Virus record (IMG/VR): IMGVR_UViG_3300027779_001411
Coordinates: 1-29,033 of that record
Length of the DNA stretch: 29,033 nt
Reading direction: 5' to 3' (one strand)
From: a virus
Position numbers and translations under genes: made by a program. How positions within the stretch are numbered: position 1 is the stretch's first letter; every line of letters begins with the position of its first letter. Below the pieces are notes generated by a model. It was not told the origin of the DNA. It ran no database searches and saw only the letters and a list, made by a program, of their open reading frames with translations. This document shows positions 1 to 29,033 of the stretch, piece after piece.

Positions 1-353
1 CATGGAGTGCGCTTACAGGTCCATCACAGTATCCTGCTGGAACTGCACCAGTATCCGCACTGTCTAACGCATCAGCCGCAGCACCTGTGGCACAAACACT
101 AGGTGAGCTATCAGCTAATGGGCTTATGGGCACTGGCGTTACTGCCGCAGCTCCAACCTTAGCAGCCGCAGGGGCTACCACTGCAGAGATAGCCGCAGGT
201 GCAGGTGCGTTTGCAGCCCCAGTAGCTACAACAGTTGCATCAACAGTAGCCCCTACAGTAGCAGCAGGTGCAGCCCCAGCAGCATTAATGGCAGGACCCT
301 TTGCTCCACTAGTACTTGGCGGCATGATGCTGGCTGCTAACTCAGGTAAATAA
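1..353 (+). CDS. Ala-rich protein, 3' part only (cut by left edge)
   Basis: The frame is open from the left edge (first complete codon at 3) to TAA at 351-353. A GTG at 87 could start an 88-aa protein, but the uninterrupted upstream reading frame in the same Ala/Pro/Ser-rich style suggests this is the C-terminal part of a longer protein. What is visible is very rich in Ala, Gly, Thr and Val with no charged stretch. It ends in a hydrophobic patch (PFAPLVLGGMMLA) and a short polar tail. It sits directly upstream of a transglycosylase and three giant virion-type proteins, the place where T7-like phages encode the smallest internal virion protein (gp14-like). That role is inferred from position and composition only; I do not recognise a family. 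Confidence 0.6.
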   Translation, partial: WSALTGPSQYPAGTAPVSALSNASAAAPVAQTLGELSANGLMGTGVTAAAPTLAAAGATTAEIAAGAGAFAAPVATTVASTVAPTVAAGAAPAALMAGPFAPLVLGGMMLAANSGK

Positions 354-365
354 GAGGTATTAGAT

Positions 366-1529
366 ATGAGTTGGATAACTCCAGAGTTACTCGATGCTCT
401 CCGTATGGTAGAATCTAGTGGAAATAATAAAGCTGTATCCTCAGCTGGTGCTGTAGGCGAGTACCAATTTATGCCTGAAAATGTACATGATATGGGGTAT
501 GGTGTAGATAAGTTTGACCCCAAGAATCCCGAAGAAGCACGTAAAGCTGCAGCCCAATACTTAAGCGGTATGCAAGAGCATCATGGCTGGACACCTGAGC
601 AAACCTTACAGGCTTACAACTGGGGTCCGGGTAACATGAAGAAGTACCTTTCCAATTCAGGATTAGACACTGATATAACTATGCCTGATGAAACTTCAAA
701 TTATGTAGGTAAGTTTTCCCAGTTTGGGTGGTCTCCTTCTGAAAAAGGAGGAATACAGATTGCACAAGAATCTGTTAAACCAATAGATAATATACCAAGA
801 GTTACAGCTGGACTTCCTAGTTTTTCTTTTGATAAGATTGTTGAAATGTTCAGTGATAAAAACACTGAAGAGACAAAACCTGTATCGGAGATAAAGAAAA
901 TGGCAACACAAGAAGCTCAGGCTTACTTTCAAGATTTTAAGACCTTAGATTCATTACCAAGTATGGACAGTCGTCTGATGGCACCTATGCAACAACTGGT
1001 TGAGGAAAAAGTAATACCTGTAAACAGCTATAGTCCGGGCGTAGATATGAATGAAAACCCTAAACCAATGTATCCACTTGCTGGTGGATTAACTCAAGAA
1101 CCACTTGATACGGGTCCAGCACAGTTTGCTGATATTGAAACATTATTTAATGAACCAAGAACATATGTACCTGCCAGCGGACGTACGGATGCATATAGTT
1201 ATATTGATAATACTATACCACCACATGCCTCTGAGTTTAGTCAGGCTTATGTAGCACCTGCAGGTAGAGAACCAGCGGGAGTAGCTGTTGAACAACCTGC
1301 TTTAACTCTTGCACAACGTGGGGTAAATCCAAACGCTATATACCCATTACAAAATGGTACAGTTGTAGATCAGTCTGGAAAACCTGTCAGGTCTGGTAAC
1401 AATAATGTTATTGGTCTCCCAACACAGAACGCAGCTTACGCAGCCCCTGCTGGTGGTAAAGGCGCTAACGCAACACCTCAGTCAGCTATAGATCAGCTAA
1501 CGGGTATCAAAGGATTTGGAGGTAAGTAA
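366..1529 (+). CDS. Virion-associated lytic transglycosylase (SLT domain) with long disordered tail
   Basis: 387 aa. Residues 1-100 carry a soluble-lytic-transglycosylase/goose-lysozyme-like fold: catalytic Glu16 in VESSG, the AGAVGEYQFMP block (28-37) and AYNWGPGN (83-90). Such domains cleave the glycan strands of peptidoglycan. With no signal peptide and a place in the virion operon, the likely role is to open the cell wall locally during DNA ejection, as the N-terminal domain of T7 gp16 does. Here the domain sits in its own protein instead of on a giant ejection protein. Residues 130-387 are Pro/Ala/Asn-rich and low in complexity, probably flexible. A ribosome site GAGGT lies 7 nt before ATG 366. 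The stop shares one base with the next start (TAATG). Enzyme family is secure; the ejection role is inferred. Confidence 0.85.
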   Translation: MSWITPELLDALRMVESSGNNKAVSSAGAVGEYQFMPENVHDMGYGVDKFDPKNPEEARKAAAQYLSGMQEHHGWTPEQTLQAYNWGPGNMKKYLSNSGLDTDITMPDETSNYVGKFSQFGWSPSEKGGIQIAQESVKPIDNIPRVTAGLPSFSFDKIVEMFSDKNTEETKPVSEIKKMATQEAQAYFQDFKTLDSLPSMDSRLMAPMQQLVEEKVIPVNSYSPGVDMNENPKPMYPLAGGLTQEPLDTGPAQFADIETLFNEPRTYVPASGRTDAYSYIDNTIPPHASEFSQAYVAPAGREPAGVAVEQPALTLAQRGVNPNAIYPLQNGTVVDQSGKPVRSGNNNVIGLPTQNAAYAAPAGGKGANATPQSAIDQLTGIKGFGGK

Positions 1530-3988
1530 TGTTACAAGATTTATTCGATGAACTATGGGGTAATAAAGCAAATGCTAACGCTTCCTTACGAGATAAGCTG
1601 GGACTACCCCCTCAGAAAAGCGTAATGCAAAAGAGTATCGATTCAAGGACAGGTGTTAACTACCCACACTCAGATACAACACGACAAGCTATTCTTAGTG
1701 ATCAGAAAGAGCGGCTACAGCAAGCACGTCAGGCAAAGGGTGTACCTAGTCAGTCATCTATCCCGAAGGCTACAGGACCTCAACAAATGAACCTACCTCT
1801 TGGAGGTGGTCAATCAGGTGCTTCTCAGTTTAAGCCACCATTCCAAGGACCATCTGTGCCACCTTCACCTCAAATGGATCTTGATTTTAATTCGACTAAG
1901 CCATCTGTTAAAGTACCTGTTAATAATAAACTACCTGTACCCACTAACAAACCTAACTGGGTCCCCGGAAGTAGCAGGGGTGCTAATAGTCCAGCAATGA
2001 CTTGGTGGGATAATAACGCTAATGTTAAGACTAAAGCTGTTAACCCTGCAAGTGCAGCAGCCTTAGGTGTTACAGGTTTACTCCACTCGCCTATGCTTGG
2101 TAACCCTGAAGATAATGAAGAGTGGGTTGCATCTCAAGTTGAACGAGGTGTTTATCCTGAGGGATATACCTTATCAACTGTACGTTTAGAAAAAGAATTA
2201 ACTAAAGATGAAGGTTCTGTCTCTGAAGATCTTACCAGTAAGTATGACGCTGCAGTGGGTAAACTTGCTGTGCTGGCAGAAGCTGGTGCAAGTCAAGATG
2301 TTCTTGATTCTGTTCAGAAAGAAATTAATCTTTTAGATTCTCAAATAAAGTCAGCATCAGGTGGTGGTCTTACTTCTAACTCTACTCAACTAGAGAAACG
2401 TAGGCAGGAACTACTTGCTGAAAAGAAAGATATAGATGCTAAAGTTTTAGAACTATCAAAGGGTAATATGTTTACTCAGTTAGGTATTATGGATGCCCCT
2501 AACGCTGAAGATATGAATAAGATACTAGACAATAGCGGAACCTTTGGTGTTAGTGTTCGTCAACAAATGACTAACAACGCACAAGCATTAGCAGACTTAG
2601 ATAAGATACAAGCCATGCGTAAAACAACAGAAGATCTACAGACTAAGGTATCAGAAGATACAGAGGTACAAGATCTCATAGCAGAGATGGAGAAACTAGG
2701 TCCAGAGGATCCCATTGACCCTAACTTAGGGGCTGAAGCGCAGATCAAGATTGAAAAAGTTTCCAAGGTAGTTACTAAAGGTTGGTTTGACGGTGTCGAT
2801 CTTAGTAAGATGATGTCTGCAGCTGGTGACTTCTTAGGTGACATATGGGCTGACCCTGCTGTTAAGAGTGCGTTAACTTACTATGTAGGTTCTCGTCTTA
2901 TGGGTTACTCTGCAAGTGGTTCAGGTATGGCTGCTGGTGAAGTATATGTTAAGGGTGTTGAACAACAGAATAAGATTGATGTGGTTAACGCTAAAGCTGA
3001 CAAGGATGCTGCTATAGCTGCTAAGAAAGCTGCTCAACCTGACATGTCAAAGACTGTTGAAATGTTTGACCGTAACTCTAAGAAAATAGTTAGCGGTAAT
3101 ATGGCACCTAATGGAGACTTTTATCTTCCGGGATCTGACATAGCCTTTAACGCAGCTAAAGCTGGACTTGTCACATATAAGTCTGGACTTAAAGATCATA
3201 GAACCTTTGAAGAAATAGATAACGATATGATTACGTACTCTAACGATGCTGTTGTAGATGCAATTTCACTTCTTGATGAAGAGTCTTTCCCTTATATTGA
3301 CCAAGTAAAACGTTTGTTTAGTGATGGTCAAGCAGTCGACTCTATGGTTCTTCACGCTTCTCGTAGGTTAAAAGAGCAAGGTGTAGACTATGGTACAACT
3401 GCATTTAGGGCAGCACTTTCAGGTACTCTTAAAACTGAAATAGAAAAGATTGCAAAGAATGGCGGTACAGATACTAACGAATCTATGATGAAGGATCTTA
3501 TCGGTGCTGTTGAAGCTAACTGGCTTAAGTCTAATCTATTGAAGCAAGGTGCTGTGCCTAAGTTTGTATTAGGTAAGTACACAGATTGGGGTAAAGACGG
3601 TAAAGGTATGAAGTATGACAGTGACTTTGAGTTATCTTCTGTAGATACTTCAAAGTTGTTTAAAACAGCTTCAGGTATTAACGAAGCTTTTCTTTTGACT
3701 GCTGATGAAAAATATCCAAAGCAGATAGCTAAAAACCATAGCATCATAACTCAAACTAAAACAATACAAAAGTTAGCTATGATCTTTAAGAACGAGGTTA
3801 TGACTAATAAAGCTGCAGCTAAACATTGGCAACAGATTGCAGATAAGACTGATTCAAATGCTTTTAGTTCTTGGCTTCAAAGTTCAAGTATGGATGATGC
3901 TCAAGCCCCTAGTAAGTATAATGGTCTTAATCAAGAATCGATAATGTCTCAAGTAGAAAAACTCTATGACAAGCAGTTTAAAAAATAA
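1529..3988 (+). CDS. Large internal virion (ejection) protein, unknown family
   Basis: 819 aa. The site GGAGGT lies 5 nt before ATG 1529 and is embedded in the end of the transglycosylase gene. Residues about 70-150 are Pro/Gln/Ser-rich and probably disordered. Residues about 230-310 are Lys/Glu/Leu-rich and likely helical or coiled-coil. Around 470-500 is a Gly/Ala/Ser-rich stretch followed by an Ala/Lys helix, and the rest looks globular and mainly helical. I see no catalytic motif and no clear membrane span. Size and position, between a transglycosylase and two proteins above 1200 aa, match T7 gp15 (747 aa), a structural part of the ejection tube. That is an analogy by gene order, not by recognised sequence. 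The gene ends just before a strong ribosome site for the next one, so the four genes are probably translated from one late mRNA. Confidence 0.7.
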   Translation: MLQDLFDELWGNKANANASLRDKLGLPPQKSVMQKSIDSRTGVNYPHSDTTRQAILSDQKERLQQARQAKGVPSQSSIPKATGPQQMNLPLGGGQSGASQFKPPFQGPSVPPSPQMDLDFNSTKPSVKVPVNNKLPVPTNKPNWVPGSSRGANSPAMTWWDNNANVKTKAVNPASAAALGVTGLLHSPMLGNPEDNEEWVASQVERGVYPEGYTLSTVRLEKELTKDEGSVSEDLTSKYDAAVGKLAVLAEAGASQDVLDSVQKEINLLDSQIKSASGGGLTSNSTQLEKRRQELLAEKKDIDAKVLELSKGNMFTQLGIMDAPNAEDMNKILDNSGTFGVSVRQQMTNNAQALADLDKIQAMRKTTEDLQTKVSEDTEVQDLIAEMEKLGPEDPIDPNLGAEAQIKIEKVSKVVTKGWFDGVDLSKMMSAAGDFLGDIWADPAVKSALTYYVGSRLMGYSASGSGMAAGEVYVKGVEQQNKIDVVNAKADKDAAIAAKKAAQPDMSKTVEMFDRNSKKIVSGNMAPNGDFYLPGSDIAFNAAKAGLVTYKSGLKDHRTFEEIDNDMITYSNDAVVDAISLLDEESFPYIDQVKRLFSDGQAVDSMVLHASRRLKEQGVDYGTTAFRAALSGTLKTEIEKIAKNGGTDTNESMMKDLIGAVEANWLKSNLLKQGAVPKFVLGKYTDWGKDGKGMKYDSDFELSSVDTSKLFKTASGINEAFLLTADEKYPKQIAKNHSIITQTKTIQKLAMIFKNEVMTNKAAAKHWQQIADKTDSNAFSSWLQSSSMDDAQAPSKYNGLNQESIMSQVEKLYDKQFKK

Positions 3989-4001
3989 CAGGAGAAACAC
4001 T

Positions 4002-7000
4002 ATGGCAAATGGTCTTGTAGTAGATCTAAGTTCTGCACTCTCACAACAAGAAGAGGCTACTCAAGGCCCTAACCCCGTAGCCCAAGAAGACTTTTATGAC
4101 TACGCTTCCCCACAACAGTATACTATTGGAGACACCTCATGGCGTTTCTTAGATGGTGATACAATTAAAGACTCTGTAACAGGGGAGTCTGTCAGACTAC
4201 GTGGTATTAACACAAGAGAAACTTCTAAGTTTCTTGAGGACTCTAGTTTTAAACAGGGAGAACTTGGTGGTGATGCAGCGACTGCTTACATCTGGGATCT
4301 CGCACAGAAACATGGCTTCACTACTGTTATAAAATCAGGAGAAAAAGGTCATCATGGTAGAGCTATGGGGGATCTTGTGGATAAGGATGGAAACTCTTTT
4401 GTAGATACCCTACTTAGGACAGGTGTTGCCAGCCCTTGGCATTTTTCAGATGACTCTGATGTTTCATTGTCTAGTTGGGGTATTGCAGCTGAAGCTGGAA
4501 AACCAAATGAACCTACGGATTCTTACGAAAATGCAAGGCAAGCAATATATGAGGCAGAGACCGATCAGTATGGCGGCTTACCTATACAGAAGTTAATGGC
4601 ATTTGATGCTGCTGAGTACCAAGCAAACCCAGAATTATATATGGGGATGAAGCAAATAAACAAAGGTGCTGACTATAAGGGTAGGTCTCGTACTCCCTTT
4701 GGTACTGGCTATGACACTGGTTTTGCAACACTATACAAGTCTCTTAACAGGCTTGGAGAAGCTCTTGCAAACAGAGTAGGTGCGGAGGAAACAGAAGCTA
4801 GTTTTGCTGCTGATGCTTCTGTTAATCAAGATTATATTAATGCATTACCTACTGTTAAAATGGATGTTACCGAAATTGATTGGACTTCTTTTGATGAGAT
4901 AACAACAGGTATGTCAGGTATGCTGGGCACATCTCTGCCTTTTATGGGGGCAACAATGTTAGGTATGGTAGCAGCCCCTGCAACTTCGGGGACTTCTTTA
5001 GCCTTACCTGTATCAATGTACACAGGTATGGTTCTTGACACTATGGAAGGTAAGGTTGAAGATAAGAATCTTGGCATAGCGATAGTGGCTGGCGCTGCTA
5101 TGACGTTCTTAGACAGGTTAGGTATCAAGGGTTTTGTATCTCCTTCGATGATGATTACAAAAGAAGGTAGGGATCAAGCCATAAAAGCTATTGCTAAAAG
5201 TAAATCTATTAGTGAGGGTGAAGCATCTAAACTTCTCCTTAACTTCTCTAAGAAAGAGATGTTAACTTACATTGATGACGCTAAAGCTTTTGGAGCTAAT
5301 CAAATACTTAAAGGTAATCTGTTTAGGGAAGGTGTTAAGAGTCTTACTAAATCAACTTTGGGTGAAGGGGCTACGGAAGCACTTCAGGAATTAACAGAGT
5401 ACACTGCTGCTGTTATTGGTTCTGAAAAAGAATGGGACTACGATGAGATAGAGAACCGTATGACTAATGCTATTGTTGCAGGTGGTCTTATGGGTGCTGG
5501 TTTTGCTACGCCCGGAGTTGCAGTTCAAGTAGGTGATTGGAAATCTATTGTAGATTTTGAAGGGGTTGATGATGGTAGGTTTGATAATATTAACACTAAG
5601 TACCGTAAGGAAGAAGAGTCTGAGTTTGGATACGTAAGATCTGTAGAAGAAGTTTCTGAGAAAGTACGTGCGGAGTATGACAAAAACTATACTGATAACA
5701 AAGGTGTCAAAGGTGATGACCATATAAATGACCTTGCGGATAAGCATAAACTTCCCGGAACTACAATTGAGCACATTAAAGCTTTTATACACAATCCTTT
5801 AGTAGCAGTAAGAGCAGCTGTTCGTGATACGTTTGCAGAAGCAATGGGTAAATCTAAAACTGTTTCTCAGATTCAAGATATCATGGGATCTGTTCGTAAT
5901 AAAGTTTATAGTGGTGCTGGTTATATTCAACAACAACAACTTATGATGGCTGAGTATAGAAAATATATTGGTGAAACAGAAACAGTTGAAGCATCTTTTG
6001 ATGTACCTAAAGGTATGAGTTCTAAAGGTCGTACTGATTATGTTAGCACTATTATGTATAAGTTTTACAGAGAGGTTGTGGAACCAGCTACTAAAGCTAA
6101 CTCTAGTTGGGATTGGAGTAAGGCATCACCTGATGTTTTAGCTAGAAAGGATGCTATCATTAAGCTTGATAGCGGTATCCGTAAAAATGCTGAGGCTTTA
6201 CGTAATGGTAATAACAAAGCTAAGAAGTACACTGGTGAAGAACCTATCAAATTTCTACCTGATTGGGGTTACAGGCATAAAGGTTTTAGAAAAGAATACA
6301 TTGCTAGTCATAAGGATTTATTTATAAACACCTTGACATCTTCTTATGGAATGTCACATGCTGATGCAACTGAATTAACTAATGCTATTATTAATGAAAA
6401 TCAAGTATCTACTCTTGGCGATGCATTTGATATGACAAGGGGTGGTGTGTCTCCTTCTTCACAGAAAAGACGTACGATGCACATATCAGATAGGCCTGAG
6501 TTTGATCAGTTCTTAGAGCAGAATATATTTAAGAACATGGATGATGCTTCAAGAGAGTCTGCAAGGTTTCAAGTTCACCGTAAGTTTGTTGGAAAGGATT
6601 CCATATATATTAATAGGATGCTAGCTAACGTTCGCAAAGATCTTGATAAAACAATGAAGCCTGAGGATGCTAACAGACTTTTATATAAGATTGCATACAA
6701 GCTTCGTAACATGTTGAATGCCGAGTCTGGTAACTATAATCGTATAGAGAATGAATCTATAAAGCAAGGTCAGAAATACCTTACGCTTGTAGCAACTCTT
6801 CAGGGTTTATCTAACGCTGCGTTCTCCTCTATGCCAGAGATGGCTATGCTACCACTAGGTGTATCTCGAGATGTTCTTGTCAAGAATGCAGCCACACAGG
6901 GTTATTTGTTTGGTGAGGCTGTTGGTTCATGGATACGTAACAACGCTGTTATGTTAAGGATTGCACAACCTCGAGAAGACCCTACAACTTATCTTGACAG

Positions 7001-8027
7001 AAAGATAGCTGAGGTTAGATCTAAAGGTGAAGCGGATCCACGTTACATTTTCTATACAAACATGAAACAATTGTTAAGAGAGACTGGGTTTAAAGCACAA
7101 GAAACAGGTGCCGCAACTACCACAGGTGTTCAAGAAACTAATGAGATGACTAAAGGTCTCACTGATGCATACTTTAAGGCTAACTTTTTACATGACCAGC
7201 AAGACATGCACCGTATGGTGAGGCTTTCATTATTCAATGATTTCCTTATTGAAAAGCTAGACTTAATTGAGTCTAAGAAAGGTGAAGAAGATACTGTTGG
7301 TGTGTCCGAAGCTAAGCACATGTTAAGGGAGCTAGGAATATCCTTGCACACTATAGCGCCTATTGCTAATATGTTAAAGGAAGGTAAGGAGTTATCAGCA
7401 AATGATGCTTCAAAGTATAAGCGTGAGTTTCTTAACGGAGCTGCTAACTTTGTTAACCAAGCTGTACCTTTACCAAACGCATTCAACAGACCACTGTTCT
7501 ATAGTGACCCACGTTTTGCATTACTTACTCAGTTTAATGGTTTCACTTCTACATTTACAGCTAACCAGTTGCCGATGTTATGGGATCAACTTAAAGGTAA
7601 AGGAAGTAAAGGTTTAACGTATGGTACTTTTGCAACTATGGGAAGTATGCTTGCTCTTGCATTTATATCTCAAGGAATTAAAGATGAACTTAAGTATGGG
7701 GAGACTTCACCGTACTTAACTGATAACCAAAAGATACAACGAGCTATCTATTCAAGCGGGTTATTAGGAACTACAGAGCGTGTAATTGGGAGTAACTTTA
7801 TCTTTCCTCTATACGGAAATAGCAGCTACGGTCCGGGAGAGTTTGTATGGGATAACATTGCAGGTGAAGCAGCTGCCACAGGTACAGTTGGTCGTGTCTA
7901 TGGTATGCTAGACTCAGCAATACAGAGTGACGGTGACAAGTTTATGAAGAACTTCTATGGAAGTTTACCATTTCTTGCACCTTACAAGCATAGGCTTATG
8001 CAATATCAGTGGGGAAAAGAGGAGTAG
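4002..8027 (+). CDS. Giant internal virion protein with N-terminal staphylococcal-nuclease (TNase) domain
   Basis: 1341 aa from ATG 4002, chosen because AGGAG lies 7 nt upstream; an in-frame ATG at 3966 lies inside the previous gene and lacks such a site. Residues about 38-148 match the thermonuclease fold: the DGDT block (D51, D53, T54), RLRGINTRET with R65 and E73, then KGHHGR with R120. By alignment these are D19/D21/T22, R35, E43 and R87 of staphylococcal nuclease; D40 is replaced by N70. The family is Ca2+-dependent and cuts DNA and RNA. Gly/Ala/Met-rich hydrophobic stretches follow at about 305-345, 358-370 and 489-510, with another near the C terminus; these could insert into membrane. 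The middle and C-terminal thousand residues are not recognised. Size and place match T7 gp16, the core ejection protein. The fold assignment is good; activity and an in-virion role are inferred. Confidence 0.8.
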   Translation: MANGLVVDLSSALSQQEEATQGPNPVAQEDFYDYASPQQYTIGDTSWRFLDGDTIKDSVTGESVRLRGINTRETSKFLEDSSFKQGELGGDAATAYIWDLAQKHGFTTVIKSGEKGHHGRAMGDLVDKDGNSFVDTLLRTGVASPWHFSDDSDVSLSSWGIAAEAGKPNEPTDSYENARQAIYEAETDQYGGLPIQKLMAFDAAEYQANPELYMGMKQINKGADYKGRSRTPFGTGYDTGFATLYKSLNRLGEALANRVGAEETEASFAADASVNQDYINALPTVKMDVTEIDWTSFDEITTGMSGMLGTSLPFMGATMLGMVAAPATSGTSLALPVSMYTGMVLDTMEGKVEDKNLGIAIVAGAAMTFLDRLGIKGFVSPSMMITKEGRDQAIKAIAKSKSISEGEASKLLLNFSKKEMLTYIDDAKAFGANQILKGNLFREGVKSLTKSTLGEGATEALQELTEYTAAVIGSEKEWDYDEIENRMTNAIVAGGLMGAGFATPGVAVQVGDWKSIVDFEGVDDGRFDNINTKYRKEEESEFGYVRSVEEVSEKVRAEYDKNYTDNKGVKGDDHINDLADKHKLPGTTIEHIKAFIHNPLVAVRAAVRDTFAEAMGKSKTVSQIQDIMGSVRNKVYSGAGYIQQQQLMMAEYRKYIGETETVEASFDVPKGMSSKGRTDYVSTIMYKFYREVVEPATKANSSWDWSKASPDVLARKDAIIKLDSGIRKNAEALRNGNNKAKKYTGEEPIKFLPDWGYRHKGFRKEYIASHKDLFINTLTSSYGMSHADATELTNAIINENQVSTLGDAFDMTRGGVSPSSQKRRTMHISDRPEFDQFLEQNIFKNMDDASRESARFQVHRKFVGKDSIYINRMLANVRKDLDKTMKPEDANRLLYKIAYKLRNMLNAESGNYNRIENESIKQGQKYLTLVATLQGLSNAAFSSMPEMAMLPLGVSRDVLVKNAATQGYLFGEAVGSWIRNNAVMLRIAQPREDPTTYLDRKIAEVRSKGEADPRYIFYTNMKQLLRETGFKAQETGAATTTGVQETNEMTKGLTDAYFKANFLHDQQDMHRMVRLSLFNDFLIEKLDLIESKKGEEDTVGVSEAKHMLRELGISLHTIAPIANMLKEGKELSANDASKYKREFLNGAANFVNQAVPLPNAFNRPLFYSDPRFALLTQFNGFTSTFTANQLPMLWDQLKGKGSKGLTYGTFATMGSMLALAFISQGIKDELKYGETSPYLTDNQKIQRAIYSSGLLGTTERVIGSNFIFPLYGNSSYGPGEFVWDNIAGEAAATGTVGRVYGMLDSAIQSDGDKFMKNFYGSLPFLAPYKHRLMQYQWGKEE

Positions 8028-8030
8028 CCG

Positions 8031-11000
8031 ATGGCTAAATTTACACAAGCAATTAGTAACACTGCTGAAAAGGGAGTTGCGTTGTCTGACAACGTATCCC
8101 TTAAAGCAAAGATTAGGAACCAGTTAAGTTTAGCTAATGAAGGTGATAGCGTCATTGACGATAACGTTATTAATGACCAAGAGCAACCAGCTACACCAGA
8201 TGGTAGTAGATTTTATAACACGCAGTTGACTGAAGCTATGCCTTACACTAAAGGTATAGTGATGGAACCTGAGAAGGTTACCGAATCTGAAGCTTTGGAA
8301 CTTGAGTCTCGTCAGAGAGATTTAGAAGCTGATCAGTCTTTGCAGCAGCTACATGGGACCAGCCTTGGTGATTATAGTCCTGACGATATCACTAAGATTG
8401 CTGGACCTATCGCAGCACCTTTCATTATAAACTCTATTAAGAGACTTCAAGAGACAGACTCTTTGTTCATACCTCTTGATGAAGCTAGGAAAATGAAGTC
8501 TGTCAAAGGTATGTTAGGTCTTAGGTCTGAACCTGAACCTGAAACTGGGGTTTCTGATCCATCTACAATATATGAACCAGCAGATGATAAGACTTGGGTA
8601 GACAAGGATAATACAATACCTTTAACTTCAGCCGAACTATTTGGCCACATGAATGGAGTTAGGTTTTCATTTGACTCTAGAGTTATGGAAGTTCTACCAG
8701 ATTTACAGGTATTATCTTTAACACTTATGGAATCTGTGCTTAGTAAGCAAACAGAACAAGAGTCTATGATTTCTCAGGAAATGATTGACAACTTTTCTAG
8801 AGATGAGATTAAAGACATAGTAGGTCTTACTTCTGAAGAAACATCTTCTGGTATTTCAGAAGAACAGATAGGGCGTACTCTTTCAGAAGAGTGGCTTAAA
8901 TTCCAACAAGTTCAGGAACTAGGGATGGACACTGTACCTGACGCTCATCTTGATCCACAAAACGAGATGACCAAGGAGGCTTATGAGAAGCTTGGCTTAT
9001 GGGCTAAACAACTTTATTCCTTAGGTAATCCAATTATGTATCAAGCTGTTCAAGTTAAAACTGGTAATGGTAGAACCCGTGGGGACTACCTTGTTACACC
9101 TCTTGGTCGTAGGATTTTAGGGGAAAACAAGAGACAGCTCATGCCACCTAAAGTGAGGTCTAGGCCTCAAGTAAGTGACAAACCTCAGGTAACAAACCAG
9201 TATTCAAATGTTAAAGAGAAAACTGGTAATCATTACGAAGACCCTAAACAAAGTGCACAGGATAAAAGAAAACCAAAATCACCTGAAGCACAGATTAGGG
9301 TTAACACATCTAAGGTTCGTCATGTTATCACACCAGTACGGTTTAAGTCTGGTATGCTGTTAAGTCTTATGGGTTTAGCTGCCGCTGCAGATAGAAAGAT
9401 AGTCAACGGTATGTTGGTTGTTGTAGGTAACGCTGCTGAGATTCTTGGTATAGGTCAAAAGACTGCAGATAGTATTAGCAATATGTCGCGGGATGCTTTG
9501 TATCGTGTTGATAGTATGTTAGTTGAACTGTCAACTTTTAAAAACCTAAACCACCCTAAGGTTGCACAGTTGAACCGTAAGATTGAAATCTTAAGGGCTT
9601 TTGCTGCTGAGTCTTCTACCGATGAATTTAAGATTAGAATGTACGATTTTAGATCAGGTCAGGTTCTTACGATGTTGCAAGATATTGCAGAGTTTAAGGA
9701 TGATCCTATTAGTTTTGCTAACTATATTCAAAAGGGAACATCTCGTCTTGGGTACAGCCCACAGTCAATGAACATGCAAACACATAAACTTGCACGACAA
9801 TTATATGGCAGTGGAAATTCATATCAAATAAAGCCCGGAAGTAATTCCAATGCTGAGTTTGCCATGCTTGTAACTTGGGGTGCACATTTCTTTGAAGAGT
9901 CTAATGTTGTACCTGAGCAGATGATGGCTAACATGCGAAAGCGTATTGCTATGAAAGATGACAAGCTTATGTCTATTGCAAGTGTTGGTAAAAAACTTAA
10001 AGAGATCCTTAATAATTATGATTCGGACTCAACCAGTAATGCTATCCTTGCGATGCAGCAAGTGGAGAATCAAATTCAAGGTGTAGGTAATGTTCTTAAA
10101 ACAAAAGCTGAGTTCAATGCTGACAGTGAAGTTGTTCGTTTTATGGATGAAATATTTGAACATCCTAATGAGGCTATTAACTTAGTTGAAGAAGCTATCG
10201 AGCTTGGCAGGTATATGGATACAGTTGAACGTGGCGGTAGCTTCTCTTCGTCTATGCGCCCTGTTGAAGTTGACGGAATCACTAATGGCCTTGCAAGTAT
10301 GGGTGCTCAGTTGGGTATTGGAGAGATGATGTATCGTGTTGGAGTATTACGTGAGAACCCAACTAAAGTTCTTGCAGAGTACGAGGGGGTTGAGGGTAAC
10401 TTACGTGAAGTCCTTTCAAAGAATATGCGCAGCACGTTACCTGATGTTCTTAATAGTATACAGTTTAGGGAGAAGTTTAAAGGTCTTGATATTGAGTACT
10501 TACCTGAGCTTGAGAACATACTTGCATTAGCTTTTAACAATACTGATGACTTCTTAAAATACCCTTTGATGACTTTACCTTATGGTCAAGCGATCAAGAG
10601 TATGATCTCTATGATGATGGATGTGGTTACCAAGGACCCTTCGCTTACTGAGATTGCTTCTAGAAGGAAAGGGGGTGTGCCAGAGTTGTCTCAAATTCTT
10701 CATTTTATTCTTGAAAAGAATCTTATGGAAACTTTGAACCCAGAGATGATTGCTTTTACCCATAGAGTTAAACAGCTAACCGAGTTAGGTATGTTAGTTG
10801 ATGAACCTATACGCTACAAAAAAGCAACAGGTATCTACACTTCAATCAACACAGTAGATTATGTACCACGAAAAGGTGCACCTGTTATCTCTGAAATAAA
10901 AGAGAAGTATGTTAAACCTAAAGGCGATTACGTGTATGGGGACCCTAGTAAAGAGTACCCATCTGTTCTTGGAAGCACTCGTCTTACAAGGAATAAGTAT

Positions 11001-11759
11001 CAACCTACTAGTTCAGAGCAGAACTCTCTTGGACTAACCCCTGATGGTGGTTGGAAAGTGGAACAGAGTATACTACCCCAAGTTATCATTGGACTAGACG
11101 GGGCTACACTTGCTGTTGCTCTTTCTGATTCTAACTATCGACAGTTACAACATGCTTCTGGGGTTGACACTCCTTATGTTACTACTATATACGATGCTGT
11201 TATAGGTGACCTTGGTTCTTTTAAACCACTAACAGAGTTAGTTAATAGGTCTTGGAAGAAAGTAACCTTTGAGTATGATTTAATAAAGGAACTAGCTGAC
11301 GGGGCTAATGAAGCGTTAAGTCGTGGTGGTGAGAAGCTTAAGGCTGAAGCTCTTAACAATCCTAAGGGATTGAGAGAGAACGATGCTCACTCTGCTTACT
11401 TGCTTGATAAGGGCTATGATATGATAAGGTATCGGCCAAAGAATGCTAAGGGTAAACAAGGTCCTTTAACAGATGGTATGGAACACATAAGGAGTATTCA
11501 ACAAGATACGACTGCAAGGTTTGATGTTCTGTCTGATAAAGAAAGGAAATTGTTTTCTTCCAGAGCTAGTATGCTTACAAATCAACAAGCTTACGATCTG
11601 TTTAGAATAACTTCTCAAGGTTTGGGCAATGTCTTACAAAGCATGTACACTTCTGCAGCTACTGCAAAGAAAGGTAGGTCTGCTATTTTGAAAGCACTTG
11701 GACCTAACCCTGTGTTTCAATACCATGTTGATGCAATTAAACGTTTTAACTTTAACTAA
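8031..11759 (+). CDS. Predicted virion-associated single-subunit RNA polymerase (T7/N4 vRNAP-like, diverged)
   Basis: 1242 aa, last gene of the virion operon; GAGGAG lies 6 nt before ATG 8031. It reads at first as an anonymous virion protein, but polymerase signatures occur in order: YDFRSGQ (538-544) resembling DxxGR; SPQSMNMQTHKLARQL (576-591) resembling the T7 PQGNDMTKGLL segment; motif A PVEVDGITNGLASM with D748; motif B LKYPLMTLPYG with K843 and Y851, the correct K-x7-Y spacing; pre-motif-C LPQVIIGLDGATL (D1023) matching T7 APNFVHSQDGSHL; and motif C TTIYDAVIGD with D1055. D748 to Y851 is 103 residues, against 102 in T7. About 430 residues precede the core and about 185 follow it. Deviations: the Arg of motif B (T7 R627) is Asp839, the His before the motif C Asp is Tyr1054, and DxxGR is imperfect. 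By analogy with N4 it would be packaged, injected and transcribe the first genes. Confidence 0.72.
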   Translation: MAKFTQAISNTAEKGVALSDNVSLKAKIRNQLSLANEGDSVIDDNVINDQEQPATPDGSRFYNTQLTEAMPYTKGIVMEPEKVTESEALELESRQRDLEADQSLQQLHGTSLGDYSPDDITKIAGPIAAPFIINSIKRLQETDSLFIPLDEARKMKSVKGMLGLRSEPEPETGVSDPSTIYEPADDKTWVDKDNTIPLTSAELFGHMNGVRFSFDSRVMEVLPDLQVLSLTLMESVLSKQTEQESMISQEMIDNFSRDEIKDIVGLTSEETSSGISEEQIGRTLSEEWLKFQQVQELGMDTVPDAHLDPQNEMTKEAYEKLGLWAKQLYSLGNPIMYQAVQVKTGNGRTRGDYLVTPLGRRILGENKRQLMPPKVRSRPQVSDKPQVTNQYSNVKEKTGNHYEDPKQSAQDKRKPKSPEAQIRVNTSKVRHVITPVRFKSGMLLSLMGLAAAADRKIVNGMLVVVGNAAEILGIGQKTADSISNMSRDALYRVDSMLVELSTFKNLNHPKVAQLNRKIEILRAFAAESSTDEFKIRMYDFRSGQVLTMLQDIAEFKDDPISFANYIQKGTSRLGYSPQSMNMQTHKLARQLYGSGNSYQIKPGSNSNAEFAMLVTWGAHFFEESNVVPEQMMANMRKRIAMKDDKLMSIASVGKKLKEILNNYDSDSTSNAILAMQQVENQIQGVGNVLKTKAEFNADSEVVRFMDEIFEHPNEAINLVEEAIELGRYMDTVERGGSFSSSMRPVEVDGITNGLASMGAQLGIGEMMYRVGVLRENPTKVLAEYEGVEGNLREVLSKNMRSTLPDVLNSIQFREKFKGLDIEYLPELENILALAFNNTDDFLKYPLMTLPYGQAIKSMISMMMDVVTKDPSLTEIASRRKGGVPELSQILHFILEKNLMETLNPEMIAFTHRVKQLTELGMLVDEPIRYKKATGIYTSINTVDYVPRKGAPVISEIKEKYVKPKGDYVYGDPSKEYPSVLGSTRLTRNKYQPTSSEQNSLGLTPDGGWKVEQSILPQVIIGLDGATLAVALSDSNYRQLQHASGVDTPYVTTIYDAVIGDLGSFKPLTELVNRSWKKVTFEYDLIKELADGANEALSRGGEKLKAEALNNPKGLRENDAHSAYLLDKGYDMIRYRPKNAKGKQGPLTDGMEHIRSIQQDTTARFDVLSDKERKLFSSRASMLTNQQAYDLFRITSQGLGNVLQSMYTSAATAKKGRSAILKALGPNPVFQYHVDAIKRFNFN

Positions 11760-11769
11760 TAATAACAAT

Positions 11770-11819
11770 AGATAATAATAAAAAAGCCCTCTAAGTTCCA
11801 GTTAAGGAACCCAAAGGGC
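11770..11819 (-). terminator. Intrinsic terminator for the leftward (replication) transcript
   Basis: Read on the minus strand, arms at 11806-11819 and 11786-11799 form a 14-bp RNA stem when G-U pairs are allowed, with a 6-nt loop (TTAACT). It is followed at once by TTTTTTATTATTAT. It lies just past the last leftward gene and would stop its transcript before it runs antisense into the virion operon. Confidence 0.85.
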
Positions 11820-11823
11820 CTTA

Positions 11824-11864
11824 CCCTCAGGTATACATTACGTATACTTGGGGGTTATTTTATT
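11824..11864 (+). terminator. Intrinsic terminator for the rightward (virion) transcript
   Basis: CCCTCAGGTATAC (11824-11836) pairs with GTATACTTGGGGG (11842-11854) over 13 bp including two G-T wobbles, with loop ATTAC, followed by TTATTTTATT. It lies 64 nt after the stop codon of the predicted virion polymerase. Its T-tract overlaps the stop codon (11860-11862) of the converging gene, so the two terminators are packed with almost no spare sequence. Confidence 0.85.
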
Positions 11865-12117
11865 CGTATTGTTTTGAAAGGGCATTTTCTATTGTCATCC
11901 GACCAGCTTTCCTACCATCTTCAGCATAGGCTTTGGCTTCCTCATCAGACAGACCTTCAGCCAGTGCACCTGCGTAGTTATCATCCCATACTTTACTAAG
12001 GATTGCCTCATTGATATCGGGTGTGTACGCAAGGGCTGGGTCAAGATTGTACATCTCAACGTATTCCATATCGTCAATGCCCGGAACTATATTGTAGGAC
12101 TTCTTTTCATTACTCAT
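11860..12117 (-). CDS. Small acidic protein of unknown function
   Basis: 85 aa, the last gene of the leftward operon. Its start overlaps the end of the MazG-like gene by 8 bp, so translation is probably coupled. It is acidic and soluble, with a C-terminal half likely to be helical (LSDEEAKAYAEDGRKAGRMT). No cysteine pairs, membrane span or known motif can be seen. The stop codon lies inside the T-tract of the rightward terminator. I do not recognise a family. Tight packing and the overlap argue that it is a real gene. Confidence 0.7.
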   Translation of the reverse strand: MSNEKKSYNIVPGIDDMEYVEMYNLDPALAYTPDINEAILSKVWDDNYAGALAEGLSDEEAKAYAEDGRKAGRMTIENALSKQYE

Positions 12118-12454
12118 CTTTTACAAATACTCCATCGACCATACGACCAGTGCGCACAGATATTTTATTATAGGCTTCATCTAAACAATCTGTTAAGTCA
12201 AGGCCCCATAGGTTTGATTGTATTACCAGAGTGACAAGGACATCCCCCATCTCATCTCGTATCTTATCCACATCTCCAGAAGAGATAGCATCAATCATTT
12301 CAACTGACTCTTCTTCAAACTTACTTAGTTGTTTTTGAATACGTTTGTGCCTGTCGGCATCTGTATGTAGGTCACCAAGGATACCCTTGATGTGACCCCA
12401 ATCAATAACCTTAAGTTCAATCTCCTCAAATATCTTATACATCATCATCACCAT
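12110..12454 (-). CDS. mazG: MazG-like nucleotide pyrophosphohydrolase
   Basis: 114 aa. The metal-binding signature of the all-alpha NTP pyrophosphohydrolase superfamily is present: EExxE at residues 48-52 in KFEEESVEM, and ExxD at 68-71 in DEMGDVLVTLV. A conserved C-terminal stretch, ISVRTGRMVDGVFVK, follows. These enzymes hydrolyse (d)NTPs to monophosphate and pyrophosphate. In phages they are thought to clear non-canonical nucleotides or to affect the host alarmone state; which applies here cannot be told from sequence. Several Met codons open the frame (MVMMMY), and the start could equally be 12442, next to the stop of the preceding gene. It overlaps the genes on both sides. The neighbouring polymerase and ribonucleotide reductase genes fit a role in nucleotide supply. 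Confidence 0.8.
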   Translation of the reverse strand: MVMMMYKIFEEIELKVIDWGHIKGILGDLHTDADRHKRIQKQLSKFEEESVEMIDAISSGDVDKIRDEMGDVLVTLVIQSNLWGLDLTDCLDEAYNKISVRTGRMVDGVFVKDE

Positions 12455-12632
12455 CTGCTTCTAAGGCTTGCTCTGCAATAGACAGGAAGACAAAGTTTGC
12501 TGTTGACTGTAGTACACCTAGCATTGCTACATTGGTTACTCTGCCGTTATATTTATTAACAATGTCACCAACGTCATTTAGCATATCGTTTTCAGCTACA
12601 TACTTATCTGGGAATTGTGTTACGTTACTCAT
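12435..12632 (-). CDS. Small protein of unknown function
   Basis: 65 aa from ATG 12632, chosen because AGAGG lies 8 nt upstream and itself overlaps the RNA polymerase stop codon; an upstream TTG at 12650 is less likely. The protein has a polar N terminus, a central mostly hydrophobic helix (VTNVAMLGVLQSTANFVFL) too interrupted for a confident membrane span, and an acidic tail (ADGDDDV). It overlaps the MazG-like gene by 20 bp. No family is recognised. Confidence 0.65.
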   Translation of the reverse strand: MSNVTQFPDKYVAENDMLNDVGDIVNKYNGRVTNVAMLGVLQSTANFVFLSIAEQALEADGDDDV

Positions 12633-12643
12633 ATAGTTATCCT

Positions 12644-14890
12644 CTAACAAAAGAAATAATCAGAGGAGATGATCTCAGATATATCTAATGACCCTAGCTC
12701 TGGTTGTTTAAGTTTATAACCCTCTCGGGTCTCTAATAGCATCTGCTCTATAGCAGTAAAGAAGTTATCACTGTTATACATCATAGCAAATTGCCACTTG
12801 GTGTGGTCTATCAATTTATTTATATCACATGCATGAGTTGAAAAGGAATCATGTATAGCTCCAAAGTCTCCAGAGAAACTCTGAACAACTTTAGCCATGT
12901 GAGCTGCGTCCATTGAATGGATAAAATTAGGTGAGCATCCAGATGCAAACGATCTCCTACACGGTAACAAGTTACCATTGGAAGTGATGTAAGGTATCTT
13001 AATGCTATGACCTATCTGACCAAGACCACGTATGGTACTGCGTACAGTGATGTTCTTCTGTCTCCACACTTCGTACAACACTGGGAATCCTGAAGGAGTT
13101 GTCCAACGTGTACATGTGTTACCTGATGACAGTATGTGGTCAGTCATCTTCTGTATAAACTTCATAGTTTTTAAGGGACCCACACAAGTATCATTGATTG
13201 AAAGTATAAGTTGTTTTGACAGAGAGGTACAGTCATCTTCTGTAATATTATACTCCGTGTCATACCCTTCAACCTTACAATCATAATACATGTTAGCTGC
13301 AATCTTCTTTTGACCAGCTGAGTAAGCCCTTGTCATTGACCCACGCTTTGCTATACCTTTTCGTATAGCTTTCATTGGCATGTTACGACCTTCAAACCAC
13401 TCAGGCATTCTCTCTGTAAGACGCTTGGCTACTTGGACATAGAAGTCCTTCTGTATCTTACTAGGTACTAGGGATACTAGTTCGCCAGCTTGCTTGTCTT
13501 TAGAGATAGCTGCCAGATGTTGCCATCCATTGTTACTCCCATCAACAGGGATAGGTAGTCTACTCATATGTACAGCACCTTCAAGTACGGAAGTGCCGTA
13601 CCCCTGAACATCTAAGCAACATGCAAGAAAGCTAACTGGTTTTTCTGCTTCTGTTCTGAAGCTCTGTCCATCCGCTAATTGGTTTATCCAAGTCAGGTTG
13701 TTTAGGGTCCACAACTCTCTGTCCTTTAGCGTCATCTTGTCTACTGAAATTGTGTATAATCCTTCGTCTTGAAGATAGGTTCGGTAGTCCGCTGTTACCC
13801 ATGTTGGTAGTTCCTCTATATCATAAGATTGATTATAAGAACAAGCTGTGTGTATGCATAGCCATCTGTACCCCTCGGTATCCATAGCTTTTGCATAAGC
13901 AAACTCAAAGAGTCCCTTGGATACATCAGAACCTTGGTAGTTTAAGAATGGTTCTGTGTAGTACACACGCCCACGATAGTCACACTCTACCATTTGATAG
14001 AAGTCACGTAGTCCTATGGCATGTACCTTAGCAATTACGAACTTCATCTCTATAGCTTTTGACTTAGCTTTTATAGACTGATCCTCAAGATCTATGAACA
14101 ACCCTAGGTTAGTCTCTAAAGCCTTGGCTACTGTACTGTTAAGCCTCCAAGGTGTCTGCTGCAGCTTGTTAAGAGCAGTAATAAAAGGTGCTCCTATAAG
14201 CTGCTTAAAGTCTTCCTCTGAACTCATACGTTTAATGTATGGCCTCTTGGTGAACTCATTACGCAGTGACACTATGTCTTTTGGAGGGGTGAATGACGTA
14301 CCTATAAGCGTACTCTTTATATACTCAGGGGGTAGGTCACCAAGGGTAGCCCATGTACTTAGTAACTTTATAATGTACGGTGCACGGAACCCTTCGTACT
14401 CCCTTTCAATATGTATATAACCAAGTTGAAAGAAAGCTTCTAGGTATAGGTCACCTACTGCAAGGATCTCCTGATGGTTAGTGTTTAGTACACCTAAAGC
14501 AGACAGCACCTGTAAGCCTATCACAGACGATGTAACGGTTAGTTTAAAGGGGTTTGATGATGACCTCCGGGACTTCTGATAAGCTGCCACAGCACCTGCT
14601 ACGGCCCTTACAGTGAGCTTCTCGTACGTGTATCCGTAGGGTATCATTGAAGATATTAATCTGGCCCCTTCCGGGGGCCTCCCACGAAATGAATTACCCT
14701 CACATCTTTCTTTTATGTACTCTGTTATACGCTCTACACCAGCAGAGTTATCCAGTGTACTCGAGGAAGTCCTCTTGTCCTCTGAGTCTGTTGGTTTTGG
14801 TATCGTAGTATGCTGATCCGCAGTCTCCAGTGCGTCCTGTGAATCGTGACTTAAGTACTCGGAGTTTAATTGTGTTTCGTTCATCTTCAT
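12644..14890 (-). CDS. T7-like single-subunit DNA-directed RNA polymerase
   Basis: 748 aa as drawn (T7 RNAP is 883 aa). Core motifs are clear: DYRGR (304-308, the DxxGR motif), motif A PIPVDGSNNGWQHLA with D450, motif B AKRGSMTRAYS with K515 and Y523, SPNFIHSMDAAHM (653-665), and motif C IHDSFST with H680 and D681. The C terminus (LDISEIISSDYFFC) matches the T7 foot. It transcribes phage DNA from its own promoters. The Arg of motif B is Lys511, and the usual YG is YS. The start is uncertain: ATG 14890 lies 143 bp inside the primase-helicase gene. The next in-frame ATG (residue 82, about 14647) would remove N-terminal-domain sequence, so I keep the long form. It lies near the end of its operon, unlike T7 gene 1, and is probably not the first polymerase to act. 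Confidence 0.93.
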   Translation of the reverse strand: MKMNETQLNSEYLSHDSQDALETADQHTTIPKPTDSEDKRTSSSTLDNSAGVERITEYIKERCEGNSFRGRPPEGARLISSMIPYGYTYEKLTVRAVAGAVAAYQKSRRSSSNPFKLTVTSSVIGLQVLSALGVLNTNHQEILAVGDLYLEAFFQLGYIHIEREYEGFRAPYIIKLLSTWATLGDLPPEYIKSTLIGTSFTPPKDIVSLRNEFTKRPYIKRMSSEEDFKQLIGAPFITALNKLQQTPWRLNSTVAKALETNLGLFIDLEDQSIKAKSKAIEMKFVIAKVHAIGLRDFYQMVECDYRGRVYYTEPFLNYQGSDVSKGLFEFAYAKAMDTEGYRWLCIHTACSYNQSYDIEELPTWVTADYRTYLQDEGLYTISVDKMTLKDRELWTLNNLTWINQLADGQSFRTEAEKPVSFLACCLDVQGYGTSVLEGAVHMSRLPIPVDGSNNGWQHLAAISKDKQAGELVSLVPSKIQKDFYVQVAKRLTERMPEWFEGRNMPMKAIRKGIAKRGSMTRAYSAGQKKIAANMYYDCKVEGYDTEYNITEDDCTSLSKQLILSINDTCVGPLKTMKFIQKMTDHILSSGNTCTRWTTPSGFPVLYEVWRQKNITVRSTIRGLGQIGHSIKIPYITSNGNLLPCRRSFASGCSPNFIHSMDAAHMAKVVQSFSGDFGAIHDSFSTHACDINKLIDHTKWQFAMMYNSDNFFTAIEQMLLETREGYKLKQPELGSLDISEIISSDYFFC

Positions 14891-16376
14891 CTTCTGCCAC
14901 TAAGTTACGAGAGAATGTTATTATATCAAAGCTGATCTGTTTAATCGAACCAGAACCTTTGATGTCATCGATAGACGATAGGTGTCCTTCTTCAAAGGAC
15001 TTACCTTGTGACTTCCTAAGGTGGCTTATCAAACCTAGCCATACGTTATGCTTCTTGACTATCTTTAGAAGGTCAGACATGACTGAATCTATAGCTTCGT
15101 TACCTGTCTTTCCATCAGCCCCTTCAGATACTGCAATGGTGATATGATCAAGAATGATATACTGGCACCCAAGTAAGCATAGGTTTTCAATTTGATCAAT
15201 GAGACTAGAATCCGAAACCGCACCGTTATGGTCAAGTAGGATGAGTCTTTCATTCCCAAATACTCTTTCAAATGCTTTACGTTCTTGCTCAACAGTCGGG
15301 TCTGTAGGAGTAAACATCTTGATAAACTTCTCTGCAGAATCCCCAATGCTTTCTTCAAGAGATACAAGGCCAATGACTTCATCTGTATTATCCTCCAATT
15401 CTAATATTATTTCTTTGATCATGGTAGATTTACCTGACCCTGTACCAGATGTGAACAGTACAATCTCACCCTTACGCATACCATCTAGCTTATTGTTAAG
15501 ACCTTCAAGACACTGAGGGTATGGTACAGACTTAACAGACTTACGTTCAACATATGCTTCCCAGATAGCTTCACCACGTACAATAGCTGCTGGTGTGTAC
15601 CTTCGTGCGTTAAACACAGCAGTTATGATAGCACTGGGGTTAGACATAAGTGTGTCACATGGATCATTATCAGGCAGTGATGCTACTTTAGTTTTATCCC
15701 AACCAATTATCTTGGCTGCTTCTGCTACTGCTTTTTCTCCAGCATCATCTTGATCAAACATTAAGATTACTTCTTTGAATGATCGTAACCAATCTCGGTT
15801 AGCCACAAGTATCTTCATGTTAGATGAGGATGGTAGGGATACCACAGGATATACTTTCTTATACTTGATAAGCATAGCTTGTTGTACTGCGATAGCATCT
15901 AACTCACCTTCAGTTATGATTACTTTTAATCCACCGGGTTGGAACTTAGATTGACCAAACAGTTCAAGCTTGGCGTTCTTAAGGTCACCTACAACTCGGA
16001 ACTCCTTAGGTAAAGTCCTCTTCTTATATGCAACTGTCTTACCTTTGACTGTGTATGGGTAGTAGTGTGCATTAACTGTTCCGTTAGAGTCATAAGATAT
16101 TTTCATATCATACTCATCACATGCAGTCTTAGTTAGGTTACGGTCACGTACTCCCGCACTGTCGTAGTTGTGTATATCTTGAAGTGAATCTCCACTCATA
16201 TCGTACTCTCGTTTGGTATTCGGTTTAAACTTTGACACTACGGTGTCGTCATATTGATCTAGGAAAGCTGGCTTGTTACATGCAAAGCACTTACCTCTTC
16301 CATTGGACCATAGTGCTACTGCATCTGATGATCCACAATGTACACATGGATAGTGTTTAGTAAAGGTTGCACCCAT
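14748..16376 (-). CDS. DNA primase-helicase (T7 gp4-like)
   Basis: 542 aa from ATG 16376, which has AGGTGG 5 nt upstream; an in-frame GTG at 16385 is less likely. The order of domains is: zinc-binding primase domain with C11, C14, C30 and C33; TOPRIM domain with E156 (ITEGELDAIA) and D208/D210 (MFDQDDAGE); then a RecA-like hexameric DnaB-type helicase with Walker A SGTGSGKST (310-318), Walker B YIILDH (D410) and the later ISHLRKSQGK block. The protein makes RNA primers and unwinds DNA at the fork, working with the polymerase and SSB encoded upstream in the same operon. T7 gp4 is 566 aa, so this is near full length. The final 143 bp overlap the RNA polymerase frame. Confidence 0.95.
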   Translation of the reverse strand: MGATFTKHYPCVHCGSSDAVALWSNGRGKCFACNKPAFLDQYDDTVVSKFKPNTKREYDMSGDSLQDIHNYDSAGVRDRNLTKTACDEYDMKISYDSNGTVNAHYYPYTVKGKTVAYKKRTLPKEFRVVGDLKNAKLELFGQSKFQPGGLKVIITEGELDAIAVQQAMLIKYKKVYPVVSLPSSSNMKILVANRDWLRSFKEVILMFDQDDAGEKAVAEAAKIIGWDKTKVASLPDNDPCDTLMSNPSAIITAVFNARRYTPAAIVRGEAIWEAYVERKSVKSVPYPQCLEGLNNKLDGMRKGEIVLFTSGTGSGKSTMIKEIILELEDNTDEVIGLVSLEESIGDSAEKFIKMFTPTDPTVEQERKAFERVFGNERLILLDHNGAVSDSSLIDQIENLCLLGCQYIILDHITIAVSEGADGKTGNEAIDSVMSDLLKIVKKHNVWLGLISHLRKSQGKSFEEGHLSSIDDIKGSGSIKQISFDIITFSRNLVAEDEDERNTIKLRVLKSRFTGRTGDCGSAYYDTKTNRLRGQEDFLEYTG

Positions 16377-16442
16377 TAGTTCCACCTGTTTTCTTTAAGG
16401 GATTTAGTATCTATACGTCTGACAGTTGCTTTAGTTTTAGTG

Positions 16443-16931
16443 TCAATCCGTTGTTGCTTTTTCTCCTTTGGTTTTAATAAGTAATCTTCCGCTTCTGTAG
16501 ATTTCGTCAAGTCTTGTTTTTGTTTCATTTGTTATTGCTTCTTTTGGAATGAATTTAACTGCACCTATTTGTCTGTTAAGGTACAGAGGTACACCCTCAG
16601 GGCATTTCTCTGTAAGAACATCTAAGTACCATTGAACTTTACATTCTGCTGCTGAGAGTCCTCCCCTTGTCTCAAACAATTGTATCATTTCATATGATAA
16701 CTCTGACCCATCTTCCTTTAGGTCATTAATATGTTTGGAGGAACTTGTGTACGACTTCCAGTTAGACTCCTTGTCTCTCTTAGTTTTCTTGTAAGAGTGG
16801 AACTGTTTCTTACCTACGTATCTGATTGGGTTACCGTCTGGTACAGATACAGTTATAAGATATATGAAACCAAAGTAATCGTCAACAACAAATGGATCTC
16901 CTTTGTAGTCCCAGTGTCCTAGATTAGCCAT
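16443..16931 (-). CDS. GIY-YIG-type endonuclease-like protein (SegE-like)
   Basis: 162 aa. GFIYLITV (21-28) followed by RYVGKKQF (37-44) corresponds to the two halves of the GIY-YIG nuclease signature. Downstream are NWKSYTSSSKHI and an AAEC segment with E96 that could be the catalytic metal-binding Glu. This layout resembles the T4 SegE-like group. Such proteins are either free-standing homing endonucleases or nucleases that act on host or branched DNA. The gene sits between the exonuclease-side genes and the primase-helicase and may take a T7 gp3-like role in host DNA breakdown, but a separate endonuclease VII-like gene is also present. AGGGGAG precedes ATG 16931, and the gene overlaps the end of the upstream gene by 13 bp. 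About 66 nt between it and the primase-helicase start show no clear signal. Confidence 0.65.
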   Translation of the reverse strand: MANLGHWDYKGDPFVVDDYFGFIYLITVSVPDGNPIRYVGKKQFHSYKKTKRDKESNWKSYTSSSKHINDLKEDGSELSYEMIQLFETRGGLSAAECKVQWYLDVLTEKCPEGVPLYLNRQIGAVKFIPKEAITNETKTRLDEIYRSGRLLIKTKGEKATTD

Positions 16932-17197
16932 CTATTAGCTCCCCTAATACTACTTGGATATTCATGGCATGTATCAAAATCTCTGTAGGTTAGTTCATCA
17001 ACTGTAAGGTCTCCATTTTCACGTAATAAATCTATGATTGCTTCACCTAAGTTTCTGGACACAGTATGTGTAAATTCTTTAGACCCCATTGATGCAAGAT
17101 GTTCTTTATGTGGGTCTTCCCAATCTATCCAATGTCTATCATAGGTAATTTGATAGAAGTCTTTATTGTTAGATGATCCTGATTCAACTATCTTCAT
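16919..17197 (-). CDS. Small protein of unknown function
   Basis: 92 aa from ATG 17197, which follows AGAGG by 9 nt; an in-frame TTG at 17215 has weaker support. It begins inside the exonuclease gene (14-bp overlap) and ends inside the GIY-YIG gene start. The protein is soluble and rich in Asp, Glu and His with aromatic residues (RHWIDWEDPHKEH). The second half looks like a small helical domain (NLGEAIIDLLRENGDLTV), followed by DELTYRDFDTCHEY. No known catalytic motif is evident. Position between two nuclease genes suggests a place in DNA metabolism, but that is only context. Confidence 0.65.
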   Translation of the reverse strand: MKIVESGSSNNKDFYQITYDRHWIDWEDPHKEHLASMGSKEFTHTVSRNLGEAIIDLLRENGDLTVDELTYRDFDTCHEYPSSIRGANRWLI

Positions 17198-17972
17198 TTT
17201 TAAACACCTCTTCAATAGTTAACCTACGAAACCCATCCCAATTCCTGCGCATGTATAGTAAGTTGAAACAGGTCTCAAGTTTAGGTTTCCAATCACGTGG
17301 ATGATGGTCACGCCATGTGTCCGCAACAGTTTCAATCATATCTTTTGTCGGTACCCCTTTTAAAATCTTCTCAGCTTTCTTAGGGCCTATACCTTTGAGT
17401 CCATGAATGTTATCTGTACTGTCACCTGTAAGCATTTGAATACACATCTTATAGTGACCCTCGTCACCGTCAATGAAGTACTGTGTCTTCTTATTGAAGT
17501 TGTAATGCCATCCGGGAACCATGTCTATGTCTTTATCTATATGTGCTATGACATAATGTTCACCAGCTTCATAGGCTTCTTGTGCCCAGATAGATACAAT
17601 ATCATCTGCCTCGCAGTTATCAGACTTGAAGCATCCAGTTTCCCATGCGTACTCTGTTACTGCCTCTCGTCTTTCCTTAACCTTAGGATCTATCTCTGTC
17701 TTACCCCTGTTACCTTTGTAGTCTTCAGAGATACCGTATCGGAAGTTACCTTTACCTTTGACAGCTACGTAACCTTTGATACTACCTGTGTCACGCATGA
17801 TGGCATCAAGTGCTTTGTCAAAGGAACTCTTTGCTTGTGTGACTGAGTCTGTTGTCACTGCTATACGGAAGATGATTGAGTCAGCATCTATGAAACACTT
17901 ATCGTACTCCATCTCTTCTGTCATACAGCTCTTGTTAAACATCTCGTATACTGCATCGTTATTGTTGAACAT
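17184..17972 (-). CDS. 5'-3' exonuclease (FEN/T7 gp6-like)
   Basis: 262 aa (T7 gp6 is 300 aa). Acidic residues of the flap/5'-nuclease family are in place: D29 and D31 (FIDADS), E121, D123 and D124 (CEADDIVS), D146, D148 and D150 (HIDKDIDMVPG), and D184 and D187 (LTGDSTDNI). A helix-3-turn-helix DNA-binding element follows (GLKGIGPKKAEKIL, 191-204). The basic YKGNRGK segment (85-91) matches the helical-arch region. The enzyme removes 5' ends, RNA primers and flaps, and in T7-like phages also degrades host DNA and acts in recombination. It lies directly downstream of the DNA polymerase (15-nt gap) and overlaps the next gene. The weak ribosome site leaves starts at M11 or M17 possible. Confidence 0.92.
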   Translation of the reverse strand: MFNNNDAVYEMFNKSCMTEEMEYDKCFIDADSIIFRIAVTTDSVTQAKSSFDKALDAIMRDTGSIKGYVAVKGKGNFRYGISEDYKGNRGKTEIDPKVKERREAVTEYAWETGCFKSDNCEADDIVSIWAQEAYEAGEHYVIAHIDKDIDMVPGWHYNFNKKTQYFIDGDEGHYKMCIQMLTGDSTDNIHGLKGIGPKKAEKILKGVPTKDMIETVADTWRDHHPRDWKPKLETCFNLLYMRRNWDGFRRLTIEEVFKNEDS

Positions 17973-17987
17973 ATTTATTACTCTTTG

Positions 17988-19841
17988 TTAATGGATCTCT
18001 GCATAATTAACACCGATCTTACCATCTCCATCCATACAAGTTACACCTACAGACTTAGGACCCTCACGGAATCCAGCTATAGATATTTCTAGTACAGTCT
18101 TAGCATGTTTAGTAGGTGTAACCCATGCAGTCTCGTCATGATAGAACAAGATAGGGTACGTACCTTCGATACCTAACTCTTTAATCTTCTTGTACTGGTA
18201 GACTAACGCAGTCTTACACGTTATACCTTCCAGTGTTTGAAGTAAATAGTTTAGTAGCTGATGATCAGAACCTACAATGACACGCCTACCATCAGCACCT
18301 ATGATGAAACCAATCCCGGTCTTCATCTTATTGTGGTTGTACTCTGACAGTAATTGATCTTTGAGTTCCTTAAGCTTAGGGAATGCTGCTTTGAACTTAG
18401 CATCTGCTTCCTTACCAGCTTTAGGTGACTTTAATCCAGTGATAACTTCACCAAGCTTAGTCATACCCGCACCAAATAAGTACGCATAGATAAAGTTCTT
18501 AGCTTTTGAACGTGAGATACCAAGGATTGCAGCATTACGAGAGTGAGCATCAGTTCCATCAGATTCTTTACCCACAACTACAGAAGCTGTGAACTTGTCA
18601 TCACCCATATAATGAGCCAGACCTCTGAACTGATTACCAGCAGAGTCAGCACCAACAAGCCTATGGTTACGCTCACATGTTAATAAGGATCTTAGTTCCT
18701 TACCGTACTTTGCATGAACTCCGGGGATGTTGACAATACCTCTATGTCTACAACGAAATGAAGGTGTACCAATGGTAAACATATCACCATGAAGACGACC
18801 ATCACCCCACTTAGCAACCATTTCTATCCAACTGTCAACCATAGCTAGTCTTTGACGTAACATATAGTAGTCACTAATCATACTGCCAACAATACCTAGG
18901 GGTTCTAGGGATGTGTCTGTCAGTTTAGGTGACATCTTAATCCACTTACCATTTACTTTCTTGAACGTCCAATCATCAGGCTTCCAACCAATGTCAGAGA
19001 GGTACTTCTTTACCTCTGCAAGTTGACCTAGCCTTACTTCACTAAACTCTATACGGGAGAAAGGGCCTGTTATAAAACTTTCAGAAGCCTTAACCTTATC
19101 ATCTAGCTCATACCAATCAGTTATAAGTTTGAAATAAGTACCGTTCTTCTTTACAATTTTATCTACTTCTCTTGTTCCTTTAAGCATACATACACTACCA
19201 AGCTTTGGCTCAAGCTCATCTTCGATAGCGTGAAGCTTCCATGTTAAGTCTCGTTTAAGAACCTTAGCTTTGGACATATTAAATAGCCAACCTTTAGCTG
19301 TGATATCAGCATTAACTATTGCAAAGTCATGCTCTAATATCAGTGCTTGTTTGAATTCAGGTCGTGCTTTAATTTGTATTGATGCTTCACGGGCTAATCT
19401 TTTGTATACCAGAGTATTCAATGTAACGTCTTGTATACAATATGTCAGCATCTCTTGGTTGTAATTAGTCCAATCGTTGTAATCACCCTTAGGGTATTCA
19501 AAGAATTCACCCCAACCTTTAAGTCCATGTCTATGTGTACGTTGGAACATACATAACTGTGACATTATGAGTGTATCCCATATAGTCTGAGAGGGCCTAG
19601 GAGTCCATCCTAGCAGTCTTTTAAGAACTGGTAGGTCATATCCAATTATGTTGTGACCTGCTATTAGATCGGCTTCTAGGAGCTTCTGTAGCCCCTCTGA
19701 TAGTGATGGTAGTTTATCATCATAATCTGAGTAAGAATATACTTCTTCAGTGTCGATATCTTGCATTACAAGACACCATATTTTATCTACTTCGGGTATA
19801 AGACCATTGGTTTCTAGATCCCATATTAGTTTAGTTGTCAT
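17988..19841 (-). CDS. Family A DNA polymerase with 3'-5' exonuclease (T7 gp5-like)
   Basis: 617 aa; GGAGG lies 6 nt before the ATG. Proofreading domain: ExoI D8/E10 (IWDLETNG), ExoII N64 and D69 (GHNIIGYD), ExoIII Y134/D138 (YCIQD). Polymerase domain: motif A GADSAGNQFRGLAHYM with catalytic D399; motif B RSKAKNFIYAYLFGAG with R444, K448 and Y452; motif C FYHDETAWV with H568, D569 and E570. It is shorter than T7 gp5 (704 aa), and I see no insertion equivalent to the T7 thioredoxin-binding loop in the thumb. In motif A the Glu that serves as steric gate in the family (T7 E480, E. coli Pol I E710) is Gln404. Tyr at the motif B site equals T7 Tyr526. This is the replicative polymerase, expressed between NrdB and the exonuclease. 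Confidence 0.96.
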   Translation of the reverse strand: MTTKLIWDLETNGLIPEVDKIWCLVMQDIDTEEVYSYSDYDDKLPSLSEGLQKLLEADLIAGHNIIGYDLPVLKRLLGWTPRPSQTIWDTLIMSQLCMFQRTHRHGLKGWGEFFEYPKGDYNDWTNYNQEMLTYCIQDVTLNTLVYKRLAREASIQIKARPEFKQALILEHDFAIVNADITAKGWLFNMSKAKVLKRDLTWKLHAIEDELEPKLGSVCMLKGTREVDKIVKKNGTYFKLITDWYELDDKVKASESFITGPFSRIEFSEVRLGQLAEVKKYLSDIGWKPDDWTFKKVNGKWIKMSPKLTDTSLEPLGIVGSMISDYYMLRQRLAMVDSWIEMVAKWGDGRLHGDMFTIGTPSFRCRHRGIVNIPGVHAKYGKELRSLLTCERNHRLVGADSAGNQFRGLAHYMGDDKFTASVVVGKESDGTDAHSRNAAILGISRSKAKNFIYAYLFGAGMTKLGEVITGLKSPKAGKEADAKFKAAFPKLKELKDQLLSEYNHNKMKTGIGFIIGADGRRVIVGSDHQLLNYLLQTLEGITCKTALVYQYKKIKELGIEGTYPILFYHDETAWVTPTKHAKTVLEISIAGFREGPKSVGVTCMDGDGKIGVNYAEIH

Positions 19842-19861
19842 AGGTAGTCCTCCAAGACTAG

Positions 19862-19892
19862 TAAGCAGTTTACAGTGACCTTGCTTAGGTCA
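19862..19892 (-). promoter_or_regulatory. Hairpin or alternative-fold element in the DNA polymerase leader
   Basis: The 61-nt gap between nrdB and the polymerase gene is long for this operon. On the minus strand it holds TGACCT-AAGCA-AGGTCA (19892-19876), a perfect 6-bp hairpin. TGCTTA at 19867-19862 is complementary to TAAGCA, which overlaps the hairpin loop, so a competing stem or a pseudoknot is possible. It could be a phage promoter or operator, or an RNA element that tunes polymerase translation. No function is shown. Confidence 0.4.
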
Positions 19893-19902
19893 ATTAGTTA
19901 TT

Positions 19903-20856
19903 CTACCAGCCCCATGATGAGCCAGACATTCCATCTGCTGAGTAATCGGTCACACGTCCTTCAAAGAAGTTCTTGAAGCTGTCACCATTAAGAACCCAAT
20001 CAAGCCAAGGTAGGGGATTCTCTTGAATATCCCAGTTAGGCTTAAGACCTAGGTTAGTTAGTCGTCTGTCTGCGATGTATCTGATGTAGAGCTTGACTTC
20101 TTCTGAAGTGAGTCCTTCCATAGGTCCCATTTCAAATGCAAGATCAATAACTTTATCTTCAAGATGGACAGCAGTTCGGTACATTTCGTATATAGATAGT
20201 TTAAACTCATCATTTACAACCTCCGGGTTTTCATATGTAAAGGTTCGGAACAACTCAGTCATACCTGCGACATGCATTGTCTCGTCACGAATAGACCATT
20301 CAACAATCTCACACATTCCTTTTAGCTTACCATAGCGTTGGAAGTTTAGCAGCATTACAAACGCAGAGAATAGGGACATACCTTCATTACATACAGTTTG
20401 TGCCAGTGATTTAGCTAAGCCTTGCTTAGTATCTGGGTCAAATGTCTGCATGAACTCAAGTTTGTCGGCCATTTCTTTATATTCTAGGAATGCTGTGTAC
20501 TCAGCTTCAGGAAAACCTAAGGTATCGTTAAGAAGTGCATAGGAACGCATGTGTACAGTCTCTCTGTGTGCGAAAGACAGCATCATCATACGTGCTTCAT
20601 TGTTTTTAATACGTGGCAGGAACACATCTACGTAACTACCACCTACTATCACATCAGATTGTGTGAATAATCGTAGGATTTGGGTGATAAAGTTCTTTTC
20701 TGACAGAGAAATCTTGCCAGACTTCCACTGTACTACGTCCTCATTAAGATCACATTCCCATTCACCCCAATGTAATTTGTCATGTTCCACTGCTTGGTTG
20801 ACAAAGCTGGCATAATTGAAGGGTTTATAGGCAGGTGATGCAGTTATTAAGCTCAT
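19903..20856 (-). CDS. nrdB: Ribonucleotide reductase class I, beta (small) subunit
   Basis: 317 aa. Di-iron and radical residues of the R2 family can be placed: D68, E99 and H102 (RETVHMRSY), the radical Tyr106, E158 (CNEGMSLF), and E192 and H195 (IRDETMHVAG). The presence of the Tyr indicates a tyrosyl-radical class Ia-type subunit. It supplies the radical that NrdA needs to reduce ribonucleotides to deoxyribonucleotides for phage DNA synthesis. AAGGA precedes the ATG, and the start lies 7 nt after the NrdA stop. The C terminus (SGSSWGW) lacks an obvious copy of the E. coli tail. The tail normally docks on the cognate NrdA, so a phage-specific pair is likely. Confidence 0.95.
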   Translation of the reverse strand: MSLITASPAYKPFNYASFVNQAVEHDKLHWGEWECDLNEDVVQWKSGKISLSEKNFITQILRLFTQSDVIVGGSYVDVFLPRIKNNEARMMMLSFAHRETVHMRSYALLNDTLGFPEAEYTAFLEYKEMADKLEFMQTFDPDTKQGLAKSLAQTVCNEGMSLFSAFVMLLNFQRYGKLKGMCEIVEWSIRDETMHVAGMTELFRTFTYENPEVVNDEFKLSIYEMYRTAVHLEDKVIDLAFEMGPMEGLTSEEVKLYIRYIADRRLTNLGLKPNWDIQENPLPWLDWVLNGDSFKNFFEGRVTDYSADGMSGSSWGW

Positions 20857-20863
20857 TTATTAG

Positions 20864-22612
20864 TTATCCTTGGCATGATAGGCACTCATCCTCTTCAGTT
20901 TCATAGTCTTTTAAGGCTACACGGGTAGGTTTGAAGCTAACTGTGTCTGCTTTAGCACCTGCACTTGTCCGAAGATAGTAAAGTCCCTTTAGTTTCTTAT
21001 TAAATGCACGAATATGCACCTCATTTACATACGCTTTGTCGGTTCCAGAAGGAAAGAACAAATTAACAGACTGCCCTTGACATATAAATGGCTGTCGGGT
21101 TGCTGCATGGTCTATAACCCACCTCTGATCTAGCTCGAAAGCTGTCTTAAAGATTTGTTTATCCCAATCATCCATCCATTCTAGGTGTTGTACACTTCCT
21201 TCGTTCAGTATTATTGATTTCCACTGCTTTTCAAGCCATTCATCGTCATCGTTATAACCTTTAAGTACTAATGCAAGGTAAGGGTTCTTAACTAAGTGAG
21301 CACCCACTCTAGTACGATGTGTAAAAGCATTAGATTTAAGGGGTTCAATAGATGCTGAACAACCAGCAATGATTGATGAGTTTGCATTAGGTGCAATAGC
21401 CAACAAATGTGAGTTCCTTATACCATCTATATCTGGGCATGAACCACGTTCTTCTGCTAGATATACAGAAGCAGCTCTAGCTTGTGCTTTGATATGCGTA
21501 AACATCTCAGTATTATATGCAGTAGCCATAGGAGTCTCCCACGGTATCCCTACACGCTGTAATGCGCTATGGAAACCCATTGCTCCTAGTCCTAAGGAAC
21601 GCTCTTGTGTGGCACTATAGACAGCCTTACGGAGTTCTTTAGGTGCATGGAAGCAGAAGAAGGATATTACATTATCTAACATAGTGATTAGGTCAGCAAC
21701 CATAGTGGTTTCTTTCCAATCTTGATAATATTCAAGGTTTACACTTGACAAACAACATACTGCTGTACGATCTTCGTTTGTCGGTAGATGAATTTCATTA
21801 CAAAGGTTTGAACCTTTAATGGTTAAACCCTTTTCTCTCATTTCTGGTGGTAGGTGTCTGTTAGCTTCGTCAATGAAGTTTAGGTACGGTTCTCCAGTAC
21901 GGAATCGTGTTTCTATCAGACGTTCCCATAGGTCTCTTGCAGGTATTGTGTCTCTTGCTGTTTGATCATTAGGATCTATTAGATCCCAAGTATTCCCGGA
22001 TACTACTGCATCCATGAAAGCATCAGTTATGTTTACAGCGTTGTGAATATTGAACGCTTTACGATTAGGATCTCCACCTGTTGGTACACGGATGTTAATG
22101 AATTCAATGATATCAGGGTGTGAGATGTCCATGTAGGCAGCATAAGAACCTTTTCGAGTCTTACCCTGTCTGTAGGCAGTCATATCGCTGTCCACTGTCT
22201 TTAAGAAAGGTATTGGTGAAGGTGCAACATCACTGACAGACCTAATGTCTGACCAATGACCACCTACGCCACCTCCTTTTACTGAAAGCCAACGTAGCTC
22301 TGTAGAATGTCCAATAAGCCCTTCTAGTGAATCAGGTACATAAGCTAAGAAACAACTAATAGGGAGACCACGTACTTTTTCTCCTAGTGCTGGTGCGTTA
22401 GACAGTATAGGTGAGCTGAACATAAACCAACCTTTACTTGCGTAGTCATATATTCGTTGTGCTAAATCATAATCAGCTTTACAGAATGCCATAGCAGCTC
22501 TTGCGTATGCATCTTGTGGGTCTTCATTTTCACGACAGTAGTAGTCTTTTAGTAATGTGTAAGCTTGATTTGAAAGTAAACTATTTCTAGAGTAATCAAC
22601 TTGGATTGTCAT
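20864..22612 (-). CDS. nrdA: Ribonucleotide reductase class I, alpha (large) subunit, no ATP cone
   Basis: 582 aa (E. coli NrdA is 761). The key residues are present: C87 (PISCFLAY) and C286 or C287 as the reducible pair, the catalytic N269-x-C271-x-E273 block (SNLCNEIHLP), the radical-transfer tyrosines Y545/Y546 (LYYLRTSAG), and the C-terminal redox pair C577/C580 (ECLSCQG). The substrate/phosphate loop region APNANSSIIAGCSASIEP (407-424) is intact. The N terminus starts almost directly in the catalytic barrel, so the ATP-cone domain is absent and the enzyme should escape overall dATP feedback inhibition. The gene overlaps the thioredoxin-like gene by 17 bp and is followed by nrdB. The reaction is NDP to dNDP. 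Confidence 0.96.
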   Translation of the reverse strand: MTIQVDYSRNSLLSNQAYTLLKDYYCRENEDPQDAYARAAMAFCKADYDLAQRIYDYASKGWFMFSSPILSNAPALGEKVRGLPISCFLAYVPDSLEGLIGHSTELRWLSVKGGGVGGHWSDIRSVSDVAPSPIPFLKTVDSDMTAYRQGKTRKGSYAAYMDISHPDIIEFINIRVPTGGDPNRKAFNIHNAVNITDAFMDAVVSGNTWDLIDPNDQTARDTIPARDLWERLIETRFRTGEPYLNFIDEANRHLPPEMREKGLTIKGSNLCNEIHLPTNEDRTAVCCLSSVNLEYYQDWKETTMVADLITMLDNVISFFCFHAPKELRKAVYSATQERSLGLGAMGFHSALQRVGIPWETPMATAYNTEMFTHIKAQARAASVYLAEERGSCPDIDGIRNSHLLAIAPNANSSIIAGCSASIEPLKSNAFTHRTRVGAHLVKNPYLALVLKGYNDDDEWLEKQWKSIILNEGSVQHLEWMDDWDKQIFKTAFELDQRWVIDHAATRQPFICQGQSVNLFFPSGTDKAYVNEVHIRAFNKKLKGLYYLRTSAGAKADTVSFKPTRVALKDYETEEDECLSCQG

Positions 22613-22829
22613 TTAACCATCCTTCAACTGTTTCTTTATCTTTAAACCCAATGAGTCTGTTATTTGTTTCTGTGTTTAGTAGTGTTGGAACACTTCGTAT
22701 TTTATGTTCTGCAGCTAAAGCCCAATCAGACTCTATATTACAAGATATATAGTTAATCATTTTATTATCTAATAATGTGCTAAGTGCATAGCAAGGCTGA
22801 CATCCTTCTGTGTAAAACTTTATAATCAT
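22596..22829 (-). CDS. Small thioredoxin/glutaredoxin-like protein
   Basis: 77 aa. It starts with beta strand IIKFYTEG, the redox motif C10-Q-P-C13, and later the cis-Pro segment SVPTL (P48), the layout of a minimal thioredoxin fold of the NrdH/glutaredoxin size. It overlaps nrdA by 17 bp and the gene upstream by 4 bp (ATGA), so it is probably co-translated with the reductase. Its most likely job is to re-reduce the C-terminal CxxC of NrdA after each turnover. The CQPC motif is neither the classical CGPC of thioredoxin nor CPYC of glutaredoxin, so the electron source (thioredoxin reductase or glutathione) cannot be told from sequence. Confidence 0.88.
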   Translation of the reverse strand: MIIKFYTEGCQPCYALSTLLDNKMINYISCNIESDWALAAEHKIRSVPTLLNTETNNRLIGFKDKETVEGWLNDNPS

Positions 22830-23014
22830 TGGTCAACCTCGTTTTGCTTATATTCATCTAATGCTTCAGCTACTCTAAACTCTGACAGTGAATCTATTAA
22901 TTTTGTCAGGTTGTCTGTTTCTTTATCATTTATTACGTACTGCAGTAGATGGGGTACTCCGTTTTTATAACCTATCACAATAGACTTAAGCCATGTTTTT
23001 GTATCAAATATCAT
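22826..23014 (-). CDS. Small protein of unknown function
   Basis: 62 aa, in ATGA-type overlaps with DUF3310 on one side and the thioredoxin-like gene on the other, which supports a real coding sequence. The N-terminal half is mixed hydrophobic and aromatic (WLKSIVIGYKNGVPHLLQYV), with no convincing membrane span. The C-terminal half is charged and likely helical (NLTKLIDSLSEFRVAEALDEY). No family is recognised. Confidence 0.65.
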   Translation of the reverse strand: MIFDTKTWLKSIVIGYKNGVPHLLQYVINDKETDNLTKLIDSLSEFRVAEALDEYKQNEVDQ

Positions 23015-23277
23015 GCATTACCTCTGTTGAAGAACTCTAATTGCATTTCTAACACATGAATTGCTTTTTCAATATCTTTAGCATGTGACCCTTTTTCGCG
23101 TGTTAGGTATTTATTTACTTTTGTGTAAACAGATGCACGTATTCCTTCATAACCAAAGTTAGCATATGTAGCTTCAAGTGGTTGAATTCCTTGATATTTG
23201 TAGTGATCCCCACCTATTTGGGAGTTCATTGCTGAGTTCTCGATTGTTGGTTCTGTTTTTATACCATCTGGATCCAT
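23011..23277 (-). CDS. DUF3310 family protein
   Basis: 88 aa. The signature IGGDHYKYQGIQPLE (21-35), followed by YTKVNKYLTR and DIEKAIHVLEMQLEF, identifies the DUF3310 (SaV-like) family, common in phages and sometimes fused to nucleotide kinases. Its biochemical role is not established. AGGAG lies 10 nt before ATG 23277. The gene overlaps the next one by 4 bp and belongs to the block leading into thioredoxin and ribonucleotide reductase, in keeping with nucleotide metabolism but not proof of it. Confidence 0.85.
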   Translation of the reverse strand: MDPDGIKTEPTIENSAMNSQIGGDHYKYQGIQPLEATYANFGYEGIRASVYTKVNKYLTREKGSHAKDIEKAIHVLEMQLEFFNRGNA

Positions 23278-23299
23278 TTACTTTGTACTCCTGTAATTA

Positions 23300-23740
23300 T
23301 TATCTTGGTAGATTGCCTTTTATATATTTAATAGCTCTTTTCATACGAGGAACATTATCATTGAATCCACCTAATGCTCTGTTGCAACTATGACATAACC
23401 ACCCCCTGAACTCCTCAGTACTATGGTCATGGTCAAGAACCCATGCACCTGCAACACCGCCCCTACCTTCTGCCTGTGTTTCGTCACATAAGCATACGGG
23501 GCATTCATACCCATCAGGAGCCTGACCATGTATAGACTTAAGATACTTACGCACTTTACCAAGTTCATTGTTACATGATCTACACTCGGCTCTAAGATAA
23601 GTACCTCCACCTGATGGTCCAAAGTATGAAGTAGGCAGTTTGTTCTTACACTTGGAGCATATCTTTGTATCTTTACATGCAGGGTTTTCAGAGGATATCT
23701 TTATGTCCTCCATGAATAACTTCATTTGTTCATACTTCAT
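23300..23740 (-). CDS. Recombination endonuclease VII-like (HNH-fold) nuclease
   Basis: 146 aa from ATG 23740, which forms an ATGA overlap with the methyltransferase stop; a GTG at 23749 is less likely. The C-terminal half carries the endonuclease VII signature: C80-x-x-C83, LDHDHSTEEFRGWLC with D103 to H106, and CHSCNRALGGF with C116, C119 and N120. A zinc knuckle pair, C28/C31 and C53/C56, forms an extra N-terminal treble-clef-like region. T4 endonuclease VII resolves Holliday junctions and debranches DNA before packaging. This gene could fill the role of T7 gp3, although HNH proteins of this shape also act as homing or nicking enzymes. Confidence 0.82.
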   Translation of the reverse strand: MKYEQMKLFMEDIKISSENPACKDTKICSKCKNKLPTSYFGPSGGGTYLRAECRSCNNELGKVRKYLKSIHGQAPDGYECPVCLCDETQAEGRGGVAGAWVLDHDHSTEEFRGWLCHSCNRALGGFNDNVPRMKRAIKYIKGNLPR

Positions 23741-24462
23741 ACTGTACACACTAATTTCTTATTAGCTTGATATACTGCTTCTGCGAATCCCCTTGGAGTT
23801 GCTGAGCGTATGTTCTTTGTCTTCATTGATTTACCACCAAGCTTTCTATGTTGAGTGCTTGAGCCGTAACTTTCACAAGCTACTGGATCTTTTGCTGGCA
23901 TTGAAAAACCTCCACCTGTCCATAAGCATGTGTGTTTTGAGTATGCATCATTTGGTGCAATGTATTCTGGATACAGCGGGTGACATTCTTCACCTTCTTT
24001 GATGTAACCACCGTATTCATAGGGGTGGAACCTATAGTCGGGTTTTCTCCAAAGGGTTGACAGCACTGATACCGGGTTTTCTATGTAATACGGAACTTCA
24101 ATATCATTAAAGAGTTCATCGCACCACATTGCGTAACCTACTGCTTTTCTTTGAAACAATGGATCTATTAATGCTTTAGCTTTAAACCATGCTGCACCTG
24201 ACACTGCCATATCTGTGCATACAGGGAAAGCCATTGCAAATACAACATCATCATCTACGTCATCAAACTCATGCCATAGATTGTTTATTTCATGATAGTC
24301 GTGTAGATCTGCATTCAGATAGTGGATTGAACCTCCACTTTCATAATTGTCTATACGGGTATTGTCATGTTGTATATCATAGCAATAGCATGTATACCCT
24401 GCTTTTGCCCAAGGTACAACTGCAACACCTGTGTAATCATACAGTGACAGTACAATGCTCAT
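23737..24462 (-). CDS. DNA cytosine-5 methyltransferase-like protein
   Basis: 241 aa. Motif I (SAM binding) is recognisable in VLSLYDYTGVAVVPWAKAGY and CYCYDIQ. A motif IV-like block AMAFPVCTDMAVSGA carries the candidate nucleophile C82, and IENPVS (E128, N129) matches motif VI. The rest (FHPYEYGGY, HTCLWTGGGF, KLGGKSMKTKNIRSATPRGF) belongs to a phage methylase-like family. The canonical PCQ is PVC here, so the Cys is shifted by one residue. At 241 aa there is little room for a target-recognition domain. It may protect phage DNA from restriction or modify another base position; activity is not certain. It overlaps both neighbours by 4 bp. Confidence 0.72.
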   Translation of the reverse strand: MSIVLSLYDYTGVAVVPWAKAGYTCYCYDIQHDNTRIDNYESGGSIHYLNADLHDYHEINNLWHEFDDVDDDVVFAMAFPVCTDMAVSGAAWFKAKALIDPLFQRKAVGYAMWCDELFNDIEVPYYIENPVSVLSTLWRKPDYRFHPYEYGGYIKEGEECHPLYPEYIAPNDAYSKHTCLWTGGGFSMPAKDPVACESYGSSTQHRKLGGKSMKTKNIRSATPRGFAEAVYQANKKLVCTV

Positions 24463-24716
24463 AGAGATGCCTCCAGTGATTCTCTTTTCTCTTTGATAGC
24501 ATCATTTAGTTTATGATAGGTGATGGCACAAGCAATACTACCGCCACCTCTGGCCATTTCAACTCCGCATTCTCTGTAACTTAAGCCTGACGCACGTAGG
24601 TCTATTACTTTCACTAACTCTTCTTTTGAGTAAGCTTCAGGGGTTCCTTTTGTTTTAATAAGGTGGTCAGGTATTTTAGGTATAAAGACTATACCTGTAT
24701 TTACGGATATGCCCAT
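24459..24716 (-). CDS. Small helix-turn-helix protein
   Basis: 85 aa. Residues 31-69 (KEELVKVIDLRASGLSYREC, then GVEMARGGGSIACAITYHKL) look like a tri-helical DNA-binding unit of the homeodomain/sigma-4 type: helix, LSYREC turn, then a recognition helix. The first 25 residues are hydrophobic and variable, and the tail is charged (KEKRESLEASL). GGAGG lies 8 nt before the ATG, inside the end of the previous gene. It could be a regulator or a DNA-binding partner of the downstream methyltransferase, with which it shares an ATGA overlap. The call rests on pattern only. Confidence 0.55.
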   Translation of the reverse strand: MGISVNTGIVFIPKIPDHLIKTKGTPEAYSKEELVKVIDLRASGLSYRECGVEMARGGGSIACAITYHKLNDAIKEKRESLEASL

Positions 24717-24717
24717 T

Positions 24718-24927
24718 TCATGCTCCTCCAGTTATTTGATCGTGTGCCATTTCTTGAACAAAGGCCGATTCATTTTCACTTATATGTTCTAATTGACTTT
24801 CTGTAAGTGGGTTACCAGTGCTATCTGTTGCTGAAGAAATATAAGCATCTACAAAGTCAGGGTAATCTGACATATCCACACCTTCAATTACAACATCTTG
24901 TAAACTGTATACATCATATATATTCAT
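24718..24927 (-). CDS. Small acidic protein of unknown function
   Basis: 69 aa and strongly acidic, with the phrase DYPDFVDAYISSATDSTGN followed by PLTESQLEHISENESAFVQEM. It resembles a type of short acidic phage protein whose role is unknown to me. It starts 3 nt after the stop of the 36-aa membrane peptide gene and ends 1 nt before the HTH gene start. No membrane span or catalytic motif is present. Acidic small phage proteins can be nucleic-acid mimics or inhibitors, but nothing here shows that. Confidence 0.65.
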   Translation of the reverse strand: MNIYDVYSLQDVVIEGVDMSDYPDFVDAYISSATDSTGNPLTESQLEHISENESAFVQEMAHDQITGGA

Positions 24928-24930
24928 ATA

Positions 24931-25041
24931 TTACCCTGCTATAGTGTTTTTTATAATGGTTTCTATTAGTATGATTGTTGATATTGCGCAAATCCCTGTG
25001 TATGTAAAACCTTTAAGGAATTCTATTAAGTTTTCTTTCAT
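24931..25041 (-). CDS. 36-aa single-span membrane protein (short ORF)
   Basis: The frame runs from ATG 25041 to TAA at 24931. AAAAGG lies just upstream, and the start is 6 nt after the stop of the TerS-like gene. A charged N terminus (MKENLIEFLKG) is followed by about 20 hydrophobic residues (FTYTGICAISTIILIETII) and a short Lys-containing tail. Without it the stretch between 24928 and 25047 would be an unexplained gap in a tightly packed operon. With the SleB-type endolysin two genes upstream, a holin, pinholin or other lysis accessory role is possible. Other small phage membrane peptides exist, so this is an inference. Confidence 0.6.
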   Translation of the reverse strand: MKENLIEFLKGFTYTGICAISTIILIETIIKNTIAG

Positions 25042-25047
25042 AACCTT

Positions 25048-25542
25048 TTAGTCTTTTACGACTTCACCTTCAATATCTTTAAGTGGTTTGAGGTTAGGCT
25101 CATTGATGATTGCAAGTTGTTGTGCCAGTTCTTCATCGGTTAGGTCTTCCAAGTTTATGTTTGTGTTGATGTTCTCGGTACGTTGCAGTTTAGGTTGTTG
25201 GTACTCAGCTATTGTTGCTGCAAGTTTTGAGGCTTCTGCAGGGTCACCGTCTTGGATAGCCCGGAGCATCATTATTTGCATTACAGTTAAGCCAGATGGC
25301 ATGTCGCTTATTACACCATCTGAAAGATACTTTAATATTTGTACAGTTTCTTTCATTTTCTCACGGGCTTCTTTATTAGATCTCCGCTTTTCAATGCTTT
25401 TACCTGACATCATCTTCATGTGTTCTTTATCCCATTTGGGTTTAAGGTTTGCAAGTGATGATTCTGTGATTGCTATCTTTGGTTTCTTTGTTAGGTTTTC
25501 AGGCTTTACTGTACCTTCCACGTACTTAACGTGATCTATCAT
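25048..25542 (-). CDS. Possible small terminase subunit (DNA-packaging) protein
   Basis: 164 aa. It has a basic, Lys-rich N-terminal half with MSGKSIEKRRSNKEAREK (45-62), then a predicted helix bundle. The block DPAEASKLAATIAEYQQPKLQR (100-121) and LEDLTDEELAQQL (131-143) resemble the C-terminal half of phage small terminases, where a helix ends in PKLQR before an acidic DLTDEEL tail. Such proteins form rings that recognise the phage DNA for packaging. The large subunit is not in this window. An alternative is a DNA-binding protein of other function. GGAG lies 8 nt before the ATG but sits inside a predicted RNA stem (25545-25603), so translation may be controlled. Confidence 0.5.
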   Translation of the reverse strand: MIDHVKYVEGTVKPENLTKKPKIAITESSLANLKPKWDKEHMKMMSGKSIEKRRSNKEAREKMKETVQILKYLSDGVISDMPSGLTVMQIMMLRAIQDGDPAEASKLAATIAEYQQPKLQRTENINTNINLEDLTDEELAQQLAIINEPNLKPLKDIEGEVVKD

Positions 25543-25544
25543 TT

Positions 25545-25603
25545 AGGTTACTCCATAGTTATTTAAGTTCTATAAGGTACTTAAAAGATCTAGAGAGTAA
25601 CCT
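25545..25603 (-). promoter_or_regulatory. RNA hairpin hiding the ribosome site of the TerS-like gene
   Basis: On the minus strand AGGTTACTC (25603-25595) pairs perfectly with GAGTAACCT (25553-25545). Inside, TTTAAGT (25585-25579) pairs with ACTTAAA (25568-25562) around a 10-nt loop, with near-symmetrical internal loops of 9 and 8 nt. The 3' outer arm covers three bases of GGAG (25554-25551), the only good ribosome site of the gene at 25542. This suggests a translational switch, or a transcript-processing or terminator-like structure in the 85-nt gap after the endolysin gene. Confidence 0.5.
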
Positions 25604-25627
25604 AGAGGTCAAGGCTCTTAAAATGGG

Positions 25628-26041
25628 TTATCTGTAAAAGATATGATCATCTATTGTGAACAATGTTGTCATCTCATGTGCCCAGTATGGGGTTTCAATC
25701 CATGTGGCATGATAGTGTGTGGCACCTAAACTTGTATCGGTTACTCTACCGTAATAGATGTTCTGTGCTAGTATTGTAGCCTCAAGCATAGCCTTACCAT
25801 TTGTAGGCTCGTCAGACATGCCATCACAAAACCAAGAATATTGGCAACGATGCCTTACGGGGTTCTCCATATCCCATGCATGGTACTTGGCTTGTTTTAC
25901 TACATCACATACATTGTCAGGGTATCGTTTATCTGACACCCTGTTCATTGTACTTAATCCTACAGCTATTTGACCTATTACGGGTTGATCTCTTGCTTCC
26001 CAATACAAATTTAAGGCTAGGCACATCACTGCAGCTATCAA
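25628..26041 (-). CDS. Cell wall hydrolase (SleB/Hydrolase_2 family), predicted endolysin
   Basis: 137 aa. The whole protein fits the SleB-type cell wall hydrolase domain: YWEARDQPVIGQIAVGLSTM (13-32) with the catalytic Glu15, NRVSDKRYPDNVCDVV, QYSWFCDG (67-74), GATHYHA (106-112) with paired His, and TIDDHIFYR at the C terminus. These enzymes cleave peptidoglycan and serve as endolysins in many marine phages. No signal peptide separates from the domain, so release would need a holin or similar. It overlaps the upstream small gene by 4 bp (ATGA) and lies in the leftward operon, not with the virion genes. Confidence 0.88.
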   Translation of the reverse strand: MIAAVMCLALNLYWEARDQPVIGQIAVGLSTMNRVSDKRYPDNVCDVVKQAKYHAWDMENPVRHRCQYSWFCDGMSDEPTNGKAMLEATILAQNIYYGRVTDTSLGATHYHATWIETPYWAHEMTTLFTIDDHIFYR

Positions 26042-26235
26042 TTTAACATCTCTACATCTTTATAATACCTGATGAACAGTTCTTGGTGTTTTGGTGTTGT
26101 ATTCTTATGTTTATGTATTTTCTGGAGACTACCAGCACCTCTTGCATATTGGTTGGGGTCATCAGAATACTGATAAGTCCAATCATGTGTTTTTAAGATA
26201 TTCTCGTATTCTTCAATATTCACTTGAACACTCAT
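26038..26235 (-). CDS. Small protein of unknown function
   Basis: 65 aa; GGAG precedes ATG 26235, and the stop overlaps the endolysin start. It is polar and rich in Tyr, His, Lys and Asn (THDWTYQYSDDPNQYARGAG), with a Lys/His segment (KIHKHKNTTPKHQE) that could bind nucleic acid. There is no membrane span, so it is an unlikely holin despite its position just before the endolysin. No family is recognised. Confidence 0.65.
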   Translation of the reverse strand: MSVQVNIEEYENILKTHDWTYQYSDDPNQYARGAGSLQKIHKHKNTTPKHQELFIRYYKDVEMLN

Positions 26236-26249
26236 TTTATTCTCCGTTG

Positions 26250-26432
26250 TTATTTCATAAGTTCATTTTGCTTATTATATGGGATATTATACCCAATTCC
26301 ACGTAGGAAGTTTTGGAATCGTTCAACTAGATCTTCATGGTGTATTTCTCCAGCATCAAAGACCATTTGTGAATACTCACCGTCAATGTGCTGACTGCTT
26401 ATTTTGATTATGTTTTGTGGTTCTTTGATCAT
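26250..26432 (-). CDS. Small protein of unknown function
   Basis: 60 aa, 5 nt after the GP88-like gene, with AAGGG upstream of ATG 26432. It is polar, with HIDGEYSQMVFDAGEIHHED and a C-terminal FLRGIGYNIPYNKQNELMK. No catalytic motif, Cys pair or membrane span is seen. The position in a compact run of same-strand genes supports coding; the function is unknown. Confidence 0.6.
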   Translation of the reverse strand: MIKEPQNIIKISSQHIDGEYSQMVFDAGEIHHEDLVERFQNFLRGIGYNIPYNKQNELMK

Positions 26433-26437
26433 CGTCT

Positions 26438-27088
26438 TTACCCTTGTAGTCTGATTACTTTAAGCATTTTAGCTCCATGACCGGGGTATGCTATTACTTT
26501 TACCAGCTTATCCCAACAAGCTCTGCAGTCTTTACATTCACCACCTCTGGTATATGCACCACATTCAAAAGAACCTTCAGGCGGTTCGGTACTCCAGATA
26601 GTTGATGTTGTCTCACCTGCTATAATCCCACCATTGATTGAATCTGAAGATAGACGTACAACTGCGTTTGGCAGTGAAGCTATCTCAGCTAGTACTTTGG
26701 CGAACTTAGGGAACTTGTGTTGCCTTGTTGGAAACCAGTGTTTAGTTTTTGGTGTTCTTTCAACAACTTGTTTGATCTTTTTAGCTAACCTGAGGTCATA
26801 GCAATCACCTGAATCAAACCATCGAAATAGTTCATCATTGAATATTGCTTTAACCATATTGTCAACCCAATCTTTGCGTTTCCAATCTTCTTTGTTATGT
26901 ACTCTTGGTGCTATTACATTTGGCATGTTGTACATACCTGTGGTTGCATAACAACCTTTACATGCATCTACAAGTTCTATAATTCCTTTGATGATTGCTT
27001 TAATACTTCCGGGGCATGTCTTCAAGGCTTCCAATGACCATGATTTACATTTACGTGGCATCTTACTTGTTTTAGAGAGTTTAATCAT
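26438..27088 (-). CDS. GP88-like cysteine-rich protein
   Basis: 216 aa. The layout is that of the phage 'gene product 88' family: KTCPGS (C25), DACKGCYATTGMY (C43, C46), WFPTRQHKFPKFAKVL in the middle, and a Cys-rich end CGAYTRGGECKDCRACWDK. The Cys sets suggest one or two metal or Fe-S sites, and the central strand-helix pattern (VVRLSSDSING) could be part of a barrel, which has a radical-SAM flavour without a classical CxxxCxxC. Biochemical function is not known. It is the first clear gene after the terminator at 27211-27245, so it may head its own transcript. Confidence 0.65.
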   Translation of the reverse strand: MIKLSKTSKMPRKCKSWSLEALKTCPGSIKAIIKGIIELVDACKGCYATTGMYNMPNVIAPRVHNKEDWKRKDWVDNMVKAIFNDELFRWFDSGDCYDLRLAKKIKQVVERTPKTKHWFPTRQHKFPKFAKVLAEIASLPNAVVRLSSDSINGGIIAGETTSTIWSTEPPEGSFECGAYTRGGECKDCRACWDKLVKVIAYPGHGAKMLKVIRLQG

Positions 27089-27089
27089 G

Positions 27090-27158
27090 TTACTTCCTGT
27101 TGTCGATTAAATGCAAAATGAAAGATATAATCATTAGCAAAGGTAGTATAAATACCAT
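27090..27158 (-). CDS. Tentative 22-aa hydrophobic peptide
   Basis: The frame from ATG 27158 to TAA at 27090 encodes MVFILPLLMIISFILHLIDN plus two basic residues, a likely membrane span with a basic tail. The frame stays open and protein-like further upstream (PEVPKGNNWIKL) but has no standard start before a TGA, and there is no clear ribosome site. It may be a real tiny membrane peptide, a decayed gene or chance. It lies in the 166-nt gap between SSB and GP88 and overlaps a possible promoter. Confidence 0.25.
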   Translation of the reverse strand: MVFILPLLMIISFILHLIDNRK

Positions 27159-27171
27159 TAACTTTATCCAA
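27145..27171 (-). promoter_or_regulatory. Weak sigma70-like promoter candidate before the GP88 gene
   Basis: On the minus strand TTGGAT (27171-27166) is followed after 15 nt by TATACT (27150-27145). The -10 box is a 5/6 match; the -35 box and the spacing are poor. It is listed because the gap follows a terminator and a new start point for the downstream operon is expected there. It could equally be chance in AT-rich sequence. Confidence 0.25.
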
Positions 27172-27210
27172 TTGTTCCCTTTAGGTACTTCGGGTACATT
27201 CCTTTGTCAC

Positions 27211-27245
27211 TTGATTTAAAATAAAATGGGAGCCTTTCGGCCCCC
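27211..27245 (-). terminator. Intrinsic terminator after the SSB gene
   Basis: On the minus strand GGGGGCC-GAAA-GGCTCCC (27245-27228) forms a 7-bp stem (one G-U) with a stable GNRA tetraloop, followed by ATTTTATTTTAAAT. It starts 9 nt past the SSB stop codon. It would end or attenuate the RIIB-SSB transcript and separate it from the GP88-to-RNAP operon. Confidence 0.85.
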
Positions 27246-27254
27246 TATTATTAT

Positions 27255-27716
27255 TTAAAAATCATCATGTGTTGCTACTTCTTCACTTTCAACATCGAAA
27301 TCTACTGACCCTGTGTATTCGATTAGGTTAGTGATTTGGATTGCAGACAGACTTGTTGAGATACCCTGCCGACCAGCTACATCGTATTCATTACGATATA
27401 CCTTTACGTTACCTGTACTTCCGTTGCCGATGTTATTGAAGACTTCGATTGTTTTCTTTTGTGCATCTACAAGTGCTACTGGGAAGTTAGGTGACCCATC
27501 GTGTTTTAATGCTTTACGTTTGATGTTAATAGCTACGTTACCGTTCTCGAGTGTACGTAGCTTACCCATCTCTGCAATCTCATCTGATCGATCTTCTGGA
27601 ACTTCTATCTGTACTTCCCACTGCAGTGTTCCAAAAGGCGATACTGGTTTTGATGGATCTACTTTTAAGTAGTTAAGAGTTACGTTACGTAAGATACTTG
27701 ATCCTAAATTTGACAT
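27255..27716 (-). CDS. ssDNA-binding protein (T7 gp2.5-like in layout)
   Basis: 153 aa. The protein starts with beta-rich sequence (SSILRNVTLNYLKVDPSKPV, then LQWEVQIEVP), as in an OB-fold, with KRKALKHDG in the middle and strands to about 140. It ends in an acidic tail finishing in Phe (EEVATHDDF). The acidic tail with terminal aromatic residue is the hallmark of T7 gp2.5 and functional analogues, where it contacts the DNA polymerase and primase-helicase. The length is shorter than gp2.5 (232 aa). AGAAGGA precedes the ATG, and a strong terminator follows the stop, so this gene can be made at a higher level than those downstream. Role: coat ssDNA at forks and aid recombination. Confidence 0.75.
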   Translation of the reverse strand: MSNLGSSILRNVTLNYLKVDPSKPVSPFGTLQWEVQIEVPEDRSDEIAEMGKLRTLENGNVAINIKRKALKHDGSPNFPVALVDAQKKTIEVFNNIGNGSTGNVKVYRNEYDVAGRQGISTSLSAIQITNLIEYTGSVDFDVESEEVATHDDF

Positions 27717-27736
27717 ATTTGTATTTCCTTCTGAAA

Positions 27737-28498
27737 TTAAAGTGATAATGCTGCTTGTGATTCAAAGTCGCCTTTATACAGAGGCGTGTCTGTTAGTGTG
27801 TCAGCTTTGTCTTCGATTTCATTAACAATAGTATAAGTCGATGCACGACCTTTCATATTGTTATAGTCTGAAGGGATGGCGACTACATCCTTTGGGTTGA
27901 TACGTACAGCCATAAGATGACCGTCACTGGGTACGAAACCCCGTGCGTACTCATATCCTGCAAAGTGTAAACCTGCAGAACATGTACGGTTCTTGTCCTC
28001 GTCTACTAGGTTACGTGGCATAGTAGGTTGGGCACCTATGCTGTTATCCATAGTACCTGTGAAGCAATCACGGTACTCTGAGTTTACTGCTTTGTATGCT
28101 ACGAAGTGACCTTCATCTGTGATAGGCAGCTTAGAGAGTTCTAGGAACCCGTATAACTCTTGAACAGCACGATACGAAGGGTTGTCTAACAGGTTACGGA
28201 AGAAGCGTTCTAAGGGCTTTACAGAGGCGTAACTGCTCATCAAGTCGAAGATACGCGCAGCCATGTTATCGGGTATGCGGTAGTCATCGAGGTACAGGCA
28301 GTCACCTACGAGTTCAAAGCTTGTATCAGCAATGGCTCGTTTGGCAGTTCTACGGTTATCAATTATATCTAATGCTTGATCGTAGAAACCCTCTAAGACT
28401 AAGTCTTTGATTTCTTCAAATAGTATATGTGACGAAGTTACTGTCACGGGCTTTAGTTTATCAAAGATTGTTATCGAGTTATCTGTGATTATATTCAT
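27737..28498 (-). CDS. rIIB: RIIB-like protein
   Basis: 253 aa. The C-terminal two thirds match the T4 RIIB family: DNPSYRAVQELYGFLE (105-120), HFVAYKAVN, YRDCFTGTMDNSIG, PRNLVDEDKNRTCSAGLHFA (161-180), and VRINPKDVVAIPSDYNNMKG (198-217). T4 RIIA/RIIB affect exclusion by prophage and the host membrane state; the molecular role in other phages is not established. No rIIA-like gene is visible in the window. The ATG overlaps the stop of the upstream gene (ATGA), so the two are co-translated. The gene lies early in the leftward operon ahead of SSB. Confidence 0.85.
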   Translation of the reverse strand: MNIITDNSITIFDKLKPVTVTSSHILFEEIKDLVLEGFYDQALDIIDNRRTAKRAIADTSFELVGDCLYLDDYRIPDNMAARIFDLMSSYASVKPLERFFRNLLDNPSYRAVQELYGFLELSKLPITDEGHFVAYKAVNSEYRDCFTGTMDNSIGAQPTMPRNLVDEDKNRTCSAGLHFAGYEYARGFVPSDGHLMAVRINPKDVVAIPSDYNNMKGRASTYTIVNEIEDKADTLTDTPLYKGDFESQAALSL

Positions 28499-28971
28499 TT
28501 GAAATTACCTATGATTAAATTTATTGTTTGCTTCATACTCTTTCGTTCTTTATCCCAACTTCTATGATGGAATGCATTTGTTAGAGCTTCTGCGTAGTTA
28601 TCTTCAGCATGTTTTGCAAGCGTCATAATGCTTGTGTTAACCTTAGCTTTAGATGTTGGTACTTTGATATCTTTTGTTGTTATCTGGTATGATTCTGACA
28701 TGGTCAATCTGCTTTTTTCGAACTCAACTTGAATTGAATTACAAGCGATTGATAGTTTTACCAGTTTACTTTTATTCCATTTTGGATCATTGATGATAAG
28801 ATCATGAAACCCTTTGTCGAATAATGGACTACATTCAAGCTCCTTTGTTATTTCATTATGTTTACTTTCAGCATCATTGGCTCTTTTTAGTTTAGCTTTT
28901 AACCCTTTGATTAGTTGATCTTCTAGTTTATGGACTGATATCCATTTACTGTTAGATTTACTTACAGCCAT
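28495..28971 (-). CDS. Protein of unknown function, possibly extending past the right edge
   Basis: 158 aa from ATG 28971. The codon frame remains open upstream to the window edge with no other ATG, and there is no strong ribosome site before 28971, so the real start may lie beyond 29033. The protein is basic and mostly helical, with a Lys/Glu-rich coiled-coil-like stretch near residues 15-48 (IKGLKAKLKRANDAESKHN). The C-terminal part (LAKHAEDNYAEALTNAFHHR) is helical too. No motif is recognised. It overlaps the RIIB-like gene by 4 bp. Position suggests an early gene. Confidence 0.6.
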   Translation of the reverse strand: MAVSKSNSKWISVHKLEDQLIKGLKAKLKRANDAESKHNEITKELECSPLFDKGFHDLIINDPKWNKSKLVKLSIACNSIQVEFEKSRLTMSESYQITTKDIKVPTSKAKVNTSIMTLAKHAEDNYAEALTNAFHHRSWDKERKSMKQTINLIIGNFK

Positions 28972-29033
28972 TTGAGCATGGCTTCTAAGGGCGTGTACTT
29001 CTATACCTAGTACACTAATGAGGGCTGAAAGGT

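Follow-up and report, generated by a model that had tools for sequence, protein, structure and literature searches.

The locus studied here raises the question of whether an RNA hairpin ahead of a TerS-like gene controls translation of that gene and, if so, on which RNA. In the window (the whole 29,033-nt stretch of viral DNA that was analysed), 85 nt separate the upstream stop codon (25628) from the start of the TerS-like gene, whose ATG lies at 25542. An earlier note had placed in this gap a stem that masks the ribosome-binding site. The pairing was confirmed on the minus strand: AGGTTACTC (25603-25595) pairs over 9 bp with GAGTAACCT (25553-25545), a 7-bp pair (UUUAAGU/ACUUAAA) is nested within this outer stem, and the Shine-Dalgarno (SD) sequence GGAG sits in the 3' arm. 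The outer pair is one T-A longer than had been claimed (25604/25544) and continues into a U-G (25594/25554), giving 10 Watson-Crick pairs plus one U-G. What had been overlooked is that the loop and inner stem are themselves a copy of a phage promoter-like element. The features of the locus are collected in Table 1.

Table 1. Coordinates of the leader, its elements and the genes discussed (positions refer to the window unless a record is named).
Feature	Position	Strand	Remarks
Outer stem, 5' arm	25595..25604	(-)	TAGGTTACTC; upstream of the putative start 25570
Outer stem, 3' arm	25544..25553	(-)	GAGTAACCTA; overlaps SD
Inner stem, 5' arm TTTAAGT	25579..25585	(-)	inside promoter-like element
Inner stem, 3' arm ACTTAAA	25562..25568	(-)	putative initially transcribed bases
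Shine-Dalgarno GGAG	25551..25554	(-)	sequence
Promoter-like element	25567..25589	(-)	ATCTTTTAAGTACCTTATA followed by GAAC, -19 to +4; putative start G 25570
Leader-specific conserved block	25589..25614	(-)	CCTTGACCTCTAGGTTACTCTCTAGA, -44 to -19; includes 5' arm
Gene under putative control	25048..25542	(-)	164 aa; TerS-like by context only
Upstream gene, cell wall hydrolase	25628..26041	(-)	Hydrolase_2, E 3e-19; ends 23 nt before 5' arm
Intrinsic terminator-like site	27228..27245	(-)	upstream of gene run leading to hairpin
Single-subunit RNA polymerase	12644..14890	(-)	Pfam RNA_pol E 8e-53; 748 aa
rIIA variant of the element	G001:C1:46798-46822; G006:C1:22819-22843	(-); (+)	TAGCA type, 8 copies among 98 core sites

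Inverted repeats of 9 perfect pairs, with 3-60 nt in the loop, are not rare in the window (3 found; mean of 7.0, s.d. 2.5, in 100 shuffles), so the inverted repeat alone is not significant window-wide. When RNA folding was checked, as the earlier note had proposed, the leader folded better than its shuffles at 79 nt (z -3.5, matched by 0 of 200) and at 64 nt (z -5.1, 0 of 200 as good), the latter stretch having been trimmed to fit the stem. A 108-nt leader gave z -2.5, with 5 of 200 shuffles as good, and the stretch from -45 to +28 around the promoter gave z -4.5, with 0 of 300 as good. The hairpin in the leader of the TerS-like gene is real. No Rfam match at gathering score was detected in the window, and no intrinsic terminator (a GC-rich stem followed by a T run) was found in 25400-26100.

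Relatives of the 164-aa protein were collected from IMG/VR (21 loci, then 1, then 8 more). A DNA pattern search, for which TCTAGG was required and CCTAGA was not, returned 23 stretches, of which 15 lay on contigs not yet in the set and four (L197-L200) looked unrelated by eye. In an alignment of 14 leaders, from the window and 13 of the 21 loci, conservation peaked in the middle, AGTACCTTAWAGAAC, and not in the arms. This hairpin centre (ATCTTTTAAGTACCTTATAGAAC) is one copy of the promoter-like element. An exact 18-position scan of viral contigs gave 28 stretches, 21 of which were this leader; the seven found elsewhere looked unrelated on inspection by eye. Allowing two mismatches brought up clusters of near copies elsewhere in five of eight relatives' records. 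The 16-mer core (ATCTTTTAAGTACCTT) occurs 98 times in 70 viral-contig stretches: 42 sites are array-type (core then ATAG), 17 are leaders, 8 are rIIA-type (core then TAGCA), and the 31 others were judged unrelated by eye.

The element of the leader is common to the copies beside TerL. On the TerL strand, and some 0.25-0.6 kb ahead of that gene, one to four core copies were present in each of the nine records tested (G001, G004, G005, G006, G010, G012, L029, L040, and L048, with G004/L040 and G006/L029 being near-identical pairs; distances were obtained by subtraction). Portal and capsid genes lie downstream of these copies where the record extends that far, and three of the 35 core matches listed for these records lie elsewhere. 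The rIIA variant (AATCTTTTAAGTACCTTTAGCA) is one base shorter and, in G001 and G006, precedes rIIA by 18-20 nt; it is present in four of the nine records and is perhaps a weaker promoter class. As promoters of single-subunit polymerases do, the element repeats before several gene runs and is oriented towards the genes (TerL, the TerS-like gene, rIIA); it is a candidate promoter of this phage group's single-subunit polymerase.

The likeness between leader and array copies was also measured against chance. For the phage type of the window, array copies match a 25-base query exactly and leaders differ from it at 3-5 positions, compared with at least seven mismatches in shuffles (five per record). 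The G005 leader differs from its own array at 7 positions and by that count resembles the shuffles. Four phage types differ in the 9 bases before GTACCTT, and leaders agree best with the array of their own genome (27 of 36 positions, the top score among 24 pairings of the four types). The window record, a 29-kb fragment, holds the leader copy only, the arrays being seen in relatives. A 6-mismatch site at window position 14189 is coding sequence inside the polymerase gene. Two other candidates were set aside: a copy before the GP88 gene (AAGTACCTAAAGG, 27173-27197) is by eye part of a small ORF in L003, and the repeated 13-mers of Roseobacter phage CRP-7, at 42-45 kb, lie within an annotated putative tail protein gene. 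In G005 (C1:13483-13573, minus strand) four promoter copies stand head to tail, 24-28 bp apart, so that their starts may compete. The DNA around the TerL-side copies of G001 (C1:49905-50416) is rich in repeated GGGA/CCCT-type words, and no ORF of at least 60 aa starts between 49368 and 50568 of that record.

Promoters of T7 and SP6 end in TATA, with transcription beginning at the G that follows. By analogy, RNA would start here at G 25570, a position that falls in the hairpin loop. An RNA begun at that base lacks the 5' arm (25595-25604), so the stem would be formable only in read-through RNA. On such RNA, if it exists, both arms would be present, the stem would fold and hide the GGAG, and the TerS-like gene would be silent while other genes on the same molecule could still be translated. 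When the single-subunit polymerase is present and reads the element, transcription would start near 25570, within the loop; the resulting RNA, devoid of the 5' arm, would leave the GGAG free and the gene would be translated. The predicted cost of opening the stretch from SD to AUG in the window is 9.8 kcal/mol in read-through RNA vs 1.8 in promoter-initiated RNA, and the predicted probability that the GGAG is unpaired is 0.01 vs 0.57. When the SD alone is considered, 12.5% of fully shuffled upstream sequences mask it equally well in the window. The masking claimed earlier therefore holds by folding for RNA with both arms, but not for promoter-started RNA without the 5' arm. We regard the leader as probably a nested promoter-hairpin timer, in which masking would lower translation until the phage polymerase initiates inside the hairpin.

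Masking was compared across 26 distinct leaders among 33 loci (12 of the main clade, 14 outside it) with shuffles of the upstream part in which the promoter was kept. In nine of the 12 main-clade leaders (the window, L002, L003, L004, L009, L011, L013, L014, and L015), the predicted SD-AUG opening cost is 9.8-17.2 kcal/mol in read-through RNA vs 1.8-4.5 in promoter-initiated RNA, a difference equalled by no more than 2 of 300 upstream shuffles. The other three, L017-L019, mask weakly, with 13-28% of shuffles equally good. Outside the main clade, 11 of the 14 leaders were not significant: seven of these (L171, L175, L176, L202, L207, L214, and L217) were equalled by 14-46% of shuffles, and four (L020, L071, L203, and L213) had no masking in predicted folds. 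L021 was significant alone (7.2 vs 2.2 kcal/mol; 3.3% of shuffles). In two further leaders the SD is masked by a different helix, which is significant alone in L219 (9.7 vs 2.8; 2.7%) and near significance in L212 (7.9 vs 3.2; 7%). With one representative per type the combined p value was 0.0008; without the subclade of the window it was 0.09. The more distant leaders, with L020 as the exception, have the promoter enclosed in a TCTAGG/CCTAGA stem, but few of them mask the ribosome site. The pairing proposed in the earlier note is thus retained among close relatives, but in distant ones the hairpin is rewired and the SD often left uncovered.

These data bear on the possibility that the promoter alone matters, the palindrome being a by-product and the SD never usefully masked. 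We consider this unlikely, although the promoter element is the best-supported component and masking is missing or not significant in many relatives, because an upstream block specific to the leaders is strongly conserved and forms strong pairing with the SD region in nine of the 12 leaders of the main clade. From -45 to -19 the mean frequency of the majority base is 96% in 12 distinct leaders vs 48% in 22 array copies; this block, with the 5' arm, is conserved in leaders and missing from arrays, and the promoter alone therefore has no need of it. At the position of the inner-stem 3' arm, most array copies carry other sequence (e.g., GGAACACTA). Fold z values averaged -1.8 at 19 leader sites and -0.25 at 36 array sites (Mann-Whitney p 0.0008, a generous value as the sequences are related), but z exceeded -1.1 at 10 of the 19 leader sites, which speaks against the timer. 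The structure pairs 89.8% of cells, compared with 27-52% when it is slid.

Compensatory changes, which the earlier note had named as a check, gave the stem little support: one compensated pair, from U-A to G-C, was found (L017; L018 by eye). The covariation score was not exceptional (54 of 500 shuffles reach it), and a pair is broken in L011 and L013 and, by eye, in L019. Cognate arms had no clear advantage over swapped arms (1522 of 20000 permutations were as good; 74 of 120 in the distant set). The motif CCTTGAC (25608-25614, minus strand; -44 to -38) lies outside both the stem and the promoter and is conserved at 92-100% per position in the 12 leaders, with GCCTTAC similarly placed by eye in L021 and L071. 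A sigma70 promoter at the conserved TTGAC was rejected, since a scan gave no minus-strand site there.

An improbable alternative is RNase III-type processing of read-through RNA at the stem, between the hydrolase and the TerS-like gene. The structure is an irregular intergenic stem of about 21 bp in total, and several distant relatives have the TCTAGG/CCTAGA stem with little or no SD pairing; however, stem strength varies widely, and these 10 of 19 leaders (z above -1.1) fold little better than shuffles. Slightly less probable still is that the inverted repeat serves as a DNA operator on either side of the promoter, through which, for instance, the gene product could regulate its own gene: the core lies between TCTAGG and CCTAGA in all eight distinct second-group leaders (found by a search that demanded TCTAGG only) and in L021 and L071, but the half-site spacing varies by eye from 25-28 bp in the second group to about 40 bp between the window arms, L020 is without CCTAGA, and the outer sequence differs between clades.

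The genomic context bears on the nested promoter-hairpin timer as follows. With the hydrolase gene immediately upstream, some RNA must reach within 23 nt of the 5' arm. The terminator-like site above this gene run, which counts against the timer, should cut transcripts from further upstream, so RNA reaching the hairpin starts below that site or reads through it. A hairpin was seen by eye at the terminator-like place in nine of 10 readable distinct sequences (L014 was without it, and L009 was unreadable there). Between the leader and the polymerase, the long ORFs to which a function was assigned lie on the minus strand; the promoter could consequently also raise expression of the RNA polymerase itself, along with that of DNA polymerase and ribonucleotide reductase, and the hairpin would silence the first gene alone on read-through RNA. 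The single-subunit RNA polymerase, encoded on the strand of the promoter and 10.7 kb downstream of it, is the candidate reader. Its relatives are 63-92% identical in the three records holding it, its best-ranked named relative is that of CRP-7 (39% identical), and N4-like PHROGs also match it (phrog_2166, E 3e-27). Among the other genes identified, a GIY-YIG endonuclease like SegE (16443-16931, minus strand; Pfam E 8e-24) lies between the helicase-primase and DNA polymerase genes and is a possible homing gene, and a DNA methyltransferase (phrog_757, E 4e-72) is encoded at 23737-24462 on the minus strand.

The name of the controlled gene is based on context. A weak homologue in Roseobacter phage CRP-7 adjoins TerL (37% over 75 residues, E 4e-5) and is the sole support for the earlier designation TerS-like, which no family match above cut-off backed: PHROG profiles gave no TerS family at E 0.001, and Pfam and NCBIfam gave matches only below cut-off. 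The 164-aa protein had no match of note among PDB sequences. A model of it (pLDDT 60) had no fold match at E 0.001, and identification by fold was dropped, the model being too poor.

These results provide a candidate sequence for the polymerase promoter of a group of uncultured marine phages, which are distant relatives of CRP-7. A term search of the accessible text of two papers on CRP-type roseophages (PMC6918029, PMC12629253) gave no occurrence of "promoter." The literature search returned no report of a promoter of this class within such a hairpin in titles or abstract starts among the matches listed, subscription journals lying mostly outside its coverage. The element resembles T7/SP6-class promoters in its length of about 20 bp, the TATA-G end, strong copy-to-copy conservation, and repetition before late genes; it differs in reading ATCTTTTAAGTACCTTATAG. 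According to the part of PMC4496689 available to us, the T7 promoter spans -17 to +6; the element here spans about -19 to +1. In the same source, every promoter of the N4 virion polymerase has a short stem capped by a loop of 3 bases. Several main-type array copies (e.g., L081) recall this in folding TAAG-TAC-CTTA, with 4 pairs and a 3-base loop, inside the promoter, but the other promoter types keep by eye only about two Watson-Crick pairs before a mismatch.

Hairpins near ribosome sites have been described in other phages. The available portion of PMC2988022 reports for seg43(25) of Aeromonas phage 25 a stable hairpin that lies immediately before a ribosome site and leaves it uncovered; some distant relatives here also have a hairpin by an uncovered ribosome site, although that portion mentions no promoter inside the seg43(25) hairpin. 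The closest parallel is in T4, where the accessible parts of two papers (PMC3014915, PMC2988022) describe leaders of e, soc, 49, and I-TevI in which the SD or AUG lies in a helix on long RNA, and where RNA made from the late promoters of e and I-TevI lacks the helix's 5' portion and is translated. In the window and eight close leaders the SD or AUG is likewise predicted to be paired in the long RNA, and the 5' strand lies outside the promoter's RNA, given a start at 25570. The pairing is kept in close relatives, with weak covariation, and not in L020, L071, L203, and L213.

In the same partial texts, T4 e and I-TevI use the late promoter TATAAATA, read by host polymerase with a phage sigma factor. 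Here, unlike in T4, the element is T7/SP6-like, the phage has its own single-subunit polymerase, and the controlled gene is TerS-like, with replication genes among those that follow it in the run. With a hairpin instead of a terminator, one RNA could serve the replication genes while one gene is kept off. We tentatively propose, as a possibility short of an even chance, that a promoter-in-hairpin module combining the logic of T4 gene e with a T7/SP6-like promoter has an independent origin in these marine phages. It would prevent translation of a packaging gene from RNA on which the replication genes and the phage polymerase itself still have to be expressed; outside the clade of the window most leaders would keep the TCTAGG/CCTAGA frame, the masking helix having been rewired. 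By prediction, the leader shares the design of I-TevI and gene e of T4, though with another polymerase; this suggests that the T4 device, a gene hidden on early RNA and freed by a start within the hairpin, has evolved again.
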